From: Citrobacter sp. On2M
GTDB lineage: Bacteria > Pseudomonadota > Gammaproteobacteria > Enterobacterales > Enterobacteriaceae
Length of the DNA stretch: 64,000 nucleotides
Reading direction: 5' to 3'
Assembly (NCBI RefSeq): GCF_018035235.1
Contig: NZ_WPCV01000004.1
Coordinates: forward strand, 1,054,001-1,118,000
How positions within the stretch are numbered: position 1 is the stretch's first letter; the number at the start of each line of letters is the position of its first letter. Below the pieces are notes generated by a model. That model did not search any database. It saw nothing but the letters and a program-made list of their open reading frames with translations, and was not told the origin of the DNA. The translations under genes and the position numbers were made by a program. This document shows, in pieces, positions 1 to 64,000 of this stretch.

Positions 1-1674
1 TTGCTGGCTTCCGCTACCAACATGAGAAACGGATTCATCTATCAACGCTTTTATTTCCTGTGCAGCGGTGGCACTTCGCTGGGCCAGCGTGCGCACTTCG
101 GAGGCCACAACGGCAAAGCCTCTGCCTGCATCACCCGCTCTGGCGGCTTCAACCGCAGCGTTGAGGGCGAGGATATTGGTCTGGAACGCAATGCTGTCGA
201 TGACTGCAACAATTTCTACCATTCTGCCGGATGACGCGCTGACGTTGTCCATCGTAGAGATAACGCCCTGCATCACATCGCCGCAGCGGTTGGCCGTTTG
301 CGCTGTGCTATCGGAGAGTTCATCCGCCAGTTGTGTATTACTGGCATTTTGATGAACGGTTGCGTTTAATTGTTCCATCGCCGCTGAACTCTCTTCCAGC
401 GCCGCGGCCTGCTGCGTTACGCGAGATGAAAGTTCCATATTACTGTCTGCCAGACTGACGGCGTTATTCGCCACTACCACGCTACTGCTTCTGACGGTGA
501 TCAGGACGGCTGCGATTTTATCGACGAACAGGTTAAACGCTTCGGCGATGGCTGAAATCTCATCTTTACCACGCACATCCAGGCGACGGGTAAGATCGCC
601 TTCTCCCTGTGCAATGTCATCAAGTGCCTGACGAGTATCATCGAGACGCGAAATCAGTCGGCGAACCACTAGCCAGGATCCAACCAGCAACAGCGTCATA
701 ATCGGGATCAACACTTCCAGTACGTCCTGCATCATCACTTTAGCAAGGCCGACGATACGTGATTCAGGCGTCACCAGTCCCACTACCCAACCGGTATCTG
801 CCATCGGGAACAGCATCACCCGGGACGCCGTATTCAGAACGTTGTCGTTTGCAAGCGTAATAGTCTTCACCCCATCTGTCGGGCGGAGAGATTTCAGGCC
901 GTTTTCCACCGGGATAAGCCATTGCGCGCTTTGCGCCAGTTCATTAATGGTTTTATATTTTGCCAAATCGGCCTGCGGGAAGTAGAGAATTTGCCCCTGT
1001 TTGTCCACCACAAACGCGTAACCTCCGGTGCTGTTTCCCTGCTGTTGCATAAAGGTGGCGACGTTATCCAGACGAATATCGGTGGTAGCAACCCCGGCAA
1101 ACTTGCCCGCCAGTTGATATGGCACGCTGCACGTTACCATGTTGACGCCCGAACTGGCGTCCTGATACACATCAGACCATAGGCAGCTGTTTTGTGAATG
1201 GTTTTTGGCGTGCTGATACCAGCTTTCATTATGGTATCCGCTTGATCCTTCGACGTTATAGTCGTTGGAATACACCAGTTTACCTTCCGCATTACGCGCC
1301 CAGAAAAAGCTGCGCTTCTCCACGCCAGCGGTAAAGGCGCCTGGTTCTGGCCAAATGCCGCCGCCGGTAATAATCGAGTCTTTACTTTCGCCAATCAGAT
1401 GTGGAACGACGCTTTGGTAGAGGGATTCATCGTTGGGCAATACTTCAGCCAGTCGTGACAGGCTGACGGTCTCGCCTTCAATTCGGGACAACACGGTACT
1501 CAGTTGACGGGTTAAACCTTGCCCTGTTTCTTCGATCAGTGCTGTGTTGATTTCAACAACGCGCGGCTGACCACGCCAGAGCATAATCGCCACAATAACA
1601 AGCGTCGTGACTGCAAGCAGCAGAATGCCGCCGATGGTTAAACGCGTTGAAATACGAGTGGGATACCAGGCCAT
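1..1674 (-). CDS. Methyl-accepting chemotaxis protein, 3' end outside window
   Basis: Transmembrane chemoreceptor that passes periplasmic ligand binding to the CheA/CheW array. At least 558 codons are visible, and the C-terminus lies beyond position 1. Order: N-terminal membrane segment (about residues 12-32, start [16 protein letters not shown]), a large periplasmic domain of dCache type, a second membrane segment near residues 280-300, a HAMP region ([23 protein letters not shown]) and the cytoplasmic signalling hairpin with its conserved tip ([20 protein letters not shown], then [18 protein letters not shown]). The ATG at 1674 has an AAGGAG ribosome site about 7 bases upstream. A sigma-28-type promoter precedes the gene. 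The ligand cannot be read from the sequence. In Salmonella some dCache receptors (McpB, McpC) respond to cystine, but I make no such claim here. Confidence 0.93.
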
Positions 1675-1709
1675 ACAAACTCCTTGTGCGAAAGGCTAAG
1701 TTTTATCCA

Positions 1710-1736
1710 GTATCGGCACAGGCGTTTATATCTTTA
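1710..1736 (-). promoter_or_regulatory. Sigma-28 (FliA) type promoter of the chemoreceptor gene
   Basis: On the minus strand TAAA is followed by exactly 15 bases and then GCCGATAC. This fits the flagellar class 3 consensus TAAA-N15-GCCGATAA with one mismatch. It lies 36-62 bases upstream of the chemoreceptor ATG. Confidence 0.75.
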
Positions 1737-1789
1737 TAAAGTTTTCTTAAGTATCACAAAATAAATAAGTGACGTTGTCACGAATAGCA

Positions 1790-1813
1790 AAACCCAGCAC
1801 TTGGACTGGGTTT
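1790..1813 (-). terminator. Hairpin after hdeB-like gene
   Basis: AAACCCAG and CTGGGTTT form an 8-bp stem with an 8-base loop just past the hdeB-like stop codon. The following T-run is short, so termination strength is uncertain. Confidence 0.55.
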
Positions 1814-1829
1814 AAATAACAACTTAATC

Positions 1830-2159
1830 TTATTTTGATAATTCTTTTTTGATTTCGTCTTTTATTTTACTTAATTCACTCTGCGGATGTTTTTTACAAA
1901 GTTCAACGGTCAGAGGAACTGCGGTAGTGACGGTTTCGTTATAGTCTACGTAATCACCACCTTTGAAGTCTTCGTCTTCATTGAGCACCCAGAAAGCCAC
2001 TGGAGCCATAGTTTGCGGGTTCAAATCAATAAACTCCTGGCAGCTCATGCCTTTCGGAGTCACTTCAGTTTTAGCGTTATCAGTTGCTGCATTGACGCTG
2101 ACACTGGTTAACAGCGCTGCGACCAGAATACCTGCTGTAGAAAGGGAGAATTTATTCAT
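1830..2159 (-). CDS. hdeB: HdeB-like periplasmic acid-stress chaperone
   Basis: Small secreted protein of 109 residues. HdeA/HdeB chaperones unfold at low pH in the periplasm and keep client proteins soluble. The signal peptide covers about residues 1-25 (MNKFSLSTAGILVAALL, ending near SVNAA). Mature-region landmarks are MSCQEFIDLNP and two cysteines (C40, C88), which form the family's single disulfide. CQEFIDLNP and a downstream CKK-P are close to E. coli HdeB (from memory) and less like HdeA. The start chosen is the ATG before the signal peptide; a longer frame upstream has no signal character. No hdeA partner or hdeD is adjacent, unlike the E. coli acid-fitness island. The C-terminus is lysine-rich. 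Confidence 0.85.
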   Translation of the reverse strand: MNKFSLSTAGILVAALLTSVSVNAATDNAKTEVTPKGMSCQEFIDLNPQTMAPVAFWVLNEDEDFKGGDYVDYNETVTTAVPLTVELCKKHPQSELSKIKDEIKKELSK

Positions 2160-2558
2160 TGTAGTACTCCATTTATAATATAAATAATATCTACACTTGC
2201 GCTTCAAACCGTTAATGTAGTTCGCAAAAAATAATACCCCTACCTTCATAAGAATAAAGATCAACACCATGGATATGGCTGAAATTTATATTTCACATTA
2301 CTGATTCTGATGTTCGAGCGCAAAACGTGGCCACAATGTGATCGTTCCGACGAAATCAGTAGATTCATACTCCATACCCCTGTCACTGCACCAAAACTGA
2401 ACTACGCTGCACAAATGTTGATCATTGGTTAACGAATTTGAGTTGAATTTTAACAAAAACAGCCAGCATGCCGCTGTTACCAGCCTGGCACGCGTCCTGC
2501 ATTGTTAATTCGCTAACAGTGAGCCGTAATCTGACAGACAACTAACAGCGAGAAAGTA
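2160..2558. other. Intergenic region between hdeB-like and rpiR-like genes
   Basis: About 400 bases with no convincing gene. It must hold the divergent promoters of the hdeB-like gene (AT-rich on that side) and of the regulator. A short palindrome, TGTTA-N6-TAACA at 2503-2518, sits 41 bases before the regulator ATG and could be an operator, but five-base arms are weak evidence. Confidence 0.5.
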
Positions 2559-3425
2559 ATGACAGCGAAACCTGAGTTATTTACCCGCATAGAGCAGACC
2601 TTTAGCCAGCTGACGCCCAGCGAAAAGCGCGTGGCCGGATGGCTGTTAGCCCATGCTGTACAGATCCCTTTTGAGACGGCGGATGGTATCGCGAAGGCGA
2701 CCGGAACCAGCGGCATTACCGTTGGACGCTATCTGCGTAAACTGGGCTTTCGCAATCTGGAAGATGCAAAAGCCAGCCTGCGAGAACTACCCGTAGTTCC
2801 CTATCAGCCCTGGGGTATGAACGAGCGGTTGGACTCCTGGCACCAGCAACAAAGTCTGCCCGATCGCGCGCAGCAGTCGCTGTTACTGGAAATCGACGCT
2901 ATTACCCACGTTTATCAGCTTGCTCAGGGCGAGACATTTTTACGCATTGCGCAACAGCTGGCGCATGCGGAAGCCGTGTTTATCCTTGGGATCCAGTCTA
3001 CCCGCGGGATCGCCAACGCTTTTTTCAGCCATCTGGAATACCTGCGGCCTAAAGTCAGCTACTCCGAAGGGCTTTCAGGCAGTTGGGTGGAATCACTGAA
3101 TTCGGGTTTCACCCAGCCTTACGTAGTGATCACCGATATGCGCGCCTACTCTGCGGTCTCCAGACAATATTGCCGTATCGCCACAGAGCGCTGCATTCCG
3201 CTGGCGCTGGTCACCGATGTGTGGTGCCCGTGGGCCAGAGACTATTCCATTGATTTGCTTCAGGTGAAAACTGACACCGGGCATTTCTGGGATTCACTGG
3301 CACCGGTGAGCTGTCTGTTCAACTTATTACTCTCTGCGGTGGTGGCACAACTGGGTGACTCCCTCACAGAACGCCTGCAAACCAATCGCCAGTTACAACA
3401 ACAATTTGGTCAATTTGAACAATAA
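2559..3425 (+). CDS. RpiR-family transcriptional regulator (HTH + SIS)
   Basis: 288-residue regulator. RpiR proteins pair an N-terminal helix-turn-helix with a SIS domain that binds phosphosugars. The HTH lies at about residues 15-75 (LTPSEKRVAGWLLAHA, then GITVGRYLRKLGFRNLEDAK). The SIS domain covers about residues 110-260 (FILGIQSTRGIANAFFSHLEYL). It ends 14 bases before ddpX on the same strand, so it is probably co-transcribed with the D-Ala-D-Ala operon or controls it. Recalled E. coli K-12 order has dosP on this side of ddpX, so the adjacency differs. An amino-sugar or peptidoglycan-derived effector is an inference from the SIS domain and neighbours. GAGAAAG precedes the ATG. Confidence 0.88.
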   Translation: MTAKPELFTRIEQTFSQLTPSEKRVAGWLLAHAVQIPFETADGIAKATGTSGITVGRYLRKLGFRNLEDAKASLRELPVVPYQPWGMNERLDSWHQQQSLPDRAQQSLLLEIDAITHVYQLAQGETFLRIAQQLAHAEAVFILGIQSTRGIANAFFSHLEYLRPKVSYSEGLSGSWVESLNSGFTQPYVVITDMRAYSAVSRQYCRIATERCIPLALVTDVWCPWARDYSIDLLQVKTDTGHFWDSLAPVSCLFNLLLSAVVAQLGDSLTERLQTNRQLQQQFGQFEQ

Positions 3426-3439
3426 ACAGGAAACGTGCT

Positions 3440-4027
3440 ATGTCAGAGACCCCAGAACTGGTCGATCTGTCAGTGATATTCCCGTCACTGCATATCGATC
3501 TTAAATACGCTACTGCAGATAACATTACCGGTGCGCCAATTTACCGGGAAGCACGTTGTCTGTTGCACACCGAGGCGGTAACCGCGCTGGCTAAAAGCAT
3601 CAGTATTGCGCAACTGGCGGGCCTGAAGCTTGTTGTGTACGACGCGTATCGCCCGCAGCAGGCACAGGCGGTGCTGTGGAATGCGTGTCCGGATCCTCAG
3701 TACGTTGTCGATGTGGCGATTGGTTCTAATCACAGCCGCGGTACGGCTATTGACGTTACGTTAATGGACGATCGCGGCAAGGTCCTTGATATGGGAGCCG
3801 GTTTTGATGAAATGCACGACCGTTCCCATGCCTGGCATCCGTCTGTTCCTCCGATTGCACAGCGTAATCGCCTACTGCTCAATGCCATTATGTTCGGCGG
3901 CGGCTTTGTCGGTATCAACAGCGAGTGGTGGCATTTTGAATTACCTGATGCCGCCCGCTATCCGCTGCTTGACGATCAGATAGATTGTTACACTGTCACT
4001 CCCACAGCAACACAACATCCCCTTTGA
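3440..4027 (+). CDS. ddpX: D-alanyl-D-alanine dipeptidase (VanX family)
   Basis: Zinc dipeptidase that hydrolyses D-Ala-D-Ala to D-alanine, letting the cell use the dipeptide released from peptidoglycan turnover. 195 residues, close to E. coli DdpX. Visible active-site parts of the VanX family are R71 in DAYRPQQAQ, zinc ligands H98 and D105 in SNHSRGTAIDVT, and E162/H165 in SEWWHFEL. There is no signal peptide, so it acts in the cytoplasm after uptake by DdpABCDF. AGGAAACG precedes the ATG. It is the first structural gene of the operon; ddpA starts 15 bases downstream. Confidence 0.97.
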   Translation: MSETPELVDLSVIFPSLHIDLKYATADNITGAPIYREARCLLHTEAVTALAKSISIAQLAGLKLVVYDAYRPQQAQAVLWNACPDPQYVVDVAIGSNHSRGTAIDVTLMDDRGKVLDMGAGFDEMHDRSHAWHPSVPPIAQRNRLLLNAIMFGGGFVGINSEWWHFELPDAARYPLLDDQIDCYTVTPTATQHPL

Positions 4028-4042
4028 TTCTGGAGCCTGGTT

Positions 4043-5605
4043 ATGAAGACTACACCTGCGTTAAACGCGTTTTTTCGCCCCGCTCTGATTGCCGTTGCGC
4101 TGGCGTTTGCCCTGCCCGCCGCACAGGCCGCCGTTCCCAAAGATATGTTGGTGATTGGTAAAGCAGCCGATCCACAAACGCTCGATCCCGCCGTGACCAT
4201 CGATAACAACGACTGGACGGTCACCTACCCCTCTTATCAGCGACTGGTTCAGTACAAAACCGACGGCGGTAAAGGCTCCACGGAAGTTGAAGGTGATTTA
4301 GCCAGCGGCTGGAAAGCCTCTGACGACCAGAAAGAGTGGACGTTTACCCTGAAAAACGATGCCAAATTCGCCGACGGGACGCCGGTAACGGCTGATGCGG
4401 TAAAGCAATCTTTTGAACGCTTGCTCAAAATTGGCCAGGGCCCTGCAGAAGCATTCCCGAAAGATCTGAAGGTTGAGGCTATCGATAACACGACGGTGAA
4501 GTTTACCCTCAGTCAGCCGTTTGCGCCGTTCCTGTATACGCTGGCGAATGACGGAGCCTCAATCATTAACCCGGCCATTTTAAAAGAGCATGCTGCAGAC
4601 GATGCCCGCGGATTCCTGGCGCAAAACACGGCAGGCTCTGGTCCGTTCATGCTTAAAAGCTGGCAAAAAGGACAGCAGTTGGTGCTGGTTCCTAACCCGT
4701 ATTATGCCGGTGAAAAACCTTCGTTTAAGCGGGTTTCGGTAAAAATCATCGGTGAAAGCGCCTCCCGCCGACTGCAATTGTCACGTGGCGATATCGACAT
4801 TGCCGATGCGCTTCCAGTTGACCAGCTTGCCGCTTTAAAACAGGAAGGCAAAGTTAACGTAGCGGATTATCCCTCACTGCGCGTGACCTATCTGTATTTG
4901 AACAACAGTAAAGCGCCGCTCAATCAGGTGGATTTACGCCGCGCCATCTCGTGGGCCACCGATTATAAAGGCATGGTAAATGGGATCCTCAGCGGCAACG
5001 GGAAGCAAATGCGTGGTCCGATCCCTGAAGGCATGTGGGGTTTTGACGACAAGGCCATGCAGTACAGTTTTGATGAGGCCAAAGCGAAAGCGGCGTGGGA
5101 CAACGTTGCCAGCAAACCTGAAAGCCTGAGCTTCCTGTACTCTGATAATGACCCTAACTGGGAACCTATCGCGCTCGCCACTCAGGCAAGTCTTGGCAAA
5201 CTGGGTATTAAGGTGAAGCTGGAGAAACTGGCAAACGCCACCATGCGTGACCGTGTAGGTAAGGGAGATTACGACATTGCCATTGGCAACTGGAGCCCGG
5301 ATTTTGCCGACCCGTACATGTTTATGAATTACTGGTTTGAGTCAGACAAGAAAGGTTTACCCGGTAACCGCTCCTTCTACGAAAACAGTGAAGTCGATAA
5401 GCTGCTGCGTAGCGCCCTGGCGACCACCGATCAGGCGGCCAGAACCAAGGATTACCAGCAGGCGCAAACCATCGTAATTGATGAAGCTGCCTACGTTTAT
5501 TTATTCCAGAAAAATTATCAGTTGGCGATGAACAAAGACGTTAAAGGATTTGTATTCAACCCCATGCTGGAACAGGTCTTCAATATCTCCACCATGAGTA
5601 AATAA
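4043..5605 (+). CDS. ddpA: D-Ala-D-Ala ABC transporter, periplasmic binding protein
   Basis: Family 5 extracellular solute-binding protein (520 residues) that captures the dipeptide in the periplasm and delivers it to DdpBC. The signal peptide is about residues 1-29 (ALIAVALAFALPAAQAA). The mature domain starts VPKDMLVIGKAADPQTLDP, and GSGPFMLKSWQKGQQLVLVPN is typical of the family. GGAG lies before the ATG. A strong stem-loop separates it from ddpB, as is common after binding-protein genes that need higher expression than their permeases. Confidence 0.96.
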   Translation: MKTTPALNAFFRPALIAVALAFALPAAQAAVPKDMLVIGKAADPQTLDPAVTIDNNDWTVTYPSYQRLVQYKTDGGKGSTEVEGDLASGWKASDDQKEWTFTLKNDAKFADGTPVTADAVKQSFERLLKIGQGPAEAFPKDLKVEAIDNTTVKFTLSQPFAPFLYTLANDGASIINPAILKEHAADDARGFLAQNTAGSGPFMLKSWQKGQQLVLVPNPYYAGEKPSFKRVSVKIIGESASRRLQLSRGDIDIADALPVDQLAALKQEGKVNVADYPSLRVTYLYLNNSKAPLNQVDLRRAISWATDYKGMVNGILSGNGKQMRGPIPEGMWGFDDKAMQYSFDEAKAKAAWDNVASKPESLSFLYSDNDPNWEPIALATQASLGKLGIKVKLEKLANATMRDRVGKGDYDIAIGNWSPDFADPYMFMNYWFESDKKGLPGNRSFYENSEVDKLLRSALATTDQAARTKDYQQAQTIVIDEAAYVYLFQKNYQLAMNKDVKGFVFNPMLEQVFNISTMSK

Positions 5606-5615
5606 GCCACGTTGA

Positions 5616-5637
5616 TGCGGAGCCGCTCGGCTCCGCA
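5616..5637 (+). promoter_or_regulatory. Intercistronic hairpin between ddpA and ddpB
   Basis: TGCGGAGC pairs perfectly with GCTCCGCA around a 6-base loop. There is no T-run after it, so it is more likely an mRNA-stabilising or partial processing element than a terminator. Confidence 0.7.
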
Positions 5638-5648
5638 AGGGGAAGCTA

Positions 5649-6671
5649 ATGACGTTCTGGAGCATTTTACGCCAGCGATGCTGGGGACTTATTCTGGTGG
5701 TGATCGGTGTTTGCGTAATCACCTTTATTATTTCACACCTGATACCTGGCGACCCCGCACGGCTGCTGGCAGGCGATCGCGCCAGTGATGAAATTGTCGA
5801 AAATATTCGCCAACAGCTAGGGCTGAACCAGCCGTTGTATGTTCAGTTTTTTCGCTACGTCAGCGATATTTTCCATGGCGATTTAGGCACTTCCATTCGT
5901 ACCGGCCGTCCGGTACTGGATGAGCTACGCATCTTCTTCCCCGCCACCCTTGAGCTGGCTTTCTGCTCCTTGTTGCTGGCGCTGCTCATCGGTATTCCGT
6001 TGGGCATTTTATCTGCGGTCTGGCGCAACCGCTGGCTTGATCACCTCGTTCGCCTGATGGCGATCACCGGCATCTCTACGCCTGCATTCTGGCTGGGGCT
6101 GGGGGTTATTGTGCTGTTTTATGGTCATCTGCAAATTTTACCCGGCGGCGGGCGTTTAGACGACTGGCTGGATCCACCCGCTCACGTCACCGGGTTCTAC
6201 CTGATTGATGCACTGCTGGAAGGCAATGGCGAAGTCTTTTTCAATGCGCTTCAGCATCTGATCCTGCCGTCGCTGACGCTGGCTTTTGTGCATCTCGGAA
6301 TCGTTGCCCGCCAGATTCGCTCTGCCATGCTGGAGCAACTCAGTGAAGATTACATTCGTACCGCTCGCGCCAGCGGGTTACCGGGCTGGTACATCGTGCT
6401 GTGCTATGCATTGCCTAACGCACTCATTCCATCAATCACTGTCCTCGGCCTGGCGCTGGGCGATCTGCTCTACGGTGCGGTGCTGACCGAAACGGTCTTC
6501 GCCTGGCCGGGGATGGGTGCCTGGGTAGTGACATCAATTCAGGCGCTCGACTTCCCGGCGGTAATGGGATTTGCCGTGGTGGTCTCCTTCGCCTATGTGC
6601 TGGTCAACCTGGTGGTGGACTTGCTCTATTTGTGGGTGGACCCTCGAATTGGACGTGGAGGCGCACAATGA
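5649..6671 (+). CDS. ddpB: D-Ala-D-Ala ABC transporter permease
   Basis: Inner-membrane permease of the DppB/OppB type (340 residues). It has an N-terminal membrane helix (LILVVIGVCVITFIISHLIPG) and five further hydrophobic segments. The EAA loop is seen in DYIRTARASGLPGWYIV, the contact site for the ATPases. It pairs with DdpC to form the channel. AAGGGG precedes the ATG. Its TGA overlaps the ddpC ATG by 4 bases (ATGA), indicating translational coupling. Confidence 0.96.
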   Translation: MTFWSILRQRCWGLILVVIGVCVITFIISHLIPGDPARLLAGDRASDEIVENIRQQLGLNQPLYVQFFRYVSDIFHGDLGTSIRTGRPVLDELRIFFPATLELAFCSLLLALLIGIPLGILSAVWRNRWLDHLVRLMAITGISTPAFWLGLGVIVLFYGHLQILPGGGRLDDWLDPPAHVTGFYLIDALLEGNGEVFFNALQHLILPSLTLAFVHLGIVARQIRSAMLEQLSEDYIRTARASGLPGWYIVLCYALPNALIPSITVLGLALGDLLYGAVLTETVFAWPGMGAWVVTSIQALDFPAVMGFAVVVSFAYVLVNLVVDLLYLWVDPRIGRGGAQ

Positions 6672-7564
6672 TGCTCACACAAGAAACGCCCGCGGCACCG
6701 CTGACCGTTCGCCGTCGCACGGACTGGTCCAAACTGTTCTGGATGATGAAAAGCAGCCCGCTGACGTTGGTTGGCGGGGTCATCATCGTATTGATACTGC
6801 TGTTGATGGTGCTGTCGCCGTGGATAACCCCTCACGACCCAAACGCCATCGATTTAAGTGCGCGCCTGCTGCCCCCGTCAGCAACTCACTGGTTTGGTAC
6901 CGATGAAGTTGGCCGCGATCTGTTCAGCCGCGTTCTGGTGGGGAGCCAGCAGTCGGTCGTTGCGGGTCTGGTGGTAGTGGGTATTGCCGGAGGAGCGGGT
7001 TCACTGCTGGGCTGCCTGTCAGGTGTTATGGGCGGACGTGCAGATGCGATCATTATGCGCATGATGGACATTATGCTGTCTATTCCCTCGCTGGTGCTGA
7101 CGATGGCGCTGGCTGCCGCGCTGGGTCCAAGCTTGTTTAACGCCATGCTGGCGATTGCGATCGTAAGAATTCCTTTTTATGTGCGCCTCGCCCGCGGTCA
7201 AACGTTAGTGGTGCGTCAGTTCACCTATGTACAGGCGGCGCGCACTTACGGGGCTTCACGCTGGCATCTTATTAGCTGGCACATTTTACGTAATTCTCTG
7301 CCCCCACTCATCGTGCAGGCTTCGCTGGATATCGGCAGTGCGATCCTGATGGCTGCCACGCTCGGGTTTATTGGTTTGGGCGCACAGCAACCGAGCGCTG
7401 AATGGGGCGCGATGGTCGCAATTGGCCGCAATTATGTGCTTGATCAGTGGTGGTATTGCGCTTTCCCCGGCGCGGCCATTCTGATTACCGCCGTGGGCTT
7501 TAATCTCTTTGGCGATGGTATTCGCGATCTGCTGGATCCGAAAGCCGGAGGAAAACAGTCATGA
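6668..7564 (+). CDS. ddpC: D-Ala-D-Ala ABC transporter permease
   Basis: DppC/OppC-type permease, 298 residues. The start chosen is the ATG overlapping the ddpB stop (MMLTQETPAAP). This gives exactly the E. coli length, whereas a frame start 12 codons upstream lies inside ddpB. The N-terminal membrane helix is VGGVIIVLILLLMVLSPW. The domain then shows GTDEVGRDLFSRVLVGSQQS and the EAA loop YVQAARTYGASRWHL. The stop overlaps ddpD by 4 bases. Confidence 0.96.
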   Translation: MMLTQETPAAPLTVRRRTDWSKLFWMMKSSPLTLVGGVIIVLILLLMVLSPWITPHDPNAIDLSARLLPPSATHWFGTDEVGRDLFSRVLVGSQQSVVAGLVVVGIAGGAGSLLGCLSGVMGGRADAIIMRMMDIMLSIPSLVLTMALAAALGPSLFNAMLAIAIVRIPFYVRLARGQTLVVRQFTYVQAARTYGASRWHLISWHILRNSLPPLIVQASLDIGSAILMAATLGFIGLGAQQPSAEWGAMVAIGRNYVLDQWWYCAFPGAAILITAVGFNLFGDGIRDLLDPKAGGKQS

Positions 7565-8547
7565 CACAACCCGTGCTGGAAATCGAAGATTTACATTTGA
7601 GTTTCCCCGGCTATAAAGCTGAGGTGCATGCGCTGAACCATGTCTCGTTACACATCAACCGCGGAGAGATCGTTGGCGTGGTGGGTGAATCCGGTTCCGG
7701 TAAGTCCGTGACGGCCATGCTCACTATGCGTCTGCTGCCGGAGGGTAGTTATCATATTCACCAGGGACGCGTTTCGCTGCTGGGTGAAGATGTGCTCAAT
7801 GCCAGCGAGAAACAAATGCGTCAATGGCGCGGCGCACGCGTCGCGATGATTTTTCAGGAACCCATGACGGCACTGAATCCAACCCGACGTATCGGTCAGC
7901 AAATGGTGGAGGTTATCCGTCATCATCAGGCGTTGAGCCGCACGGATGCCCGTCAGAAAGCCATCGCTTTACTCGAAGAGATGCAAATCCCGGACGCGTC
8001 GGAAGTCATGAAACGTTTCCCGTTTGAGCTTTCCGGCGGGATGCGCCAGCGTGTCATGATCGCGCTGGCCTTTTCCTGCGAGCCAGAGCTTATTATTGCC
8101 GATGAACCAACCACCGCGTTGGACGTCACGGTGCAACTGCAGGTGCTGCGGTTACTGAAATTAAAAGCGCGAGCCAGCGGTACTGCCGTGTTATTTATCA
8201 GCCATGATATGGCTGTGGTTTCACAGCTATGCGATCGGTTATACGTCATGTATGCCGGAAGCGTGATTGAGAGTGGCCCGACGCAAACCGTTATTCAACA
8301 CCCGACGCATCCTTATTCTATTGGCCTGTTGAAATGCGCCCCCGAACACGGCGAGCCGCGCGCATTGCTACCTGCGATCCCCGGCACCGTGCCGAATTTA
8401 ACCTGCTTGCCGGCGGGATGCGCATTTCGCGAGCGCTGCTTTGCCGCTGGTCCTCGCTGTGAAGAAACACCCGCGTTAAGCAGTCAGGGAGGCGCGGAGC
8501 AACAATCTGCCTGCTGGTACCCGCAACTGGAGACAACACATGTCTGA
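7561..8547 (+). CDS. ddpD: D-Ala-D-Ala ABC transporter ATP-binding protein
   Basis: Oligopeptide-type ATPase (328 residues) that powers the DdpBC channel from the cytoplasmic face. It shows Walker A GESGSGKS, a Q-loop (MIFQEPMTALNP), the signature LSGGMRQRVMIA, Walker B LIIADEPTTALDV and the H-loop ISHDM. The C-terminal oligopeptide/dipeptide extension (ERCFAAGPRCEETPAL) carries the cysteines usual in this subfamily. It overlaps ddpC by 4 bases and ddpF by 8 bases. Confidence 0.96.
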   Translation: MTQPVLEIEDLHLSFPGYKAEVHALNHVSLHINRGEIVGVVGESGSGKSVTAMLTMRLLPEGSYHIHQGRVSLLGEDVLNASEKQMRQWRGARVAMIFQEPMTALNPTRRIGQQMVEVIRHHQALSRTDARQKAIALLEEMQIPDASEVMKRFPFELSGGMRQRVMIALAFSCEPELIIADEPTTALDVTVQLQVLRLLKLKARASGTAVLFISHDMAVVSQLCDRLYVMYAGSVIESGPTQTVIQHPTHPYSIGLLKCAPEHGEPRALLPAIPGTVPNLTCLPAGCAFRERCFAAGPRCEETPALSSQGGAEQQSACWYPQLETTHV

Positions 8548-9475
8548 CTTTTTACTGGATCTGCAGGATGTCCATGTCAACTTCCCTGCGCGTAAAAACT
8601 GGCTCGGCAAAGTAACGGAGCGAGTACATGCGCTCAACGGTCTGGATTTACAGATCCGACAAGGGGAAACGCTGGGAATTGTTGGCGAGTCTGGTTGCGG
8701 AAAAAGTACGCTGGCACAACTGCTGATGGGCATGCTGAAACCCAGTAAGGGAAACTATGGCCGCCGTGGTGACACGCAACATAACGGTATGCAGATGGTA
8801 TTTCAGGATCCTCTTTCATCGCTGGATCCTCGCTTACCGGTGTGGCGAACTATCACTGAGCCGGTATGGATCCAAAAACGGAATCCGGAACGTGAGCGCC
8901 GCATGCTTGCCGAAGATTTGGCCCAACAGGTGGGAATCCGCCCAGAATATCTCGATCGTCTGCCGCATGCGTTTTCCGGTGGACAACGTCAGCGTATTGC
9001 CATCGCCCGGGCGCTATCGTCAGAGCCGGATGTTATCGTACTTGATGAACCCACTTCGGCACTGGATATCTCCGTACAGGCGCAAATACTTAACCTGCTG
9101 GTGTCACTGCAGGCGCGCAGAAACCTGACCTACGTGCTGATCTCGCACAATGTGTCGGTGGTCCGCCATATGAGCGACCGCGTGGCGGTAATGTACCTCG
9201 GGCAAATTGTTGAGCTGGGCGATGCGCAGCAGGTTCTCACTCAACCCGCCCATCCCTACACGCGATTATTGTTGGACTCCGTCCCTAAAACGGGAGCGCC
9301 GTTGGCGGAAGATTTAGTGTTGCGGAAAACCGAACTTCCGGGAAATCGAACTCTGCCAGAGGGCTGTTTTTTCCGTGACAGATGCCCGCTTGCGACCAGC
9401 GGTTGTGAGAAGAAACAGGCATTATTGAAATGTGATACCGGATGTGACGTTCGCTGCTGGCGGGCGGTTACATGA
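8540..9475 (+). CDS. ddpF: D-Ala-D-Ala ABC transporter ATP-binding protein
   Basis: Second ATPase of the transporter, 311 residues and DppF-like. It has Walker A GESGCGKST, Q-loop QMVFQDPLSSLDP, signature FSGGQRQRIAIARAL, Walker B VIVLDEPTSALDI and an H-loop ISHN. It also has the cysteine-containing C-terminal extension (FFRDRCPLATSGCEKK). It is the last gene of the ddp operon and is convergent with the following LysR gene, separated by only 19 bases. Confidence 0.96.
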   Translation: MSDFLLDLQDVHVNFPARKNWLGKVTERVHALNGLDLQIRQGETLGIVGESGCGKSTLAQLLMGMLKPSKGNYGRRGDTQHNGMQMVFQDPLSSLDPRLPVWRTITEPVWIQKRNPERERRMLAEDLAQQVGIRPEYLDRLPHAFSGGQRQRIAIARALSSEPDVIVLDEPTSALDISVQAQILNLLVSLQARRNLTYVLISHNVSVVRHMSDRVAVMYLGQIVELGDAQQVLTQPAHPYTRLLLDSVPKTGAPLAEDLVLRKTELPGNRTLPEGCFFRDRCPLATSGCEKKQALLKCDTGCDVRCWRAVT

Positions 9476-9494
9476 CCTGAGCCGTTGAGAAAAG

Positions 9495-10385
9495 TCAGGT
9501 GCGATACGCCTTTTTCAGTGAATCCACCAGCACTTCAGAGGCGGTAGATAACTTATGATGTGCCGAACGCAAAACGCCGATCCGACGTTGGATCACCGGC
9601 GTATCCAGATCGATACAGATTGCGCCCAGCTCGGTCATTTGCGTACGGCACAATGCTGGCACGGCGCTGCCGCCCAGTCCACTCGCCACCAGGCGACCAA
9701 CTGTCACCAGTTGATGGCTCTCCAGCGCCACCTCCAGCGTATGCCCGCTTTGTACCAGCTGTTCTTCCAGCATCAGACGCACGGCGGAAGGCCGTTGCAG
9801 GGTGATGAAATCCAGCGTCAGCAGTTCGCGCCACGCAATACGATCCCTCCCCGCCAGTCGGCATGTCGGCGGCACAATCGCAATAAAACGATCCACGCCG
9901 AGCGGCGTGAAATGCAGATGACCTGAGTAGTCAGGCTCAAAGGCGATACCCATCTCTACCCGCCCTTCGCTGACCATCTCAATCACCTGTTCGTTGATCA
10001 CATCGTGTACCGTTACGTTGATACCAGAGTAAGAGTCACGAAATGTTTTCAGTACCGATGGCAGGACGTTAGCGGCAAATGAAGGCATGGCGGCAATCGA
10101 GATTTTACCGCGCTGCAGCGTAAAGTGTTGGCGCATTGCCTCTTCCGTATTCTCCCAGTCCGCCAGCAGTTGTCGTCCCATGTTCAGCAGCGTTTCTCCC
10201 TCCTGCGTCAGGGTCACTTTGCGGGTGGTTCTCAACAGTAACGCCCCGCCCAGGGAATCCTCCAGTCCTTTAATCGCCAGGCTTAATGCGGGTTGCGACA
10301 TATTCAGTCTTTCACTGGCATGAGCAAAATTCAGAGTGTGAGCTACCGCTAAAAACGCGCGTAACTGTTTGATGCTCATTCCCAT
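9495..10385 (-). CDS. LysR-family regulator, divergent from hydroxybutyrate operon
   Basis: 296-residue LysR regulator. The winged HTH is at residues 4-62 (IKQLRAFLAVAHTLNFAHAS, then MSQPALSLAIKGLEDSLG), followed by a periplasmic-binding-fold effector domain (GKISIAAMPSFAANVLPSVLKTF). The ATG at 10385 has AAGGGA at good spacing; an internal ATG two codons later is possible. It is divergent from the CoA-transferase/thiolase operon with a 142-base gap carrying an AT palindrome, so it most likely activates that operon with an intermediate of the pathway as co-inducer. That role is inferred from position. Confidence 0.9.
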   Translation of the reverse strand: MGMSIKQLRAFLAVAHTLNFAHASERLNMSQPALSLAIKGLEDSLGGALLLRTTRKVTLTQEGETLLNMGRQLLADWENTEEAMRQHFTLQRGKISIAAMPSFAANVLPSVLKTFRDSYSGINVTVHDVINEQVIEMVSEGRVEMGIAFEPDYSGHLHFTPLGVDRFIAIVPPTCRLAGRDRIAWRELLTLDFITLQRPSAVRLMLEEQLVQSGHTLEVALESHQLVTVGRLVASGLGGSAVPALCRTQMTELGAICIDLDTPVIQRRIGVLRSAHHKLSTASEVLVDSLKKAYRT

Positions 10386-10413
10386 TTCGCATTCCCTTAA
10401 CTTGTTGAATACC

Positions 10414-10429
10414 TTTAATTAACATTAAA
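10414..10429. promoter_or_regulatory. Candidate LysR binding site
   Basis: TTTAAT-N4-ATTAAA is a perfect palindrome of the T-N11-A type, 29-44 bases upstream of the LysR start in the divergent intergenic region. It has the shape of a LysR recognition box, but the surrounding AT-richness makes chance palindromes likely. Confidence 0.45.
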
Positions 10430-10527
10430 TTGATAAAAAAACCCAATGATTGAGTCACAAATTTAAAATTAACAAATCATTTTTCACCCCCAATGATGTC
10501 GGCAAGGACAACTGGAGGGGCAAGTGT

Positions 10528-11235
10528 ATGGCTGGACTGGATAAACGGGTTGCCACTTATCAAGAGGCGCTGGAAGGACTGACCGATAACATGACGCTGC
10601 TGGCGGGCGGTTTTGGTTTATGTGGGATCCCTGAGAACCTGATTGCCGAAGTACGCCGTCGGAAAGTTCAGGGGCTTACGGTGGTGTCAAACAATTGCGG
10701 CGTGGATGGTTTTGGCCTTGGTGTACTGCTGGAAACGCGGCAGGTGCGTAAAGTTGTCGCATCCTATGTGGGTGAGAACGCTCTGTTTGAGCAGCAGGTA
10801 CTCAACGGCGAACTGGACGCTATCCTGACGCCGCAAGGCACGTTGGCGGAGCAACTTCGGGCAGGCGGCGCGGGGATCCCGGCATTCTTTACCGCAACCG
10901 GCTACGGAACCCCGGTCGCACAAGGAAAAGAAGTTCGTGAATTTGCCGGACGCCCGTACATCCTGGAGCAGGCAATTACTGGTGATTTTGCCTTGGTTAA
11001 GGGCTGGAAAGCCGACTGGTACGGCAACGTTATTTACCGTCACACCGCACAGAATTTTAATCCACTGATGGCCGCGGCCGGGCGAATCACCGTCGTGGAA
11101 GTCGAAGAAATTGTCCCTCCCGGAGAGCTTGACCCCGCCGCTATTCACACCCCAGGAATTTTTGTTAACCGCATTATTCAGGGGCAATTTGAAAAACGTA
11201 TTGAACAACGCACCCTTCGCCACAAAGGAGCCTGA
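10528..11235 (+). CDS. 3-oxoacid CoA-transferase, subunit A
   Basis: Alpha subunit (235 residues) of a succinyl-CoA/acetyl-CoA:acetoacetate CoA-transferase (AtoD/ScoA/PcaI type). With subunit B it moves CoA onto acetoacetate. The family start region is seen as [19 protein letters not shown]-like sequence ([19 protein letters not shown]), followed by [16 protein letters not shown]. The ATG at 10528 is chosen because GGAGGGG lies upstream and alignment to the family begins there; the frame extends 26 codons further upstream without family similarity. The next gene starts 3 bases after its stop. First gene of the operon. Confidence 0.93.
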
Positions 11236-11237
11236 CC

Positions 11238-11894
11238 ATGTTAACGCGTGAACAAATGGCGATGCGTGTCGCCCGCGAGCTGCGCGACGGTTATTACGTC
11301 AACCTTGGGATTGGTATTCCCACTCTGGTGGCGAACTACATTCCCGATGGCATGGATGTCATGCTGCAATCAGAAAACGGTTTGCTGGGTATGGGCCCGT
11401 TCCCCACGGAAGACGAAATTGATGCAGACATGATCAATGCCGGAAAACAGACCGTTACAGCGCGCAAAGGCGCGGCGATCTTCGACTCGGCGCAATCCTT
11501 CGCCATGATCCGCGGTGGCCACGTCGATCTGACGGTACTCGGCGCGTTTGAAGTGGATGTTAACGGCAATATCGCCTCATGGATGATCCCCGGAAAAATG
11601 GTGAAAGGCATGGGGGGCGCGATGGATTTGGTTGCTGGTGCTGACAACATCATCGTGGTGATGACGCATGCCTCCAAAAGTGGTGAGTCGAAACTGCTTC
11701 CCTCCTGCACCCTGCCGCTGACCGGCGTGGCCTGCATTAAACGCGTGCTTACCGATCTGGCGCTGCTGGAGATCGCCGATGGCGCGTTCATTCTGCGTGA
11801 GCGTGCGCCGGGCATCAGCGTGGATGAGATTGTCGCCAGAACAGCCGGCAAGCTGATCGTTCCCGAAAACGTCCCCGAAATGCAATTTAGCTGA
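11238..11894 (+). CDS. 3-oxoacid CoA-transferase, subunit B
   Basis: Beta subunit, 218 residues. The catalytic glutamate that forms the glutamyl-CoA thioester is E46 in the motif [24 protein letters not shown] and [19 protein letters not shown] are further family landmarks. AAAGGAG, which overlaps the end of subunit A, serves as ribosome site. It is the partner of the preceding gene and its product would feed acetoacetyl-CoA to the thiolase encoded next. Confidence 0.95.
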
Positions 11895-11904
11895 GGATCT
11901 GACC

Positions 11905-13110
11905 ATGCAGGATGTTGTTATTGTCGCCGCAACGCGTACTCCGATTGGCAGTTTTCATGGCGCGTTGGCGCCGCTTTCCGCCGTTGAGTTAGGCTCGGTA
12001 GTGATCCGTTCTCTGCTGGAAAAAACCAACCTGGCGCCTGAACAAATTGATGAGGTGATTTTAGGTCAGGTACTAACGGCAGGCTGCGGCCAGAATCCGG
12101 CCAGGCAAACGGCGTTACGCGCAGGACTGCCGGCAACCACGCCCGCGTTAACCATTAATCTGGTGTGCGGTTCGGGCCTGAAGGCGGTGCATCAGGCGGT
12201 CCAGGCGATTCGCTGCGGCGATGCGCAAATCGTAATAGCCGGTGGTCAGGAGAGCATGAGCAATGCGCCCTATTTTCTCGACGGTGCGCGAGCCGGTCTG
12301 CGGTTGGGCCATGCCAGTATGAAAGACAGCGTGGTACATGACGGCTTGTGGGATGCGTTCAACGATTATCACATGGGAATTACCGCGGAAAATCTGGCGG
12401 ATAAATTCGTTATCAGTCGCGAGCAGCAGGACGCCTTTGCTCTGCGTTCCCAGCAAAAAACGGCTGCCGCCATGGAAGCCGGTCGTTTTATCGCGGAAAT
12501 CACGCCGGTCATCGTCCCGCAGGGTAAAAAACCGCCGCGCGTTGTGAACCATGACGAACAGCCTCGCCCGGATACCCTGGCTGAGAAGCTGGCGCTGCTC
12601 AAACCAGCGTTTCGCCCTGGTAACGGCACAGTGACCGCCGGGAACGCCTCTTCAATCAACGATGGTGCCGCCTCAGTGATGTTGATGAGCGCCGCCAAAG
12701 CAGCAGAACTCAATCTGCCGGTTCTTGCCCGGGTGGCGGGCTACGCCGTTTCCGGCGTCGACCCTTCCATTATGGGCATTGGGCCGGTAGAGGCCACACT
12801 CCAGTGCCTGAAGCGAGCAGGCTGGACGTTGAATGATGTCGATCTCATTGAAGCCAACGAAGCCTTCGCCGCACAAGCGCTGGCGGTTGGTGAATCCCTG
12901 AACTGGGACAGCGACCGGGTGAACGTAAACGGCGGTGCGATTGCGCTGGGCCATCCCATCGGCGCATCAGGTTGCCGAATTCTGGTGACGCTGCTGCACG
13001 AAATGGCGCGTAGTAACGCGACCAAAGGGCTGGCTACGCTGTGCGTAGGCGGCGGTCAGGGCGTAGCCCTGGCGGTAGAGCGTTTGCAGGAGGTCCCTCA
13101 TGCAAAGTAA
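11905..13110 (+). CDS. Acetyl-CoA acetyltransferase (thiolase)
   Basis: 401-residue degradative or biosynthetic-type thiolase that cleaves acetoacetyl-CoA with CoA to two acetyl-CoA. The nucleophile is C88 ([11 protein letters not shown]), with H350 in [11 protein letters not shown] and C380 in CVGGGQG as general acid/base residues. [11 protein letters not shown] is another conserved block. Its last 11 bases overlap the next gene, indicating coupling. It resembles E. coli AtoB, but the neighbours differ from the ato operon, so I give no symbol. Confidence 0.95.
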
Positions 13111-14023
13111 ATATGTCTGCGTATTGGGCGCGGGTTTAATGGGCGTCGGTATTGCCACCCACTTTGCTCGTTATGGTCACGATGTCTGGCTGTATGACAC
13201 CGATAGCGACCGAATTGCTGAAATTGGCGCCGTTGCCAGCGGTATTCTGGATGAACTGATCACCGCCGAAAAGTTTGCCGCTGACGAAAAAGATCAGGTT
13301 GTGAGTCGTCTGCACGGTACGACTTCGCTACCGGAGATTGCTGCGTGCGGATTACTGATTGAAGCCATCCCGGAGCGGCTCGGGCTCAAGCACGCGTTGT
13401 ATGCGCAACTGGAAAAACTGATCGCGCCGGAGGCCGTCATTGCCAGTAATACCAGCGGCCTGCCGCCGGATGCGCTGGCAGAAAAGCTCGCCCATCCTGA
13501 GCGGCTGCTCATCGCCCATTTCTGGCACCCGCCACATTTTATCCCGCTGGTCGAAATTGTCCCCGGCACCGCCACGAAACCGGAATACCTGCGTGAGCTG
13601 CAACAGCTGCTGCTCTCGATGCAACTGGAAGCCGTCGTCCTCGACCGCGCAGCACCTGGTTTTGTCGGTAATCGCCTGCAATTTGCGCTGCTGCGTGAAG
13701 CATTACATATCGTAAAAAGCGGTATCGCCAGCGCAGAGGTGGTGGATCAGGTCATGCGCGCCTCGCTCGGTCGCCGCTATGCGATGGTTGGCCCGCTGGA
13801 GGCGGCAGATATGACCGGACTTTCTACGGTGCAGGACATTTGTCGGCATCTGCTGCCGGAACTGGCCACCGGTAGCGACATGATGTCGCTGGTCGCGGAT
13901 AAGGTTGCCTCTGGTGATACCGGCTTGCGCAGCGGCCAGGGGTTTTATCGCTGGGATGATTCGCGCAAGGAGTATATCCAGCAACGCCGAGAGCATCAGC
14001 TGCGCTTTGCCCTGAAACCGTAA
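13100..14023 (+). CDS. 3-hydroxyacyl-CoA dehydrogenase family protein
   Basis: 307-residue NAD-dependent dehydrogenase. The Rossmann fold starts at once with [20 protein letters not shown] (GxGxxG at residues 10-15) and an acidic residue in LYDTD that favours [18 protein letters not shown] and [17 protein letters not shown] sit where classical 3-hydroxybutyryl-CoA dehydrogenases have a catalytic His followed by FFNP. Here the loop reads FWHPPHF, a variant also expected in more distant members such as carnitine dehydrogenase-like enzymes. The C-terminal helical domain follows ([18 protein letters not shown]). A role in oxidising (S)-3-hydroxybutyryl-CoA or a related substrate is inferred from context. 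Confidence 0.85.
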
Positions 14024-14066
14024 CTTCTCTTTCTGTACCCCACTATAACAATGATATTGAGGAGTC

Positions 14067-15461
14067 ATGATGAGTGTATTAATCGCCCTGGCAGCGCTGG
14101 GCCTGCTGATGCTGGCAGCCTATCGCGGGTACAGCGTTATCCTGTTTGCCCCCATCGCGGCATTAGGTGCTGTATTGCTGACCGAACCCAGCGCCGTTGG
14201 CCCTGCCTTCACCGGCCTGTTTATGGAAAAAATGGTCGGTTTTGTGAAGCTTTACTTCCCGGTATTTTTACTGGGAGCGGTATTTGGCAAGTTAATTGAG
14301 TTATCCGGTTTTTCTCGATCGATCGTTGCCGCCGCCATCAATATTCTCGGGCGTCGTCACGCCATTCCGGTGATTGTGTTGGTGTGTGCGCTGTTGACCT
14401 ACGGCGGCGTGTCGCTGTTCGTGGTGGCGTTTGCGGTGTATCCGTTTGCGGCGGAACTGTTCCGCCAGAGCAATATTCCGAAGCGCCTGATCCCGGCAAC
14501 CGTGGCGCTGGGCGCGTTCTCATTCACCATGGATGCGCTACCTGGTACGCCGCAAATCCAGAACATTATTCCAACCAGCTTCTTCGGGACTAACGCCTGG
14601 GCCGCGCCTTGGCTGGGTCTGATCGGTTCCGTGTTTATCATCGTTGTCGGTCTGGTTTATCTCGAACGCCAGCGCCGTAAAGCACAGGCGAAAAACGAAG
14701 GCTATGGCACTGAACTGTTAAATGAACCGGAAACGCCGGATAACATTAACCTGCCGAACCCGATAATTGCTATCTCGCCGCTGATCCTGGTCGGGGTATT
14801 TAACCTGCTGTTTACCCGCTGGATCCCCCAATGGTATGGTGCCACGCATCAACTGGAACTTCCGGGTCTTGCCAAACCGATTACCACCGAAGTCGGTAAA
14901 ATCACCGCTATCTGGGCGGTAGAAGCAGCGCTGATCTCTGGGATCTTGCTGGTGGTGGTGTTCGGCTATCGCAACATTAAAGGTCGCCTGGCGGAAGGCA
15001 GCCGAACGGCGGTTGGCGGCGCAATCCTCGCGGCCATGAACACTGCGTCAGAATACGGTTTTGGCGCGGTGATCGCCGCCCTGCCCGGATTCCTCGTACT
15101 GTCAAAAGCGCTGGCTGCCATTCCCGATCCGCTGCTCAATGAGGCAATTAGCATCACCACGCTTGCCGGGATCACCGGTTCAGCATCTGGCGGCATGAGT
15201 ATTGCGCTCGCCGCCATGTCGGACACCTTTATCGCTGCCGCTCATGCCGCAAATATCCCACTTGAAGTCTTCCACCGCGTCGCCTCTATGGCCAGCGGAG
15301 GCATGGATACTCTGCCGCATAACGGGGCGGTGATTACGCTGTTGGCTATTACCGGTCTCAGCCACCGTCAGGCGTATGGTGGGATTTTCGCCATTACCAT
15401 AATTAAAAGTCTGGCCGTGCTGTTTGTGATCGGCGTTTTCTACACCACCGGAATTGTTTAA
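14067..15461 (+). CDS. GntP-family permease, probable 3-hydroxybutyrate transporter
   Basis: 464-residue inner-membrane transporter with about 12 hydrophobic segments. Family-like blocks include KLYFPVFLLGAVFGKLIELSG, TYGGVSLFVVAFAVYPFA and TMDALPGTPQIQNIIPTSFFGT. GntP proteins import gluconate and related hydroxyacids by proton symport; some members transport D-3-hydroxybutyrate. GAGGAG precedes the ATG. Its place between hydroxyacyl-CoA dehydrogenase and 3-hydroxybutyrate dehydrogenase genes makes a 3-hydroxybutyrate or acetoacetate substrate the best guess. Confidence 0.88.
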   Translation: MMSVLIALAALGLLMLAAYRGYSVILFAPIAALGAVLLTEPSAVGPAFTGLFMEKMVGFVKLYFPVFLLGAVFGKLIELSGFSRSIVAAAINILGRRHAIPVIVLVCALLTYGGVSLFVVAFAVYPFAAELFRQSNIPKRLIPATVALGAFSFTMDALPGTPQIQNIIPTSFFGTNAWAAPWLGLIGSVFIIVVGLVYLERQRRKAQAKNEGYGTELLNEPETPDNINLPNPIIAISPLILVGVFNLLFTRWIPQWYGATHQLELPGLAKPITTEVGKITAIWAVEAALISGILLVVVFGYRNIKGRLAEGSRTAVGGAILAAMNTASEYGFGAVIAALPGFLVLSKALAAIPDPLLNEAISITTLAGITGSASGGMSIALAAMSDTFIAAAHAANIPLEVFHRVASMASGGMDTLPHNGAVITLLAITGLSHRQAYGGIFAITIIKSLAVLFVIGVFYTTGIV

Positions 15462-15472
15462 GGAGAATCATC

Positions 15473-16243
15473 ATGAACTTAACGGGAAAAGTAGCCCTGG
15501 TTACCGGCTCTACCAGCGGTATCGGATTAGGCATCGCGCAGGTGCTGGCGCAAGCAGGCGCGACGTTAATCCTCAACGGATTTGGTGATGTCGATGCCGC
15601 CAAAGATGCCGTTGCGCAGTATGGCAAAACACCGGGCTATCATGGCGCAGACTTAAGCGATGAAGCACAAATTGCCGACATGATGCGTTATGCCGAAAGC
15701 GAATTCGGTGGTGTGGATATTCTGGTCAACAACGCCGGGATCCAGCATGTTTCACCGGTAGAGACCTTTCCGGTTAATAAGTGGAACGCGATTATCGCTA
15801 TTAATCTCTCTTCTGTTTTTCACACCACGCGTCTGGCACTTCCCGGCATGCGCACGCGTAACTGGGGGCGCATCATTAATATCGCCTCTGTTCATGGTCT
15901 GGTGGCGTCAAAAGACAAATCCGCTTATGTGGCAGCGAAGCATGGCGTGGTGGGTTTAACCAAAACCATTGCGCTGGAAACCGCGCAGACGGGAATCACT
16001 TGCAATGCGCTGTGCCCCGGCTGGGTGCTGACCCCGCTGGTCCAGCAGCAGATTGATAAGCGTATTGCCGACGGGGCTGAACCTGATGCAGCGCGTGACG
16101 CTCTGCTGGCGGAAAAGCAGCCGTCACGCGAATTCGTTACGCCGGAACAGCTGGGTGAGCTTGCGCTGTTTTTGTGCTCAGACGGTGCGGCGCAGGTACG
16201 TGGCGTCGCGTGGAATATGGATGGCGGCTGGGTGGCGCAATAA
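15473..16243 (+). CDS. D-3-hydroxybutyrate dehydrogenase (SDR family)
   Basis: 256-residue short-chain dehydrogenase expected to oxidise D-3-hydroxybutyrate to acetoacetate with NAD. Visible: cofactor motif TGSTSGIG (11-18), NNAG (86-89), catalytic S139 in NIASVHG, and Y152/K156 in YVAAKHG. The block NNAGIQHVSPVE and the C-terminal CPGWVLTPLVQQQI are characteristic of bacterial hydroxybutyrate dehydrogenases. AAGGAGAATCATC precedes the ATG. It is the last gene of the operon and its product is the substrate of the CoA-transferase encoded at the start. Confidence 0.92.
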   Translation: MNLTGKVALVTGSTSGIGLGIAQVLAQAGATLILNGFGDVDAAKDAVAQYGKTPGYHGADLSDEAQIADMMRYAESEFGGVDILVNNAGIQHVSPVETFPVNKWNAIIAINLSSVFHTTRLALPGMRTRNWGRIINIASVHGLVASKDKSAYVAAKHGVVGLTKTIALETAQTGITCNALCPGWVLTPLVQQQIDKRIADGAEPDAARDALLAEKQPSREFVTPEQLGELALFLCSDGAAQVRGVAWNMDGGWVAQ

Positions 16244-16251
16244 ATTACATT

Positions 16252-16280
16252 GGCCGGATAAGACCCCGTCGTATCCGGCG
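16252..16280. repeat. REP-like palindrome
   Basis: CCGGATA and TATCCGG arms around a short centre, between the convergent hydroxybutyrate dehydrogenase and osmC genes. It is typical of enterobacterial REP elements at operon ends. Confidence 0.75.
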
Positions 16281-16288
16281 CATACTTA

Positions 16289-16720
16289 TTAAGACTTCAG
16301 TTGATAATCCAGTGTAATTTCCGCGTTCAGCACCTGGGATACCGGACAACCAGCTTTCGCTTTCTGGATGATGCCGTCAAATGTGGCGGCATCTATCCCC
16401 GGGACGCTTACCTGGCTGTGCAACGCCACTTTGGTGATAGCAAACCCGGCATCCACTTTATCCAGAGAAACGTCGGCTGTAGTATCAATGGCATCTGGCG
16501 TAAAACCTGCTTCGCCCAGCATGAGCGAGAGCGCCATTGAGAAGCAGGCTGCATGGGCCGCGCCAATCAACTCCTCAGGATTGGTGCCTTTCACTCCTTC
16601 AAATCGTGTATTAAACCCATACGGTTGCTGATTCAACACCCCACTTTCGGTCGACACGGTACCTTTCCCGCGCTTGATGTCGCCTTCCCAGTGTGCCAGA
16701 CCTTTCTTATGGATAGTCAT
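16289..16720 (-). CDS. osmC: Osmotically inducible peroxiredoxin OsmC
   Basis: 143-residue thiol peroxidase that reduces organic hydroperoxides. It is almost identical to E. coli OsmC (MTIHKKGLAHWEGDIKRGKG). The reactive cysteines are in AAHAACFSMALSLML and AKAGCPVSQVL. In E. coli it is RpoS-dependent and Rcs-controlled. Recalled E. coli order places bdm between osmC and sra; that gene is not present here. Confidence 0.98.
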   Translation of the reverse strand: MTIHKKGLAHWEGDIKRGKGTVSTESGVLNQQPYGFNTRFEGVKGTNPEELIGAAHAACFSMALSLMLGEAGFTPDAIDTTADVSLDKVDAGFAITKVALHSQVSVPGIDAATFDGIIQKAKAGCPVSQVLNAEITLDYQLKS

Positions 16721-16947
16721 TATCGCTCTCCTGTGTTGTCGTTGGAGTTACAAGTATAGGACGGCTGAGAAAAAGCATGACACATAAGGGATAGTTCTCA
16801 TTTCCTGCTTAAGCATTGACCTTTCAGATAAAATGACCGACCATCCAGAAAGCCGTTATGTTGAACATCGGCTTTCTATCAGGTTGTATTTCGTCCGTTC
16901 TTATACGGGCTCGCCCTTGAAACCAGTAACAGGATAAAGGAGTTAGA

Positions 16948-17088
16948 ATGAAATCGAACCGTCAGGCCCGCCATATTCTTGGACTGGACCACAAAATCTC
17001 AAATCAACGCAAAGTCGTGACCGAAGGTGACAAAACCAACGTGGTCAATAATCCTACCGGAAGAAAGCGCCGCACTGACGGCAAATAG
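16948..17088 (+). CDS. sra: Stationary-phase 30S ribosomal subunit protein S22 (Sra)
   Basis: 46-residue basic protein, [20 protein letters not shown]..., nearly identical to E. coli Sra (45 residues). It associates with the 30S subunit in stationary phase. AAAGGAG lies upstream of the ATG, and the C-terminus [13 protein letters not shown] differs slightly from E. coli. A hairpin followed by T5 lies downstream. Short, but unmistakable by sequence and by its position next to maeA. Confidence 0.97.
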
Positions 17089-17118
17089 CCTTTCGCACGT
17101 ATGACTGAGTAACGAGAT

Positions 17119-17148
17119 AAACACCATTGCAACCGCAGTGGTGTTTTT
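17119..17148 (+). terminator. Rho-independent terminator after sra
   Basis: AAACACCATTGC and GCAGTGGTGTTT form a long stem with one mismatch and a 4-base loop, followed by a T-run. Confidence 0.8.
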
Positions 17149-17266
17149 GCTTATAAAACCCCTTAACCCATTCACAATGCTTTATACTTCGCCTGTTTCC
17201 CTGGCGGACAGGCCCGATACGATCATAAGAGTGCCAGGGACGGTTATTCAAAAAAGAGTGAGTGAC

Positions 17267-18964
17267 ATGGAAAACGAAACTAAAAAATTGCGTTCCCTTT
17301 ACATCCCTTACGCTGGCCCGGTACTGCTGGAATTTCCTTTACTGAATAAGGGGAGCGCTTTCAGTGTGGAAGAACGCCGTAACTTCAACCTGCTGGGTTT
17401 ACTGCCGGAAGTGGTCGAGACGATTGAAGAACAGGCCGAACGTGCCTGGATCCAATATCAGGGATTCAAAACCGAAATCGATAAACATATTTACCTGCGC
17501 AACATCCAGGACACTAACGAAACCCTGTTTTACCGACTGGTGCATAATCACCTTGATGAGATGATGCCGGTTATCTATACCCCAACAGTAGGCGCGGCCT
17601 GTGAGCGTTTCTCTGAGATCTATCGTCGCGCACGCGGCGTGTTTATCTCTTATCAGAACCGCCACAATATGGACGATATCCTGCAAAATGTTCCTAACCA
17701 CAATATCAAAGTTATCGTCGTCACCGATGGGGAACGTATTTTGGGTCTTGGCGATCAGGGGATCGGCGGGATGGGTATTCCAATCGGTAAACTGTCGCTG
17801 TATACCGCGTGTGGCGGGATTAGCCCGGCTTACACTCTGCCAGTGGTACTGGACGTCGGGACTAACAACCAGCAATTGCTGAACGATCCACTGTATATGG
17901 GTTGGCGTAATCCGCGCATCACCGATGATGAATACTACGAATTTGTTGATGAATTTATCCAGGCTGTGAAGCATCGCTGGCCTGACGTGCTGTTGCAGTT
18001 TGAAGATTTTGCGCAGAAAAACGCCATGCCGCTGCTGACCCGTTATCGCGACGAAATTTGTTCATTTAACGATGATATTCAGGGCACCGCGGCGGTGACC
18101 GTCGGTACGCTGATTGCGGCCAGCCGTGCGGCGGGTAGCCAGCTGAGCGAGCAGAACATCGTTTTCCTCGGGGCGGGTTCCGCCGGTTGCGGGATTGCCG
18201 AGCAGATCATCGCGCAAATCCAGCGTGAAGGTTTAAGCGAAGAAGCCGCGCGTCAACGTGTGTTCATGGTCGATCGCTTCGGCCTGTTAACCGATAAAAT
18301 GCCCAACCTGCTCTCTTTCCAGACCAAACTGGTGCAAAAACGCGAAAATCTGCAGCACTGGGATACGCAAGAAGATGTACTGTCGTTGCTCGACGTGGTC
18401 CGTAACGTTAAGCCGGACATCCTGATCGGGGTTTCCGGACAGGTTGGCCTGTTTACCGAAGAGATCATTCGCGAAATGCACAAGCATTGCCCGCGTCCGA
18501 TCGTCATGCCGCTGTCTAACCCGACTTCCCGCGTAGAAGCCACGCCGCAGGATATTATCGCCTGGACCGAAGGCAACGCACTGGTTGCGACCGGTAGTCC
18601 GTTCGCACCGGTAGTGTGGAAAGAGAAAACTTATCCTATCGCCCAGTGTAATAACGCGTACATCTTCCCGGGTATTGGCCTCGGCGTGATTGCTTCTGGC
18701 GCTAAGCGCATTACCGATGAAATGCTGATGTCGGCCAGTGAAACGCTGGCACAGTATTCACCGCTGGTGCTCAACGGCGAAGGATTGGTGTTGCCTGAGC
18801 TGAAAGACATTCAGACCGTGTCCCGCGCCATTGCGTTTGCCGTCGGTAAAATGGCCCAACAGCAAGGTGTGGCGGTGAAAACGTCCGCTGAAGCGCTGCA
18901 ACAGGCGATTGACGATAATTTCTGGCAGGCAGAATATCGCGATTACCGTCGAACCTCTATCTGA
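17267..18964 (+). CDS. maeA: NAD-dependent malic enzyme
   Basis: Cytoplasmic enzyme that oxidatively decarboxylates malate to pyruvate. The ATG at 17267 gives 565 residues, equal to E. coli MaeA, and the N-terminus [20 protein letters not shown] aligns; the open frame extends 43 codons upstream without similarity. Landmarks: the catalytic tyrosine region [19 protein letters not shown], metal-binding FEDF and [15 protein letters not shown], and the NAD Rossmann motif [17 protein letters not shown]. It is monocistronic, with a terminator 5 bases after the stop. Confidence 0.98.
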
Positions 18965-18968
18965 CGCT

Positions 18969-19003
18969 TTGCCCGGTGGCACGTTGCTGCCGGGCAATTT
19001 TTA
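18969..19003 (+). terminator. Rho-independent terminator after maeA
   Basis: TTGCCCGG and CCGGGCAA stem, followed by TTTTTAT. Confidence 0.85.
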
Positions 19004-19032
19004 TCATTCAATTAACAAAGGCGTTATATCGA

Positions 19033-19935
19033 CTATTGCTCTGAAAGTTCAAGCTCTGCAATAACCGGCAAGTGATCGCTCGCAGTAGACCACGTGAACT
19101 CTGGCGAATTATGTGGGATCTCCAGATTTTTAACGTTCCACTTCTGGCCTTTAAATGTGAAAATATGGTCAATATCAATCGCCGGGTTTACGGCTGGCCA
19201 AGTACGAGTATCCATCCCTTCTTTTGTGACTTCATTGAAAAAATAACGTATTTCTTTAAGTGGCTGCTCATCCCGGGTCGAATTGAAGTCCCCTGCCAGG
19301 ATCTTGATTGAAGATGCAATATCCTGGAAATCAGATGTTGCATCACCAATGCTGATATCTAACAGGTAACGCGCCTGCTCTGTCCGCATTGTGGGATCTT
19401 TTTGCCAGTCGAGATGTGTCACCATAATAATAGGCGCGGAATCAAAGCCGGGTACGTCAACCTGCGCCAGGAGCACCACGCGTTGTTCCGCGTTTCCCGA
19501 GGGTAGTTTCACGACCTGCGAATGCAGGATTTTATATTTGGAGAGAAGACCTAAGCCGTACTCACCACCATCGAAATCAAGGGCTTTACCGAAGGAATAA
19601 TGTAGGTTATTGGCCTCAGCGATTTTTTTGAGTTGATCAATCTTTTGGCTACGTCCCGTTTTGTTATCAACCTCTGGAACAGCAATAATATCGGCATCAA
19701 TTCTTTTAATCGCCGAATTAAGTGCTGTAAAATCCTTTACATCAGCAGAGGTTTCATTTTTACCAATGTTATAGGTGGCAATCTTTAAATGCGGTTTTTG
19801 TTGTGAGTAAATTTTGTCAGGCACCCCACCTTTTTGAACTTTAAGTATTTCATTTCCAGCAAGTTTCTCATTTGCCTGAGCATTTGCAAGTAAACATCCC
19901 AGCGCAATCATCGTGAATGTAATTGTTTTTTTCAT
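19033..19935 (-). CDS. Secreted endonuclease/exonuclease/phosphatase-family protein
   Basis: 300-residue protein with a signal peptide (MKKTITFTMIALGCLLANAQA, cleavage near residue 21-22) and a complete DNase I/EEP fold signature. It shows N57 in ATYNIG, E88 in VPEVD, H174 in VTHLDW, the D216/N218 pair in AGDFNSTRD, D256/H257 in IDHIF and D287/H288 in ASDHLP. EEP enzymes cut phosphodiester bonds of DNA, phosphoinositides, sphingomyelin or other substrates; the target cannot be read here. CdtB belongs to the same superfamily, but no CdtA/CdtC-like gene is near. The gene looks AT-rich and Lys/Asn-rich compared with its neighbours, suggesting transfer. It is convergent with maeA and stands alone. 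Confidence 0.85.
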   Translation of the reverse strand: MKKTITFTMIALGCLLANAQANEKLAGNEILKVQKGGVPDKIYSQQKPHLKIATYNIGKNETSADVKDFTALNSAIKRIDADIIAVPEVDNKTGRSQKIDQLKKIAEANNLHYSFGKALDFDGGEYGLGLLSKYKILHSQVVKLPSGNAEQRVVLLAQVDVPGFDSAPIIMVTHLDWQKDPTMRTEQARYLLDISIGDATSDFQDIASSIKILAGDFNSTRDEQPLKEIRYFFNEVTKEGMDTRTWPAVNPAIDIDHIFTFKGQKWNVKNLEIPHNSPEFTWSTASDHLPVIAELELSEQ

Positions 19936-20194
19936 ATCATCTATTCTCCAAAAAATAAAATAGTGAGAAGAGGATACTGGAGAATTTCGACTGTTGTTGT
20001 GATCGTTAACTCATGCTTTTGACGCGAAGAAAATTAACTTTTGAATAATTATCCTGTGTTCATGGTTTCTGCATTAACGTAACGTCCAACATGCCAGGTT
20101 TCACGGCCATACGTTCGAAACTTGCACTACTGCGTAACTTGCGATTACACTTTCACCATCGATTAACATTCGGAAATATAAAAGGAGGATACTT
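19936..20194. other. Intergenic region upstream of leader ORF
   Basis: AT-rich start region of the EEP gene followed by the presumed promoter and 5' leader of the ABC-F gene. I see no gene of its own here. Confidence 0.4.
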
Positions 20195-20278
20195 ATGCTG
20201 TACTGTGAACGTTTCATCGTTTCACATGCTTTTGGCGATCGCCAGTGCTCAAGCGTTATCGGTATCGTGCTGCGATAA
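20195..20278 (+). CDS. Putative 27-codon leader peptide upstream of ABC-F gene
   Basis: Small ORF MLYCERFIVSHAFGDRQCSS followed by VIGIVLR. A near-perfect ribosome site (AGGAGG, 6 bases, ATG) supports translation far better than the site of the ABC-F gene itself. Codons 18-22 and the stop codon fall inside a strong stem-loop that continues past the stop. I do not recognise the peptide. An overlapping frame without a comparable ribosome site is also open. Its position 113 bases before the ABC-F start suggests a ribosome-sensing leader like those of erm and antibiotic-resistance ABC-F genes; this is inference. Confidence 0.6.
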   Translation: MLYCERFIVSHAFGDRQCSSVIGIVLR

Positions 20279-20342
20279 CTTCTGCTTGAGCGAAGCTAAC
20301 TTCTAAATCCCCTTCTCTCGGGCTTACCGGGTTATCGTCAGC
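20247..20342 (+). promoter_or_regulatory. Candidate attenuator with alternative pairings
   Basis: Hairpin 1: GCTCAAGC-GTTATC (20247-20260) pairs with GATAAC (20274-20279) and GCTTGAGC (20284-20291). Alternative: GCTGCGATAAC (20269-20279) can pair with GTTATCGTCAGC (20331-20342) with a one-base bulge. CTCAAG in the leader (20248-20253) is also complementary to CTTGAG at 20376-20381, just before the ABC-F ATG. These pairings are mutually exclusive, the usual layout of attenuation control. Confidence 0.5.
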
Positions 20343-20390
20343 GATGTTTGACGAGGCGTTTTTACGCCTGTAACTCTTGAGTAAGCAACA

Positions 20391-22106
20391 ATGAGCACAT
20401 TACTAACCGCACAATCCTTACACGTTGATACGGCATTTGGCACGCTATTCGACGATCTCACATTTACCCTGAAAAAAGGCGACCGCATCGGGCTTATCGG
20501 CTATAACGGCTGCGGCAAAAGCACGTTGTTAAAGCTGCTTGATGGCACCATTTCTCCCACCAGTGGCGTAATCGCGCAGGCGAATTACTGTCAACTCGCC
20601 CGTGTAGAACAACATTTACCCGACGATGTACTGCCGCTAACGTTGCAGGAGGCGGTTCTTGCTCAACTTCCCGAACATGAGCGCGCCAGCCAGCAGTGGC
20701 GAGTTGAAGCGTTACTCGCCGAAATGGGCTTTACGTCGGAGAATTTGCACCTCACTGCACAGACGCTGAGCGGCGGGCAGCACACGCGGCTTTTATTAGC
20801 GCGGGCGCTGATGCGAAATCCCGATCTGCTGCTGCTGGATGAACCGGGTAACCATCTGGATTTGCCAACATTACTGTGGCTGGAACAGTTCTTACAGAAC
20901 TGGTCTGGCAGTTTTGTGGTGGTTTCTCACGACCCACAATTGCTGGATGCGGTGACGCAGGGAACCTGGATCCTGCGCGATCGTACTCTCCATGCCTTCG
21001 ATCTACCCTGCAGCGAGGCGCGTCAGGCTCTGGCAGAAAGAGACGCCAGCGATGCTCTGCGCCATAAGGCTGAACAAAAGGAGATAGACCGGGTTACCGC
21101 CAGCGCTAAACGGCTGGCAACCTGGGGGCGGGTCTACGACAACGAGGATTTGTCCCGCAAAGCGAAGCAGATGGAAAAGCAGGTGCAACGCCTGAAGGAC
21201 GTTCAGACGGAAGTGACCGCAGGAAGTCAGTGGACACTAACATTGCATGGCGATGCCCTGCGTGCAGATCGTTTACTGGAGATGACTAATTTGTCGGTGG
21301 CCCCTGCTCCCGGCGCAGATACGCTGTTTTCCATTGCCGGAATTCGGTTAAAAAGCGGCGATCGGGTGGCGATTGTCGGACGCAACGGTTGCGGGAAATC
21401 TTCGCTGTTAAGGCTTATCTGGCAACAGTTTCAGTCACAGCTGGTATCACCTTCGCTGGTGTTGCACCCGCGCGTTACGTTGGGGTATTACGACCAGACG
21501 TTGCATCAGCTTGCCGATAGCGATTCGCTATTTGACGCGCTGGAGCCTTTTGCGCCTCAGCCTGATATCCGCAAAATGGCGCTGATTAGCGCGGGTTTTC
21601 CGTGGATCCGCCACGCGCAGAAAGTCAGTGTTTTAAGTGGTGGTGAGCGCTCCCGGCTGCTGTTTGTTGGGCTCTCGCTAGCTCGCTACGGCCTGCTGAT
21701 GCTCGACGAACCGACCAACCATCTGGATCTGGAAGGTAAAGAGGCGCTGGCAGCAACGCTGCAAAGCTACCACGGCGGCGTGTTGCTGGTCAGTCATGAC
21801 CGTCAGCTTATTAGCCAAAGCTGCAACCGGTTTTGGTTTATCGACGAGGGTGAGCTTGGCGAATGGCATGACCTGGAGGCAATCAACGCGCGTATTCAGG
21901 GCGCCACCAGTGAGTTAATGGTGCATAACAGTGTGGCAAAGGTTGTTCCTGCTCCCCATCGCAGTGGAGATGAAGTACTGGAAAAACTTCTTGAGCTGGA
22001 GCAGCGGCTGGCCGACGACCTCGCCCGCAAACCGAAGCATCAGAAACCGCAATTACAGACGCAATGGCGGAAGGAGATTGCGCGTCTGAATTCACAACTG
22101 GAGTAA
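20391..22106 (+). CDS. ABC-F family ATPase (ribosome-associated type)
   Basis: 571-residue protein with two ABC ATPase domains and no membrane segments. ABC-F proteins act on the ribosome E-site; some protect it from antibiotics. NBD1: Walker A GYNGCGKST (37-45), LSGGQ (126-130), Walker B LLLLDEPGNHLD (146-157), where G replaces the usual T of DEPTNHLD. The charged helical linker is at about 205-285. NBD2: Walker A GRNGCGKSS (330-338), LSGGERSR, LMLDEPTNHLD. A C-terminal charged helical extension follows. It is not one of the four E. coli paralogs (EttA, Uup, YbiT, YheS) by position, and its exact subfamily is unknown to me. Its ribosome site is weak and may be masked by the leader structure. 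Confidence 0.9.
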   Translation: MSTLLTAQSLHVDTAFGTLFDDLTFTLKKGDRIGLIGYNGCGKSTLLKLLDGTISPTSGVIAQANYCQLARVEQHLPDDVLPLTLQEAVLAQLPEHERASQQWRVEALLAEMGFTSENLHLTAQTLSGGQHTRLLLARALMRNPDLLLLDEPGNHLDLPTLLWLEQFLQNWSGSFVVVSHDPQLLDAVTQGTWILRDRTLHAFDLPCSEARQALAERDASDALRHKAEQKEIDRVTASAKRLATWGRVYDNEDLSRKAKQMEKQVQRLKDVQTEVTAGSQWTLTLHGDALRADRLLEMTNLSVAPAPGADTLFSIAGIRLKSGDRVAIVGRNGCGKSSLLRLIWQQFQSQLVSPSLVLHPRVTLGYYDQTLHQLADSDSLFDALEPFAPQPDIRKMALISAGFPWIRHAQKVSVLSGGERSRLLFVGLSLARYGLLMLDEPTNHLDLEGKEALAATLQSYHGGVLLVSHDRQLISQSCNRFWFIDEGELGEWHDLEAINARIQGATSELMVHNSVAKVVPAPHRSGDEVLEKLLELEQRLADDLARKPKHQKPQLQTQWRKEIARLNSQLE

Positions 22107-22112
22107 ACCCAT

Positions 22113-22143
22113 TGCCGGACAGCGGCGTTGGCCCTGTCCGGCA
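22113..22143. repeat. REP-like palindrome after ABC-F gene
   Basis: TGCCGGACAG and CTGTCCGGCA are perfect 10-base arms, 7 bases after the ABC-F stop. It may also act as a transcript end. It abuts the truncated 5' end of the higB remnant. Confidence 0.75.
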
Positions 22144-22403
22144 AATCTTGCGTGACTTGTTTCTTCATGGAAGAACATCTGGCGTTATGGCGAAGCATGT
22201 CCGACGATTGCGTGCGACACAGACTCGCTGTTATCGATGTGGCCAGCCATATTACTGATATCAATATGCCCGGTTATAGGTTGCATCCACTGGCGGGCGA
22301 TCGCGACGGCATATGGGCAATTTCTGTTTCAGGTAACTGGCGCATTACCTTTGAATTTGTCAATGGCGACGCGTACATATTGGACTACGAGGATTATCAT
22401 TAA
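22144..22403 (+). pseudogene. Decayed HigB-type toxin gene (frameshifted, 5' truncated)
   Basis: The first part reads ILRDLFLHGRTSGVMAKHVRRLR in one frame. After a net +1 shift near 22214-22220 (four extra bases, GCGA) the second part reads HRLAVIDVASHITDINMPGY, then RLHPLAGDRDGIWAISVSGN, then WRITFEFVNGDAYILDYEDY-H. Both parts match the RelE-fold HigB toxin family in order. The normal N-terminal residues and start codon are missing and replaced by the REP element. A short ATG frame directly after (13 codons, MKMAKKRGYFTPA) may be the stub of a higA antitoxin, but that is uncertain. No toxin activity is expected. Confidence 0.8.
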
Positions 22404-22468
22404 TGAAGATGGCAAAAAAACGTGGATATTTCACGCCTGCGTAAGCTGGCAGTGCAGTGATAAAAGTG

Positions 22469-22499
22469 AATGCCGGATACGCTAACGCCATCCGGCATT
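22469..22499. repeat. REP-like palindrome / bidirectional terminator
   Basis: AATGCCGGAT and ATCCGGCATT arms, next to the stop codon of the convergent pyrophosphatase gene. Confidence 0.75.
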
Positions 22500-22503
22500 T
22501 CAT

Positions 22504-23106
22504 TTACTGCTTCGGCTGTTTTTCTTTCCAGGCATCCCATGCCTGCTTGATCTCTTGTTTCGCGGTGGCTGCATCGTTAAAGCCATTTAACTCTACTTTT
22601 TTACGCCCTTCCGGCAACTCTTTATACACGCGGAAAAACGACTCCAGTCGTTGCACTTCGATCTTTGGCAAATCGCTCAACTCTTTGATGTCGTCATAGG
22701 TGGGGTCAATTTTGCTTGCCGGCACGGCGACAATTTTATCGTCCTTTTCCCCGCCATCGATCATCTTCAGCACGCCGATCGCGCGCAACTTGATCAGCGT
22801 TCCCGGGGCCAGCGGTGCCCGGGTATAGAAAATCACATCCAGCGGGTCACCGTCACCTGCCAGGGACTGGGTCAATGAACCGTAGTTTGCCGGATAGACA
22901 ACCGGCATCGACTGGAAGCGATCGGCGACGATAAAGCCGGTTTTCGCATCGGTTTCATATTTTATGATCCCGCCTGCCGGGATTTCAGTCACGGCATAAA
23001 ACTCTTCCGGGTTATTCTCCGGCTGCGGAAAGTCGAGGATATTCTGCGCCTGAACGGACGCACAGAGAAATACGCTGACTGCGAGTAATGTTTTCACCAG
23101 ATGCAT
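22504..23106 (-). CDS. Secreted (periplasmic) family I inorganic pyrophosphatase
   Basis: 200-residue soluble pyrophosphatase with an N-terminal signal peptide (MHLVKTLLAVSVFLCASVQA, cleavage before QN). Family I catalytic residues are in place: the metal-binding aspartates D85, D87 and D90 in DGDPLDV, plus IKYETDAKTG and a later KDDKIVAVP block. The classical cytoplasmic Ppa lacks a signal peptide, so this enzyme probably hydrolyses pyrophosphate or a related compound in the periplasm. It stands alone between the higB remnant and the fdn operon. The purpose is unknown; phosphate scavenging is one possibility. Confidence 0.88.
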   Translation of the reverse strand: MHLVKTLLAVSVFLCASVQAQNILDFPQPENNPEEFYAVTEIPAGGIIKYETDAKTGFIVADRFQSMPVVYPANYGSLTQSLAGDGDPLDVIFYTRAPLAPGTLIKLRAIGVLKMIDGGEKDDKIVAVPASKIDPTYDDIKELSDLPKIEVQRLESFFRVYKELPEGRKKVELNGFNDAATAKQEIKQAWDAWKEKQPKQ

Positions 23107-23187
23107 TGTCTTTTAACTCTTCTCTTAATGGAAAGACAACACCTTACGTTTACCAGATGACAGAAACATGACGTTTTTTTGGCAAAA

Positions 23188-23218
23188 AAAATGGCGCTAC
23201 GTCGGTAGCGCCATTTTT
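23188..23218 (-). terminator. Rho-independent terminator of fdnGHI
   Basis: AATGGCGCTAC and GTAGCGCCATT form an 11-bp stem with a 4-base loop, with a long T-run on the minus strand. Confidence 0.9.
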
Positions 23219-23238
23219 ATCAGCAGAACGTTAATGGA

Positions 23239-23895
23239 TTATTGTAACCCTTCCTCGTTCTCTTTTTTGGCTTCGGCCTTTTCAACTTCACGATACCAGC
23301 GCGGGTGGTGTTTCTTCGCCCAGCGGCGACTCACCTTCCCTTCGACCATGCCCTTAATCGAACCTTTCACCCAAAATGCCATATACATATGGATGAGGAT
23401 CGCGTGCATCAGAATGATGCCCGCCGCAGCATGGATTAACAGGCTGTAGCGGACAACCTGCATCGGGAAAAACTGCGCAAAGTACGGACGCCAGATAATG
23501 ATGCCGGTAATCAGCAGCACGAAAATCATGCTCATGATCGACCAGAACATCATTTTTTGTCCGGCGTTGTATTTGCCCACATCCGCCACCTTGTGTTCAT
23601 TGCCCTTCAGCACTTCGACAATGTTTTTCAGCCACGGAATATCTTTCTTATCCGGGATGTTGTGGTGCACAAAGCGTACAAACATGAACATTAGCGCGAC
23701 GAAAATCAGCAGACCGAAGAACGGGTGCAAAATGCGCCCCATCTGTGGCGTACCGAAGGTTTGCGTCAGCCATTGCAGCGTCGGGAAGAAAAACGAAATC
23801 CCCGACAGTGCCACCAGAAAGAAGCAGATCACCACCGTCCAGTGACAGGCGCGGTCGATAAACTTCGTGCGCACAATCATTTTCGACTTACTCAT
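23239..23895 (-). CDS. fdnI: Formate dehydrogenase N, cytochrome b subunit
   Basis: Gamma subunit (218 residues) with four membrane helices and heme b that passes electrons from FdnH to menaquinone. The start [20 protein letters not shown] is chosen at 23895 to match E. coli FdnI; it overlaps the fdnH end by 8 bases. Histidines likely to bind heme are in [29 protein letters not shown] and [20 protein letters not shown]. The C-terminal tail is charged and cytoplasmic. A strong terminator follows. Confidence 0.97.
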
Positions 23896-24772
23896 GATGA
23901 TCCTCCTCGTCGTCGTCCACTTCCTTATTCGGACCAATACCAATGTAGTGATAAATCAGTCCGGCGAAGGTGGCGATAAATCCGGCAGCGGCCAGCGGTT
24001 TCAGCGCTCCTTTCCACAGATTGATAGAAGTATCGATCTTAGGTTCTTTCGGCAGACCGTGATACAGCTCCGGCTGGTTGGCATGATGCAGAACGTACAT
24101 GACGTGCGTGCCCCCCACACCTTCCGGGTTGTAGAGACTGGCGTGTTCAAAACCACGTGCTTTCAGTTTTTCCACACGCTGCTCGCCCATTTCCAGCATT
24201 TCCTGCTTGGTGCCGAAATGTATTGCCCCGGTTGGACAGGTCTTCACGCAGGCAGGTTCCTGCCCAACGCTGACGCGATCCACACACAGCGTACATTTAT
24301 ACACGCGGTTATCCTCTTTATTGAGGCGCGGAATATTAAATGGACACCCGGCAATACAGTAGCCGCAGCCAATGCAGTGCTCTGACTGGAAATCGACAAT
24401 CCCGTTGGCATACTGAATGATTGCCCCGGCAGATGGGCATGCTTTCAGGCAGCCCGGATCTTCACAGTGCATACAGCCGTCTTTACGAATCAACCATTCC
24501 AGCTTGCCGTTCTGTTCGGTTTCGGTGAACCGCATCACCGTCCAGGACTTAGCGCTGAGATCGGCGGGGTTGTCATACACCCCTACGCAGTGGCCGACTT
24601 CGTCACGGATATCGTTCCATTCTGAGCATGCCACCTGACAGGCTTTACAGCCTATACAGGTGGAGACGTCGATTAGCTTCGCAACTTCGGCTTTGTAATC
24701 ACGGCCCTGAGGCGGCGGCGTGATGGAGTTTGTTGCGGACCTTTTGATGATGTCCTGCGTTTCCATAGACAT
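23888..24772 (-). CDS. fdnH: Formate dehydrogenase N, iron-sulfur subunit
   Basis: 294-residue beta subunit with four [4Fe-4S] clusters linking FdnG to FdnI. The cysteine groups are [44 protein letters not shown] and CTLCVDR followed by ACVKTCP. A single C-terminal membrane helix ([21 protein letters not shown]) anchors it on the periplasmic side. It is nearly identical to E. coli FdnH and starts 12 bases after fdnG. Confidence 0.98.
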
Positions 24773-24784
24773 TTGTTCGCCCCC

Positions 24785-27700
24785 TTACGCCTTCTCGATG
24801 TTAACTAAAAACGCTTTGTATTCCGGCGTTTGCGAGTTTGCATCACCGACATTCGGCGTCAGGGTGTTGGCGATAAAGCCTTTACGCGCGACTCCTTCAA
24901 AGCCCCAGTGAATTGGGATCCCAACCGTTTCAACCTGCTGACCGTTGACGTTCAGGGTACGCAGACGACGAGTGACGACAGCAACTGCGCGAATAAATCC
25001 ACGCTTGCTGCTGACTTTCACGTAATCGCCATTGTTAATTCCCTTCGCTGCCGCCAGTGTTTCGCTGATTTCCACAAACTGCTCTGGCTGGGCAATCGCA
25101 TTCAGTAATGCGTGCTTGGTCCAGGTATGGAAATGTTCGGTCAGACGATAGGTTGTCCCGACGTACGGGAAATCCTGCTTCGTCCCCATGCGTAATTTAT
25201 CCGCCTCGTACAGACGTGCTGCCGGGTTGGAGATCACGCTCGGGTGCAGCGGGTTAGTACCCAGCGGTGTTTCCATCGGCTCGTAGTGTTCCGGGAACGG
25301 CCCTTCCGCCATTTTATCGATAGCGAACAGACGACCCAGCCCTTCCGGCTGCATAATAAACGGATTAGTGCCACTGCCCGGTGCCGCGGTGCTGAAGTCC
25401 GGGATATCGTTCCCCGTCCACTTCGTGCCGTTCCACTGGATCAGCATACGTTTTGGATCCCACGGCTTGCCCTGCGGATCCGCCGATGCGCGGTTATACA
25501 GGACGCGACGGTTCAACGGCCATGCCCAGGTCCAGCCCAGCGTATTACCAAGACCTGACGGGTCGGCGTTATCGCGGTTGGCCATCTGGTTGCCCTGCTC
25601 GGTCCAGCTACCGGTATAAATCCAGCATGAGGATGAGGTCGTTCCATCATCGCGAAGGAGTGCAAAGCTGCTGAGCAACTGACCTTTCTTCGCAATTAGC
25701 ACGCCGTTGGCGTCATAGAGATCTTCCAGCGCATAGCCGTTATTCTCTTTCGCCACTTCCTCGGAATGCGGTTCGTCCGGTTGCTTATAGTTCCAGCTCA
25801 TTTTCAGCACCGGCTCTACGGCCTTACCGCCTTCAGTGCGATACATATCGCGCAGACGGTGGTAAATACCGGCCAGAATTTCGCCGTCGTTGCGGGCTTC
25901 ACCCGGCGCATCCTGTCCTTTCCAGTGCCACTGCAGCCAACGGCCGGAGTTGGCGATGGAGCCATCTTCTTCCGCAAAGCAAGTGGATGGCAGACGGAAG
26001 ACTTCGGTCTGAATAGATGCCGGGTCGACATCGTTAGACTCGCCGTGGTTCTGCCAGAACGTTGAGGTTTCAGTCACCAGCGGATCGATTACCACCAGAT
26101 ACTTCAGTTTACTCAGCGACTGCACCACTTTGTTTTTATCCGGGAAGGACGCAACCGGGTTAAAGCCCTGACAGATGTAGCCGGTGACTTTCCCGCTATC
26201 CATCATGTTGAAGTATTTAATGACGTCGTAGGACTGATCCCACTTCGGCAGCCAATCAAAGCCCCAGTCGTTCTCTTTTTGCGCCGCATTGCCATAGAAA
26301 GACTTCATCAGACTGACGAAGAATTTCGGATAGTTGCCCCAGTAGTTAACCTGATCGGCTAACGTGGCTTTCGGCGTATTCGCGGCCAGATAGGTTTGCA
26401 GATCCGCGTGTTTCTCTGACGGCAGCGTCAGGTAGCCCGGCAGACTGGTCGACAGCAGACCTAAATCAGTTAACCCCTGAATGTTGGAGTGACCGCGTAA
26501 GGCGTTAACCCCACCACCTGCCATCCCCATGTTGCCGAGCAACAACTGGATCATCGCCATGGTACGGATGTTCTGCGCCCCGACGGTATGTTGAGTCCAG
26601 CCCAGCGCATACAGGAAGGTGGTTGTGCGATCGGCTGCGCTGGTGGAAGCCAGCACTTCGCAGACTTTCAGGAAGTCTGCTTTTGGCGTACCGCAGATGT
26701 TTTCCACCACATCCGGCGTGTAGCGGGAAACGTGCTGTTTTAACAGATTCCAGACACAGCGAGGATGGCTTAACGTTTCATCGCGTTTCGCGTAGCCGTT
26801 TTCATCGAACTGATAGTTCCAGGACGATTTATCGTATTGGCGTTTTTGTGCGTCGTATCCGCTGAACAGACCGTCTTCAAAAGTAAAGTCATCCCGCACC
26901 AGCAGGCTGGCGTTGGTGTAATGCTTCACGTATTCAGCATTGATTTTGTTGTTTTCAATCAGGTACAGCAAAACACCTGACAGGAACGTGATGTCCGTGC
27001 CGGAACGAATCGGCGCGTAAATATCTGCCACCGAGGCTGTACGGGTGAAACGAGGGTCAACAACAATCAGCGTGGCATCATTGTTGTTTTTGGCTTCCAT
27101 CGCCCAGCGGAATCCCACCGGATGTGCTTCAGCGGCGTTACCGCCCATCACCATCACGACGTTGGCGTTTTTAATATCTACCCAGTGGTTGGTCATCGCA
27201 CCGCGACCAAATGTTGGAGCAAGACTTGCTACCGTTGGTCCGTGTCAGACGCGTGCCTGGTTATCAACTGCCAGCATGCCGAGAGAGCGCACAAATTTTT
27301 GCGTCAGCATGCCGGTTTCATTACTTGCCGCAGATGCACACAGCATCCCGGTAGAAAGCCAGCGGTTAACCGTTACGCCCTGCTCATTCTTCTCAATAAA
27401 ATTGGCGTCGCGGTCAGCTTTCATCAGTTTCGCGATGCGGGTAAAGGCATCATCCCAGCTGATACGCTGCCATTTGTCGGAGCCAGGAGCGCGATATTCC
27501 GGGTAACGCAGACGGTTTTCGCTGTGTATGTAATCCAATAATCCTGCGCCCTTAGGACATAATGCCCCACGGCTCACCGGATGATCCGGATCCCCTTCAA
27601 TATGGTAAATCGATTCTTTGGCGTTTTTAGCTCCATCACCCAGGCTATACATTAATAGCCCGCAACCTACGGAACAGTATGTGCATGTGTTTCGGATCTC

Positions 27701-27832
27701 TTTGGCGCGTAACAACTTATAGTTTCGCGCCTGAGCCAGTGCCATTTTGGGTGCAAAACCCAGAGCGGCTACTGTTGTTCCCGCCATACCGCCCGCGCAG
27801 ATTTTAAAAAATTGTCTGCGGCTGACGTCCAT
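24785..27832 (-). CDS. fdnG: Formate dehydrogenase N, selenocysteine molybdenum subunit
   Basis: Catalytic subunit that oxidises formate in the periplasm with a bis-MGD molybdenum cofactor. The in-frame TGA at 27245-27247 is codon 196 and falls in NQARV-U-HGPTVASLAPT, exactly the selenocysteine site of E. coli FdnG. Reading through gives 1015 residues, the E. coli length. The N-terminus carries a twin-arginine signal (MDVSRRQFFKICAGGMAGTT), followed by the [4Fe-4S] motif CTYCSVGCGLLMYS. The TGA is therefore recoding, not a frameshift or pseudogene. It is the first gene of fdnGHI. Confidence 0.98.
27207..27247 (-). promoter_or_regulatory. Selenocysteine UGA codon and bacterial SECIS hairpin
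   Basis: Directly after the recoded TGA the minus strand carries an inverted repeat (GGTAGCAAG with CTTGCTCC, core AGCAAG-CTTGCT, 27216-27233) at the distance where SelB-binding SECIS stems sit in fdhF and fdnG. Confidence 0.65.
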
Positions 27833-27952
27833 TGCTTTCCTCTTTTTTGCAGGGGTTCGTACAGGAAATCTCTCAAATTGCGCCAGCGCGGCTGTTTGAA
27901 AGATGACATGTACAACTTCGCGACGAAACTATCAGCTATATCCATATTTTTT

Positions 27953-27966
27953 TTGCGTCAAATCAA
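27953..27966 (-). promoter_or_regulatory. Candidate FNR site of fdnG
   Basis: Minus strand TTGAT-TTGA-CGCAA, a good left half and imperfect right half of TTGAT-N4-ATCAA, 121-134 bases upstream of the fdnG start. E. coli fdnG is FNR-activated. Confidence 0.5.
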
Positions 27967-28013
27967 TAACGAAACGGTTCCGCTACTAAATAGTGCTCTT
28001 TGCTTAACCTTTG

Positions 28014-28029
28014 TACTCATAAGGGAGTA
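28014..28029. promoter_or_regulatory. NarL/NarP 7-2-7 heptamer pair
   Basis: TACTCAT-AA-GGGAGTA is an inverted heptamer pair with 2-base spacing, the arrangement preferred by NarL and NarP. It lies in the fdnG-yddG divergent region upstream of the candidate FNR site, matching known nitrate induction of fdnGHI in E. coli. Confidence 0.7.
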
Positions 28030-28118
28030 GGTAAAAGGTAATTAATTAGCGTGCTATGGTGCAAAAGTGCTATAAATTTCAGCTTAATTTTTGCCAGTAT
28101 CATGGACAGACAAATAGC

Positions 28119-29000
28119 ATGACAAAACAAAAAGCAACGTTGATTGGGCTGATTGCCATTGTGCTCTGGAGCACCATGGTGGGTCTCATTCGTGGAGTAA
28201 GTGAAGGACTGGGGCCAGCGGGTGGCGCGGCAATGATTTTTTCATTAAGCGGCTTGTTGCTGATATTTACTGTTGGCTTTCCTGATATCAGAAAAATCCC
28301 TGTACGTTATTTGATCGCCGGTAGTGTGCTTTTTGTGAGCTATGAAATATGTTTAGCGCTGGCCCTGGGTTATGCCGCAACTCGTCATCAGGCCATTGAG
28401 GTCGGCATGGTCAACTATCTCTGGCCAAGCCTGACAATATTATTTGCCATTTTATTTAATGGCCAGAAAACAACCTGGTTGGTGGTTCCCGGATTAATCA
28501 TCGCATTGACCGGGGTCTGTTGGGTATTGGGGGGTGAAAATGGTCTCAATCCTGGTGAAATTATCAGCAATGTCGCTACCAGCCCGCTTAGCTATTTCCT
28601 CGCCTTTCTCGGAGCTTTTATCTGGGCAACGTATTGCACGGTGACCAATAAATATGCAAAAGGTTTTAATGGCATCACCGTCTTCGTTTTACTGACGGCT
28701 GCAAGTTTGTGGGTTTACTATTTTATTACTCCTCAGCCGGAAATGGTTTTCAGCACGTCGGTGACGATTAAAATGTTCACCGCTGCATTAACGTTAGGAT
28801 TTGCCTATGCTGCGTGGAATATCGGTATATTGCACGGTAACGTGACCATCATGGCTGTTGGGTCTTATTTTACCCCGGTGCTTTCCTCCGCATTGGCTGC
28901 TGTATTGCTCAGTGCTCCGCTGTCCCTTTCCTTCTGGCAAGGTGCGCTGATGGTCTGCGCTGGCTCGCTGCTTTGCTGGCTGGCAACGCGGCGCGCCTGA
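28119..29000 (+). CDS. yddG: Aromatic amino acid / drug exporter (DMT superfamily)
   Basis: 293-residue inner-membrane exporter with ten hydrophobic helices and two EamA repeats (N-terminal LIGLIAIVLWSTMVGLIRGV, C-terminal LAFLGAFIWATYCTVTNKYA). E. coli YddG, of the same length, exports aromatic amino acids; the Salmonella protein also exports methyl viologen with OmpD. The ATG at 28119 matches the E. coli length; the open frame begins 21 codons earlier. It is divergent from fdnG. Confidence 0.95.
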   Translation: MTKQKATLIGLIAIVLWSTMVGLIRGVSEGLGPAGGAAMIFSLSGLLLIFTVGFPDIRKIPVRYLIAGSVLFVSYEICLALALGYAATRHQAIEVGMVNYLWPSLTILFAILFNGQKTTWLVVPGLIIALTGVCWVLGGENGLNPGEIISNVATSPLSYFLAFLGAFIWATYCTVTNKYAKGFNGITVFVLLTAASLWVYYFITPQPEMVFSTSVTIKMFTAALTLGFAYAAWNIGILHGNVTIMAVGSYFTPVLSSALAAVLLSAPLSLSFWQGALMVCAGSLLCWLATRRA

Positions 29001-29458
29001 AAAAATACGGGTTTTATCACAAATAAATAAAACCCGGCTATACTTTAGACAAATTGATGAATAATAATTGTTCATTCTGTCTGCGCTTTATGTTTATATT
29101 TGTTTAATTAAATGTTAAATATGTGGTAATTAATTAACGCCCGAAAATATTATGCGGTTATCCATATCCCTTCACATGTATATATTACACCTGAGAAACT
29201 AACACTATTTAAATCATAGGGCTGGCAATAGTCCCCTATGTAAATATACCCATTCAGATCTGTCACATATAAAGATTAATGCAATCAGTTATATTATGTA
29301 GATCTGGATCACACAACTTCAAATATTTCGCAATATTATGAAACTTATTATTGAACTTATACCACTGCGTCATTTAAAAATAGTTTGCCATTGACGAACC
29401 CCTCGTTTAGCAATGGTTTAGGAAACACACCAAGAAATAATTATAAGGATTATTTAGA
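29001..29458 (+). other. AT-rich leader region of ompD
   Basis: 458 bases without a gene. An inverted repeat (CGGGTTTTAT with ATAAAACCCG, 29008-29036) directly follows yddG and may end its transcript. The rest is very AT-rich, as usual upstream of major porins, and ends with an AAGGA ribosome site before the ompD ATG. In Salmonella, ompD mRNA is a target of the sRNAs RybB, MicC, InvR and SdsR. Confidence 0.55.
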
Positions 29459-30535
29459 ATGAAACTTAAATTAGTTGCAGTGGCAGTGACTAGCCTGTTG
29501 GCGGCAGGTGCAGTAAACGCAGCTGAGGTATATAACAAAGACGGTAACAAACTGGACCTGTACGGTAAAGTTCACGCTCAGCACTACTTCTCTGATGACA
29601 CCGGCAGTGATGGCGACAAAACTTATGCACGTATGGGTTTCAAAGGCGAAACTCAGATCAATGACCAACTGGTTGGTTTTGGTCAGTGGGAATATGAATT
29701 CAAAGGCAACCGTTCTGAATCCCAGGGTTCCGACAAAGACAAAACTCGTCTGGCATTCGCTGGTCTGAAGTTTGCTGAATACGGTTCTTTCGACTACGGT
29801 CGTAACTACGGCGTAGCCTACGACATCGGCGCATGGACCGACGTTCTGCCAGAGTTCGGTGGCGATACCTGGACCCAGACTGACGTATTCATGACTGGCC
29901 GTACTACCGGCGTTGCAACCTACCGTAACACCGACTTCTTCGGTCTGGTTGAAGGTCTGAACTTTGCTGCTCAGTACCAGGGCAAAAACGACCGTTCTGA
30001 CGTCAAAGAAGCTAACGGTGACGGCTTCGGTTTGTCTACCACTTATGAGTATGAAGGCTTTGGCGTAGGTGCTACCTATGCGAAATCTGACCGTACCGAT
30101 TCCCAGACCCGTGCTGGCAGCGCATTCAAAGCTGACGGTAAAAACGCTGAAGTTTGGGCTGCTGGTCTGAAATATGATGCGAACAACATCTATCTGGCAA
30201 CCACCTACTCCGAAACCCGCAACATGACCACCTATGGTTCTGTAAACGGTATCGCTGAAAAAACTCAGAACTTTGAAGCTGTTGCTCAGTACCAGTTCGA
30301 CTTCGGTCTGCGTCCGTCCGTTGCTTACCTGAAATCTAAAGGTAAAGACATTGCAGTATACGGCGACCAGGATCTGGTTGAATACGTAGACCTGGGTGCT
30401 ACTTACTACTTCAACAAAAACATGTCCACCTTCGTTGATTACAAAATCAACCTGCTGGATGACAACAACTTCACCCGCGCTGCCGGTGTAAGCACAGACA
30501 ACATCGTAGCTGTTGGTCTGAACTACCAGTTCTAA
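29459..30535 (+). CDS. ompD: Outer membrane porin OmpD/NmpC type
   Basis: 358-residue trimeric general porin. Signal peptide [21 protein letters not shown] (cleavage before [17 protein letters not shown]). It has a beta-barrel composition and ends in the assembly signal GLNYQF with terminal phenylalanine. The yddG-ompD-smvA order and the sequence match Salmonella OmpD. At this place E. coli K-12 carries only remnants (yddL). Variable stretches (around residues 180-250) correspond to surface loops. Codon usage is strongly biased, as for highly expressed genes. Confidence 0.95.
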
Positions 30536-30555
30536 TTTTGTTGTAGCCTGAATAC

Positions 30556-30585
30556 AAAGCCAGTCCTTCAGGGGCTGGCTTTTTC
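30556..30585 (+). terminator. Rho-independent terminator of ompD
   Basis: AAAGCCAG and CTGGCTTT stem with T-run, 21 bases after the porin stop. Confidence 0.9.
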
Positions 30586-30618
30586 TCTTGATGTAGACTC
30601 GGTCATAAGGAGTATGCC

Positions 30619-31059
30619 GTGCAGACATTCACTGGTCGTTGTCTTTGCGGACAGAGTCATTTTACCGTCGACGTCGAAATGCTGGATGTCTATGCCTGCC
30701 ACTGTACGCTATGTCAAAAGTGGTCTGGAGGCATTGCTATGTATCTGGAATCCAGCACTCACCCTCAGATGTCGCCAGATTCAGCCGAACCCTCACACTT
30801 TCCTTCTTCAAATCGTGGGGAACGTTTCTTCTGTTCCGGTTGCGGATGTCCCCTGTGGTTTACCCTAACGGGCAGCGATCGTTATTTTGTGCCGTGGACA
30901 TTGCTGGAACTGAACGAGGTGGATCGCCGCCGCCTGGTGTTAGCGGCAGAGATCTATACGGAAACACAACCTGCGTTCTGGAGACTGACGGGGCAATACG
31001 CTCGACTGAGTGGAAAAGAAGTCGAAGAGATGGATTACCCCTGTCATTTAGCCCATTAG
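30619..31059 (+). CDS. GFA/CENP-V family zinc-binding protein
   Basis: 146-residue protein of the glutathione-dependent formaldehyde-activating (GFA) fold. The zinc-binding cysteines are visible as CLCG near the N-terminus, CHCTLC (about residues 28-33) and CSGCGCP (about 72-78). GTG at 30619 is chosen as start because AAGGAG lies 6 bases before it; the nearby ATG is in another frame. Family members bind S-hydroxymethylglutathione or other adducts, but most, including this one, have no proven reaction. It is convergent with smvA with no gap. Confidence 0.85.
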   Translation: MQTFTGRCLCGQSHFTVDVEMLDVYACHCTLCQKWSGGIAMYLESSTHPQMSPDSAEPSHFPSSNRGERFFCSGCGCPLWFTLTGSDRYFVPWTLLELNEVDRRRLVLAAEIYTETQPAFWRLTGQYARLSGKEVEEMDYPCHLAH

Positions 31060-32547
31060 TTAATGACGCTGTACCTTTGCCAGACTGAACCACATTCCTA
31101 CCGCCAAAACGATAAGCATGCTGCCGGCACTGCTTAAGGCCACGCTGTGCGACCAGGTAAAGGCTTCTCTGGCTGCTGACAACAACGCCTCACTCAGGGA
31201 CGCCGGAAGCGAATGCGCCAGTTGTACCGCCTCACCCATTGACGATGAGGCTCGCTCTATTTCCTGCGGATTAAGTCCCGCAGGCGGCAGAATCGAGGCT
31301 GAAAAGCTACGGCTCAACAACAAACCAAAGATAGCAATCCCAAGCCCGGCCCCCAGTTCATAAGCCATTGTTTCGATGGCGCCTGCGGCAGCAGCTTTTT
31401 CTGCCGGTGCTGCCGCCATGATAGCCGCCGTTGAGGCCAGGAGCGCGCTGGCGGCGCTAAAACCGAGCAAAGCCATCAATATCCAGGCCTGAATCTGCTG
31501 GGTACTAAAGTCCGTCATTGCCAGACCGTAAAAACTGACGGCGCTCAGCGCCATACCCGCCGTTGCCACGCAACGTAATCCCAGACGTGATACCAGCATA
31601 CCAGCGATCGGTCCGCTGAAGCCGCTGGCCAGCATCACCGGTAGCATAAATAACCCCGCCTGATACGGCGTTAAGCCATGTACAAACTGCAGCTCCTGAG
31701 CCATCAGCAACTCAAAACCAACCAGAGTAATCATCGCCGTCATCGCCATAACTACGCCGCTTAAAATAATACGATGCGTGAACAGCCGCATATCAATCAT
31801 CGGGCGCGCGGCCGCAAGCTGGATACGCACGAACTGCCCCAATAATAACGCACCAATTATCAATGTCAGTACGATGACCACGATCGCTGTATGCCCTTTC
31901 AACGCCGTTTTCGCGCTGTAAACCAGCAGCAGAATGGCGACAATCAGCATTATCGCATGACCGAAGTTTAACGATTGATCGCGTCGTCCGGCCTGGCGCG
32001 GCACATAACGCGCGGTTAATGCCATAACCACCAGGACAATGGGCACATTGATTAAGAACACGGAACCCCAATAGAAGTTCTCCAGCAGCATGCCGCCCAC
32101 TAACGGTCCAAATGCGGCACCACCGGAACCCACGGCTGCCCACACGCCCAGCGCCATATTACGATGACGTTGCTCGGCAAAGGTTGCGCGGATACCCGCA
32201 AGCGTTGCTGGCACAATCATCGCCGCACCAATCGCCAATACGGCCCGCGTGGCAATCAACCAACTGGCGCTGTGGGCAAAGGCGGCGGCCAGCGATGCCA
32301 GACCAAACAAGCCTCCACCTAACAGCAGCAAGCGTTTAAAGCCAATGCGATCGCCCAGCGCCCCCATGGGCAACACCATACCGGCCATTACCAGAGAATA
32401 AATATCAATGATCCACAGCAGCTCGTTACCACTGGCACCCAGCGTCATACTCAGCGTGGGCGCGGCAACATGCAGCACCGTTGCATCAATCGCAACAGGG
32501 ATGTAGACCAGCACAATAATCACTAACGTTAACCACTGACGAAACAT
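31060..32547 (-). CDS. smvA: Cationic biocide / methyl viologen efflux pump SmvA
   Basis: 495-residue MFS transporter of the DHA2 (14-helix) family that exports quaternary ammonium compounds, methyl viologen and biguanides. Motifs: LGDRIGFKRLLLLGG (motif A) and the IAAGAALIVPATLA-like block (LAIGAAMIVPATLAGIR). The ATG at 32547 gives the Salmonella SmvA length; the frame extends 56 codons upstream through the operator region. It is divergent from its TetR-family regulator with two palindromes between them. Confidence 0.95.
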   Translation of the reverse strand: MFRQWLTLVIIVLVYIPVAIDATVLHVAAPTLSMTLGASGNELLWIIDIYSLVMAGMVLPMGALGDRIGFKRLLLLGGGLFGLASLAAAFAHSASWLIATRAVLAIGAAMIVPATLAGIRATFAEQRHRNMALGVWAAVGSGGAAFGPLVGGMLLENFYWGSVFLINVPIVLVVMALTARYVPRQAGRRDQSLNFGHAIMLIVAILLLVYSAKTALKGHTAIVVIVLTLIIGALLLGQFVRIQLAAARPMIDMRLFTHRIILSGVVMAMTAMITLVGFELLMAQELQFVHGLTPYQAGLFMLPVMLASGFSGPIAGMLVSRLGLRCVATAGMALSAVSFYGLAMTDFSTQQIQAWILMALLGFSAASALLASTAAIMAAAPAEKAAAAGAIETMAYELGAGLGIAIFGLLLSRSFSASILPPAGLNPQEIERASSSMGEAVQLAHSLPASLSEALLSAAREAFTWSHSVALSSAGSMLIVLAVGMWFSLAKVQRH

Positions 32548-32570
32548 AAAATTCCCTTCGAAACTAAAAC

Positions 32571-32584
32571 TGGACACATGTCCA
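32571..32584. promoter_or_regulatory. Operator 1 in smvA-smvR region
   Basis: TGGACACATGTCCA, an almost perfect palindrome, 24-37 bases upstream of smvA. It is repeated as operator 2. Confidence 0.75.
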
Positions 32585-32606
32585 ACTTCAGCGATCCTAC
32601 GGAAAA

Positions 32607-32622
32607 TTGAACATATGTCCAA
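32607..32622. promoter_or_regulatory. Operator 2 in smvA-smvR region
   Basis: TTGAACATATGTCCAA, the same palindromic core (GGACATRTGTCC-like) as operator 1 and 36 bases from it, adjacent to smvR. It is the likely binding site of the TetR-type regulator. Confidence 0.7.
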
Positions 32623-32663
32623 CTTTTTGTTACACTGTGTGCTAAACGGGTATGGGAGGAACG

Positions 32664-33242
32664 ATGAGCTATCTGAATCGGGATGAACGTCGGGAAGTGA
32701 TTCTGCAGGCGGCAATGCGCGTCGCGCTTGAGGAAGGATTTACCGCCATGACGGTGCGGCGTATTGCCACGGAAGCTCAGGTGTCCACCGGCCAGGTACA
32801 CCATCACTTTACGTCTGCCGGTGAGTTAAAATCCCTCGCTTTTGTGCAACTGATCCGTACCCTTCTGGATGCCGAACTGGTCAGCGCAAACGCCAGCTTC
32901 CGTGAACGGCTTCACGCCATGCTGGGCAGTGAAGACGGCGGGTTCGAACCCTATATTAAACTGTGGCGTGAAGCACAGGTTCTGGCGGATAAAGATCCGG
33001 AAATCAAAAGTGCTTACCTGCTGACCATGCGGATGTGGCACGAAGAAACCGCCGCTATCATTGCTCAGGGACAGAAAGCAGGTGAGTTTTCTCCAGGCCC
33101 GGATGCTACCGATGTGGCCTGGCGTTTGATTGCGTTGGTCTGCGGTCTGGATGGCATCTATGTATTAGGCATTGAAGAAATGGCCGATCCTGCGTTCAAG
33201 CGCCATTTGGATCGTATGATTACGTTAGAGTTAGTTAATTGA
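32664..33242 (+). CDS. smvR: TetR-family repressor of smvA
   Basis: 192-residue regulator. The TetR HTH is at residues 8-55 (RREVILQAAMRVALEEGFTA, then MTVRRIATEAQVSTGQVHHHF), followed by a helical ligand domain. Start MSYLNRDE at 32664 with GGAGG five to eight bases upstream; a longer frame exists but lacks a site. It is divergent from smvA. In Klebsiella and relatives, loss of SmvR raises SmvA and gives chlorhexidine tolerance. It appears intact here. Confidence 0.92.
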   Translation: MSYLNRDERREVILQAAMRVALEEGFTAMTVRRIATEAQVSTGQVHHHFTSAGELKSLAFVQLIRTLLDAELVSANASFRERLHAMLGSEDGGFEPYIKLWREAQVLADKDPEIKSAYLLTMRMWHEETAAIIAQGQKAGEFSPGPDATDVAWRLIALVCGLDGIYVLGIEEMADPAFKRHLDRMITLELVN

Positions 33243-33454
33243 TGTTATAGATGAATTAATAATACATCTTTTATGTTTACAATTGGTAACACTTAAGCAA
33301 CGTGTAATCCCCCCATCACGCCGCGTTATTGCGCTTTTTTATCTATTCTTTCAGTCAATATTCCCAAAACTTTTCAATAGTTTCTAAAAAGAACCCGCGC
33401 GGCGCTGTATGCGTTTATTTCTTTTTCATGAACGGCATGTGCATGGAGAATAAT

Positions 33455-34840
33455 ATGTCAGCATCAAATGAGAAAAATAATCGTTATCTTTTAACTGACT
33501 GGAAACCGGAGAACCCCGCCTTTTGGGAAAATAAAGGTAAGCATATTGCCCGAAGAAATCTCTGGATATCAGTGAGTTGCCTGTTGCTGGCGTTCTGCGT
33601 CTGGATGTTGTTCAGCGCCGTGGCCGTCAATCTGAATAAAATTGGTTTTAATTTTACCACCGACCAACTGTTTTTATTAACCGCATTGCCTTCTCTTTCT
33701 GGCGCGATATTACGTGTTCCCTACTCCTTTATGGTACCTATATTTGGGGGGCGTCGCTGGACCATTTTTAGCACCATTATTCTGGTCGTTCCCTGCGTCT
33801 GGCTCGGATTTGCCGTGCAAAACACCGCTACTCCGTTTGGCGTATTTATTATTATTGCGCTGATGTGTGGTTTTGCTGGTGCTAACTTTGCCTCCAGCAT
33901 GGGCAATATCAGCTTTTTCTTCCCAAAAGCGAAACAAGGTAGCGCGTTAGGTGTTAACGGCGGTCTCGGCAACCTTGGCGTCAGCGTGATGCAGTTGATC
34001 GCACCGTTGGTGATCTTTCTGCCCATCTTTACCTTTTTGGGCGTACAGGGCGTCCCGCAAGCCGACGGCTCGTTACTGTCGCTGGCCAATGCCGCATGGA
34101 TTTGGGTTCCGTTATTGCTGATAGCCACCGTGGCGGCAAGCACGGGAATGAACGACATTGCCAGTTCGAAGGCCTCCATTGCTTCCCAGTTACCGGTCCT
34201 GAAGCGTTTTCATCTGTGGCTATTAAGCCTGCTGTATCTTGCCACCTTTGGTTCATTTATCGGTTTCTCGGCAGGCTTTGCCATGCTGGCGAAAACCCAG
34301 TTCCCGGACGTGAATATTCTGCAACTGGCGTTCTTTGGCCCATTTATTGGCGCGCTTGCGCGTTCGGCGGGCGGCGTGATCTCTGACAAGTTCGGCGGTG
34401 TACGCGTCACATTAATTAACTTCATCTTTATGGCGCTGTTTAGTGCCCTGCTGTTTCTTACCCTGCCAGGGTCTGGCGAAGGAAACTTTGTCGCCTTCTA
34501 CCTGGTGTTTATGGGCTTGTTCCTGACCGCAGGTTTGGGTAGCGGTTCGACCTTCCAGATGATTGCGGTGATCTTTCGCAAAATCACCATTTACCGGGTG
34601 AAGCTGCACGGTGGTACTGAAGAACAGGCTCAGCGTGAAGCGGTAACCGATACCGCAGCCGCTCTGGGATTTATCTCTGCTATTGGCGCGGTCGGGGGCT
34701 TCTTTATTCCGAAAGCGTTCGGTTCATCGCTGGCGCTGACCGGCTCTCCGGTCGGCGCCATGAAAATATTCCTTGTGTTCTACATCGTCTGCGTGCTGGT
34801 GACCTGGCTGGTATACGGCCGTAAATCACAAAAAAAATAG
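33455..34840 (+). CDS. narU: Nitrate/nitrite transporter NarU
   Basis: 461-residue NNP-family MFS transporter with 12 helices, carrying nitrate in and nitrite out for the NarZ enzyme. Nitrate signature motifs are GCAGANFASSMGNIS-like (GFAGANFASSMGNISFFFP) and TAGLGSGSTFQMIAVIF. The start MSASNEKNNRYLLTDWKPEN is chosen at 33455 (GGAGA upstream) because it aligns with E. coli NarU; the frame extends 42 codons upstream. It precedes narZ by 49 bases, as in E. coli, where the cluster is RpoS-dependent. Confidence 0.97.
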   Translation: MSASNEKNNRYLLTDWKPENPAFWENKGKHIARRNLWISVSCLLLAFCVWMLFSAVAVNLNKIGFNFTTDQLFLLTALPSLSGAILRVPYSFMVPIFGGRRWTIFSTIILVVPCVWLGFAVQNTATPFGVFIIIALMCGFAGANFASSMGNISFFFPKAKQGSALGVNGGLGNLGVSVMQLIAPLVIFLPIFTFLGVQGVPQADGSLLSLANAAWIWVPLLLIATVAASTGMNDIASSKASIASQLPVLKRFHLWLLSLLYLATFGSFIGFSAGFAMLAKTQFPDVNILQLAFFGPFIGALARSAGGVISDKFGGVRVTLINFIFMALFSALLFLTLPGSGEGNFVAFYLVFMGLFLTAGLGSGSTFQMIAVIFRKITIYRVKLHGGTEEQAQREAVTDTAAALGFISAIGAVGGFFIPKAFGSSLALTGSPVGAMKIFLVFYIVCVLVTWLVYGRKSQKK

Positions 34841-34889
34841 TCATCTTTTAGCCAGTGCGGGCAACGTTATTCGAAGCAGGAGTTATGTC

Positions 34890-37800
34890 ATGAGTAAACT
34901 GTTAGATCGCTTTCGCTACTTTAAACAAAAGGGTGAGACATTTGCCGAGGGGCATGGGCAAGTGATGCACACCAACCGGGACTGGGAAGACAGCTATCGT
35001 CAGCGCTGGCAGTTCGATAAAATTGTGCGTTCTACCCACGGCGTTAACTGTACCGGCTCATGCAGCTGGAAAATCTACGTCAAAAACGGGCTGGTAACCT
35101 GGGAAACTCAGCAAACCGACTATCCTCGTACCCGACCTGACCTGCCAAATCATGAGCCCCGTGGCTGCCCACGCGGCGCAAGTTATTCCTGGTATCTGTA
35201 CAGCGCCAACCGCCTGAAATATCCGCTGGTGCGTAAACGTCTAATCGAATTGTGGCGCGACGCCCTGTCCCGCCAGCCCGATCCGGTGCTGGCCTGGGAA
35301 TCCATTATGAACGACCCGCAAAAATGCCTGAGTTACAAGCAGGTGCGCGGGCGCGGCGGGTTTATCCGTTCCAACTGGAAAGAGCTTAATCAGTTGATTG
35401 CCGCCGCCAACGTCTGGACGGTAAAAACCTACGGTCCGGATCGCGTGGCCGGATTCTCCCCCATCCCCGCAATGTCGATGGTCTCTTATGCCGCAGGCAC
35501 ACGCTATCTCTCGCTACTGGGCGGAACTTGTCTGAGCTTCTATGACTGGTACTGCGACTTACCGCCTGCATCACCAATGACCTGGGGCGAGCAGACCGAT
35601 GTACCGGAATCTGCCGACTGGTATAACTCCAGTTATATCATTGCCTGGGGTTCTAACGTGCCACAGACCCGAACCCCGGACGCGCACTTTTTTACTGAAG
35701 TACGTTACAAAGGTACCAAGACGATTGCCATTACGCCGGATTACTCGGAGGTCGCCAAACTCTGCGACCAGTGGCTGGCACCCAAACAAGGGACGGACAG
35801 CGCGCTGGCGATGGCAATGGGCCACGTCATCCTGAAAGAGTTCCACCTCGACAATCCCAGCGATTACTTCCTCAATTACTGTCGCCGCTATACCGACATG
35901 CCGATGCTGGTGCTGCTGGATGCCCGCGAAGATGGCACCTACGTGCCTGGACGCATGATGCGCGCCTCAGACCTTGTCGATGGTCTGGGCGAAAACAACA
36001 ATCCAGAGTGGAAAACGGTGGCTTTCAACCGCGAAGGCGAACTGGTTGTCCCGAACGGATCCATCGGTTTTCGCTGGGGCGAGAAAGGCAAATGGAATCT
36101 CGAATCGCTGGCGGCAGGGACTGAAACAGAGCTTTCCCTCTCGCTGCTTGGTCAGCATGATGACGTGACCGGCGTGGCGTTTCCCTATTTCGGCGGCAAC
36201 GAAAACCCACATTTTCGCAGCGTGAAACAGGAGCCGGTGCTGATTCGCCAACTGCCGGTAAAACATCTTACCCTCGCCGATGGCAGCCGTTGCCCGGTGG
36301 TGAGCGTCTATGATCTGGTACTGGCGAATTACGGCCTCGACCGTGGTCTGGATGATGTTCATAGCGCGCAAGATTACAGCGAAGTGAAAGCCTACACCCC
36401 TGCCTGGGGCGAGCAAATTACCGGCGTGCCACGCCGTCATATCGAGCAAATCGCCCGCGAGTTTGCTGATACCGCGCACAAAACGCATGGCCGCTCGATG
36501 ATCATCCTCGGGGCGGGCGTTAACCACTGGTATCACATGGACATGAACTATCGTGGGATGATTAACATCCTCGTGTTCTGTGGTTGCGTGGGGCAAAGCG
36601 GCGGCGGCTGGGCACACTATGTGGGTCAGGAGAAGCTGCGGCCGCAAACCGGTTGGTTACCGCTGGCCTTTGCGCTGGACTGGAACCGTCCTCCGCGTCA
36701 GATGAACAGCACCTCGTTTTTCTACAACCACTCCAGTCAGTGGCGCTATGAAAAACTTACCGCTCAGGAACTCCTCTCTCCGCTGGCCGATGCATCGAAG
36801 TTTAGTGGGCATTTAATTGATTTTAACGTGCGCGCAGAAAGGATGGGCTGGCTGCCGTCCGCCCCGCAGCTAAACCTCAACCCACTGACCGTCAAGGAAA
36901 AGGCAGATCAAGCGGGAATGTCTCCGGTGGAATATACCGCGCAGGCGATGAAATCGGGTGATATTCGTTTTGCCTGCGAACAGCCGGATAGCGGCAAGAA
37001 CCATCCACGCAACCTCTTCGTCTGGCGCTCTAACCTGCTCGGCTCTTCCGGTAAAGGGCATGAATACATGCTCAAATATCTGCTGGGTACCGAAAGCGGG
37101 ATCCAGGGAGAGGCGCTCGGTTCAAGCGACGGTATTAAACCTGAAGAAGTTGAATGGCAGTCCGCAGCGATTGAGGGCAAGCTCGATCTGCTGGTAACGC
37201 TCGATTTCCGTATGTCGAGTACCTGCCTGTTCTCCGATATCGTTTTACCAACCGCCACCTGGTATGAAAAAGACGATATGAACACCTCGGATATGCATCC
37301 GTTTATTCATCCCTTGTCAGCGGCAGTCGACCCGGCGTGGGAATCGAAGAGCGACTGGGAAATTTATAAAGGCATCGCCAAAGTCTTCTCCGAGGTTTGT
37401 GTCGGGCACCTTGGGCAAGAAACGGATGTTGTATTGCAACCGCTGCAACACGACTCCCCGGCAGAACTGGCGCAGCCGTTTGACATTCTGGACTGGCGTA
37501 AAGGCGAATGCGATCTCCTGCCGGGGAAAACAGCGCCCAATATTGCCGTTGTGGAGCGTGACTACCCCGCCACCTACGAACGTTTTACTTCGCTCGGCCC
37601 ACTCATGGATAAGCTCGGCAACGGCGGGAAAGGTATTGCGTGGAATACTCAGACGGAGGTCGATTTCCTCGGCAAGCTGAACTACACCAAACGCGAAGGC
37701 CCGGCAAAAGGCCGACCGTTGATTGACACTGCACTGGATGCTTCTGAAGTAATCCTCGCCCTGGCACCGGAAACCAACGGTCAGGTGGCGGTAAAAGCCT

Positions 37801-38630
37801 GGGAAGCGCTGGGCGCGATGACTGGTCGCGACCATACGCATCTGGCCTTGAACAAAGAAGACGAGAAAATTCGTTTTCGCGATATCCAGGCGCAGCCGCG
37901 CAAAATTATCTCCAGTCCTACTTGGTCCGGTCTGGAAAGCGAACATGTCTCCTATAACGCAGGCTATACCAACGTCCACGAACTGATCCCATGGCGTACC
38001 CTGTCCGGTCGTCAGCAGTTGTATCAGGATCATGCGTGGATGCGAGCGTTTGGTGAAAGTCTGGTGGCATATCGTCCGCCTATCGATACCCGCAGCGTCA
38101 GTGAAATGCGCGAAGTTCCGCCTAACGGCTTCCCGGAAAAAGCGCTCAACTTCCTGACGCCGCATCAGAAATGGGGGATCCACTCCACCTACAGCGAAAA
38201 CCTGCTGATGCTGACGCTTTCTCGCGGCGGCCCCATTGTCTGGATCAGCGAGACCGATGCCAAAGAGCTGGGCATTGAGGATAACGACTGGATTGAAGCC
38301 TTCAACGCCAACGGTGCGCTCACTGCGCGTGCAGTAGTGAGTCAACGCGTACCTCCGGGAATGACCATGATGTATCACGCTCAGGAGCGAATCATGAGTA
38401 TCCCAGGCTCGGAAGTCACCGGGATGCGTGGCGGGATCCATAACTCGGTCACCCGCGTCTGCCCGAAACCCACGCACATGATCGGCGGCTATGCGCAACT
38501 GGCATACAGCTTCAATTATTACGGGACGGTCGGCTCTAACCGCGATGAGTTCATCATGATTAGAAAAATGAAAAACATTAACTGGCTGGATGATGAAGGT
38601 CGCGATCAGGTACAGGAGGCGAAAAAATGA
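34890..38630 (+). CDS. narZ: Nitrate reductase Z, alpha subunit
   Basis: Catalytic subunit of the second respiratory nitrate reductase, 1246 residues as in E. coli. It has bis-MGD molybdenum with the Asp ligand D223 in YCDLPPASP. The FS0 [4Fe-4S] cluster uses H50, C54 and C58 (HGVNCTGSCSW) and C93 (RGCPRGASYS). The N-terminal stretch is a vestigial twin-arginine-like segment that is not cleaved; the enzyme faces the cytoplasm, bound to NarV. It overlaps narY by 4 bases. AGGAG precedes the ATG. Confidence 0.98.
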   Translation: MSKLLDRFRYFKQKGETFAEGHGQVMHTNRDWEDSYRQRWQFDKIVRSTHGVNCTGSCSWKIYVKNGLVTWETQQTDYPRTRPDLPNHEPRGCPRGASYSWYLYSANRLKYPLVRKRLIELWRDALSRQPDPVLAWESIMNDPQKCLSYKQVRGRGGFIRSNWKELNQLIAAANVWTVKTYGPDRVAGFSPIPAMSMVSYAAGTRYLSLLGGTCLSFYDWYCDLPPASPMTWGEQTDVPESADWYNSSYIIAWGSNVPQTRTPDAHFFTEVRYKGTKTIAITPDYSEVAKLCDQWLAPKQGTDSALAMAMGHVILKEFHLDNPSDYFLNYCRRYTDMPMLVLLDAREDGTYVPGRMMRASDLVDGLGENNNPEWKTVAFNREGELVVPNGSIGFRWGEKGKWNLESLAAGTETELSLSLLGQHDDVTGVAFPYFGGNENPHFRSVKQEPVLIRQLPVKHLTLADGSRCPVVSVYDLVLANYGLDRGLDDVHSAQDYSEVKAYTPAWGEQITGVPRRHIEQIAREFADTAHKTHGRSMIILGAGVNHWYHMDMNYRGMINILVFCGCVGQSGGGWAHYVGQEKLRPQTGWLPLAFALDWNRPPRQMNSTSFFYNHSSQWRYEKLTAQELLSPLADASKFSGHLIDFNVRAERMGWLPSAPQLNLNPLTVKEKADQAGMSPVEYTAQAMKSGDIRFACEQPDSGKNHPRNLFVWRSNLLGSSGKGHEYMLKYLLGTESGIQGEALGSSDGIKPEEVEWQSAAIEGKLDLLVTLDFRMSSTCLFSDIVLPTATWYEKDDMNTSDMHPFIHPLSAAVDPAWESKSDWEIYKGIAKVFSEVCVGHLGQETDVVLQPLQHDSPAELAQPFDILDWRKGECDLLPGKTAPNIAVVERDYPATYERFTSLGPLMDKLGNGGKGIAWNTQTEVDFLGKLNYTKREGPAKGRPLIDTALDASEVILALAPETNGQVAVKAWEALGAMTGRDHTHLALNKEDEKIRFRDIQAQPRKIISSPTWSGLESEHVSYNAGYTNVHELIPWRTLSGRQQLYQDHAWMRAFGESLVAYRPPIDTRSVSEMREVPPNGFPEKALNFLTPHQKWGIHSTYSENLLMLTLSRGGPIVWISETDAKELGIEDNDWIEAFNANGALTARAVVSQRVPPGMTMMYHAQERIMSIPGSEVTGMRGGIHNSVTRVCPKPTHMIGGYAQLAYSFNYYGTVGSNRDEFIMIRKMKNINWLDDEGRDQVQEAKK

Positions 38631-40171
38631 AAATACGCTCACAGGTAGGCATGGTCCTTAATCTGGATAAGTGCATCGGCTGCCACACCTGCTCCGTCAC
38701 CTGTAAAAACGTCTGGACCGGGCGTGAAGGGATGGAATATGCATGGTTTAACAACGTCGAGACCAAGCCGGGCATTGGTTATCCGAAAAACTGGGAAGAT
38801 CAGGAAGAGTGGCAAGGCGGCTGGGTTCGTGATGTCAACGGCAAGATCAGACCGCGTCTGGGCGGCAAGATGGGCGTGATCACCAAAATTTTCGCCAACC
38901 CGGTGATCCCGCAAATCGATGATTATTACGAACCGTTTACCTACGATTATCAGCATCTGCATAGCGCGCCGGAGAGCAAGAATCAGCCCACCGCGCGTCC
39001 GCGTTCACTGATTGATGGCAAGCGGATGGACAAGATTATCTGGGGTCCTAACTGGGAAGAGCTGCTCGGCGGTGAGTTTTCAAAACGAGCCCGTGACCGT
39101 AACTTTGAGAAGATGCAAAAGGAGATGTACGGGCAGTTCGAAAACACCTTCATGATGTATTTACCGCGCCTGTGCGAACACTGTCTGAACCCAAGCTGTG
39201 TCGCCACCTGCCCGAGCGGTGCCATCTATAAGCGTGAAGAAGACGGCATCGTGCTGATCGACCAGGACAAATGTCGAGGTTGGCGTTTGTGCATTAGCGG
39301 TTGCCCGTATAAAAAAATCTACTTTAACTGGAAGAGTGGCAAATCAGAGAAGTGCATTTTCTGTTATCCACGTATTGAGTCCGGTCAGCCAACGGTGTGT
39401 TCAGAAACCTGCGTCGGGCGTATCCGTTATCTCGGCGTATTGCTGTACGATGCCGATCGCATCGAGGAAGCTGCGAGCACCGAGCATGAAACCGATCTCT
39501 ACGAGCGTCAGTGCGATGTGTTCCTCAACCCGAACGATCCGGCGGTGATTGAAGAAGCGCTGAAACAGGGGATTCCGCACAACGTTATCGAAGCGGCCCA
39601 ACGTTCACCGGTCTATAAAATGGCGATGGACTGGAAGCTGGCGCTGCCTCTGCATCCCGAATACCGCACTTTGCCGATGGTCTGGTATGTTCCGCCGTTG
39701 TCACCGATTCAGTCAATTGCCGACGCCGGTGGCCTGCCGCACAACGGCAACATTTTGCCTGCGGTTGAGTCACTGCGAATTCCGGTTCAATACCTCGCCA
39801 ACATGCTTAGCGCGGGCGATACCGGCCCGGTACTGCGCGCGCTAAAACGGATGATGGCGATGCGCCACTATATGCGTTCGCAAACCGTCGAAGGTGTTAC
39901 GGATACTCGCGCGATTGAGGAAGTGGGTCTGAGCGTTGAGCAGGTTGAAGAAATGTATCGCTATCTGGCGATTGCCAACTATGAAGACCGCTTCGTGATC
40001 CCGACCAGCCACCGCGAAATGGCGCGCGATGCCTTCCCGGAGAAAAACGGCTGCGGCTTTACCTTCGGTGACGGCTGCCATGGCTCCGACACTAAATTCA
40101 ACCTGTTCAACAGTAGCCGTATTGACGCTATCGACATCACAGAAGTGCGCGATAAAGCGGAGGGGGAATAA
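38627..40171 (+). CDS. narY: Nitrate reductase Z, beta (iron-sulfur) subunit
   Basis: 514-residue electron-transfer subunit with one [3Fe-4S] and three [4Fe-4S] clusters. The first cysteine group is CIGCHTCSVTCKNVW; others are CEHCLNPSCVATCPSGA, CRGWRLCISGCPYKK and CIFCYPR. The tryptophan in CRGWRLC replaces a cysteine and marks the [3Fe-4S] site, as normal in NarH/NarY. It passes electrons from NarV hemes to NarZ. Confidence 0.98.
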   Translation: MKIRSQVGMVLNLDKCIGCHTCSVTCKNVWTGREGMEYAWFNNVETKPGIGYPKNWEDQEEWQGGWVRDVNGKIRPRLGGKMGVITKIFANPVIPQIDDYYEPFTYDYQHLHSAPESKNQPTARPRSLIDGKRMDKIIWGPNWEELLGGEFSKRARDRNFEKMQKEMYGQFENTFMMYLPRLCEHCLNPSCVATCPSGAIYKREEDGIVLIDQDKCRGWRLCISGCPYKKIYFNWKSGKSEKCIFCYPRIESGQPTVCSETCVGRIRYLGVLLYDADRIEEAASTEHETDLYERQCDVFLNPNDPAVIEEALKQGIPHNVIEAAQRSPVYKMAMDWKLALPLHPEYRTLPMVWYVPPLSPIQSIADAGGLPHNGNILPAVESLRIPVQYLANMLSAGDTGPVLRALKRMMAMRHYMRSQTVEGVTDTRAIEEVGLSVEQVEEMYRYLAIANYEDRFVIPTSHREMARDAFPEKNGCGFTFGDGCHGSDTKFNLFNSSRIDAIDITEVRDKAEGE

Positions 40172-40866
40172 TGCAAATCCTGAAGGTTATCGGCCTGCTG
40201 ATGGAGTACCCCGACGAACTGCTAAGGGAGTGTAAAGACGAGGCACTGGCGCTTGTGGCCTGCGATGCCCCAATGCTTAGCGAATTTAGCCAGGCGCTGC
40301 TCAATGCGCCGTTACTGGATAAACAAGCCGAATGGTGCGAAATCTTTGACCGGGGTCGGGCCACCTCTCTGCTGCTGTTTGAACATGTGCACGCCGAGTC
40401 TCGTGACCGTGGTCAGGCAATGGTTGATCTGTTGGCGCAGTACGAAAAGGTCGGGCTGCAGCTCGACTGTCGTGAACTGCCGGATCACCTGCCTTTATAT
40501 CTTGAGTACTTAAGCGTGTTACCGGAAGCGGAGGCTAAAGAAGGGCTGCAGAACGTCGCACCGATTCTGGCGTTACTGGGTGGGCGTTTGAAGCAGCGTG
40601 ATACGCCCTGGTATCAACTGTTTGATGCCCTGCTGCTGCTTGCAGGAAGCCCCCTCTCAAGTGACAGTGTCACTAAACAGGTTAGCACGGAAACTCGCGA
40701 CGATACCCGACAGGCGCTGGATGCAGTCTGGGAAGAGGAACAGGTGAAGTTTATTGAGGATAACGCCACCGCCTGTGACAGTTCACCGTTACAAAATTAT
40801 CAACGACGCTTTAGCCAGGACGTGGCACCTCAGTATGTCGACGTCAGCGCGGGAGGCCCGAAATGA
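40171..40866 (+). CDS. narW: Nitrate reductase Z assembly chaperone
   Basis: 231-residue cytoplasmic chaperone of the NarJ/NarW family, needed for molybdenum-cofactor insertion into NarZ before membrane attachment; it is not part of the final enzyme. [20 protein letters not shown] is a typical N-terminus, and [17 protein letters not shown] is the conserved central motif. It shares one base with the narY stop and overlaps narV by 4 bases. Confidence 0.97.
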
Positions 40867-41543
40867 TACAGTACCTGAACGTCTTTTTTTACGATATCTA
40901 TCCGTACCTGTGCGGTACGGTGTTTATCCTCGGCAGTTGGCTACGCTACGACTACGGGCAATACACATGGCGCGCCTCTTCCAGCCAGATGCTGGACAAA
41001 CGCGGTATGGTGTTGTGGTCAAACTTATTCCATATCGGTATTCTGGGGATATTCTTCGGTCACCTGTTTGGCATGTTAACGCCGCACTGGATGTATGCCT
41101 GGTTCCTGCCGATTGCGGTAAAGCAGCAGATGGCGATGATTGCCGGCGGATTTTGTGGCGTGCTGACGCTGGTTGGCGGCGCTGGCCTGCTGGTGCGCCG
41201 GCTGACTAATCCGCGCATTCGTGCAACCTCCTCCACCGCCGATATTCTGATCCTCTGCGTTCTGCTGATTCAATGTATTCTCGGTTTAACCACTATCCCG
41301 TTCTCAGCGCAGCATCCTGACGGCAGTGAAATGCTGAAACTGGTCGGTTGGGCGCAGTCGGTGGTGACCTTCCAGGGCGGTGCGTCTGCGCATCTGGATG
41401 GCGTGGCGTGGATTTTCCGTGTGCATCTGGTTCTGGGAATGACCATTTTCCTGCTGTTCCCGTTCACCCGACTGGTCCACGTATGGAGTGCGCCGTTTGA
41501 GTACTTTACCCGCCGTTATCAGATAGTGCGTTCACGCCGCTAA
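40863..41543 (+). CDS. narV: Nitrate reductase Z, cytochrome b (gamma) subunit
   Basis: 226-residue membrane subunit with five helices and two b hemes that oxidises quinol. Histidine-bearing helices include [18 protein letters not shown] near residues 55-75 and [24 protein letters not shown] near the C-terminus. It anchors NarZ and NarY to the inner membrane. Last gene of the operon; a palindrome follows. Confidence 0.97.
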
Positions 41544-41554
41544 TTTTTTCTGAT

Positions 41555-41581
41555 GCCCGGTATAGCTTGCGCTTACCGGGC
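41555..41581. repeat. REP-like palindrome after narV
   Basis: GCCCGGTA and TACCGGGC arms around an 11-base centre, between narV and yddE. Confidence 0.7.
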
Positions 41582-41641
41582 CTGGATCGCTATCCCGCTT
41601 TTTGTACGTTATGATGCTTCTCCATCCCAGGGAGAACGCTA

Positions 41642-42535
41642 ATGAAACCACAGGTTTATCACGTCGATGCCTTTACCTCGATACCCTTTCGTGGCAATTC
41701 AGCGGGAGTGGTGTTGCATGCTGACGGACTGAGCGAAGCGCAGATGCAGCTCATTGCTCGCGAGCTACGTCATTCGGAAACCGCATTCCTGCTGACCAGT
41801 GACGACAGCGATGTTCACATCCGTTATTTCACGCCGACGGTCGAAGTTCCTATCTGTGGGCACGCTACCGTCGCAGCACATTATGTGCGCGCCAATGTGC
41901 TGGGTTTGGGCAACAGCACCGTCTGGCAAACCTCGCTCGCCGGTCGTCATCGGGTCGATATTGAAGCAAGTGACAATGACTATCGCATCAGCCTTGAACA
42001 AGGCGTACCTGGATTCGAAGCTCCGCTGGAAGGTGCTGTACGTACCGCGATAATCGATGCACTGCACCTGAGCGAAGACGATATGCTGCCCGGATTACCC
42101 ATTCAGGTAGCCACCACCGGACACTCTAAAGTGATGATTGCGCTGAAGCCTGAGGTGGACCTCGACGCCCTTTCCCCGGATTTGCCTGCCCTGACCGCTA
42201 TCAGCCAGCAAATTGGCTGTAACGGGTTCTTCCCTTTTCAAATTCGCAAGGGCGAAAACGCCACCGATGGCCGCATGTTCTCGCCTGCTATTGGTATTGT
42301 GGAAGATCCGGTCACCGGCAATGCCAACGGTCCAATGGGGGCGTGGCTGGTTCACCATGGCGTGATGCCGCATGACGGGAAAACGCTACGTGTTCAGGGG
42401 CATCAGGGCCGCGCGCTCGGGCGCGACGGTATTGTTGATGTGACGGTGGCTATCCGTGATAACCTGCCGGAAAAAGTGACTATTACCGGTTCGGCAGTGA
42501 TCCTGTTTCATGCCGAATGGGCGATCGATTTTTGA
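41642..42535 (+). CDS. yddE: PhzF-family isomerase YddE
   Basis: 297-residue protein of the PhzF/diaminopimelate epimerase-like fold. Start MKPQVYHVDAFTSIPFRGNSAGVV has the family FxGNPAxV-type motif (FRGNSAGVV). The catalytic glutamate region is ARELRHSETAFLL, and EDPVTGNANGPMGAWL is the C-terminal family motif. The substrate of E. coli YddE is unknown. GGGAGAACG lies upstream of the ATG. Single gene, convergent with nhoA. Confidence 0.93.
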   Translation: MKPQVYHVDAFTSIPFRGNSAGVVLHADGLSEAQMQLIARELRHSETAFLLTSDDSDVHIRYFTPTVEVPICGHATVAAHYVRANVLGLGNSTVWQTSLAGRHRVDIEASDNDYRISLEQGVPGFEAPLEGAVRTAIIDALHLSEDDMLPGLPIQVATTGHSKVMIALKPEVDLDALSPDLPALTAISQQIGCNGFFPFQIRKGENATDGRMFSPAIGIVEDPVTGNANGPMGAWLVHHGVMPHDGKTLRVQGHQGRALGRDGIVDVTVAIRDNLPEKVTITGSAVILFHAEWAIDF

Positions 42536-42546
42536 TTGAATCTGTA

Positions 42547-42578
42547 AGCCGGATGAAGCGATGACGCCGCATCCGGCA
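42547..42578. repeat. REP-like palindrome between yddE and nhoA
   Basis: GCCGGAT and ATCCGGC arms with the loop sequence typical of REP units (GAAGCGATGACGCCGC), between convergent genes. Confidence 0.8.
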
Positions 42579-42591
42579 TTATTCCCATCCT

Positions 42592-43437
42592 CTATTTCCC
42601 CGCCTCCGGATGTGTATCAAACGCCGCCATGACGGTCGCCAGCTCATCCAGGGTAAACCCATGCTTCACATCATCCACACCCAGTCCAAACCGTTCCTGC
42701 AGCAAGGCATACAGACTGGCGACATCGGGTAAATTTATCTGTTCTACCGCACGACCATCCTGATAATGGGTAAAATGAAAATTGGTCAACGTCAGCTTGC
42801 CGCCGTCCGGAAGATGGCGACACATCAGCAGATGATGACGAAAATGTGATTGTGGCCAGTGCGCGGACCAGAAGTTACCTATCAGATAATCGCTGTGATG
42901 TTGCACCACCAGATCGAAGCAGTACATTGACTGCCAGTGATCGTGATGGCGGAACTGCAGGATCCAGTCATCACCCTCCTGAACCAGGCGATATTCGCCG
43001 TGTGGCGTTTGCTGCTCAATGTCGGCCTGCAGACGAATCGGCGCCGTCAGCGTTTGTCCGCCGAAGCCAACGTCGGCGATCCACTGCTCTCCCTGTAATT
43101 CAACCAGCAACAGACGATGCGTGCGCGGCGGCAAGCTTGACGGATTAGCCAGAACCACTCGTCCGAGAAGGCTACGTACGTTAAAACCGATTTCGCGTAA
43201 CGCGCGCTCAAACACTCCGTTCTGCTCAAAGCAATAGCCGCCGCGACGCGCGGTCACCAGTTTCTCTTCCAGCGACTGATCGTCGAGCTGCATCTCTCTT
43301 GGCAGCAATACATCCAGGTTCTCAAATGGAATTGCACCGTTGTGCAGTAAATGCAGTGCTTTTAAGGTTTCAATGTCGGCGCTGGCCGAACCTGACCAGC
43401 CAATGCGGGCAAAATAAGCGGTTAAAAAAGGCGTCAT
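42592..43437 (-). CDS. nhoA: Arylamine N-acetyltransferase
   Basis: 281-residue NAT enzyme that transfers acetyl from acetyl-CoA to arylamines, N-hydroxyarylamines and hydrazines. The catalytic triad is C69 (RRGGYCFEQNG), H107 (PPRTHRLLLV) and D122 (ADVGFGG), at the same numbers as in characterised NATs. Length and sequence match E. coli NhoA. Single gene. Confidence 0.97.
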   Translation of the reverse strand: MTPFLTAYFARIGWSGSASADIETLKALHLLHNGAIPFENLDVLLPREMQLDDQSLEEKLVTARRGGYCFEQNGVFERALREIGFNVRSLLGRVVLANPSSLPPRTHRLLLVELQGEQWIADVGFGGQTLTAPIRLQADIEQQTPHGEYRLVQEGDDWILQFRHHDHWQSMYCFDLVVQHHSDYLIGNFWSAHWPQSHFRHHLLMCRHLPDGGKLTLTNFHFTHYQDGRAVEQINLPDVASLYALLQERFGLGVDDVKHGFTLDELATVMAAFDTHPEAGK

Positions 43438-43594
43438 ACGGCGTTCCTGTTCGATTGGTGCAGTACTTATAACGCATTTTTAATTTTACGCTGTCGAAAT
43501 TGTGCGTTGTTCCTCAAGACGAGGCGACAAAATCGCTAATACCGTTAATATCTATATCTATTGTGGTGTGTTATCTCTCAGATCAGGAGCATCC

Positions 43595-44167
43595 ATGAGC
43601 CATTTCCGTTCAATCGAATTAAAACATGCAAGTCGGCTGCTTAACCACGGCCCTACGATACTAATCACCAGCCGGGATGAGCATACCGAGCGGCGCAATG
43701 TGATGGCGGCGGCATGGTCAATGCCCGTGGAGTTTGAACCGCCGCGGATCGCAATTGTTGTCGATAAAACCGCCTGGTCGCGTGAATTGATTGAGCGTAG
43801 CGGCAAGTTCGGCATCGTTATTCCGGGCGTGGCCGCCACCAACTGGACCTGGGCGGTAGGCAGCGTTTCGGGCCGCGTAGAAGATAAATTTAACTGCTAT
43901 GGTATTCCGGTGGTAAAAGGTCCGGTACTGGGATTACCGTTAATAGAAGCGAAATGTCTGGCCTGGATGGAGTGTCGTCTGCTGCCTGCAACGGCGGCAC
44001 AGGAAAAATATGACACCCTGTTTGGCGAAGTGGTATCTGCTGCCGCTGATGAGCGTGTCTTCGTTGAGGGACGCTGGCAGTTTGATGATGGCCTACTCAA
44101 TACCCTGCATCATCTTGGCGCCGGAACCTTTGTCACCAGCGGGAAACGCATAACAGCGGCTGAATAA
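43595..44167 (+). CDS. yddH: Flavin reductase-like domain protein YddH
   Basis: 190-residue FMN-binding split-barrel protein. The start MSHFRSIELKHASRLLNHGP at 43595 (CAGGAG upstream) aligns with E. coli YddH (189 residues). NVMAAAWSMPVEFEPPRIAI is the family motif. Probably an NAD(P)H:flavin oxidoreductase or flavin-binding protein of unknown partner. Confidence 0.9.
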   Translation: MSHFRSIELKHASRLLNHGPTILITSRDEHTERRNVMAAAWSMPVEFEPPRIAIVVDKTAWSRELIERSGKFGIVIPGVAATNWTWAVGSVSGRVEDKFNCYGIPVVKGPVLGLPLIEAKCLAWMECRLLPATAAQEKYDTLFGEVVSAAADERVFVEGRWQFDDGLLNTLHHLGAGTFVTSGKRITAAE

Positions 44168-44195
44168 TACGGGCGCAATAATCGCCCGTTTACTT

Positions 44196-44423
44196 TCACA
44201 TGCTGTAGCCGGGTTTTTTAATCAGCCTCGTCATCTGCGGCGCAATTTCGGCATCCCACACGCCCTGCCACGCCTCGGGCTCAATTTCATTCAGCGCCAC
44301 GCTCACTGAACTCTCTTTGCTTTGTAAATGACGAATAATGACTTCGGTAATATCCGCCGCCAGTGCGGCCTTCTGTTCTTCGTTCAGATCGCGAGGAAAA
44401 CATTTGATATCAACGTGCGGCAT
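44196..44423 (-). CDS. pptA: Tautomerase PptA (4-oxalocrotonate tautomerase family)
   Basis: 75-residue tautomerase, [20 protein letters not shown], very close to E. coli PptA. Proline 2, exposed after methionine removal, is the catalytic base. The natural substrate is unknown; the E. coli enzyme acts on phenylpyruvate. AAGGAAC precedes the ATG. Confidence 0.95.
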
Positions 44424-44457
44424 GACAGGTTCCTTATTGTTTTGGGATGCAGGTTAC

Positions 44458-44692
44458 TTATGCGGACTCTCGTTCAACCAGGTGAAATCCGACATCAATA
44501 ATATCGTCTTCACGCGGGATTTGTTCGATACGATCGGCCAGAAGTGTGGCAGCGCGCTGTCCATAGCAAACCAGGACGGCGATAACCTTTGTTCAGCAAA
44601 TAGTCTGCCACCGCCTGTATCACTTTTTCCACGGTTTTCGGGCGCGCCAACTGCGGGTTATTTAGCGCCCTGCTCACCGTGATGGGTGACAA
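44458..44692 (-). pseudogene. Remnant of a LacI-family regulator
   Basis: On the minus strand the recognition part of a LacI HTH is readable (LSPITVSRALNNPQLARPKT, then VEKVIQAV) and then jumps to ADYLLNKGYRRPGLL. After a frame change the normal LacI C-terminus follows: YGQRAATLLADRIEQIPRED then DIIDVGFHLVERESA and a TAA at 44458. The first codons of the HTH and almost the whole effector domain are missing, so this is a large internal deletion plus frameshift. Confidence 0.8.
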
Positions 44693-44813
44693 TCCTCAGT
44701 CTTTTGATTACGCCATTCAGTACGTCGGTTCGATGGGGCTGATTGGCCTGATTTCTTATCTGTTTATCGTGGGTTCATTGGATCGTATTACGCTGACGCC
44801 TTCCGTCGCGTAA
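44688..44813 (+). pseudogene. C-terminal remnant of an MFS transporter
   Basis: Reads DNPQSFDYAIQYVGSMGLIG then LISYLFIVGSLDRITLTPSV-A and stops at 44811-44813. This is the last membrane helix and tail of a sugar-acid type MFS transporter, with no start or upstream coding sequence. It abuts the broken LacI HTH on the other strand, so one deletion probably removed most of a regulator-transporter locus. Confidence 0.75.
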
Positions 44814-44882
44814 TTTTACCTTATGGCGATAGTTCGCCCGCTGTTCCGGGATTTGCACTCCTGCGGAATAGCGTTTTTTTAT

Positions 44883-45500
44883 TCAAATAATCTTATTGTT
44901 TTTCAGTACAGTACGCAGCCGTGGGTGCTGACAAACTGCATCAGCGATGGCGCTAATATTCGGCGTGTTGTCCTGAAACCAGTCATGCCCTGGCCCCCAG
45001 GTGCGCATAACGGCAATATATACGTCCAGTAGTGTTAGCTGATCCCCGAATGCGTACGGCTCGGCGTTTAGCTGATCGTTCAGCCACATATAGAGAGATT
45101 TCCGGTACTCAATGCAGTTTTTTTTCAACTGCGCCGGAGCATCTGGCGCCCAGCGATCGGGATAGTCGGCAAAGGTAAATGTAGGATAGACATTTGCCAC
45201 CAGCCAAATCAGCAGGCGCTGAAACTGCTGGCGTTCGGCGTGTCCAACGGGTGGCGCAAGTTCAGGGCAACGATCGAGGATCATCAGCGCGATCGCTGCC
45301 GTTTCCGTCATCACATTGCCATTTTCCAGCACCAGTGTGGGCACCTGACATAGCGGATTCATTTTTTTAAGTAACTCCCGCTGAGGGCCGTCACTGTCAA
45401 AACCGTCGACATTAATAAAATGATAAGGGATTTCCGCCAGTGTGAGCATAACTTCACTGATGGCCGATCCCCAGCCCGGCACCCCATAGATTTTCATCAT
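44883..45500 (-). CDS. yncG: Glutathione S-transferase-like protein YncG
   Basis: 205-residue GST-fold protein. The N-terminal thioredoxin-like domain (KIYGVPGWGSAISEVMLTLA, then NPLCQVPTLVLENG and TETAAIALMI) is followed by the all-helical C-terminal domain (TFTFADYPDRWAPDAP). It matches E. coli YncG, whose function is not established. It lies between two gene-decay scars. Confidence 0.93.
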   Translation of the reverse strand: MMKIYGVPGWGSAISEVMLTLAEIPYHFINVDGFDSDGPQRELLKKMNPLCQVPTLVLENGNVMTETAAIALMILDRCPELAPPVGHAERQQFQRLLIWLVANVYPTFTFADYPDRWAPDAPAQLKKNCIEYRKSLYMWLNDQLNAEPYAFGDQLTLLDVYIAVMRTWGPGHDWFQDNTPNISAIADAVCQHPRLRTVLKNNKII

Positions 45501-45620
45501 GCTGCAACCCTCAATGTTAAAACCCTAAGTGTAGAGCAGCATTCGTGAGTCTATGCAGTCATCATTATTACTCTAATAATAACAATACCCGTGCCAGAGC
45601 GAACACCAGGAGAGTAAGAG

Positions 45621-45967
45621 ATGCGTTCCAGTATGTTTAAATACATGAGCATTTTTGTGCAGGTTGTGGAGCAAGGCGGATTTGCCAAAGCCGCCGATGT
45701 GTTACACCTGCATCGCCCTGCTGTAACCAAAGCGATGGGCGTAAAGCTGCTTAAGCGCACCACCCGCAAAGTGAGTCTGACTGATGAGGGCGACGCTTTT
45801 TATCAGCGCACAAAAATATTACTTGGTGATGTTGATGACATCATGACCTCTTTCTCACCCACTCGCCCTCCGCGCGGAAAACTCAGGGTGAACGCTCCCC
45901 TGTCGCTGGCGCATTCGGTATTAGTCCCGGCCCTGAACGATTTCCAGTCGCGCTACCCGGATAACGG
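45621..45967 (+). pseudogene. Truncated LysR-family regulator fused to oxidoreductase tail
   Basis: Start MRSSMFKYMSIFVQVVEQGG has a GGAG site. The HTH region reads HLHRPAVTKAM-GVKLLKRTTRK, lacking about seven residues expected after TKA (an in-frame internal deletion in the linker helix). It continues to GKLRVNAPLSLAHSVLVPAL, then breaks after SRYPD. The effector domain is absent, and the sequence continues into the 3' end of another gene in a different frame. A short out-of-frame tail ends the open frame at 46010. Confidence 0.85.
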
Positions 45968-46102
45968 TTTATCTTTGAAGGACTGCAATCCGGTCAGCTC
46001 AAACCGCTGATTGATAAAACCTTCGCTTTTGATGACATTGTCAACGCGCATCGCTACATGGAAGCCAACGGTCAGGTGGGTAAAATCGTCGTCACCCTGT
46101 AA
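45968..46102 (+). pseudogene. C-terminal remnant of a zinc-type alcohol dehydrogenase / quinone reductase
   Basis: FIFEGLQSGQLKPLIDKTFA then FDDIVNAHRYMEANGQVGKI and VVTL, followed by TAA. This is the standard C-terminus of medium-chain dehydrogenase/reductase proteins (xFDDIxxAHRYMExNxQxGKIVVTx). It is joined to the broken LysR gene, so a deletion fused the two neighbours. Confidence 0.85.
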
Positions 46103-46513
46103 TCCCTGTGCGGCGCAGCCTTGTGCCTCACGGTGCGCTCCTGACAGCGCTTTCTTTCTGGCGCGATATTTTCACTATGCCTATCACTTCCTGATTAAAA
46201 AATCTTGTATGCGTACACTACAAAATATAATAGGGATGTTATCCGCCCTGTAAAAAAATATACTTTTGAGTTTGTTTTATTTCAACAGTAAGATAGCAGT
46301 TAATTTAACTTAGGTCAGGGCAAACCGCCTTTCGCGTTATATGTTTGTATTAATTGTTTAACTTTTATGACAACAAATGAATAGTTTAAATGGAAATTTT
46401 TATTTTAAGTACTTTCACAAAATTGATGATTAGTAGAGAATGCAGCGTTTCTTATTAAGACTTATTTAAAACAACTTTTAATATCCCCTGGTTTCATTGC
46501 GGGGATTTTTTGT
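46103..46513. other. AT-rich intergenic region with hairpin
   Basis: No gene seen. At its end ATCCCC pairs with GGGGAT (46483-46506), followed by a T-run, a terminator-like hairpin that stands directly before the chemoreceptor gene. Unlike the receptor at the left edge, no sigma-28 promoter is evident here. Confidence 0.45.
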
Positions 46514-46543
46514 ATGGATTTTACATACCATCATGGGGTCTCT

Positions 46544-48085
46544 ATGAAAAGTAACACGCCCGTTACACAAATTGAGCACAGACTTAACGATAAAGCGACG
46601 CTGCTTTCTACGACGGATAAAGAAAGTCATATTACCTACGCCAACTCTGCGTTTATTGACGCCAGCGGATTTAACGAACACCAGTTAATGGGCGAACCGC
46701 ATAATATTATTCGCCACCCTGATATGCCTCCCGCGGCGTTCGCCGATATGTGGTACACGCTACAGCAGGGAGAGAGCTGGACAGGGATGGTGAAAAACCG
46801 TCGGCAGAATGGCGACCATTACTGGGTTCGCGCCAACGTTACACCGGTCTGGCAAAATGAAAAGCTCACTGGCTACATTTCGGTGCGTACCGTTCCTTCG
46901 CGTGATGAAATAACTCATAGTGAAAGCTTATACCAAAAAATTAATAGTCAGCAGTTTAAAGGCTTTCGGCTTTATAAAGGCATTATCATTCGTCGCGGCA
47001 TAATGGCATGGGCTTCTATGTTTAAATGGCTGAGTATTAGCCAGCGCGTCAATTATTCTTTAGGAGTAGCCGCCCTGCTCACTTTGTTATTTCAGTTCGC
47101 CCCTATCAACCCATTTATTCAGGCGGGTGGGTTGTTAATATTATTTCTTATGCTTGCTATTTACCTTAAGTATCAAATTTGTCAGCCAGTTAATACGCTA
47201 CTGACGCAAATGAAAAAAGTGGTATCCGGACGAAAACCTGATAACTGTCATTTAAATCGGGTGGATGAGATCGGAATGCTGATGCGGCTGGTTAATCAGT
47301 CCGGACTTAACCTGAATTCACTGGTCGATGACGTCAGTACGCAAATCTCCGGCATTCGCGCGATCAGTCAACGGGTATCAAAAGAAGGTACGGCGCTGCA
47401 TAAACGCTCAGAAGAAACCTCAGCCGACCTGCAACAGACGGCTGCGGCCATTGAAGAAATTGGCAGTGCAGTACAGCAAACCGCTGAAACGGCGGCTCAT
47501 ACCATGACTATGGCCGATAAAACCAGCGCCAACGCTGCAGAAGGCGGCGATATCATGAAACAAACTATCGCCATGATGCAGGCGATATCGCGTGACAACG
47601 GGCAGATCGTTGACATCATTGGCGTCATCGACAGCATCGCTTTTCAGACCAATATTCTGGCGCTCAATGCCGCAGTTGAGGCGGCGCGCGCCGGGGAATC
47701 CGGCCGTGGTTTTGCCGTCGTGGCGGCAGAAGTACGAAATCTGGCGCAGCACTCAGCGTCCGCGGCAAAAGAGATCAAGCAACTTATCGAAAAAAACGTC
47801 GCTAACGTGAATAGCGGGGTCAAAATGGTGGAGCAAACTGAAACACATCTCACCGGGATGATTGGCGATGTACTGCAGATGTCGATGATGATCAAAGACA
47901 TTAGTCTGGCCACCCGCGAGCAAACCCTGGCGTTGGATCTGATTAATGATTCGATTTCACGCGTTGGCACCATGACACACAATAACGCCGAGATGGTGGA
48001 ACGTGTCACTGACGCGACCGCCGATCTGACCCAGCGTTCATCACGTTTACAGCAGGCCGTTCAGGTCTTTGGCGCATCGGCATAA
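46544..48085 (+). CDS. PAS-domain chemoreceptor (Aer type)
   Basis: 513-residue energy/redox taxis receptor. The N-terminal cytoplasmic PAS domain is at residues 15-115 ([55 protein letters not shown]), as in E. coli Aer, which binds FAD. A membrane hairpin follows at about 180-215 ([20 protein letters not shown]), then a HAMP-like region and the signalling tip [23 protein letters not shown] at 46544 is preferred; another in-frame ATG ten codons upstream lies in the T-run of a hairpin. It ends in an inverted repeat. The signal is presumably redox or oxygen. Confidence 0.93.
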
Positions 48086-48091
48086 ACACGC

Positions 48092-48124
48092 CGCGCTTAT
48101 CGGGTAAATGTCTCGATAAGCGCG
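48092..48124 (+). terminator. Hairpin after Aer-type receptor gene
   Basis: CGCGCTTATCG and CGATAAGCGCG are perfect 11-base arms, 6 bases after the stop. The T-run is poor (CCTCTCCTTG). Confidence 0.65.
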
Positions 48125-48364
48125 CCTCTCCTTGTATTAACCCCCTTCTTTTTTATTGGCTGAATCGGGGCCACACCGCGCCAGCTATGGCTGTACAAAA
48201 AATACTGAATTCTTGTTATCGGGGCTTTGCGAAACCGATCAATTGAATGTAGGATGCTCGGCCGGCTGTTTTCCCTCGTAACACAATGAAGGGTAACGCT
48301 GTTTTCGCCGCAGCAGGTGCGGCAAAAAGGACGTTGAATTTTTGTCAGGTCAACAGGAAACGTA

Positions 48365-49807
48365 ATGAACACAAACAACACGCAAGCCGCAGAGCAACAT
48401 GCGGCGAAACGACGCTGGTTGAATGCTCACGAAGAGGGGTATCACAAAGCGATGGGCAATCGACAGGTGCAAATGATCGCCATTGGCGGCGCAATTGGTA
48501 CCGGATTGTTTTTAGGCGCAGGCGCACGCTTGCAGATGGCCGGGCCTGCTTTGGCGCTGGTCTATCTGGTGTGCGGTATTTTTTCGTTCTTTATACTGCG
48601 CGCGCTCGGTGAACTGGTTTTACACCGCCCTTCCAGCGGCAGTTTTGTTTCCTATGCTCGTGAATTTTTAGGTGAGAAAGCCGCCTATGTGGCGGGCTGG
48701 ATGTACTTCATCAACTGGGCAATGACCGGCATTGTCGATATCACCGCAGTGGCGCTGTATATGCATTACTGGGGCGCATTTGGCGATGTGCCGCAGTGGG
48801 TATTCGCCCTCGGCGCACTGGCCATTGTCGGCACCATGAACATGATCGGCGTGAAGTGGTTCGCAGAGATGGAGTTTTGGTTTGCACTGGTTAAAGTACT
48901 GGCGATTGTCATTTTTCTGGTGGTGGGGACCGTATTTTTAGGTACCGGAAAGCCGCTTGATGGTAACGCCACGGGCTTTCACCTGATTACCGACAACGGC
49001 GGATTCTTCCCGCATGGCCTGTTGCCAGCGCTGGTACTTGTACAGGGTGTGGTTTTTGCGTTTGCCTCTATTGAACTGGTGGGCACTGCCGCCGGTGAAT
49101 GCAAAGATCCGAAAACGATGGTGCCAAAAGCAATCAATAGCGTTATCTGGCGTATTGGTCTGTTTTATGTGGGTTCTGTCGTGCTGCTGGTTCTGTTACT
49201 ACCATGGAACGCCTATCAGGCAGGACAAAGCCCGTTTGTCACCTTCTTCTCCAAACTGGGTGTGCCGTACATCGGCAGTATCATGAATATTGTGGTGCTC
49301 ACTGCGGCGCTTTCCAGCCTTAACTCCGGGCTGTATTGCACCGGGCGTATTTTACGTTCCATGGCGATGGGCGGATCTGCGCCGAAGTTTATGGCGAAAA
49401 TGAGCCGTCAACAGGTACCCTGGGCTGGGATCCTCGCCACGCTGGTCGTGTATGTCGTTGGCGTATTCCTGAACTATCTGGTGCCATCGCAGGTGTTTGA
49501 GATCGTGCTGAACTTCGCGTCGCTGGGCATTATTGCGTCGTGGGGATTTATTATGGTCTGTCAGATGCGTCTGCGCCGGGCCATCAAAGAAGGCAAAACG
49601 GCAGATGTCAGCTTCAAACTGCCGGGCGCACCGTTTACCTCCTGGTTAACGCTGCTGTTCCTGCTGAGCGTGCTGGTACTGATGGCGTTTGACTATCCGA
49701 ACGGTACTTATACCATCGCATCATTACCGCTGATAGCCATCCTGCTGGTTGCGGGTTGGTTTGGTGTACGTAAGCGCGTTGCTGAAATTCACCGCACTGC
49801 GCCGTAA
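48365..49807 (+). CDS. ansP: L-asparagine permease
   Basis: 480-residue amino acid/polyamine/organocation family permease with 12 helices. It matches E. coli AnsP closely (MGNRQVQMIAIGGAIGTGLF, then LGAGARLQMAGPALALVYLV). It is about 19 residues shorter at the C-terminus than E. coli AnsP (499, from memory), ending ...AEIHRTAP, where the E. coli protein has an acidic tail. AGGAAACG precedes the ATG. The leader contains a small GC hairpin (GCCGCA/TGCGGC). A terminator follows. Confidence 0.96.
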   Translation: MNTNNTQAAEQHAAKRRWLNAHEEGYHKAMGNRQVQMIAIGGAIGTGLFLGAGARLQMAGPALALVYLVCGIFSFFILRALGELVLHRPSSGSFVSYAREFLGEKAAYVAGWMYFINWAMTGIVDITAVALYMHYWGAFGDVPQWVFALGALAIVGTMNMIGVKWFAEMEFWFALVKVLAIVIFLVVGTVFLGTGKPLDGNATGFHLITDNGGFFPHGLLPALVLVQGVVFAFASIELVGTAAGECKDPKTMVPKAINSVIWRIGLFYVGSVVLLVLLLPWNAYQAGQSPFVTFFSKLGVPYIGSIMNIVVLTAALSSLNSGLYCTGRILRSMAMGGSAPKFMAKMSRQQVPWAGILATLVVYVVGVFLNYLVPSQVFEIVLNFASLGIIASWGFIMVCQMRLRRAIKEGKTADVSFKLPGAPFTSWLTLLFLLSVLVLMAFDYPNGTYTIASLPLIAILLVAGWFGVRKRVAEIHRTAP

Positions 49808-49813
49808 TGACAA

Positions 49814-49850
49814 AAGGCCTGACAGGTTAATCCTTCAGGCCTTCTTTTTT
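49814..49850 (+). terminator. Rho-independent terminator of ansP
   Basis: AAGGCCTGA and TCAGGCCTT stem followed by CTTTTTT. Confidence 0.9.
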
Positions 49851-49956
49851 AGTTAGTTTCAATCAACTGCGCGACGTCATTGCTGTTAATTCCCCGCGCA
49901 TTCCCGTCTTTTTATCCAGCTTTGACGAGGCGTATCGTAGGGTTTGGAGAAATGAT

Positions 49957-49976
49957 CGGAGGGGTTTCCCCCTCCG
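49957..49976 (-). terminator. GC hairpin after yncE
   Basis: CGGAGGGG and CCCCTCCG arms next to the yncE stop; the downstream T content is low, so strength is unsure. Confidence 0.55.
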
Positions 49977-49981
49977 GTTAA

Positions 49982-51043
49982 TTACAGCGCAATACGAATA
50001 ACATCGTCCGGCTGGGTAGCTTCCTGCTCGCGTGTAGACTTCTGCTTCACGCTGACGTACAGGGTTCTACCATCGGTGGAGAGCGCCAGGCTGTTCGGGA
50101 ATGTTGGGGTATCAAACGTTTTGATGACTTTATAAGTTTTCGCGTCGATCACGCTGACTTTTCCGGCCTGACGATGGGTCACGTAGGCTTCGTTACGCAC
50201 CGGGTTGAACAGCACGGCCAGGGATTCCGGCGCGACGACTTTAGCCAGTACGTTACCATTACGGGTGTCGACTACCAGCACTTCTGCCGCTTTAGAGTCG
50301 GTGACAAATGCACGGTTACCCGCCGTGTCCAGGCTCAGGTTGATGAAGAAATGCTCTTTGCCATCATCCAGCAGCTTTTTGCGACTGAGAATTTTGTTGG
50401 TGGTGGTATCGATGGTAATGAATTCACCGTCTGCATTGGCCGTATACAGGCGCTTAGCGTTGCTGTCGACCGCCAGAGCGGTGCTCATTTTGCCGGTATT
50501 TTGAATGGTGTCCTTCAGTTTAATGGCATCACCGTCCACCACCCAAATCACGCTCTCTTTACCAATACCGCTAATGTATACCGTGTTCGTGGCGTCATCT
50601 GCGGCCAGCTCACGCGGCTGCAGCGGGCGAACATCTTCAGAACGCTTACGCGCATCCAGCACCAGACGCCCTTTCACTGTGCCCGTTTTGGCATCCATCG
50701 CCGTTACCGCGCTATTTACCGTGTTGCCGAACCACAGCGTTTGCGTGGCGTTGTTAATGGTGGCACCAAACGGTTTGAGATCGTTATGAATAACCTGAGT
50801 CACTTCGAGGGTGACTGGATCAAGACGATAAACCACCCCGCCGACATCCAGTTTGCGGCTCTGCGAGGTTGCCAGCCACAGTGCGTTCTCTTGTTGGCTG
50901 TACGCCATTTCATAGGCGCCTTTACCCACGGCTTTGCGCAGTAGTTCTTCTGCAGCCTGCGTAGTAAAAGATGATGCAACGAGCAGTGAACCTAACAGTA
51001 ATGAACCACGCAGACGCGGTGAAAACAGATGACGTAAAGACAT
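49982..51043 (-). CDS. yncE: Periplasmic seven-bladed beta-propeller protein YncE
   Basis: 353-residue secreted protein with a signal peptide (LRGSLLLGSLLVASSFTTQA, cleavage before AEELLRKAVG). It is made of YVTN-type propeller repeats (for example NTVYISGIGKESVIWVVDGD, RLYTANADGEFITIDTTTNK, RAFVTDSKAAEVLVVDTRNG). In E. coli it is iron-regulated by Fur and lies beside the TonB-dependent receptor YncD, as here. The function is unsettled; DNA binding has been reported for the E. coli protein. Confidence 0.96.
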   Translation of the reverse strand: MSLRHLFSPRLRGSLLLGSLLVASSFTTQAAEELLRKAVGKGAYEMAYSQQENALWLATSQSRKLDVGGVVYRLDPVTLEVTQVIHNDLKPFGATINNATQTLWFGNTVNSAVTAMDAKTGTVKGRLVLDARKRSEDVRPLQPRELAADDATNTVYISGIGKESVIWVVDGDAIKLKDTIQNTGKMSTALAVDSNAKRLYTANADGEFITIDTTTNKILSRKKLLDDGKEHFFINLSLDTAGNRAFVTDSKAAEVLVVDTRNGNVLAKVVAPESLAVLFNPVRNEAYVTHRQAGKVSVIDAKTYKVIKTFDTPTFPNSLALSTDGRTLYVSVKQKSTREQEATQPDDVIRIAL

Positions 51044-51121
51044 GACGACTCCCTTTGAAAAATTCGTTTGTTACTGCTTCACATAGCTTCAATGCGCAAA
51101 ATCATAGTTTTGCTTTGTAGT

Positions 51122-51146
51122 AATGAGAATAGTAATCATTATTCAT
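51122..51146. promoter_or_regulatory. Fur box between yncE and yncD
   Basis: AATGAGAATAGTAATCATTA followed by TTCAT contains the palindromic core AATAGTAATCATTATT, close to the Fur consensus GATAATGATAATCATTATC. Its place between divergent genes suggests iron control of both. Confidence 0.75.
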
Positions 51147-51301
51147 CTCAAAGTGGAGCACTTATTCACATATTGACTACAATCGTTTTGGTTGTCCGGT
51201 TATTTACCGCAATTCAACAGCGCTAAATTTCATCTTTTATAAAAATATTCACATGATTACCGCCGATTTTACGGCGTAAACATCATTTACTGGCCTTGTT
51301 C

Positions 51302-53422
51302 ATGACGATTTTTTCAGCTCGCTTTATTGCATTTCCTGTTTCATTACTGTCTTTCCTGCTCTCCCCATGTGCTGTGGCAGAAAGTGAGATCAACGATCAA
51401 ACGCTGATCGTGAGCGCGACGCCGCAATCCGTTTCTGAGCTGGACACCCCAGCCGCCGTCAGCGTCGTTAACGGCGAAGATATGCGTCTGGCAACGCCGC
51501 GAATTAATTTGTCTGAATCCCTGACTAGTGTCCCAGGGCTACAGGTGCAAAATCGGCAGAACTACGCCCAGGATCTACAGTTGTCGATTCGCGGATTTGG
51601 TTCGCGAACCACGTATGGCATCCGCGGTATTCGTTTGTACGTCGACGGGATCCCGGCAACGATGCCGGATGGACAGGGTCAAACCTCCAATATTGATATC
51701 AGCAGCGTACAAAATATTGAGGTTTTACGTGGCCCCTTCTCGGCTTTGTATGGCAATGCCTCCGGCGGGGTGATGAATGTCAGCACTGAAACGGGTCATG
51801 AACCGCCAACCATTGAAGCCAGCAGTTATTACGGCAGTTTTGGCACCTGGCGCTACGGGTTAAAAGCAACGGGCGCGCTGGGTGATGGTACTCAACGAGG
51901 GGATGTGGATTACACTGTTTCAACAACCCGGTTTACCACCCACGGATATCGCGATCGCAGTAGTGCGCAAAAAAGTCTGGCCAATGCCAAACTGGGCGTG
52001 CGCATAGATGATGCGAGCAAACTGACACTGATTTTCAATAGTGTAGACAGCAAGGCCGACGATCCCGGCGGTCTTACCGAGTCGGAATGGCAGTCTAATC
52101 CGCAGCAATCGCCTCGCGCAGAGCAATTTAATACGCGAAAAACCATCAAACAGACCCAGGCGGGATTGCGATATGAACGCCAGCTTAGCGCGCAGGATGA
52201 TATCAGTATCATGACCTACGCGGGGGAGCGTGAGACCACGCAGTACCAGTCGATCCCAATGGCCCCTCAGTTAAAACCGTCTCACGCCGGAGGCGTCATT
52301 ACCCTGCAGCGTCATTATCAGGGGATAGATAACCGTTGGACTCACCGTGGTGAGCTGGGCATACCCGTGACCTTCACTACCGGTCTGAATTATGAAAACA
52401 TGAGCGAAAACCGGAAAGGCTACAACAACTTTCGCCTTGATGAAGGCGTGCCGGAGTATGGCCAGAAAGGCGACTTACGACGTAACGAACGTAATCTGAT
52501 GTGGAATCTCGATCCCTATCTGCAAACCCAGTGGCAATTAACGCAGAAGCTTTCGCTGGATGCAGGCCTTCGCTACAGTTCGGTGTGGTTTGATTCTAAC
52601 GATCGCTATATTACCCCAGGTAACGGAGATGACAGCGGTGACGCCAGCTATCACCAGTGGTTACCTGCCGGGTCGTTAAAATACGCCATCACTGATGCCT
52701 GGAACGTTTACCTGGCTGCGGGACGCGGGTTCGAAACACCGACCATCAATGAATTGTCTTACCGCGCTGATGGTCAAAGTGGGATGAATTTTAACCTACA
52801 GCCTGCAACAAATGATACCGTTGAAATTGGCAGTAAAACGCGTATCGGTGACGGATTGTTTACCGCCGCCCTGTTCCAGACCAACACGGATGACGAAATC
52901 GTCGTTGACAGTAGCAGCGGTGGAAGGACGACCTATAAAAACGCCGGTAAAACCCGCCGTCAGGGCGCCGAGTTAGCCTGGGACCAACGTTTTGCAGGAG
53001 ACTGGCGCGTAAAAGCGGCATGGACCTGGCTTGATGCAACTTATCGCAGCAACGTCTGTGGGGATCAAAACTGCAACGGCAACCGACTGCCCGGCATAGC
53101 GCAAAACATGGGATTTGCGTCACTGGGCTACGTGCCTGATGAAGGTTGGTATGCGGGAACAGAAGTTCGTTATATGGGCAACATTATGGCCAATGATGAA
53201 AATACAGCGAAAGCCCCGTCCTATACCGTTGTTGGTTTGAATACCGGTTATAAATTTTATTACAGCAGTCTCATGATCGACCTGTTCACTCGGGTGGATA
53301 ATCTGTTCGATAAAACTTATGTCGGCTCGGTGATTGTGAATGAGTCAAACGGCAGATACTACGAACCGGCGCCAGGACGAAACTACGGTTTAGGAATTAA
53401 TCTGGCATGGCGTTTTGAGTAA
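51302..53422 (+). CDS. yncD: TonB-dependent outer membrane receptor YncD (PqqU)
   Basis: 706-residue receptor. Signal peptide (MTIFSARFIAFPVSLLSFLL, ending near AVA). TonB box-like TLIVSATP, plug domain (PAAVSVVNGEDMRLATPRIN, GIRLYVDGIPATMPDGQGQT, VEVLRGPFSALYGNASGGVM) and a 22-strand barrel ending ...GINLAWRF followed by Glu. The E. coli homolog takes up pyrroloquinoline quinone and is a phage receptor. The ATG at 51302 aligns with E. coli MKIFS; a TTG two codons earlier is possible. No strong ribosome site is visible. Confidence 0.95.
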   Translation: MTIFSARFIAFPVSLLSFLLSPCAVAESEINDQTLIVSATPQSVSELDTPAAVSVVNGEDMRLATPRINLSESLTSVPGLQVQNRQNYAQDLQLSIRGFGSRTTYGIRGIRLYVDGIPATMPDGQGQTSNIDISSVQNIEVLRGPFSALYGNASGGVMNVSTETGHEPPTIEASSYYGSFGTWRYGLKATGALGDGTQRGDVDYTVSTTRFTTHGYRDRSSAQKSLANAKLGVRIDDASKLTLIFNSVDSKADDPGGLTESEWQSNPQQSPRAEQFNTRKTIKQTQAGLRYERQLSAQDDISIMTYAGERETTQYQSIPMAPQLKPSHAGGVITLQRHYQGIDNRWTHRGELGIPVTFTTGLNYENMSENRKGYNNFRLDEGVPEYGQKGDLRRNERNLMWNLDPYLQTQWQLTQKLSLDAGLRYSSVWFDSNDRYITPGNGDDSGDASYHQWLPAGSLKYAITDAWNVYLAAGRGFETPTINELSYRADGQSGMNFNLQPATNDTVEIGSKTRIGDGLFTAALFQTNTDDEIVVDSSSGGRTTYKNAGKTRRQGAELAWDQRFAGDWRVKAAWTWLDATYRSNVCGDQNCNGNRLPGIAQNMGFASLGYVPDEGWYAGTEVRYMGNIMANDENTAKAPSYTVVGLNTGYKFYYSSLMIDLFTRVDNLFDKTYVGSVIVNESNGRYYEPAPGRNYGLGINLAWRFE

Positions 53423-53452
53423 AACTGGCGGGAATGACTCCCGCCCTCCGAT

Positions 53453-54490
53453 TTACGCATCGTCGGCAAGACGAATAACCACCTTGCCAAAGTTTTTGCC
53501 GGTCAGCAGGCCGATAAAGGTCTGCGGCGCATTTTCCAGACCGTCGGTGATTTGCTCGCGGTAATGGATTTTGCCCTCTTTAACCCAACGTCCCATCTCG
53601 CGCTGAAACTCCTGAATGCGGTGACCATAATCCTGACCAATGATAAAGCCCTGCATGCGGATACGCTTTTTCAGTAGCGTTGCCATCAGCAAAGGTAATC
53701 TGTCCGGTCCGGCAGGGAGCGATGTGGCGTTGTAACCGCTGACCAGTCCGCAAAGCGGAATGCGCGCAGACGTGTTGAGTAACGGCAGGACAGCGTCAAA
53801 TACCTTTCCGCCGACGTTTTCATAGTAAATATCGATCCCCTGTGGACAGGCTTTTGCCAGCTGTTGCGCGAAATCTTGTGCGTGGTGATCGAGACAGACA
53901 TCAAAACCCAGTACTTCGGTGGCATGGCGGCATTTTTCAGCGCCGCCTGCAACGCCGATCACCCGGCAACCTTTGAGCTTACCTATCTGTCCTACCGTTG
54001 CGCCAACCGGGCCTGTCGCGGCTGCCACAACCAGCGTTTCTCCCGCTTTCGGCTGACCGATATCGAGCAGCCCCATATAGGCGGTAAAACCTGGCATACC
54101 CATAACACCCAGTGCCCAGGAGGGATGCTCGGGGTTATCGCCAAGTTTCACCAGCCCGTTCCCATCGGAGATGTCATAGTCCTGCCATCCGCTGTAGCTC
54201 AGCACCCACTCGCCAGGCTGATAGTCAGGATGATTAGATGACACTACGCGACTTACGGTACCGCCAACCATAACGCCGCCAATCTCAACCGGTGCGGAGT
54301 AAGACGGTTCATCGCTCATGCGTCCACGCATATAGGGATCGAGAGAAAGAAAAACAGTGCGCAGTAAAATCTGACCTTCACCCGGCGTTGCAACCTCATC
54401 TTCTTCAAGACGGAAGTTGTCCGTAACTGGCGCGCCATGCGGGCGGGAAGCCAGTACCCAGCGGCGATTACGATTAGTCTGTTGACCCAT
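53453..54490 (-). CDS. curA: NADPH-dependent curcumin/dihydrocurcumin reductase
   Basis: 345-residue medium-chain reductase (leukotriene B4 dehydrogenase-like, no zinc ligands) that reduces enone double bonds with NADPH. It shows SLDPYMRGRMSD, the cofactor motif AAATGPVGATVGQIGKLKG and the family block YYENVGGKVFDAVLPLLN. The ATG at 54490 gives the E. coli CurA length. Recalled E. coli order has the regulator mcbR between curA and yncD; only 30 bases separate them here. Confidence 0.96.
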   Translation of the reverse strand: MGQQTNRNRRWVLASRPHGAPVTDNFRLEEDEVATPGEGQILLRTVFLSLDPYMRGRMSDEPSYSAPVEIGGVMVGGTVSRVVSSNHPDYQPGEWVLSYSGWQDYDISDGNGLVKLGDNPEHPSWALGVMGMPGFTAYMGLLDIGQPKAGETLVVAAATGPVGATVGQIGKLKGCRVIGVAGGAEKCRHATEVLGFDVCLDHHAQDFAQQLAKACPQGIDIYYENVGGKVFDAVLPLLNTSARIPLCGLVSGYNATSLPAGPDRLPLLMATLLKKRIRMQGFIIGQDYGHRIQEFQREMGRWVKEGKIHYREQITDGLENAPQTFIGLLTGKNFGKVVIRLADDA

Positions 54491-54548
54491 GATGTGCTCC
54501 TCTGCTTTTGGCATGAATCCATCAATAGTAGCAGCCCGGACCTGCCAT

Positions 54549-55124
54549 TTAGCTGACGCCAGGGTTTAACCGCACAACCAGGTAAACGCAGGGTTGTGTA
54601 GTTTCATTGATAAACCGACAGTCATTTGGTGGGCCAAGCTCCAGGCAATCGCCCGCCTGCATTTCATGTCGTACGTCCCCCTCCACAAAGACTAACTCCC
54701 CTTGCTGGAGCCAGATAAGCTGTCTGGCCTGCACATAAGAAGAGGCTGGCATCGGAATATCGCTGCCGGCAGGCAATTCTATCTGCACCAGATCAATCGG
54801 CAGATCGCTGCGCGGTGAAACATGGCGGCGTAAATAATGGCTTTGCGGGTCGTGCCAGACGGGCTGGTCAGCTAAGCGCAGCAGCTTGCCCTCCTGCATT
54901 TCGGCCCGCGCAATCAGCATAGACATGCTGATACCAAAGGCGCCGGAGAGCCTGCCCAGCAGCGTGGCCGTTGGGCTGCTTTCACCGCGTTCTATTTTAT
55001 GGATCATCGCCCGCGACACGCCCGCGCGCTCGGCAAGTTCCGTCAGTGACCAGCCGCGAGATTCCCGCTCAATGCGAATTCTTGCCGCGATCCGTTGATT
55101 TATGCTGTCTTCAATAGTATTCAT
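54549..55124 (-). CDS. XRE-family HTH regulator with C-terminal cupin domain
   Basis: 191-residue regulator. The HTH_3 domain is at residues 12-68 (SRGWSLTELAERAGVSRAMI, then HKIERGESSPTATLLGRLSG). The cupin domain is at about 105-185 (DLVQIELPAGSDIPMPASSY, AGDCLELGPPNDCRFINETT). This domain pair is common in local repressors that sense small molecules. It is divergent from mnaT with a 37-base gap, so it likely controls mnaT-ydcZ and itself. The effector is unknown. Confidence 0.9.
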   Translation of the reverse strand: MNTIEDSINQRIAARIRIERESRGWSLTELAERAGVSRAMIHKIERGESSPTATLLGRLSGAFGISMSMLIARAEMQEGKLLRLADQPVWHDPQSHYLRRHVSPRSDLPIDLVQIELPAGSDIPMPASSYVQARQLIWLQQGELVFVEGDVRHEMQAGDCLELGPPNDCRFINETTQPCVYLVVRLNPGVS

Positions 55125-55161
55125 ATTGTAATACTATAGTGAACAAGCCTTGAGGTTCAAC

Positions 55162-55680
55162 ATGTCAATTCGATTTGCCAGCAAAGAAGACTGTGCAGCT
55201 ATTGCCGAAATCTACAACCACGCGGTACTGCATACGGCGGCTATCTGGAACGATCAAACGGTCGATGCCGAAAACCGTATTTCCTGGTACGAAGCCCGCC
55301 AGTTGATGGGGTATCCGGTGCTGATAAGTGAAGATAATGGCGTGGTTACGGGATATGCCTCCTTTGGCGACTGGCGTAACTTTGATGGATTTCGCCATAC
55401 CGTTGAACATTCGGTGTATGTCCATCCTGAGCATCAGGGAAAGGGCCTGGGACGAGCGCTGCTTAGCAGGCTGATAGAAGAAGCTCGTGTATGCGGCAAG
55501 CATGTGATGGTGGCCGGTATTGAGTCTCAGAATCAGGCGTCTTTGCATCTGCACAGCACGCTGGGTTTTAAAACCACCGCGCAAATGCCGCAGGTTGGCA
55601 CCAAATTTGGCCGCTGGCTGGATCTGACCTTCATGCAGTTGCAGTTAGACGATCGTCGCGAACCGGATGCCGGCAGATGA
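55162..55680 (+). CDS. mnaT: L-amino acid N-acyltransferase MnaT (GNAT)
   Basis: 172-residue GNAT acetyltransferase close to E. coli MnaT, which acetylates methionine sulfone/sulfoximine and phosphinothricin-like amino acids. The start MSIRFASKEDCAAIAEIYNH at 55162 matches the family; four upstream codons are also open. The acetyl-CoA loop is HPEHQGKGLGRALLSRL. The stop overlaps the ydcZ start by 4 bases. Confidence 0.95.
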   Translation: MSIRFASKEDCAAIAEIYNHAVLHTAAIWNDQTVDAENRISWYEARQLMGYPVLISEDNGVVTGYASFGDWRNFDGFRHTVEHSVYVHPEHQGKGLGRALLSRLIEEARVCGKHVMVAGIESQNQASLHLHSTLGFKTTAQMPQVGTKFGRWLDLTFMQLQLDDRREPDAGR

Positions 55681-56126
55681 ACCAGACGCTGACCCTCTCC
55701 TTTCTGATTGCGGCGGGTATTGGTCTGGTGGTGCAAAATACCTTGATGGTGCGCATTACGCAGACATCCTCGACGATCCTCATCGCCATGTTATTGAACT
55801 CGCTGGTCGGGATCGTATTATTTGTCAGCATATTGTGGTTTAAGCAAGGTGCGGCAGGATTTGCAGAGCTGGTCTCCAGCGTACGTTGGTGGACGCTAAT
55901 CCCCGGCTTGCTGGGATCGTTCTTCGTTTTTGCCAGTATCAGCGGATATCAAAATGTGGGCGCAGCGACGACTATCGCGGTGCTGGTCGCCAGCCAGTTA
56001 ATTGGCGGGTTGGTGCTGGATATTTTGCGCAGCCACGGCGTGCCGCTGCGGGCGCTGGTGGGGCCAGTCTGTGGTGCGGTGCTGCTGGTCGTCGGGGCCT
56101 GGTTGGTGGCGCGACGCTCATTTTAA
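55677..56126 (+). CDS. ydcZ: Small inner-membrane protein YdcZ (DMT family)
   Basis: 149-residue protein with about five membrane helices (FLIAAGIGLVVQNTLMVRIT, VGAATTIAVLVASQLIGGLV, GPVCGAVLLVVGAWLVARRS). It is a half-size drug/metabolite transporter-type (DUF606) protein, probably acting as a dimer. It is co-translated with mnaT (ATGA overlap), suggesting export or handling of a related amino acid analogue. No measured function is known to me. Confidence 0.93.
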   Translation: MNQTLTLSFLIAAGIGLVVQNTLMVRITQTSSTILIAMLLNSLVGIVLFVSILWFKQGAAGFAELVSSVRWWTLIPGLLGSFFVFASISGYQNVGAATTIAVLVASQLIGGLVLDILRSHGVPLRALVGPVCGAVLLVVGAWLVARRSF

Positions 56127-56131
56127 TTGCG

Positions 56132-56170
56132 CTTATCCGACCTACAGAATGTGCCTGTAGGCCGGATAAG
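56132..56170. repeat. REP-like palindrome after ydcZ
   Basis: CTTATCCG-A-CCTACAG and CTGTAGG-C-CGGATAAG arms with a 7-base loop, between the convergent ydcZ and ydcY genes. Confidence 0.85.
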
Positions 56171-56186
56171 GTCCGGCAAGGAAATA

Positions 56187-56420
56187 TCAAAGAATAGAGC
56201 CGCCTTTGGTCAACTGTTCGCGACGGGCTTCCATATCTTCTTTATGCTGACGGCCATGATGTGCGATCGCTGTACGCAAACGCTGTTGCTGGGTGTAGCG
56301 ATCTTCCCGGCTCAGCACAGCATCATCGCTGAGTTCAATCAGCAATTCATTCATATGCGTAATGACGCTCTCTTCAATGGCGGCATCAACCCGTGCGCTA
56401 ACCTCATCCAGATGCGACAT
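56187..56420 (-). CDS. ydcY: Conserved small protein YdcY
   Basis: 77-residue soluble, helical, highly charged protein (MSHLDEVSARVDAAIEESVI) matching E. coli YdcY (DUF2526). No function is known. GGAGAGG lies upstream of the ATG. It starts 17 bases after the solute-binding protein gene on the same strand, so the two may be co-transcribed. Confidence 0.93.
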   Translation of the reverse strand: MSHLDEVSARVDAAIEESVITHMNELLIELSDDAVLSREDRYTQQQRLRTAIAHHGRQHKEDMEARREQLTKGGSIL

Positions 56421-56437
56421 AACCTCTCCTTAACTCA

Positions 56438-58036
56438 TTAATTTAACTTTGCTTTCGAAAAATCACTGCCCATCAGGCTCACGCTGTATCCGCTGACATT
56501 ACTGCGTGTCGCGTAGAACGTTTTACCGTTCGCCAGCGCAATCCACGGTGCCTGCTGATAGAAAATCTCTTGTGACTGCTGGTAAAGCGCGGCGCGTTCT
56601 TCAGGTTTGCTCACCAGTTTCGCCTTTTCAACCAGCGAATTATACGCTTTATCGCACCAGCGCGCGGCATTAGATCCGGTTTTAATGCTGTCGCAGCCCA
56701 GCAGTACATCGGCGAAGTTATCCGGATCGCCGTTGTCCGACATCCAACCGAACAAAGCGGTGTCATGCTCACCTTTACGCATTCCAGAAAGATATTCGCC
56801 CCACTCGTAGGACACAATTTTCGCCTTCACGCCAACTTTTGCCCAGTCGCTCTGGATCATCTCGGCAATCCGTCGGGAGTTCGGGTTGTACGGACGCTGA
56901 ACCGGCATTGACCACAGTGTCGCTTCAAAACCGTTTTCCAGCCCCGCCTGTTTCAGCAGTTCTTTCGCTTTTTGCGGGTCGTATGTGTAATCCTGCAGAT
57001 CTTTATTGAACCCCAGCATATTCGGCGGAATCGGTGATTTTGCCACCGTACCAGAACCTAAAAAGACAGCGTTAATAATGGCCTTTTTATCCGTTGCGTA
57101 GTTCAGAGCCTGACGCACCAGCACGTTATCAAACGGTTTTTTCTCGGTGTTAAACGCCAGATATCCAACGTTCAACGCGTCAACCGAATGCAGCGTCAAA
57201 TCTTTATTCTTTTTAATCTCGTCAAACTGTACGGGCGCTGGTGCCGGGATTATCTGGCATTCATTGGTTTGCAGTTTTGCGAGCCGCGTCTGAACGTTCG
57301 GCGTGATTGAGAAGATCAGGTGTTTTGTCGGGACCGCACCATCCCAGTAGTTCGGGTTGGCGAGATAACGGATTTGCGAATCCTGCTTGTACTGCTGCAA
57401 CACGTAAGGCCCGGTGCCAATTGGCCAGTTATCAACGTTTTCCGGGGTGCCTTTTTTCAGCATCGCGTCGGCATATTCCGCTGAAAGAATGGAGGCGAAA
57501 TCCATTCCCCAGTCGGCAAGAAACGCGGCGTTAGGTTCATTCAGAACAAACTGAACGTGATAATCATCGAGCTTCTTCACTTCTTTAATCAGTTTATCCA
57601 GACCGACATCGTTAAAGTATTCGTAGCTTCCCTGAGAAACCTTGTGGTACGGATGATCGGCATCTTTCTGCCTTAATACCGAGAAAATCACGTCATCAGC
57701 ATTGAAGTCGCGCGTCGGTTTAAAGAATTTATTGCTGTTGAATTTTACACCCTGACGCAGGGTAAAGGTGTAGATCTTACCGTCCGGCGAAATCGTCCAG
57801 TCCGTCGCCAGAGACGGTACCGGCGTATTTTTTACCGGGTCGAAGTTGATGAGTCGGTTATACAGCACTTGTGAACTGGCCACAAACGACGGGCCTGAGC
57901 TGGCGATTTGCGGGTTAAATGACTCAGGCGACGCTTCAGAGCAGTAGATGATAGTGTCAGTATTGGCCGCCAATGCAGCGCCTGACGGTATGACGGCGCT
58001 GAGCGTCAGCGCGAGTAACGTTTTCCTTGCAATCAT
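56438..58036 (-). CDS. Orphan family 5 peptide-binding protein
   Basis: 532-residue periplasmic solute-binding protein of the DppA/SapA group. Signal peptide MIARKTLLALTLSAVIPSGA (cleavage near ALAA), then NTDTIIYCSEASPESFNPQI. It has typical blocks VNNDDVIFSVLR-like (FNADDVIFSVLRQKD), GTGPYVLQQYKQDSQIRYLA and GWMSDNGDPDNFADVLLGCD. The ATG at 58036 is chosen at the signal peptide; the frame runs 22 codons further. No permease or ATPase genes are near, so it probably feeds a transporter encoded elsewhere, for example the Dpp system. Not part of this region in E. coli K-12. Confidence 0.9.
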   Translation of the reverse strand: MIARKTLLALTLSAVIPSGAALAANTDTIIYCSEASPESFNPQIASSGPSFVASSQVLYNRLINFDPVKNTPVPSLATDWTISPDGKIYTFTLRQGVKFNSNKFFKPTRDFNADDVIFSVLRQKDADHPYHKVSQGSYEYFNDVGLDKLIKEVKKLDDYHVQFVLNEPNAAFLADWGMDFASILSAEYADAMLKKGTPENVDNWPIGTGPYVLQQYKQDSQIRYLANPNYWDGAVPTKHLIFSITPNVQTRLAKLQTNECQIIPAPAPVQFDEIKKNKDLTLHSVDALNVGYLAFNTEKKPFDNVLVRQALNYATDKKAIINAVFLGSGTVAKSPIPPNMLGFNKDLQDYTYDPQKAKELLKQAGLENGFEATLWSMPVQRPYNPNSRRIAEMIQSDWAKVGVKAKIVSYEWGEYLSGMRKGEHDTALFGWMSDNGDPDNFADVLLGCDSIKTGSNAARWCDKAYNSLVEKAKLVSKPEERAALYQQSQEIFYQQAPWIALANGKTFYATRSNVSGYSVSLMGSDFSKAKLN

Positions 58037-58318
58037 GGTTATAAGCCTTCTTATTTTATTATTAACCGTGATATCAGAGCATAGCTGACAAAAACTGACC
58101 AATAACGAATCACTATCAGGTTATTCTAATCCGGTGTATTTCGTTGAATAATCCATCACCCTAAGCGAATTAATTTCCCTTAAGTCTTTTTCGAAACGTC
58201 AAGATTTTTCCCGGCACTCTATGCCATGAAAATTAGCCCCTTTTTGCCTCTCTTTCACCGTTTGCTCGTTTTTATAAAACGTAAAGTAGATACGTGAAGA
58301 AGTATAAGGGGTAACAAC

Positions 58319-59626
58319 GTGGCAAAAACTCTCTTGCGCAGCGGCAATTTGGATGACTATCAGGCCGTGGGTGGCGGTGGTCAGGCCGTGTTTGATTCAG
58401 CATTGCAAATTCGCGAAACGCTTCGTCTGCGTAAACAACAGGCAATGGTGGATTGTCTGGCGATCCCACAAATTAACGACAACGGCGATCGGGTGGACTG
58501 GTATTCCCCGATCGAAGGGAAAGTCGTTGCGTGGAAAGCCGCTGATGAGGAGGCTCGTTTTCGTGCGCTGCGCTATCTGGGGAGCACGCTGGAAAATGCG
58601 GCTGCTCTGAGCCGTAAAAGCCTGCAATCGGGGAAAACCTCACTACAGCTGTTTGGCTCACTGCTCGAAAAAGCCATCCAGTTTCCTGGTGAGAATCACG
58701 TTTTTTTGGTTGAAGGCAAACCCGTTATTACGTTCTGGGGCTTCGTCAATCTGAACGAAAATCCTCGCGACGAGGTGCTCGATTGCCTGCGACTTGCTGA
58801 TACTCCTCCTGTCGTTACCGTAGCAGAGCCGGAGTCGGAAGAAGAAAGCAGCCCTGAAATCACCTTCGCCGAGGCTGATACGCCTTTATTGACGCCGGTC
58901 GTCGAGCTGGCTAAACCGGCTGAACCTGAACCACAGCCGCCGGTTATAGTTAACGAACCTGAAGTCACACCGCCACTGGCACAAGAGAAACCCGCGCGCC
59001 GCCTGCCGCTGTGGAGCCTGCCGGTTGCCGCAGTAATCATTGCCGCCATTGTTGGGCCACTGTTGTGGAAACAACAGACAGTCCAGCCCACTCCCGCAGT
59101 CATCCCTGTTGACGTTGCGAAGGCAGATATGGCTCCGCTGCCAGAACTGACATCTGCACTGCCGCTGCATCGGGCTGAAGTGATCCCGGTCGCGAAGAAA
59201 GAGAAACCTGTGGAAGGACCTGTCGTGATCGCCGCGATTCCGAAAGATGCGCTGGTCATGGATGCCAACCAGATGAAGGCAGGAACAACGCGTTTTCTCA
59301 ACGGCAACTGGCGTGTAATGGTCGATGTTAAAGATCCGGTCAGCGGCAAAGCGCCGTCACTACGCTATCAAATCCAGGCCAATAAAGGCACTGCTCGCGT
59401 GGTTCATGGTGACAATATCGTTTGTCGAGCCGAGATTTTCTCCGGTTTGCACCAGTCGGGTGAATTAATGATTAAGAGTCGCGGGAATGCCCGTTGCACG
59501 GACGGGTCACGTTATCCAATGCCTGAAATTACCTGCAAAGCGGGAACCAATGACGTCGCCACGTGTACCGCACGTTATGACGATCACGCGGAAATCCCTC
59601 TGACGATCAAAAAGATAGGTGCCTGA
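58319..59626 (+). CDS. srfA: SrfA family protein, single-pass membrane component
   Basis: 435-residue first gene of the srfABC cluster, named in Salmonella as SsrB-regulated factors. Layout: cytoplasmic N-terminal domain (1-160; VEGKPVITFWGFVNL near 131-145), Pro/Glu-rich linker (about 163-225), one membrane helix (229-250, LPLWSLPVAAVIIAAIVGPL) and a periplasmic C-terminal domain with four cysteines (369, 393, 406, 416) able to form two disulfides. The GTG start has AAGGGG seven bases upstream. The stop overlaps a possible early start of srfB. Biochemical function is unknown. Confidence 0.88.
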   Translation: MAKTLLRSGNLDDYQAVGGGGQAVFDSALQIRETLRLRKQQAMVDCLAIPQINDNGDRVDWYSPIEGKVVAWKAADEEARFRALRYLGSTLENAAALSRKSLQSGKTSLQLFGSLLEKAIQFPGENHVFLVEGKPVITFWGFVNLNENPRDEVLDCLRLADTPPVVTVAEPESEEESSPEITFAEADTPLLTPVVELAKPAEPEPQPPVIVNEPEVTPPLAQEKPARRLPLWSLPVAAVIIAAIVGPLLWKQQTVQPTPAVIPVDVAKADMAPLPELTSALPLHRAEVIPVAKKEKPVEGPVVIAAIPKDALVMDANQMKAGTTRFLNGNWRVMVDVKDPVSGKAPSLRYQIQANKGTARVVHGDNIVCRAEIFSGLHQSGELMIKSRGNARCTDGSRYPMPEITCKAGTNDVATCTARYDDHAEIPLTIKKIGA

Positions 59627-59630
59627 TTTT

Positions 59631-62612
59631 ATGTTGGTGAATCTGTGTGATTACAAACAGAGTGTGACGCTCATCGCCAATAGCGGTGTGCAATTCCTGG
59701 ATTTTGGCCTGACGCCGCAAGAATCTGCGCATCATGGTCGCTTTGTGCGCAAAACGGCAAACGGTCCCCTACTACGGCTGGATTTCGATCTGGCAACGGG
59801 TCGCTATACCTTGCCAGGCAGTACCGGCGGTCAGCCCGAAGTGGTGAAACCGGAAAGCACCCAGACGCTGCATTATTCGCTTGATGTCCTCGACGGCGTC
59901 TGGCTGCCACTGCCGTTTCTGCGCTTTAACCCACCGCGCACGTTTGTTGAAGGTCCGGATAACTGGGCACGCGTGCAGGTACGAAAACTGGCGCAGCCCG
60001 ACAGCGCGGGCAACACCCACCGCGTTACCGTAGCTCTGGACAGCCAGCTCACTGAAAATGCCCCTGCAGCGTTAACGCCTAATGAAAACGACCTGCTCAA
60101 CGGGACACGATTCGCGCTGGCCTGGCATGACAATGAAATTGCCGATTTCCTCGACCAGACATGGATTGACGGTTGGTTGCGCGAGTCTTTTATGCATCAT
60201 GTCACACAGCATGAGAACCGCTCTGAACACGAGATCCAGCAGGCTCTGCGTAATTTTGAATATCAGGCACACTGGCTGAATGTGCTGACCCTGTTAGGCG
60301 AACAACTTTCGGTGCCGGAAGTGAAGCTGGTTACGCACACCCTCAGTACACCCGCCATTCCCGTCGATCTCATTCTGGATATTGGTAATACACACACCTG
60401 CGGCGTGCTGATTGAAGATCATGGCGACGCCAATGACGGACTGCGTCAGACTGCTGAATTACAGGTGCGTTCGTTAAGCGAGCCGCAGTATCTCAACGAC
60501 CCACTGTTCACCAGCCGACTGGAGTTTTCTGAAGCGCGTTTTGGCAAGCAGCACTTTTCTGTGGAGAGCGGTCGTGATGACGCCTTTATCTGGCCGTCGA
60601 TTGTCCGCGTGGGTGACGAAGCCCGTAAGCTGGCGATGCAGCGTATGGGCACTGAAGGCAGCAGTGGGATCTCCAGCCCACGCCGTTATCTGTGGGACGA
60701 AACGCCGGTGCTACATGATTGGCGCTTTAGCCAGATGAATGGCAAAACCCAGCGCGAGCCGCTGGCTACCGCCTTCCCGCTGATGAACCTGATGAACGAT
60801 GACGGGCAACCGCTGTTTAGCCTGCCGCAGGACGATCGTCTGCCGGTATTCTCACCGCAATACAGTCGCAGCACGCTGATGACACATATGCTGTGCGAAA
60901 TTCTGGCTCAGGCGCTGGGCCAAATTAACAGCGTGGCAACGCGATTGCGTCTTGGATTCCCGGCCTCTCCTCGTCAGTTCCGGACGTTGATCCTGACCCT
61001 ACCGTCGGCAATGCCCAAACAGGAGCGCGAAATTTTCCGCCTGCGCATGTTTGAGGCTATTGCGTTGGTGTGGAAAGCGATGGGCTGGCACCCGCAGGAT
61101 GAAGATTTCACCACTCGTAAACAACAAGAAAAGAGCGTGGTTCCCGTACCTGAGATCCAGATGGAATGGGATGAGGCCAGCTGTGGGCAACTGGTGTGGC
61201 TGTATAACGAGGCTATCTCCCACTATGATGGTCACACTGAATCGTTCTTTAACGCCCTTGCCCGCCCGGACCGTCTGCCGGAACCCGGTGAGACTAAAGG
61301 TCGTGCGCTGCGCGTGGCGTCGATCGACATTGGCGGCGGGACAACGGATATGGCCGTGGTTCATTACCAGCTTGATGATGGCGTTGGGGCGAACGTCAAA
61401 ATTACCCCGCATCTGTTGTTCCGTGAAGGTTTTAAGGTCGCGGGGGATGACATGCTGCTGGACGTAATTCAGCGTTGCGTTTTGCCCGCGTTGCAAACCC
61501 GCTTACAACAGGCTGGCGTGACTGATGCCGCCGCATTGCTGGCGACGCTATTCGGCGATTCCGGGCGCATCGATACTCAGGCGATTTTGCGTCAACAAAC
61601 GGCATTACAGCTCTTTATGCCGCTTGGTCATGCGGTGCTCTCTGCCTGGGAACAAAGTGATATTAACGATCCGGTAGCCGGGCTGCATGCCACCTTTGGC
61701 GAGCTGCTCAGCCAGCGACCCACACGTAACGTGATGAATTATATCCAACAGGCCATCGACCATGCGTTGCCAGCAGGATCGCCAGCGTTTGATGTTCTGA
61801 ACGTTCCCTTACAGGTACAGTTCAGGCAGCTACAAGAAGCGTTACTGGCGGGACAATTTACTCTGACTGCGCCGCTGCACGCGGTCTGTGAGGCCATTTC
61901 GCACTATCGCTGCGATATTTTATTAGTGACCGGCAGACCTGCCTGTTTACCTGGCGTACAGGCGTTGATCCGCCATCTGCAGCCCGTTCCAGTTAATCGT
62001 ATGATCTGGATGGATAACTACCGCGTACATGAGTGGTATCCGTTTAGCCAGCAAGGACGGATTGGTAACCCCAAATCCACCGCAGCAGTAGGTGCCATGT
62101 TGTGTAGCCTGGCGCTGGATTTACGTCTTCCACGCTTTAACTTTAAAGCTGCCGATATCGGCGCTTACTCAACCGTACGATATCTCGGCGTGCTGGATAA
62201 TACGGTCAATACGCTGCGCGATGAGAATATCTGGTATCACGATATCGATCTGGATAAGCCCGGCGCTAAGCTGGATACCCGCCTGCACTTTCCTTTGCGC
62301 GGTAACGTGACGTTAGGTTTCCGTCAATTGGCAAACAGTCGCTGGCCTGCCACGCCGTTGTATACGCTCAGCATAAATTCTGCCGAACTGGCAAAAACCA
62401 TCGCCGGAGATGGCGTGTTGAATGTCCGGTTGCAACTACGCGGTGGTAGCAAAGAAAGCGGACCGGAATTCTTCGTACTGAGCGACGCCTGGTTACAGGA
62501 TGGCACTCCCGTTGCCGCCCATGCCTTAACGTTAAAACTGAATACGCTGGCAGACCGTCGCCATAGCGGTAGCCATTACTGGATTGATAGCGGGAGCGTG
62601 TACCTGAAATGA
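59631..62612 (+). CDS. srfB: SrfB family protein with Hsp70/actin-type ATPase motifs
   Basis: 993-residue protein. ATG at 59631 is preferred over an in-frame GTG at 59619 that lies within the srfA end. It shows the three nucleotide-binding elements of the Hsp70/actin/hexokinase fold: phosphate-1 DIGNTHTCG (250-258), phosphate-2 DIGGGTTD (566-573) and an adenosine-type motif ILLVTGRPACLPGVQ (near 763-777). No signal peptide or membrane segment is seen, so it is likely cytoplasmic. Partners are probably SrfA and SrfC. It overlaps srfC by 4 bases (ATGA). The family is called virulence factor SrfB, but a direct role is not settled. Confidence 0.9.
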   Translation: MLVNLCDYKQSVTLIANSGVQFLDFGLTPQESAHHGRFVRKTANGPLLRLDFDLATGRYTLPGSTGGQPEVVKPESTQTLHYSLDVLDGVWLPLPFLRFNPPRTFVEGPDNWARVQVRKLAQPDSAGNTHRVTVALDSQLTENAPAALTPNENDLLNGTRFALAWHDNEIADFLDQTWIDGWLRESFMHHVTQHENRSEHEIQQALRNFEYQAHWLNVLTLLGEQLSVPEVKLVTHTLSTPAIPVDLILDIGNTHTCGVLIEDHGDANDGLRQTAELQVRSLSEPQYLNDPLFTSRLEFSEARFGKQHFSVESGRDDAFIWPSIVRVGDEARKLAMQRMGTEGSSGISSPRRYLWDETPVLHDWRFSQMNGKTQREPLATAFPLMNLMNDDGQPLFSLPQDDRLPVFSPQYSRSTLMTHMLCEILAQALGQINSVATRLRLGFPASPRQFRTLILTLPSAMPKQEREIFRLRMFEAIALVWKAMGWHPQDEDFTTRKQQEKSVVPVPEIQMEWDEASCGQLVWLYNEAISHYDGHTESFFNALARPDRLPEPGETKGRALRVASIDIGGGTTDMAVVHYQLDDGVGANVKITPHLLFREGFKVAGDDMLLDVIQRCVLPALQTRLQQAGVTDAAALLATLFGDSGRIDTQAILRQQTALQLFMPLGHAVLSAWEQSDINDPVAGLHATFGELLSQRPTRNVMNYIQQAIDHALPAGSPAFDVLNVPLQVQFRQLQEALLAGQFTLTAPLHAVCEAISHYRCDILLVTGRPACLPGVQALIRHLQPVPVNRMIWMDNYRVHEWYPFSQQGRIGNPKSTAAVGAMLCSLALDLRLPRFNFKAADIGAYSTVRYLGVLDNTVNTLRDENIWYHDIDLDKPGAKLDTRLHFPLRGNVTLGFRQLANSRWPATPLYTLSINSAELAKTIAGDGVLNVRLQLRGGSKESGPEFFVLSDAWLQDGTPVAAHALTLKLNTLADRRHSGSHYWIDSGSVYLK

Positions 62613-64000
62613 GTAAGATGTTAAATACCGCGCAGGCCGCCATCGAATGGGTATCTGATACCCGTCAGCGCTCGGCACGTCTTGATGATGAAGCAGATGC
62701 CCTGCTGGCCCAGCTCACGTTAGCCGCCGTGCAGGAATCTGCGTTAAAGACGGCTTTTTCATCGCGAGGGTGCGTTGGGTTATATGGACATTCACAATCG
62801 GCGAAAGCGCATCTGCTCGCGGCATTGTGCAACAACGCCAATGGCAAAGTGAATATCGTCACTCCGGATCGCAGTTTTGATTACTTTTCGCATATTAATC
62901 CCGGTCATGCGCCAACCAATATGGCGATCCGTTTCACGCAGGAAGAAAATCCGCTTGATAGTGAATGGCCATTGCGTCTGCGGTTACTCAGCGAAGCCGA
63001 ACTGGTACAACTGTTTATCGCCCAGTTCAGTGCGCTCCCGGACAATCGCCAGGTTGAGAAATCGATTATTGAGTCGCGCCTGGAAAAATGGCAAACGCTA
63101 CGTCAACGTCATCCGGTACAGGGCATTACTGCACAAGATGTTGCGTCGATTGGCCGCTTCTGGCGCGCCTGCGTGCCAACCAATCAGCAGCAAATCGACG
63201 ATACGCTATGGCATCAGTTTGCCACGCTGTTACCCGCACTGGACCTGACGACCCGGGCAAACGCCTGGGCGTTACTGTGGGGAGAGCAACCAGAACTGAC
63301 GCAACAGTGGTTGGCGCTGGCGCATACGCTGCAGCAAACCGGGAACGCGTCAGAATTAGCAGCACCGCTGAGCCTGCTGGTCGATCATTTCGGTTTACCT
63401 GCGGAAAGTTTTCTTACCCAGATGGCGTTAACCGGGAATGAGGCGCAAAGCGATGTGGTGGTTCATCCCGTTGAAAATCATCAGTTGCTCAACGCGGTTA
63501 GTCTCCCTCAGGCATCACTGGCGCTGCTCACGCGCGAACTGGTCCTGACAGTTGAAAACGCTGAACTGGGGAATGTCGATCTGCTTGATATTCCCCTCGC
63601 CCCGGATGTTCATCTCCATCCACTGTGGCAGGCCAAATTAGGCTGGATGCTGGAACATTACCGCCAGCATCTGCAACCGGATGTGCTCTTAATCTGTAAT
63701 GCGGTATCGACCCGTTCCCAGACGCCTGCTATCACCCGCAAGCTGCTGAGCTGGGTTAACGATACTCAGCCCGTACATGACGCCGCATTGCCGGGCGTGG
63801 TGTGGGCCATTACCCCGCAGGATGCGCGTTTTAGCACTCAGCAAAACCTGGATGAATCCGTACAGCAATTAATGGGTAAGCCCGGACTGCACTGGGGCAC
63901 ACTGCAGGCGCTGGATAAACACAGCTTACAGCGCCTTGTCGAGTGGCTGACTCAAGCCACCTCGCCACAGCAGCGCCAGGCCAGGTTGGATTCCCTGCGT
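62609..64000 (+). CDS. srfC: SrfC family protein, 3' end outside window
   Basis: At least 464 codons of the third srf gene, open to the window end. The N-terminal helix (MSKMLNTAQAAIEWVSDTRQ) is followed by a P-loop-like segment GLYGHSQSAKAHLL (57-70). Here the Walker A pattern GxxxxGK[ST] is degenerate: GHSQSAKA has S-A-K-A in place of the usual Gly and Ser/Thr. A hydrophobic strand followed by NAVSTRSQ occurs near residue 355. It is translationally coupled to srfB. No function is proven; a GTPase-like or dynamin-like partner of SrfB is a speculation. Confidence 0.85.
   Translation, partial: MSKMLNTAQAAIEWVSDTRQRSARLDDEADALLAQLTLAAVQESALKTAFSSRGCVGLYGHSQSAKAHLLAALCNNANGKVNIVTPDRSFDYFSHINPGHAPTNMAIRFTQEENPLDSEWPLRLRLLSEAELVQLFIAQFSALPDNRQVEKSIIESRLEKWQTLRQRHPVQGITAQDVASIGRFWRACVPTNQQQIDDTLWHQFATLLPALDLTTRANAWALLWGEQPELTQQWLALAHTLQQTGNASELAAPLSLLVDHFGLPAESFLTQMALTGNEAQSDVVVHPVENHQLLNAVSLPQASLALLTRELVLTVENAELGNVDLLDIPLAPDVHLHPLWQAKLGWMLEHYRQHLQPDVLLICNAVSTRSQTPAITRKLLSWVNDTQPVHDAALPGVVWAITPQDARFSTQQNLDESVQQLMGKPGLHWGTLQALDKHSLQRLVEWLTQATSPQQRQARLDSLR

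Follow-up and report, generated by a model that had tools for sequence, protein, structure and literature searches.

How is a chromosomal ABC-F ATPase gene of an enterobacterium controlled, and does the short ORF in front of it take part? The question is raised by a locus of Citrobacter sp. On2M, analyzed within a stretch of 64,000 nt (the window), for which the initial annotation had proposed the layout of ribosome-stalling attenuation. That layout is supported by an ORF and pairings that are conserved within Enterobacteriaceae and beyond, and it is likely (probability roughly 0.78) that expression of the ABC-F ATPase depends, through a translational attenuator of the erm type, on ribosomes stalling within a leader ORF of 27 codons. 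A drug would presumably be the signal, and resistance the role of the ABC-F protein. The relevant features are collected in Table 1, and most particulars of the annotation hold: the 27-codon ORF has a strong Shine-Dalgarno (SD) sequence, the ribosome site of the ABC-F gene is weak, and the end of the small ORF inside a stem and its alternative downstream pairing are both present in the sequence and kept with compensatory changes. The distance from the stop of the small ORF to the ABC-F start is 112 bases, one fewer than the 113 originally given.

Table 1. Positions in the window of the leader, its pairing segments and the ABC-F gene.
Feature	Position	Strand	Remark
Candidate promoter -10 of the leader mRNA, TACACT	20146..20151	+	putative
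Small-ORF SD, AAGGAGG	20182..20188	+	AAGGAG or longer in 77/77 loci
Leader ORF, 27 codons, MLYCERFIVSHAFGDRQCSSVIGIVLR and stop	20195..20278	+	kept at orthologous loci; frame without stops
Hairpin H0 within small ORF, TGTGAA (20204-20209) with TTCACA (20221-20226)	20204..20226	+	
Peptide motif [S/A/P][H/R]x[F/L/Y]G, codons 10-14, candidate arrest motif	20222..20236	+	stop-anchored residue counts, 106 leaders
Segment 1, codons 18-22, GCTCAAGCGTTATC	20247..20260	+	partners: 2 and 4
Segment 2, GCTGCGATAAC (20269-20279; end of codon 25 to 1 base past stop) and GCTTGAGC (20284-20291)	20269..20291	+	partners: 1 or 3
Segment 3, GCTTACCGGGTTATCGTCAGC	20322..20342	+	partners: 2 or 4
Two small hairpins between segments 3 and 4, CGTCA/TGACG and AGGCGT/ACGCCT	20336..20369	+	helices 5 and 6
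Segment 4, TAACTCTTGAGTAAGC, containing the ABC-F SD (TAAG, 20382-20385)	20371..20386	+	partners: 3 or 1
ABC-F ATPase gene, 571 aa, probably subfamily PAF1	20391..22106	+	

The ABC-F gene most closely matches, among curated NCBIfam models, the ribosomal-protection model NF000355 (324.9 bits, below the cut-off of 380). Its assignment to PAF1 is probable, and the gene is found in Klebsiella and Vibrio and not in Escherichia (checked by name for these genera); a blastn search of 20,395 E. coli records, a method blind to very diverged copies, gave no DNA match to it. In the parts of the source considered here, PAF1 is a proteobacterial subfamily of Vibrio, Enterobacter, Klebsiella, Serratia, and Citrobacter, not of Escherichia, predicted as a resistance ABCF from phylogeny and patchy distribution, without functional proof (Murina et al., 2019, PMC6723617). 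Among 295 Enterobacteriaceae genomes, an even draw from the family rather than the whole of it, orthologues are likewise patchy (77 genomes, 36 of 154 genera); one (G250) carries an in-frame TGA and another (G199) matches residues 1-506 alone. A covariance model of the switch hit 79 of the 295 genomes, once in each; 77 of these hits lie directly before the orthologues and two beside incomplete copies.

Similar leaders are also found farther afield. ORFs of 26-28 codons precede ABC-F genes of 50-60% identity at 27 of 27 loci from three other families (f190, f201, and f205), of which f201 appears Vibrionaceae-like and f205 Aeromonas-like, judging by identical or near-identical leader peptides in V. 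campbellii and A. caviae; the f205 leaders are not independent because they are close relatives of one another. By name, the leader was seen in K. pneumoniae, M. morganii, V. campbellii, and A. caviae. Among the 80 matches listed, one locus, in Burkholderia lata, has a similar leader before an ABC-F gene of 51% identity, and the other relatives are distant ABC-F genes (26-37% identity), the upstream regions having been inspected for 7 of the 80. No such leader lies upstream of the G160 ABC-F gene (41% identity, locus L119). The RNA model R2, which was built on Enterobacteriaceae, is weak on f205, with 16.6 bits (E 0.03) at L102 and no match at the A. caviae locus L219, and because of this poor performance its misses do not signify absence.

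By the annotation's own standard, its proposal would have failed had either the ORF or the pairings not been conserved; the pairings are kept with covariation, the ORF is present at all orthologous loci, and the proposal is supported. An SD-led small ORF precedes 77 of the 77 Enterobacteriaceae orthologues, encoding 27 aa in 75, 28 aa in one, and, through a change of frame, 35 aa in one, and conservation climbs where it lies. In-frame stops are absent from all 73 of the 27-codon copies compared (a set that omits L053 with 28 aa, L055 with 35 aa, and L081 and L083, both with 27 aa), while the other two frames have stops in 26 and in all 73. Outside Enterobacteriaceae the coding score (codons -25 to -11) exceeds all 400 column shuffles; in Enterobacteriaceae alone, 41 of 400 shuffles score equally high, and the result is hence not decisive. 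There, pN/pS for codons 2-17 is 0.72, barely under the 0.79 and 0.97 of the other frames, and for codons 18-27 it is 1.84. Conservation of codons 18-27 can be attributed to RNA pairing that constrains this stretch, and codons 4-5 and 10-11 are bound by H0; alignment-level peptide conservation was therefore rejected as proof.

These constraints would also suit an RNA structure that acts alone, as a protein- or ligand-binding element or in autoregulation by the ABC-F protein, with the ORF incidental, and as the locus has no match to any known Rfam family at gathering cut-offs, an undescribed element is conceivable. This explanation is nevertheless very improbable, since the ORF retains its start, SD, frame, and length despite a variable sequence, the coding signal is present outside Enterobacteriaceae, and the FG of the peptide motif stands at an identical distance from the stop in all families (stop-anchored counts, 106 leaders).

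The region 20180-20400 folds with -72.6 kcal/mol (z -3.35), as good as which none of 200 shuffles was. Four segments form alternative pairings that exclude one another: 1:2, 3:4, and 1:4 conceal the ABC-F SD region, and 2:3 can free it; together with the SD-led short ORF upstream, this is the arrangement that marks erm-type systems. Segment 1 forms its stem with GATAAC (20274-20279) and GCTTGAGC, the 2:3 pairing joins GCTGCGATAAC to GTTATCGTCAGC (20331-20342), and the 1:4 pairing joins CTCAAG (20248-20253) to CTTGAG (20376-20381). Helix 2:3 is paired in 98.3% of cells among 75 leaders with three pairs changed on both sides, and across families in 98.6% of cells (52 leaders) with five double-changed pairs, in neither case equaled by any of 500 shuffles. 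The OFF structure is 94.4% paired with 11 double-changed pairs, and helix 6, one of the two small hairpins between segments 3 and 4, has double changes at three pairs. The pairings are not all equally well marked: 1:2 in f205 is not above shuffles (0/13), and RNAalifold on all 77 loci recovered several hairpins, among them the outer 1:2 helix, but neither 2:3 nor 3:4. H0 is 93.3% paired in 75 distinct leaders and 72.4% paired across families (45 double-changed cells), its double changes not exceeding shuffles in either set (163/500 and 453/500, respectively).

The further claim that CTCAAG can mask CTTGAG holds in part. In Enterobacteriaceae the 1:4 pairing is kept with compensatory changes, and it is borne out by single-sequence duplexes for 88 of 107 leaders (106 distinct places, L092 being the same place as L073), but one fixed register across families does not stand, as a deep cross-family alignment is 79.1% paired in that register and 444 of 500 shuffles reach as high. 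When the unstalled RNA is extended by 40 bases into the gene, 2:3 already dominates at 46 of 77 loci, compared with only 27 where 1:2 does, and thus 1:4 must bear much of the repression. Fold A (1:2 with 3:4) and fold B (1:4 around 2:3) differ by about 2 kcal/mol or less, and in both alike the SD region has a computed unpaired fraction of 0.15-0.29. The ABC-F start codon is computed to be unpaired at 0.53-0.96 in either fold, which counts against the attenuator model.

An alternative possibility is that, as in msrD and vmlR, the hairpins would make or prevent an intrinsic terminator before the ABC-F gene. One weak terminator-like site does occur in the window (0.3 expected), on the + strand at 20335-20354. 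Its T-run, however, makes up the loop of the hairpin that follows, and the alignment shows it not to be kept in relatives; no T-run terminator hairpin is kept between leader and gene, and the pairings that are kept cover the ABC-F SD. Transcription attenuation was accordingly rejected as the main mode and is distinctly unlikely. No promoter for the leader mRNA emerged from a scan with the sigma-70 consensus; the block CGCTACACT is, SD aside, among the most conserved in the 125 nt 5' of the small ORF (77 loci).

In simulated stalls, the stretch from -14 to +3 opens most with P-site codons about 14-22, just past the peptide motif, rising from 0.39 to 0.52 in the 77 Enterobacteriaceae and from 0.32 to 0.53 in 28 leaders of other families, and computed SD openness in Enterobacteriaceae rises from 0.29 to 0.49. 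If segment 2 is barred from pairing, this openness falls just in part, from 0.49 to 0.40 (computed). Over -20 to -7, a stall at codon 17 gives a small rise in the 28 non-Enterobacteriaceae leaders (from 0.40 to 0.44, with 12 of them showing an increase), with increases in f190 (0.28 to 0.53) and f201 (0.26 to 0.43) and a decrease in f205 (0.54 to 0.42). A stall at the start codon, the vmlR mode, is not favored, since at codon 1 SD openness equals the unstalled value (0.29 and 0.29 in Enterobacteriaceae, 0.40 and 0.40 in the 28 others).

Taken together, these observations suggest the following mechanism. Without a stall, the mRNA would adopt fold A or fold B, with the ABC-F SD region mostly paired by computation either way. 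A ribosome stalled so that its P site lies around codons 14-22 would sit over segment 1, and because that segment is covered, both 1:2 and 1:4 would be blocked. Segments 2 and 3 would then pair, as computation and covariation indicate, leaving segment 4 freer and allowing the ABC-F gene to be translated. The stall would most likely be set by the nascent motif [S/A/P][H/R]x[F/L/Y]G near the peptidyl-transferase centre (PTC), acting with an inhibitor there or in the tunnel, and the ABC-F product, judging by its family, would ease that inhibition. A bolder proposal, put forward tentatively and at odds somewhat short of even, is that this motif, which in every family seen lies 13 residues ahead of the stop, represents a new arrest-motif class that senses a natural PTC or tunnel inhibitor, and that the leader and its ABC-F make up an old inducible Gram-negative ribosome-protection system across gamma- and betaproteobacteria.

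It could also be that the leader responds generally to translation that is slow or starved, as through a shortage of charged tRNA or ribosome defects, rather than to a drug, with the ABC-F serving as a housekeeping rescue factor. Identical anatomy would serve. CGA is a rare, slowly read Arg codon, and it directly precedes the stop in 63 of 67 distinct 27-codon leaders; it falls, however, within helix 2:3, and pairing suffices to account for its conservation. A stall at codons 25-28 is moreover computed to open the SD less than one at codon 17, the leader contains no run of a single amino acid, and the patchy presence of the gene fits an accessory trait. Although PAF1 is without a tested function in the parts of its description considered here (PMC6723617), general stress sensing is unlikely, and a stall provoked by an inhibitor remains the preferred reading.

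Inducible ABC-F systems have so far been known mostly from Gram-positives. If the attenuator reading is true, leader control of ABC-F genes would be an old chromosomal feature of Klebsiella, Vibrio, Aeromonas, and relatives, and a possible new arrest-peptide motif would be added. The conserved leader, stall-sensing by prediction, provides independent evidence that a PAF1-type gene answers ribosome trouble, and inducers of a leader-reporter would be direct candidates for what the ABC-F counters.

Comparison with known systems, as far as the portions of the cited papers considered here describe them, places the locus close to several. The proteobacterial range is like that of PAF1 in PMC6723617, a paper whose main text uses "leader peptide" and "attenuation" zero times each and mentions no leader; a literature search without most subscription journals or preprints found no published description of a PAF1-type ABC-F leader. 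Bacillus subtilis vmlR (PMC9226507), cplR, and vga(A) (cited in PMC12121999) likewise have a uORF before an ABC-F gene, and vmlR has an SD-sequestering hairpin among its structures. These three are reported to stall at the start codon, whereas by computation a codon-1 stall leaves the SD no more open here, and vmlR has a three-codon uORF (MIN) and transcription attenuation, for which no terminator is kept here (PMC9226507). In msrD, an ABC-F gene is controlled by leader-peptide stalling, as predicted here, but MsrDL is MYLIFM and acts by transcription attenuation in a mobile macrolide operon (PMC10314930). In E. coli toiL, located before topAI, a portion of the uORF pairs with the SD downstream unless a stalled ribosome intervenes, comparable to 1:4 here, although the target is a toxin-antitoxin operon and several drugs and stall sites are involved (PMC12121999). 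A parallel in layout is provided by the erm leaders, such as ermC with ErmCL (PMC12121999), which share the SD-led short ORF, the stall within it (here predicted), and alternative hairpins exposing the SD of the next gene. Unlike erm, where the target is a methyltransferase, the locus described here has an ABC-F target, a leader of 26-28 codons with a predicted stall near codons 14-22, and a chromosomal setting seen in gammaproteobacteria and one betaproteobacterium.

The mechanism that we favour for this leader is translational attenuation, in which a ribosome stalled late in the 27-codon ORF, after a conserved peptide motif, would release translation of the downstream ABC-F gene. Every element that the initial annotation named in proposing a stall-sensing leader peptide lies where it had been placed. 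AAGGAGG precedes the ATG of the leader ORF by six bases, and a gap of 112 bases separates this ORF from the ABC-F gene. The RNA from 20180 to 20400 has a folding energy of -72.6 kcal/mol; 200 shuffled sequences average -57.8 (sd 4.4), and none is as low. At gathering cut-offs, Rfam gives no match in the leader region. The ABC-F protein has two ABC domains, and its best NCBIfam model is NF000355 (ribosomal-protection-like ABC-F), with Uup, Msr, Vga and other models weaker, although its 324.9 bits fall short of the curated resistance threshold of 380. By sequence, the nearest solved structures are those of YheS and of two depositions named ExpZ, which we take to be VmlR-type proteins. From Murina et al. 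(2019; PMC6723617), we infer that the gene belongs to the PAF1 subfamily of ABCFs. A toxin gene lies directly 3' of it, a phosphatase-family gene diverges from the leader, and the window also holds a SECIS element that would suit a formate dehydrogenase-N gene. For K. pneumoniae, a named record places the ABC-F gene between the malic enzyme and adhP genes, preceded by a glycosyl transferase gene and a hypothetical gene.

Coordinates of the leader, the switch segments and neighbouring features in the window
Feature	Position	Strand	Remarks
Endonuclease/exonuclease/phosphatase family gene	19033-19935	-	
Leader ORF	20195-20278		27 codons; peptide MLYCERFIVSHAFGDRQCSSVIGIVLR
Hairpin H0	20204-20226		within leader ORF
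Segment 1	20247-20260		
Segment 2	20269-20291		
Pyrimidine tract	20310-20319		CCCTTCTCTC
Segment 3	20322-20342		
Segment 4	20371-20386		ABC-F SD
ABC-F gene	20391-22106		571 aa
HigB-like toxin gene	22128-22403		Pfam PF05015
SECIS element	27192-27250	-	Rfam SECIS_3, 84.3 bits

The leader accompanies its gene at every orthologue found. Among 295 evenly drawn Enterobacteriaceae genomes, 77 from 36 of 154 genera carry an orthologue (E <= 1e-200), one with an in-frame TGA and one matching residues 1-506 only, and all 77 are preceded, about 110 bases upstream, by an SD-led ORF of 27 residues (75 loci), 28 (one) or 35 (one, frame-changed). At L055, one of the 77 loci, the frame is altered late in the ORF, yet the RNA segments are intact. 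No in-frame stop was found in the 73 27-codon copies examined, while stops interrupt the other frames in 26 and in all 73. Conservation steps up sharply at the leader ORF: the mean majority fraction is 0.45 over the 180 bases upstream of the leader SD region and 0.60 in the nearest 60, then 0.76 for the SD and codons 1-17, 0.90 from codon 18 to the stop, 0.81 from there to the ABC-F start and 0.77 over ABC-F codons 1-20. At the DNA level, neither leader nor gene turned up among 20,395 E. coli records, and a more distant Enterobacteriaceae ABC-F (G160, 41% identity) lacks the leader.

Orthologues at 50-60% identity are found in three other families: f190 (4 of 12 genomes), the probably Vibrionaceae-like f201 (9 of 81) and the probably Aeromonas-like f205 (13 of 51). 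Together with a tenth f201 locus from a separate search, all 27 loci show a leader that begins behind an SD and runs to 26 or 28 codons (for example, MSLWCSINPRLFGMKARSRVLDIALR and MVIQACPMFSARLFGTFACSCLHTIALR), and a Burkholderia lata ABC-F at 51% identity has the leader MVFLVRPLMLAHLYSTFACSCLSSIALR. The leader also occurs in named records of K. pneumoniae, A. caviae, V. campbellii and a plasmid-sized (50 kb) Morganella morganii plasmid. Several PLSDB "plasmids" with the gene (L218 and L219 among such loci) match chromosomes in size, at 5.4 Mb in K. pneumoniae, 4.9 Mb in A. caviae and 4.1 Mb in P. mirabilis, and are probably mislabelled chromosomes. Alphaproteobacterial relatives at 34-37% identity, from Aminobacter, a Rhodospirillales MAG, Rhizobium and Brucella pseudintermedia (L121, L122, L123, L124), follow another SD-led small ORF that keeps an R(Q)RGPV- or QYGPG-like stretch and is perhaps an unrelated leader family.

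The four RNA segments can pair as 1:2, 3:4, 1:4 and 2:3. The combined structure of 1:2 and 3:4 reaches 94.4% pairing over 75 distinct Enterobacteriaceae leaders, against 25-39% in slid registers, with 11 double-changed pairs (1 of 500 shuffles has as many); its weakest part, the inner half of 1:2, is 87.5% paired. Helix 2:3 is 98.3% paired with three double-changed pairs (7 of 500 shuffles), and 1:4 is 96.2% paired over six pairs and 93.1% over ten. In the 52 leaders taken across families, 2:3 reaches 98.6% pairing and has five double-changed pairs, neither value being reached in 500 shuffles, and outer 1:2 is 90.1% paired; in one fixed register, 1:4 is 79.1% paired, no better than shuffles. 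Single-sequence duplex energies beat shuffles at 0.05 for 2:3 in 101 of 107 leaders and for 1:4 and 1:2 in 88 each, with 1:2 failing in all 13 f205 leaders. In the window, the folds with 1:2 and with 1:4 around 2:3 differ by no more than about 2 kcal/mol, in an order that depends on the flank folded; in both, segment 4 has a computed unpaired fraction of 0.15-0.29 and the ABC-F AUG is mostly open. When the unstalled leader was folded with 40 bases of the gene, 1:2, the strong stem of the initial annotation, was the main pairing in 27 of 77, against 46 for 2:3, so that the fold of 1:4 around 2:3 deserves at least equal weight. Hairpin H0 keeps its pairing while its sequence varies by family (TGTGAA/TTCACA, TGCAAA/TTTGCA, GTGTA/TACAC), and both the single-sequence fold and RNAalifold allow the leader's own SD to pair with the pyrimidine tract kept between leader ORF and switch.

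A covariance model spanning segment 1 to the ABC-F start matched 79 of the same 295 genomes (E <= 0.001), each exactly once. In all 77 with an orthologue, the match adjoins its start on the same strand, ending at most 14 bases away or overlapping by at most 3; in the other two, a contig ends inside the gene (G195) or the gene is in two pieces in a 49% complete assembly (G028). An order-level search matched 14 of 197 genomes, all 5' of ABC-F genes. Within the reach of the model, which is blind to the f205 form (16.6 bits at L102, no match at L219), the switch was seen nowhere else in the searched genomes.

To simulate stalls, a ribosome was placed at each codon and the remaining downstream RNA was folded. 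Around the ABC-F start, positions -14 to +3 opened most with P-site codons of about 14-22, from 0.39 unstalled to as much as 0.52 in the 77 Enterobacteriaceae leaders and from 0.32 to as much as 0.53 in 28 of other families, and they remained partly open for later stalls. With a stall at codon 17, openness from -20 to -7 rose in 66 of 77 Enterobacteriaceae leaders (0.29 to 0.49; window 0.20 to 0.48) and in 12 of the 28 others (0.40 to 0.44): f190 went from 0.28 to 0.53 and f201 from 0.26 to 0.43, while f205 dropped from 0.54 to 0.42. The purine-rich stretch of f205 is closer to the ATG, so this interval may not be its SD. When segment 2 was barred from pairing, openness in Enterobacteriaceae came to 0.40 instead of 0.49. 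Stalling at codon 1 had no computed effect, in contrast to vmlR, cplR and vga(A), which are described as start-codon sensors (PMC12121999, PMC9226507).

Codons 18-27 of the leader ORF are moulded by RNA pairing, with a pN/pS of 1.84; codons 2-17 give 0.72, where the other two frames give 0.79 and 0.97. Column shuffles reached the frame 0 coding score 5' of codons 18-27 in 41 of 400 cases for Enterobacteriaceae, in 13 of 400 for all families and in none of 400 for the leaders outside Enterobacteriaceae, whose 26 distinct sequences include many close relatives. In 106 leaders aligned on the stop, codon 10 is S/A/P in 100, codon 11 H/R in 95, codon 13 F/L/Y in 105 and codon 14 G in 91. With the P site at codons 16-20, this FG motif would lie within a few residues of the peptidyl-transferase centre, the site of action of drug-dependent arrest peptides. 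An ABC-F as target gene makes a peptidyl-transferase or tunnel inhibitor the probable stall signal; a general slowing of translation is a possible alternative. Transcription attenuation ahead of the gene is less likely than attenuation of translation, since the sole terminator-like site is not conserved. The leader mRNA may have its own promoter: CGCTACACT, a candidate, is among the best conserved blocks 5' of the ORF, though a consensus scan found no promoter.

Within the literature covered, which leaves out most subscription journals and preprints, no paper describing this leader was found. Its proposed working principle is that of the erm leaders and of the Gram-positive ABC-F leaders of msrD, vmlR, cplR and vga(A), and pairing 1:4 resembles E. 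coli toiL. The leader is a candidate member of the drug-inducible attenuators. Unlike the erm and Gram-positive ABC-F leaders, this one is long, has a predicted late stall and a conserved peptide motif, and is widespread and mostly chromosomal.
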